Assembly (NCBI GenBank): GCA_937950065.1
Contig: CALFEN010000257.1
Span: 1-9,645 of the forward strand
Direction: 5' to 3'
Source: an uncultured bacterium
GTDB lineage: Bacteria; Patescibacteria; JAEDAM01; Absconditabacterales; Absconditicoccaceae
Length of the DNA: 9,645 bases
Position 1 is the first letter of the stretch. The number at the start of each line of letters is the position of its first letter. The notes beneath the pieces are model-generated. The model saw only the letters and a program-made list of their open reading frames with translations. It was not told where the DNA came from and searched no databases. This document shows, one piece after another, positions 1 to 9,645 of the stretch. Both the position numbers and the translations under genes were made by a program.

Positions 1-309
1 GCTAATGTTTCAGTGACTCAACAAATTTATAATGCCGTAGTCTTTCATCACGAGAGATTTAATTGACAAGGATATCCATCAAGACTAAATTGAGAAAATA
101 CTCCTCTTGTGATGTCTTGAGATAAAATTCCATTGGGAGTGAGGGTTATAACTATTGCTGATGTATTTGAAGCCCTTACTGCGGATAGACCATACCGTAA
201 ATGTATGGAGACAAATGAAGCATTGGAGACCATGGTTCATAAAATGGATGGTCATTTTGATAAGAATTTATTAAGGCTTTTTATAGAAAAAATAACAGGT
301 AGAAAATAG
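1..309 (+). CDS. HD-GYP domain protein, C-terminal part (5' end outside window)
   Basis: Open from base 1 to TAG at 307-309; the 102 visible residues are the C-terminal part of an HD-GYP domain. HD-GYP proteins are metal-dependent phosphodiesterases, usually of cyclic di-GMP. Seen here: HHERFNGQGYP at residues 16-26 (the HHE and GYP signature), then RVITIADVFEALTADRPYR at about 48-66, the usual end of the domain. The upstream HD residues and any sensor domain are missing. There are three in-frame UGA codons, at residues 22, 31 and 40; the first two fall on glycines conserved in the family (dGxGYP and the following loop glycine). The loop between GYP and the I-P-x-x-x-R segment looks about eight residues longer than usual. 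The gene is followed 24 bases later by the Nudix gene, probably co-transcribed. The domain call is firm; activity on c-di-GMP is inferred. Confidence 0.88.
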
Positions 310-333
310 ATTTTTAGAAATAACAATAAAAAT

Positions 334-762
334 ATGTCTACTTCACTGCCTATAGCAGTTCATATCCTATTGGTAGTTGGCGAACAGGTTTTGCTTTTAA
401 AAAGGAAATGAACTACTTTTTTTGATGGATTCCGGAGTCTGCCAGGGTGAAGGTTGGAGTTGGGAGAGACTATGACCGCCGGAGCTGTTAGAGAACTTAA
501 AGAAGAGGCTGGTATCTTGATTCAATCAACAGATATTGTAAAACATCTTATAATGCAACACAAAGATATAAGAGGACAGAGGGTATACTATTTTGGTTTG
601 ATTAATGATTATAAATGAAAGATTCAGAATATGGAGCCGGATAAGTGTGCTGATATTAAATTTTTTAATTTAAGTAATTTGCCGGATAAAATAATACCTC
701 ATATCAAAACTGCTATTCAATGCATCTCAAAAAATATATCTTATATAGAGTATTGATTTTAA
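334..762 (+). CDS. Nudix hydrolase
   Basis: 142 residues, ATG to TAA. Nudix enzymes hydrolyse nucleoside diphosphates linked to another moiety, such as oxidised or surplus nucleotides and sugar nucleotides. The full Nudix box (G-x5-E-x7-R-E-L-x-E-E-x-G-I) is at residues 39-61, with metal-binding glutamates E57 and E58 in RELKEEAGI. The N-terminal strand (IAVHILLVVGEQVLLLKR) and the LPGG turn fit a small MutT-type protein. Four UGA codons are in frame, at residues 26 and 39, about 97, and just before the last Phe. Residue 39 is the invariant first glycine of the Nudix box, strong evidence for UGA = Gly. There is no Shine-Dalgarno; the start is preceded by AACAATAAAAAT, shared with two other genes here. 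The exact substrate cannot be read from the sequence. Confidence 0.93.
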
Positions 763-850
763 GGAAATTATTATTTCAGTGATATCCTTGTTTAAAATCT
801 AGATAGTTCTAACTTTGTTTAAAATTTACTACATGAAACGAATAATTTTT
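763..850. other. Short intergenic stretch with an 11-bp direct repeat
   Basis: No gene. TTGTTTAAAAT occurs twice, at 788-798 and 815-825. A weak 5-bp hairpin at 764-777 lacks a T-run, so I see no good terminator for the Nudix gene. Confidence 0.4.
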
Positions 851-878
851 TTGACAATCTAAAAAATTTGATTATAAT
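851..878 (+). promoter_or_regulatory. Consensus sigma-70 type promoter for the cNMP-like gene
   Basis: TTGACA at 851-856 and TATAAT at 873-878, both perfect, with a 16-bp spacer. Transcription would begin near 885, giving a leader of about 32 bases before the ATG at 917. This is the strongest promoter match in the window. Confidence 0.8.
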
Positions 879-916
879 TTGTTAAGTACTAAATTTTATA
901 TTATAAAAAAAGGAAA

Positions 917-1489
917 ATGTTTGATAATTTAAAAAAGAACCTCGGTATGTATTCTCCTACAGAAAAAGCATTAATCTCAATGCTAAAAGATATTGAAATT
1001 TTTAAAGATTTTAATGAAAAACAGCTTTATGAATTATCCAAGAAATTTAAATTGGAAAAATATCTCAAAGACGTAAAAATTGTAAATGAATGAGAATTGT
1101 ATGGTAAAATTTGATTACTAGAGTCAGGAAATATAAAAGTTTTTAAAAAAATTACTTGAAATAATATACAACTTTGAGAGGTTATGAAATGAGAGATCTT
1201 TGGTGAAATGGCTTTTTTCACAAATAATTTACCAATGGCTACATTAATTTCCTATGAAAATTGTATTGTTTGGGAGATATGATATGAAGATTTTAAACAA
1301 ATTTTGGAGAAATATCCAGAGGTATATCAAAAGATAATAGAAACCATCAAAAAAAGACATTCTCAAAATGTAGAAATTTTGGAAGAAATAAAAAATAATC
1401 CTAATTTGTATAACAAACATTATCAGACGTGAACAACTGAAGAACAAGAAGAAATACAAACTATAAAAGTAAATATAAAAATATCATAA
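917..1489 (+). CDS. Cyclic-nucleotide-binding-like domain protein without HTH
   Basis: 190 residues, ATG to TAA. It resembles the CRP/FNR cyclic nucleotide-binding beta-roll: an N-terminal helix (about 16-45), strands around EGELYGKIGLLESGNIKVFKK (58-78), then KGEIFGEMAFF at 91-101, the phosphate-binding-cassette signature. The arginine that normally follows (R-x-A) and contacts the cyclic phosphate is absent (NNLPMATL), so a standard cAMP ligand is doubtful. The roughly 75 residues after the cassette form charged helix and tail with no recognisable helix-turn-helix, so it is not a typical transcription factor; it may sense something by protein contact. Seven UGA codons are in frame, and several fall on glycines expected in the fold. 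The start has AGGAAA just upstream, the only SD-like site at a start here. It has its own promoter and terminator, so it is monocistronic. Confidence 0.82.
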
Positions 1490-1523
1490 TATAATTTAAA
1501 ACAATTGGTATAAATTTAACATT

Positions 1524-1555
1524 AAAAATATGAAGAGAAGATCTTCATATTTTTT
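1524..1555 (+). terminator. Rho-independent terminator after the cNMP-like gene
   Basis: Hairpin with arms at 1524-1536 and 1542-1554 (core TATGAAGA / TCTTCATA), a 5-base loop and a T-run to 1555. It lies 35 bases after the stop codon. The stem is AT-rich, with A-tract pairing to T-tract. Confidence 0.75.
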
Positions 1556-1565
1556 GTAATTAATT

Positions 1566-1617
1566 TTTACAAAATCTTTACATGTTTTTTTTATAATTAG
1601 ATTACAAATTTTATAAT
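1566..1617 (+). promoter_or_regulatory. Possible promoter region with duplicated elements
   Basis: TTTACA occurs at 1566-1571 and 1577-1582, and TTATAATTA at 1591-1599 and 1611-1619. The best-spaced pair is TTTATA 1590-1595 with TATAAT 1612-1617 (16 bp), which would start RNA only a few bases before the ATG at 1631. The TATAAT at 1592-1597 has only a 20-bp-distant TTTACA. A promoter is expected here, since a terminator precedes it, but its exact position is uncertain. Confidence 0.4.
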
Positions 1618-1630
1618 TAAAACAATAAAA

Positions 1631-2467
1631 ATGGAAAAAAGAAAAATTATTTTATCTGTATTGACTTCTACTATGATAGTAGGAGGTATAATAACATTTG
1701 CCTCTGTTAGTTACGCAGACAGCATAGATACTACAACCGAAACAAATCAGCAGACCTCATGACACAACAAGTGAATGGGTATGTTTACTAAAGGTTTGGA
1801 AGAATATCTTGATGTAAACTCTCTTTCTTGAGATGACCTTACATTGTATCAAGAGGCTCTAACTACATTACAGGAAACCATGGAATCATCCAGAACATCT
1901 ACTTGAGATCAAACTGTTATGCAGGAGACAATGAGTTCTGCGTGGACAACTTTTATGGAAAGCATAAGAACTTTGGTTTCTGAAGAGAATTTGGACGCTT
2001 TTGATGAATTTGTATCTGCATGATTTCAAATGCCTACTCAAGGAGACGGGAATTTTGGTAGTGGGGATAGAGCTAATTTTGCTTCTTGAGACAAACCAGA
2101 TTTTGGTAGCGGAAATCATTCACAATTTGGCAGTGGCAAATGAATGAGTTTTTGATCATGAGATAAACCAAGTTTTGGTAGCGGGGAACGTTCAGAAATT
2201 GGTAGTTGAAATTGAGAAGGTCAGAATATGAAACCATCAAAAGGAAGCCATAATTTTACATATATAACTTGAGATACTTATACAGCTATCTCAACTAAAA
2301 TAGAAAAGATGTCTCAATCAAAATTGGACAAAATTTCTCAAAAAATAGATGCTGTTATAAATAGTTTGGATAGTTCAGATGCAAATTATGATATGAAACT
2401 TGAATTATTTACAGAGTTGAAAGAAATGATAGAATCATTAACATTAGATTCTACAACATCTTCTTAA
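1631..2467 (+). CDS. Secreted protein with Gly/Ser octapeptide repeats
   Basis: 278 residues, ATG to TAA; I recognise no named family. A signal peptide covers about residues 1-30 (KRK, a hydrophobic core, then SYA before DS as a likely signal peptidase I site). Residues 45-135 are predicted mostly helical and acidic. Residues 141-196 are seven consecutive octapeptides of pattern x-F-G-S-G-x-x-x with no length variation. The last 80 residues are again helical and charged (segments such as KIEKMSQSKLDKI). Twelve UGA codons are in frame. Within the repeat, UGA and GGN alternate at the same position, so the gene itself shows that UGA means Gly. The leader AAAACAATAAAA directly before the ATG matches the last gene of the window. 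A surface or extracellular structural role is a guess; the flexible Gly/Ser segment could act as a spacer between two helical domains. Confidence 0.85.
2051..2218 (+). repeat. Seven 24-bp in-frame coding repeats
   Basis: Seven units starting at 2051, 2075, 2099, 2123, 2147, 2171 and 2195, each eight codons, consensus [N/D/Q/S]-F-G-S-G-[D/N/K/E]-x-x; the last begins E-I. Unit 2 has Ala at position 3. Position-5 Gly is coded GGG, TGA, GGA, GGC, TGA, GGG and TGA in order; position 3 of unit 5 is also TGA. Units 2 and 5 both end in SGDKP. The DNA is more diverged than the protein, so selection keeps the peptide pattern. Confidence 0.9.
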
Positions 2468-2506
2468 GATATAAAAATTTGTATTGATATTTTAATTAAA
2501 AAAAAT

Positions 2507-2533
2507 TCACTACCTTCGGGGTAGTGATTTTTT
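2507..2533 (+). terminator. Rho-independent terminator after the repeat protein
   Basis: Stem TCACTACC (2507-2514) with GGTAGTGA (2520-2527), a loop containing TTCG, then six T's. It lies 39 bases after the stop. This is the most GC-rich and most convincing terminator in the window. Confidence 0.9.
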
Positions 2534-2640
2534 GTTATAAAATTTATGATAGGGACAACGATTTTTTAAAGATTTCCAAAAATAAATTTATGGTTAAAAT
2601 TTATAAAAAGTTTTGCTTTTCAATATCATATTTATTTAAT

Positions 2641-2800
2641 TATAATTAATGACCAACAATATATTTTAGAAAAATAAATATTAAAGCCATAGTAAAAAAA
2701 TCTCTTTTTATCTATAGTTTGCATAATTTCGTAGTTTTAGAGATCGTTTTTTGGGAGCTCTTTATTAAAAAAACTCCTATATAATTATAGGAGTTTTTGT
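2641..2800 (+). ncRNA. Candidate small RNA in the 390-bp gap (weak)
   Basis: The stretch 2468-2859 holds no gene I can support. Within it, TATAAT at 2641-2646 (poor -35) could start an RNA near 2653 that ends at the strong hairpin at 2771-2796. In between is a hairpin with arms 2689-2698 and 2705-2715 (ATAGTAAAAA / TTTTTATCTAT, one bulged base) and a weaker pairing of AGAG near 2740 with CTCT near 2760. A terminator with no + strand gene in front of it is the main reason to suspect an RNA, but that hairpin also serves the minus-strand gene. Confidence 0.25.
2771..2800. terminator. Bidirectional terminator
   Basis: Perfect 11-bp stem AAACTCCTATA (2771-2781) / TATAGGAGTTT (2786-2796) with loop TAAT. 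It has T's on the right (2794-2798) and seven A's on the left (2767-2773), so it can end transcripts in both directions. On the minus strand it lies about 65 bases beyond the cold-shock gene's stop. Confidence 0.8.
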
Positions 2801-2859
2801 TTAGACTTAATGATAAGATATAAAGTTTTTAAAATTATCTTTATATATTTTTGATCTCT

Positions 2860-3099
2860 TTAATCTTCAATGTTTTCACTTGATGCACTTCCGTTAAAAT
2901 TAACATTAACGGCTTTCTTTTGTCAATTTTTACCATCTACGATTTCAAATTCTACTTCCATTCATTCTTGTAATCATTTGAAAGAATCATAACCACCTTG
3001 CATTTCACTAGCGTGGAAAAAAATGTCTTTCCCAGAATCCAATGATATAAATCCATATCATTTTTCTTCAATAAGTCTTTTGATAATACCTTGTTGCAT
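2860..3099 (-). CDS. Cold-shock domain protein
   Basis: 79 residues on the minus strand, ATG at 3099-3097 to TAA at 2862-2860. Cold-shock domain proteins bind single-stranded RNA and DNA and melt mRNA structure. RNP1 is KGYGFI (residues 13-18) and RNP2 is DIFFHAS (about 25-31), followed by the usual EGMEVEFEIVDGKNGQKKAVNV. The length is slightly above the usual 65-70 because of an acidic, Ser-rich tail of about ten residues. Four UGA codons are in frame; the first is the RNP1 glycine. It is the only minus-strand gene, with its own promoter (3188-3215), a leader of about 80 bases and a terminator shared with the + strand. Long leaders are common in cold-shock genes and can carry temperature control; that is inferred here. 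A csp-type symbol would fit, but the paralogue cannot be named. Confidence 0.94.
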
Positions 3100-3159
3100 T
3101 TAATTATATAAAAAAATAAAATATTAAAATAAATATTCAAAATAAATAAAATTTTTTTC

Positions 3160-3205
3160 AAAACCTATTATACTAAAATATTTATTTATTATATAATAAG
3201 GTTTT
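3160..3205. repeat. Inverted repeat over the cold-shock promoter
   Basis: Arms AAAACCTATTATA (3160-3172) and TATAATAAGGTTTT (3192-3205), complementary but for one extra base, separated by 19 AT-only bases. The right arm overlaps the -10 box and spacer of the minus-strand promoter, and the left arm lies just inside the predicted transcript. It could be an operator or an RNA hairpin. Confidence 0.5.
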
Positions 3206-3215
3206 CTTTTGTAAA
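3188..3215 (-). promoter_or_regulatory. Promoter of the cold-shock gene
   Basis: Read on the minus strand: TTTACA (3215-3210), a 16-bp spacer, TATAAT (3193-3188). The start would be near 3181, with a leader of about 80 bases. Confidence 0.68.
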
Positions 3216-3242
3216 TTCAATAGAATATTATAAAAAAATTAT

Positions 3243-3270
3243 TTGATAATTTTGTTGACTTCATTATAAT
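3243..3270 (+). promoter_or_regulatory. Promoter of the Mur ligase operon
   Basis: TTGATA (3243-3248), a 16-bp spacer, TATAAT (3265-3270). The predicted start near 3277 gives a leader of about 26 bases. It is divergent from the cold-shock promoter, with about 30 bp between the two -35 boxes. Confidence 0.68.
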
Positions 3271-3302
3271 AAGTAAAATTTAAATAAAATTCAGATAAAC
3301 AG

Positions 3303-4577
3303 ATGAAAGATATATTGAGAAAAACTATTTTTTATAAACTATATAAAAAATCAAAAGCTGCTTTTGCAAATGCGATTTACGGTAGTCCCTCAAAAAATCT
3401 TTTTGTAGTATGAGTTACAGGAACTGATGGCAAAACTACAACAGTAAATCTAATTCATAAAGTTTTTAATGATAATTTTGGAAAGACTTGACTTGTAAGT
3501 ACTGTGAACATAAAAGCTTGAGAAGAAGAACTTTTTAATAAAACAAAAATGACGTCTTTGGATCCTCTAGCATTACAAAAAATATTGTTTGATCTAAAAG
3601 GGAAATGATGTAAAAGTTTAATTCTAGAGGTGAGTTCTCATGGGCTGGACCAACAAAGATTTTATGGTATAAACTTTGATATGTGAGTCTTGACAAATAT
3701 TACCAGAGAACATCTTGATTACCACAAAAACTTTGAGGACTATGCAAACACAAAAAAACAGCTTTTTAAATGAATTTCTATGAACAATAAACCTCAAAAA
3801 TATTGAGTATTCCCAAAAGATGATGCTTATGGCAGACAATGGTTGGATGAATTTGTATTAGATAAGGAAATGGATTTTGGTATAAATATATCCTCAAGTA
3901 TAAAAGCTGAAAATATAGTAGAGAGACCTGATGGACTTTCCTTTGATATAAAATTCCTTGGGAATCCTTATAAAGTAAATTCTCGTTTGATATGAAGATT
4001 TAATGTATATAATATATTGACAGCTATATCTGCTGGTGTGCTTGTTGGTATACCTATGAATAAAATAATTAAATCTATCGAAAAGTTCGAATGATTGTCT
4101 TGAAGAATGGAAAATGTATTTTTTAATTGAGTAAATTATTATATAGATTTTGCTCATACACCAAACGGGCTTGAGAGCGTATTAAAAGCTCTAAATGATA
4201 TTAAATGAAAAGGGAAGATAACTGTAGTATTTGGGGCTCCGGGGGAAAGAGATCCTTTCAAAAGACCTGTAATGGGTGAAATCGCTGATCATCTTGCTGA
4301 TACAGTGATAGTTACTGATGATGATCCTGCTGGAGAAAATAGGTATGATATTATCAAACAGATAGTAAAATGAGTTAAAAGACAGGAATGAGATAACTTT
4401 TTTGTCCTGCCGGAAAGAGAATTTGCTATTAGAATGGCTGTAAAGCTTTCTAAACCATGAGATATTGTCTTGCTGGCTGGTAAATGACATGAAAAAGTGC
4501 AATTAACAAATTTTGGGAAAAGACCTTGGAATGATAAGGATGTTTTATTATCAATACTTGAGGATCAAGATTTTTAA
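3303..4577 (+). CDS. MurE-like Mur ligase, lacking the N-terminal UDP-binding domain
   Basis: 424 residues, ATG to TAA. MurE adds the third amino acid to UDP-MurNAc-dipeptide in peptidoglycan synthesis, using ATP. P-loop GVTGTDGKTT is at 37-46, EVSSHGLDQQR at 109-119, TNITREHLDYH at 131-141, and K151 in the YANTKKQLF segment is the likely carbamylated lysine. GRFNVYN lies at 231-237, GRMENV at 267-272, DFAHTPNGL at 282-290, ERDPFKRPVMG at 315-325 and LLAGKGHE near 400. The amino-acid motif DNPR reads DDPA (340-343), unlike meso-DAP enzymes and closer to lysine-type ones. The P-loop begins at residue 37 against roughly 110 in typical MurE, and a stop codon 18 bases upstream rules out a longer start, so domain 1 is missing. 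Sixteen UGA codons are in frame, including the first P-loop glycine. It leads a unit with the next two genes. Another Mur-type ligase is possible. Confidence 0.87.
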
Positions 4578-4593
4578 AAAATTATAAAAGTAG

Positions 4594-5289
4594 ATGAATT
4601 TGTTGAAGGAAAAATTGAAAAGATTATTATTATGAAAATACTATTGAGAATTCAAGAATCTTTTTAAATGAACATGAATTGAAATACAAGACTTCAAACA
4701 ATATCAAATATGAGATGAGACAAGACATATCAACTGGAAAATCTCTTCTAAATATGATGAACTTTTTGTAAATGTTATCGGTCATCATAAAGATGCTACC
4801 ATAGATATTTTTTTTGATATTAATAAGAATTGGCTTTGATGAGAAAAAATTTTAAATAAAGATAAAGCTTTCGACCTTTTTTCCGATATATTTGTATATG
4901 CAAAAAAACATTGAGCAACTATAAATTCTTATTTTACTGAAGAGAGTAGGATAAGAATGCAAAGAATAAAAAACGAATCAGATATTTTTGTATTAGCTTC
5001 ATCAATAGAAAAACAGTTAAATAAGATGGGAAATAGATATATCTCAAATATAGAACATTTTTTACGTAATCAAAAATCTATCTCCAAAAGGCACGTGATT
5101 ATTATTTTTTCGGATTTTTTGAACTTGGATGATTACCAGATAAAGACTATTAAAGCATTAAACTTTAAAAATGAAATCTTATTGATAAAACTCAATATAA
5201 ACAAAGTGCAAGGTATCAATTATGATATCTTTGATATAAAAAAACAGATCCCTTATTATAATAAATTAAGGTATATAAATTTATCATAA
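4594..5289 (+). CDS. DUF58 family protein
   Basis: 231 residues, ATG to TAA. DUF58 proteins are often coded beside MoxR-type AAA ATPases and von Willebrand A proteins, with a suspected role in complex assembly or the envelope; no reaction is known. Seen: FKGTGIEIQDFKQYQIGDETRHINWK within residues 24-49, the diagnostic G-x-E...Y-x-x-G-D-x-x-R-x-I-x-W pattern, then KYDELFVNVI. The following strand DIFFDINKN would hold the vWA-like metal site (D-x-S-x-S), but its serines are replaced, so metal binding is doubtful. There is no membrane segment. Eight UGA codons lie in the first 120 residues, which hides the domain under the standard code; the conserved Gly at residue 40 is one of them. The start is the first ATG after an in-frame TAG, 16 bases after the Mur ligase. 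No MoxR gene is visible. Confidence 0.84.
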
Positions 5290-5301
5290 ATTTTTATTCA
5301 A

Positions 5302-5913
5302 ATGTTTTCAGAATTAGTTCTTAATGCAAAAAAATATATTCAAAACTTATTAGCCCCGCTTGAGGGACAGTGATTCTACTTCCATAATTTATGACATACT
5401 TTGGATGTGTTCCAGAGAGTAAATTATCTTATAAAAAAAGAAAATGTAAATGATGATTTGGGAGAATTATTACAGCTTGCAGCATTATTTCATGATAGTG
5501 GTTGTGTGGTGTCCTATATATGACATGAAAGATATAGTTTTGAGCAGTTAAAAAGTTTTTTAAAAACAGTAGATATTTATTATCCCGAAGATAGAATAGA
5601 TATTATTAGAAATATAATATATTGTACAGAGGTATGACAAGAGCCGACAAATATACTTGAAAAGATAATAAAAGATGCAGATCTTGACAATTTAGGGAGA
5701 GATGATTTTTTTGAAAAGACAGATAATCTTAAAAAAGAAACATATATTATCCAGTGAATAGATTATTCCTTGCTCCAATGGCACGAAAAGACCCTGAATT
5801 TATTGGAACACACTAAATATTATACCAAGACACAAATCTCTGAAAGGAGGGATAATCTTAAAAATAATATAATTTTATTAAAAAAAGAAATAAAAAAATT
5901 AAAAAACTTGTAA
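5302..5913 (+). CDS. HD-domain phosphohydrolase
   Basis: 203 residues, ATG to TAA, beginning 12 bases after the DUF58 gene. HD-domain proteins are metal-dependent hydrolases of nucleotides or phosphate esters. Expected ligands are present in order: H28 and H32 in YFHNLGHTLDV, the H64-D65 pair in ALFHDSG, H75 after YIG, and an aspartate in IIKDADLDNLG (125-131). The length and the spacing H...HD...H...D fit a small single-domain HD protein of the kind that acts on nucleotides. The C-terminal 40 residues are lysine-rich and probably helical. Five UGA codons are in frame; those at residues 31 and 74 each precede a ligand histidine. There is no Shine-Dalgarno. Its place behind the Mur ligase and DUF58 suggests co-transcription, not necessarily one pathway. 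The substrate is unknown. Confidence 0.84.
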
Positions 5914-5914
5914 C

Positions 5915-5943
5915 TTGTTTGTAAAAATTTCGTATTATATAGT
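5915..5943 (+). promoter_or_regulatory. Weak promoter candidate before the beta-propeller gene
   Basis: TTGTTT (5915-5920), a 17-bp spacer, TATAGT (5938-5943). No terminator separates this gene from the HD gene, so read-through from the Mur ligase unit is equally possible. Confidence 0.3.
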
Positions 5944-5974
5944 ATCAACAATTTTAAATCATAATAAAATAAAG

Positions 5975-8182
5975 ATGAAAAAACATTTATTATTAATTCC
6001 AGCAATTATGCTGACATGTTCTCTGGTGTTTGCTGCTTCAGAGGATACACAAATAGAAGACGCTATAAATCAACAAGATAGTGATCAGGTTATTGAAAAT
6101 ATAAAAGACCTGAATGAAAATTTTAAATTCCAGAAATTTAATACCTGCGGCGATATGGAGAAGACCGTAGAAGATTTTGTTAAGCTTTTTTCAAACAGAT
6201 GGTATCGTGGTGGTATGGAGTATTCTACTAATGAACTATGAAGTTTGGTTGACGGAGCAGCTAGTCCTACTCAAGCAGATGTTTCTATGTCAGCTGGAGA
6301 AAAAGTAAAATCATCTTCTACAGATTATTCTACAACAAATGTACAAGTACAATGAGTAGATGAGCCAGAGATATTAAAGACAGACGGTAAATACCTTTAT
6401 TATTACAATGATTCTAAAAAAAAGATTTATATTATAAATTCACCATTAGATACAAAGTTATCTGAAATAGATTTAAATAAAGCGGAGATACTAAAAACTA
6501 TAAAGATTCCGGAATGATTTTATGGAGTTCAATTGTTTCTATCCGGAAATAAATTAGCTATTATTTGAAGCAGATATGTTAATCTAAAAAATTATAATAC
6601 TATACTAGATAAGTCTACTAGAACAACTGTTATAATATATGATACTACAGATGTTAGCAAATTAGATTTATTAAAACTTTATGATATAAATTGAAATTAT
6701 TACGATGCTAGATTTACAAATAATGAATTGTATATAGTATCAAAGAGTTATTTAAATTTTTATTATGCATATCCTTTGTATAGATCAGATGTGAAGGCTC
6801 AAGATATGGAACCAGATTTTAGTGCTTCTGATTTATTGCCAAAACAAATTGAAGTAACAAAAAAATCAGATACTTGAAAAGTCAAAGATAGATTTAATAT
6901 AACTGCATCAAACGTAGATTGTAATGATATAATGTATCTCTTCCCAACAAAAGAAACAGTAGAAAAATATAATGTTTCACCCACATTGGCTATCGTTTCA
7001 AAAATAGATATGTCTGATCTTACAAAGAAACCTGCTACAAAAGTATTATTTGGAGATGTTTCTCAAATGTACATGTCCAATGATAATTTGTATTTGGTAA
7101 ACAATTTTTATATATGATATAACTTTAACTGTCCTGCCGGAGCTATGTGTATGATGCCAGCTTTTAGGTCTTGAGAAAATAGTTTGATACATAAGTTTAA
7201 TCTAAAACAAGATTTAACATATCAAAATAGTGCTATAATACCTTGATTGCCGTTGACTCAATATAGTATGGAAGAGGATTCTCAATGAAATTTCCAGATA
7301 TTAAGCAAAACATGGTGGACAAATTTAAATACACATCTTTTTATATTATCTCCTGATCTATCTTTAAAATGAAAATTGAATAATATAAAGGATAAGGAAG
7401 AATTTAAGGCCTCAAGATATATTTGAGACAAATTATACCTTGTTACATATCAATCAATAGATCCGTTGTTTGTGATAGATACTAGCGACAAATCAAATCC
7501 AAAAATATTATGAGAACTTGAGATACCTTGATATAGTAAATATTTACATCCTTATGCAGATGAGGAAAATTGAGTACAATACCTTATCTGACTTTGATAC
7601 GACACAAAGACAAATCAATGGGGATGAACTCAGAATGCATGATTAAAAATAGATTTATACAAAATAGATTATAATAAAACAACTTCTACTGAAACTTGAA
7701 ATAATATTTCTATAGAACAAAAATTTAGTACTGTCCTTGGAACAGGTGGAAGTTGGTCTGAAGCATTGGAAAATCCTAGAATGTTTGTCTGGGACAAAAA
7801 AAATAAATTGTTATTGATGCCTATGATATTACAAAAAATAGCACAAGAGAAGAGTTGCTACACAGATTATTTAGGAAAAACTACTTGTAATGATATAGAT
7901 AGAAGCGTTCCTACATTTGCATGAATAAAATGATTTACTATTGATGTTGATAGTGGTATCAAAGAAGTGCTTTCAAAAGATTACCTTGATATCTTGAAAT
8001 CTAATGATTCAAGTAATCCTTATCAATATTTCTCTGAACGGGAATTTAGGAATATGAATTTTAGAGTTGGATATTTGTGAGATGCTATATATTCTTTAAA
8101 TAATCTTATTTGAGATTTCTTCCTAAAGGATAATACATCAAAATCCAATATTATATATTTCGATTCAGATATAGAAAAATAA
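5975..8182 (+). CDS. Secreted beta-propeller protein (Beta_propel / COG4880 type)
   Basis: 735 residues, ATG to TAA, with a second stop (TAG) directly after. The signal peptide is residues 1-20 (MKKH, hydrophobic core, VFA before AS). An upstream in-frame ATG at 5915 would put 20 residues before it, so the ATG at 5975 is preferred. Residues 122-140, TNVQVQGVDEPEILKTDGK, match the entry motif of the Beta_propel family, whose members are secreted proteins distantly related to WD40; their function is unknown. After it come repeated strand-turn blades of the LYYYND, LAIIGSR, LYIVSKS, LYLVNNF, LYLVTYQ type, typical of a propeller. Cys pairs near 400-410 and 645-655 may form disulfides. About 24 UGA codons are in frame, the first at residue 89. 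There are no transmembrane anchors beyond the signal. It could bind proteins or glycans outside the cell; that is inference. A clear terminator follows. Confidence 0.88.
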
Positions 8183-8202
8183 TAGATGCCAGTAAAGAGA
8201 TC

Positions 8203-8228
8203 AAGACTAATTATCTTGGTCTTTTTTT
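8203..8228 (+). terminator. Rho-independent terminator after the beta-propeller gene
   Basis: Stem AAGACTAA (8203-8210) with TTGGTCTT (8216-8223), one T-G wobble, a 5-base loop, then T's to 8228. It begins 20 bases after the stop codon. Confidence 0.75.
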
Positions 8229-8514
8229 ATATGAAATTATAAGGGGAAAAGATTTGCTTACAATTTGGAATTCCATTGAGATATCCATGATATTGTGGAA
8301 TGGTTTGTGTTTTTTATAAATTTAATATAGTCTGTAAATTAGTGTCTCTTTTGAACTTGGTGGAATGATAAATTTGCTCTCAATTCATAAAATACGATAT
8401 TTAGATAATTTGAAATATATTTTATATGATTTATAATTATTTTAGATAATCATAGATAATCTCTGTGGAGGATTAATAGGAATTATTAAAAAATAAAAAA
8501 TTATATATTTTTTG
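8229..8514. other. Non-coding stretch with hairpins
   Basis: No gene seen on either strand in either code. It holds a bipartite hairpin at 8271-8300 (outer arms TTCCA / TGGAA, inner ATATC / GATAT) followed by a T-rich tail, and a second hairpin at 8457-8475 (TAATCTC / GAGGATTA, one bulge). AGATAAT recurs three times between 8400 and 8460. It may be leader or regulatory DNA for secE-nusG or a small RNA; I cannot name it. Confidence 0.4.
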
Positions 8515-8542
8515 TTGCAATTTTGGAATAAATAAGTATAAA
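8515..8542 (+). promoter_or_regulatory. Promoter of secE-nusG
   Basis: TTGCAA (8515-8520), a 16-bp spacer, TATAAA (8537-8542). The start would be near 8549, with a leader of about 34 bases. A second TATAAT at 8553-8558 lacks a good -35. Confidence 0.55.
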
Positions 8543-8582
8543 GGAAAACGCGTATAATTTTTTAATTAATAAAAATAATATA

Positions 8583-8768
8583 ATGTTTAACTTTTTTTAT
8601 GATAGTTTGGATACTTTGAAGCAAGTAAAAAAACCTACTAAAAAAGAAATAATCGAAATGACTTTGCAAATATTTCTTGTAGTAATATTGGCTACAGTTT
8701 TTTTTGCTATAACTGATTCGGTATTCGTTTCTATATTCAAGCAAGTTACATGAATATTTGTAAAATAG
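8583..8768 (+). CDS. secE: Preprotein translocase subunit SecE
   Basis: 61 residues, ATG to TAG. SecE is the small essential subunit that clamps SecY in the inner-membrane Sec translocon. The protein has the single-TM form: an amphipathic helix ending in LKQVKKPTKKEI (the conserved V-x-x-P-[ST]-[KR]-x-E pattern, with Trp replaced by Lys) and one membrane segment at about residues 29-55, with an Asp at the usual place. The length is typical of short bacterial SecE. One UGA codon lies near the C-terminus (VTGIFVK). Identification is supported by nusG starting 21 bases downstream, the standard order. There is no Shine-Dalgarno; the leader is AATAAAAATAATATA. Confidence 0.93.
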
Positions 8769-8789
8769 TTTTATAATATATAAAAAAGT

Positions 8790-9362
8790 ATGGATTCTAC
8801 AGTAGATATAAAAAAACAAATAGAAGATAACGATTATAAGCGGTATACTTTAAGTGTTGTTTCTGGTCAAGAAAGGCTTGTGGTCGAAAATCTTATAGAA
8901 AGAGTTAAAAAACAATCTCTACAAGAAGATATTGTAGATTACTTGGTTCCTATTGTTCCTGAAGTTCATTATAGGAAAGGGAAAAAATATGTTAAAGAAA
9001 GAAAACTTTATCCTTGATATGTTTTTGTAAAATCCAAAATGAATGAAAAAATTTGGTATATTATAAGAAATACTCCAGGTGTTAGACTTATAGTATGAGC
9101 TGAAGTTCATCCTATACCTTTGACAGAAAAAGAATATCAGGATATAATAGCTCAAATCAAAGAAAAAACAGATAGATTAGAACACGCTGTTCCTTTTAGA
9201 GAAGGAGATATTGTTCTTATCAAAGATGGTCAGTTTAAGTGAACACAATGAGTGATTACTGAAATAGATGGAAATAAATGATTTTTGTGTATAAATATAG
9301 AAATACTTGGTAGACCAACATCAGTAATGGTGCCTTTTGAAAAGGTAGAAAATGTAAATTAA
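8790..9362 (+). CDS. nusG: Transcription termination/antitermination factor NusG
   Basis: 190 residues, ATG to TAA. NusG binds the RNA polymerase clamp, suppresses pausing and links transcription to ribosomes or Rho. The NGN domain runs from about residue 16: YTLSVVSGQERLVVENL, then the VPEVHYRKGKKYVKERKLYPGYVFVK stretch with the hallmark PGYV, then RNTPGVRLIVG. The KOW domain is at about 135-188: FREGDIVLIKDGQFKGTQGVI with the G-x-F-x-G-x-x-G pattern, ending RPTSVMVPFEKVE. Five UGA codons are in frame; they code the PGYV glycine and two KOW glycines, which are nearly invariant, so they are among the clearest proofs of UGA = Gly here. The N-terminus is about 15 residues longer than the core. 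The usual rplK-rplA pair does not follow directly. Confidence 0.97.
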
Positions 9363-9380
9363 AAGCAATTAAATTTGTAA

Positions 9381-9390
9381 AACAATAAAA
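9381..9390 (+). promoter_or_regulatory. Shared A-rich start-site leader
   Basis: AACAATAAAA directly before the ATG. The same ten bases precede the starts at 334 (322-331) and 1631 (1621-1630). It replaces a Shine-Dalgarno and supports these starts. Confidence 0.55.
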
Positions 9391-9615
9391 ATGTATCAAG
9401 AAAAAAAAGTTGTTATAATCTCTGTTATTGTTTTGTTAGTTGCTTTGGGTTTAGTCTACGCATTATTCTTTGGTTTGGAATGAGATAATCTTTTTGATAA
9501 TACTTCCCCAAAAATCGCCCAAGTAGAACAGTCTACTTGAGTACAACAAAAAGACTTGGAGAATGATAAAATTTTATCACAAACTGGGGTTTGACTTGTT
9601 GATGATATTTTGGAG
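9391..9615 (+). CDS. Membrane-anchored protein, N-terminal fragment
   Basis: 75 genuine residues from ATG 9391 to the last genomic base at 9615. A short charged N-terminus (MYQEKK) is followed by one hydrophobic helix at about residues 7-28 (VVIISVIVLLVALGLVYALFF), then a polar stretch rich in Asn, Asp, Gln and Ser, as in a single-pass protein with an external or periplasmic domain. Three UGA codons are in frame. The reading frame stays open to 9645, but the last ten codons (RSEERRVGKE) come from sequencing adapter and are not part of the protein. It begins 28 bases after nusG with no terminator between, so it is probably in the secE-nusG transcript. Too little is present to assign a family. 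Confidence 0.75.
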
Positions 9616-9645
9616 AGATCGGAAGAGCGTCGTGTAGGGAAAGAG
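9616..9645. other. Illumina adapter contamination
   Basis: All 30 terminal bases match the well-known Illumina TruSeq universal adapter (reverse complement), beginning AGATCGGAAGAGC. The GC content and CGT arginine codons are unlike the neighbouring DNA. It is an assembly artefact at a contig end. Confidence 0.97.

Follow-up and report, generated by a model that had tools for sequence, protein, structure and literature searches.

UGA read as glycine and CGG probably as tryptophan in the genes of an Absconditabacteria contig

The window, which is the whole stretch of 9,645 nucleotides analysed here, carries twelve protein-coding genes, located on the plus strand with the exception of the cold-shock gene. 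It begins with the 3' part of a gene for an HD-GYP domain protein (1..309, PF13487, 3 UGA, stop UAG), followed by genes for a Nudix hydrolase (334..762, PF00293, 4 UGA and 1 CGG, stop UAA), a cyclic-nucleotide-binding domain protein (917..1489, PF00027, 7 UGA, stop UAA) and a 278-aa protein with Gly-Ser repeats and without a Pfam match (1631..2467, 12 UGA, stop UAA). The cold-shock domain protein is encoded on the minus strand (2860..3099, PF00313, 4 UGA, stop UAA). Further downstream lie genes for a Mur ligase of the MurE type (3303..4577, TIGR01085 above the cut-off, 16 UGA, stop UAA), a DUF58 protein (4594..5289, PF01882, 8 UGA, stop UAA), an HD domain protein (5302..5913, PF01966, 5 UGA, stop UAA) and a beta-propeller protein (5975..8182, PF09826, 24 UGA and 1 CGG, stop UAA). 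They are followed by secE (8583..8768, TIGR00964 above the cut-off, 1 UGA, stop UAG), nusG (8790..9362, 5 UGA and 1 CGG, stop UAA) and the 5' part of a gene for a protein that looks membrane-anchored (9391..9615, no significant Pfam match, 3 UGA), which continues past the end of the sequence. The window was also scanned for RNA families and tRNAs, and none were found. The nearest named relatives are Absconditabacteria: the named NusG matches stand at 58-59%, and several of the nearest contigs bear the name Absconditabacterales or SR1. The window probably represents a chromosomal segment of a bacterium from the Absconditabacteria (candidate division SR1).

In the 2710 sense codons of the twelve genes, we counted 92 in-frame UGA and 95 GGN codons and no UAA or UAG. 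Each of the six frames of the whole window contains 132 to 187 TAA and TAG triplets, so the open frames of the twelve genes are not due to chance. The eleven visible gene ends consist of nine UAA and two UAG, and none is UGA. The initial annotation had estimated by hand about 92 UGA spread over all twelve genes, and the exact tally gave the same number. It was also right about the eleven gene ends, but not in calling all eleven genes complete: because the gene at 1..309 is truncated at its 5' side, ten genes are complete and one is represented by its 3' end. The presence of UGA in every gene, yet of no other stop codon in frame, argues against UGA being a stop signal in decayed genes or one passed by readthrough.

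The residue encoded by UGA was determined from alignments of the encoded proteins to their families, a check suggested by the initial annotation. In the Mur ligase and NusG, 21 UGA columns could be scored, and together they gave glycine a log10 likelihood of +14.4; the next best residue was alanine (-7.3), and cysteine and tryptophan reached -14.4 and -15.5, respectively. Glycine was the most common residue in 15 of the 21 UGA columns versus 16 of 520 columns of other non-GGN codons (Fisher p 2e-16). In 6 of the 21 columns, another residue was the most common, which counts against glycine. UGA and GGN replace each other among relatives, as seen at the PGYV glycine of NusG, encoded by GGN in 28 and by UGA in 9 of 37 clade genomes. 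As had been proposed, UGA supplies 5 of the 12 glycines in NusG and 16 of the 37 in the Mur ligase. Comparison with standard-code proteins likewise bore out its placement on motif glycines of the Nudix box, the cold-shock RNP1 and HD-GYP, and on those of PGYV and KOW in NusG, where all 43 of 43 such proteins have G at each position. The assignment of a UGA to the Mur P-loop held in part. The codon concerned, codon 37, does specify a conserved glycine (17 G, 5 A and 1 C in standard-code homologues), but it directly precedes the P-loop, whose own glycines are encoded by GGA and GGC.

A reading of UGA as tryptophan, as in Mycoplasma (table 4), is the one used for the copies of these proteins in the protein collection, where W stands at 5 of 5 UGA positions of the window's NusG (P0003) and at 4 of 4 of the window's Nudix hydrolase (P0244). 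Here, UGA is a sense codon as in table 4, but tryptophan is the wrong residue. The column likelihood refutes it, and all nine Pfam domains compared scored lower with tryptophan than with glycine, whereas a tenth (KOW) disappeared when tryptophan was used. For the proposed UGA in the Y-x-x-G-D motif of DUF58, the test consisted of the Pfam score, which was 33.1 bits with glycine versus 24.7 bits with tryptophan. We consider the probability of the tryptophan reading to be negligible.

The tRNA and release-factor counts given below, among them the two genome-level checks suggested by the initial annotation, refer to 37 related genomes and not to the window's own genome. The tRNA queries were whole tRNA genes, which replaced short anticodon-arm patterns; matches of the latter were mostly due to chance, as a control with the reversed pattern gave equally many, and were discarded. 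A tRNA-Gly(UCA) match of at least 54 nt was obtained in 32 of the 37 relatives, two genomes gave short matches only and three gave none. The anticodon was UCA in all 30 retrieved loci. This tRNA(UCA) is 74 nt long and bears glycine identity elements, with G1:C72, C2:G71 and U73 in 16 of 16 distinct genes, which speaks against tryptophan and also against a stop, selenocysteine or cysteine at UGA. No RF2 above the cut-off was detected in any of the 37 relatives, which argues against UGA as a stop; the control search found RF2 in 10 of 14 genomes. A second, short and weak match of the RF2 model occurred in 8 of the 37. RF1 gave a single match in 34 of 37 relatives, and the RF1 cut-off was exceeded in just 14 of the 37. 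The latter figure, the weak RF2-model matches and the genomes with short or no tRNA(UCA) matches count against the reading as glycine. We found no point in favour of a stop, selenocysteine or cysteine, and column likelihood, open frames, domain scores and the relatives' tRNA together exclude these meanings, to which we give practically no weight. The reading of UGA as glycine is thus strongly supported by conserved columns, UGA/GGN exchange, and tRNA-Gly(UCA) and RF1 without RF2 in relatives. UGA would be read by tRNA-Gly with anticodon UCA, RF2 would have been lost, and RF1 would terminate the genes at UAA and UAG.

The second deviation concerns CGG, which occurs only three times in the window. 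In NusG, codon 18 (8841..8843, plus strand) falls on an invariant tryptophan column: all 24 of the standard-code homologues that span it have W, and the 37 clade genomes have TGG (22), CGA (13) or CGG (2) there. Reading this CGG as tryptophan raised the NusG score from 134.5 to 140.1 bits and carried it over the NCBIfam cut-off of 135.7. Codon 34 of the Nudix gene (433..435, plus strand) lies in an aromatic column with W 3, Y 9 and F 2 in 14 homologues and no Arg. The column of the third CGG, codon 689 of the beta-propeller gene (8039..8041, plus strand), is uncertain; the clade codons there are CGA 4, TAT 3, GCT 2, TGG 1, GCA 1 and GGA 1, with 10 gaps and 0 Arg. Two protein copies (P0124 and P0125) show W in this column, and we left them uncounted because they also show W at the UGA glycine columns and are therefore ambiguous. 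In a scan of codons against the Mur ligase and NusG columns, 14 of 54 scorable sense codons pointed away from table 11. Thirteen of them were rejected as reassignments, since their margins did not exceed about 1.3 log10 and their columns were few or variable; CGG was the exception, with a margin of 2.6 log10 in one column. For CGG in the window, the evidence favours tryptophan, and the alignments argue for it strongly in NusG, indicate an aromatic residue in Nudix and point weakly to it in the beta-propeller protein.

These results bear on the possibility that the code is plain table 25, with UGA as glycine its sole change and the three CGG ordinary arginine codons. NCBI table 25 is registered for SR1 and Gracilibacteria, the window has only three CGG codons, and CGG is read as Arg in some Gracilibacteria according to Shulgina and Eddy (2021, PMC8629427). 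Against it stand the tryptophan column and the cut-off in NusG, the Nudix column without Arg, and the relatives, in which CGA and CGG substitute for TGG and not for Arg codons. Where the window has TGG, the clade codons were 66 TGG, 26 CGA/CGG and 0 Arg, and where it has Arg codons, they were 326 Arg, 4 CGA/CGG and 2 TGG. Among the 32 beta-propeller columns that contain CGA/CGG, 7 have an Arg codon in some relative, which counts against tryptophan. The tRNA(UCG) of relatives is of the tryptophan type, as all 8 distinct genes have A1:U72 and G73 and lack A20, and A20 was present in 19 of 19 tRNA-Arg(UCU) genes. By DNA query, this tRNA was located in only 10 of 37 relatives, among them the nearest genome (G001). 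The single tRNA(CCG) encountered did not emerge as tryptophan-type from the automatic trimming. These two points count against tryptophan, as do the prevalence of Tyr in the Nudix column and the uncertain beta-propeller column. Taken together, an unchanged arginine meaning of CGG seems very improbable. CGG would be decoded as tryptophan by the tRNA with anticodon UCG and tryptophan-type identity elements, and so, by kinship, would CGA. CGA is unused in the 2710 codons of the window genes, and its meaning in this organism thus rests on kinship.

We conclude, with a probability of about 0.93, that the window comes from an Absconditabacteria bacterium whose code is table 25 with CGA and CGG as tryptophan. 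From the relatives, we infer that its genome has the same tRNAs and RF1 and lacks RF2, and that the tRNAs are charged according to their identity elements. The initial annotation had applied table 25 throughout; this was correct for UGA but incomplete with respect to the three CGG. Its statement that the glycine recoding is not new agrees with published reports. Both reassignments are already published for Absconditabacteria, and table 25 covers only UGA as glycine. In PMC8629427, the Absconditabacteria code has UGA as glycine and CGA and CGG as tryptophan. The window shares with it UGA on glycine columns, CGG on a tryptophan column, low G+C content (27%) and rare CGN codons, and its relatives share the tRNA-Gly(UCA) and the tryptophan-type tRNA(UCG); it differs in that CGA is absent and the tRNAs are known from relatives alone. 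The window and NCBI table 25 are alike in UGA as glycine and in the stops UAA and UAG, and differ in that the table keeps CGA and CGG as Arg. In BD1-5/Gracilibacteria, mass spectrometry showed UGA as glycine, 97 peptides being specific for Gly, 3 for Trp and 0 for stop (Hanke et al. 2014, PMC4032931). This is the same UGA reassignment but in a sister lineage, and the part of that paper used here does not address CGG.

The two reassignments might be linked through U34 wobble. The tRNA-Gly(UCA) would then also read UGG, tryptophan would therefore have moved to CGA/CGG, and G37 would have been gained to separate UGA from UGG. G37 was present in 16 of 16 distinct tRNA-Gly(UCA) genes versus A37 in 7 of 7 tRNA-Gly(UCC), and among the entries listed by a literature search we found no paper on position 37 of tRNA-Gly(UCA). 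The idea that CGA/CGG spare critical tryptophan sites from UGG ambiguity found no support: critical sites do not avoid UGG, because CGA/CGG made up 34 of 124 tryptophan codons at 5 strongly conserved columns and 74 of 164 at 59 weaker ones. The trend was opposite to that expected, and an alternative tally with some loci doubled agreed. We regard such a link as unlikely.

The choice of translation table has direct consequences for this contig. Table 11 breaks every one of the twelve genes. Table 4, which was applied in the protein collection to the contig's NusG and Nudix hydrolase, places tryptophan at 92 glycine codons; among the matches listed from that collection, 60 of 120 NusG relatives have tryptophan at an invariant glycine column. 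Table 25 misreads CGG and keeps NusG slightly below the NCBIfam cut-off. The window is a further clean case of a known double reassignment, and its main use is as an annotation warning, because the copies in the protein collection show tryptophan at UGA.

Read with translation table 25 (UGA as glycine, CGA and CGG kept as arginine), the window contains 12 genes, 11 on the plus strand and one on the minus strand. Their 2710 sense codons include 92 UGA and 95 GGN, so UGA would make up about half of the glycines. No UAA or UAG was found in frame among these codons; over the whole window, each of the six frames contains 132 to 187 of them. The initial annotation had counted 12 genes and about 92 in-frame UGA, and the exact recount agreed, with nine visible ends in UAA and two in UAG. 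Its eleven complete genes correspond to these 11 visible ends, but only 10 are complete because one gene lacks its 5′ end. Positions 1631-2467 encode a secreted-looking protein of 278 aa that has no Pfam match; the glycine codons of its Gly-Ser-rich, FGSGDKP-like repeats are a mixture of GGN and UGA. The final 30 bases (9616-9645) match what we take to be an Illumina TruSeq adapter, and the natural sequence of the contig stops near 9615. The terminal DRKSVV of a close relative (P0123) is the would-be product of the same adapter in a different frame.

The meaning of UGA was determined by comparing the Mur ligase and NusG with standard-code homologues (27 Mur-family and 43 NusG loci), with UGA masked as X in the alignments so that no residue was favoured. 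Across the 21 scorable UGA columns, glycine obtained +14.4 log10 units, and alanine was second best at -7.3. Cysteine (-14.4) and tryptophan (-15.5) were rejected. For comparison, the GGN codons of the same genes gave +19.9 log10 for glycine over 28 columns. Glycine was the modal residue at 15 of 21 UGA columns; among the 520 columns of other non-GGN codons it was modal at 16 (Fisher p 2e-16). UGA and GGN interchange among relatives; the glycine of the NusG PGYV motif is encoded by GGN in 28 and by UGA in 9 of the 37 related genomes. Pfam scores were higher with glycine than with tryptophan for all nine domains compared, in eight proteins, and a tenth domain, KOW, fell below the significance limit (E 0.001) when UGA was read as tryptophan; the HD protein, SecE and two proteins without a family match stood outside this comparison. 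The likelihoods, the codon interchange and the domain scores all favour the glycine reading proposed initially, and UGA in the window means glycine.

The initial choice of table 25 held for UGA and failed for CGG. Arginine-type codons in the 12 genes are AGA (52), AGG (15), CGT (5) and CGG (3), with no CGA or CGC among the 2710 sense codons. The column of CGG codon 18 in nusG is tryptophan in all 24 standard-code homologues covering it, and in the 37 related genomes it holds TGG (22), CGA (13) or CGG (2). At Nudix codon 34, the 14 other homologues have W (3), Y (9) or F (2) and never R, which by itself indicates an aromatic residue. The evidence from beta-propeller codon 689 is weaker: its 22 loci show CGA 4, TAT 3, GCT 2, TGG 1, GCA 1, GGA 1 and 10 gaps, with no arginine codon. 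Reading CGG as tryptophan raised the NusG NCBIfam score from 134.5 to 140.1 bits, across the cut-off of 135.7 (table 4, with UGA as tryptophan, gave 121.1 bits), and the Pfam scores from 68.5 to 75.8 for NusG and from 60.6 to 65.9 for NUDIX. Table 25 is thus an incomplete code for the window.

In the related genomes, a clear exchange of CGA/CGG with TGG was observed. CGA/CGG occurs 20 times in the 37 nusG genes, always on one of two tryptophan columns, which otherwise hold 54 TGG and no arginine codon. For NusG, SecE and the beta-propeller together, the window's TGG columns contain 66 TGG, 26 CGA/CGG and no arginine codons in the clade, and its arginine columns contain 326 arginine codons, four CGA/CGG and two TGG. 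As a counterpoint, 7 of 32 beta-propeller CGA/CGG columns have an arginine codon in some relative. A search found tRNA(UCG) in 10 of the 37 genomes. All eight distinct genes have A1:U72 and G73 and lack A20, which is the Trp-type set given in PMC8629427; A20 is present in 19/19 tRNA-Arg(UCU). In the genome whose NusG best matches the window (L001), tRNA(UCG) lies at a contig edge (L184) and is legible by eye up to G73. One tRNA with anticodon CCG (L258, genome G028) has C1:G72 and A73 as trimmed by script; a one-base shift would give A1:U72 with G73.

The survey of release factors and tRNAs covered the same 37 genomes, those of loci L001 to L037, some of which are labelled Gracilibacteria. RF2 (TIGR00020) was above cut-off in none of them and in 10 of 14 control genomes. 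RF1 (TIGR00019) gave a single match in 34/37, coinciding in place with weaker RF2-model matches that it outscored. It exceeded its own cut-off in just 14/37, which may reflect a search that did not translate UGA as glycine. Eight genomes (G018, G019, G022, G023, G025, G026, G032 and G035) have a second, short and weak RF2-model match beside the RF1 gene, which could represent a related protein with a GGQ domain. In 32/37 genomes there is a tRNA-Gly(UCA) match of at least 54 nt, and ARAGORN assigned the anticodon UCA to 30/30 fetched loci under the label 'SeC'. The 16 distinct genes all have G1:C72, C2:G71 and U73, and 15 have G3:C70, the set given as the glycine rule in PMC8629427. The L001 genome has one such tRNA (L166) and one RF1 match.

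Position 37 is G in all 16 distinct tRNA-Gly(UCA) (L152-L181, L081, L083) and A in 7/7 distinct tRNA-Gly(UCC). G37 is unusual in a tRNA that reads a U-starting codon. The two reassignments could conceivably be linked through UGG ambiguity, with G37 as a safeguard. We consider this link doubtful, since conserved tryptophan columns show no preference for CGA/CGG (34/124 versus 74/164 at weaker columns).

By protein similarity, the organism appears to group with Absconditabacteria: the 120 listed of 308 NusG relatives have Ca. Absconditicoccus praedator (59%) and Ca. Vampirococcus lugosii (58%) among their named members, and several of the closest genome contigs are labelled Absconditabacterales or SR1. 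Both reassignments are already known, and nothing here is new in kind. Shulgina and Eddy 2021 (PMC8629427) give UGA as glycine and CGA/CGG as tryptophan for Absconditabacteria, a 2026 paper (PMC13092985) does so also for Absconditabacterales, and Hanke et al. 2014 (PMC4032931) support UGA as glycine in BD1-5 by mass spectrometry, with 97 peptides fitting glycine only, three fitting tryptophan only and none fitting stop only. These papers cite Campbell et al. 2013 and Rinke et al. 2013.

The protein-collection entries for the window's own NusG (P0003) and Nudix protein (P0244) have tryptophan at 5/5 and 4/4 UGA, respectively, which is table 4 translation. Of the NusG relatives listed (P0003-P0122, 120 entries), 60 show tryptophan at one of two invariant glycine columns, the mark of such translation, and arginine stands at the first tryptophan column in 31 and at the second in 23. 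Public-collection proteins of this clade are therefore often wrong at glycine, tryptophan or both, and the main value of the result is a warning on their annotation.
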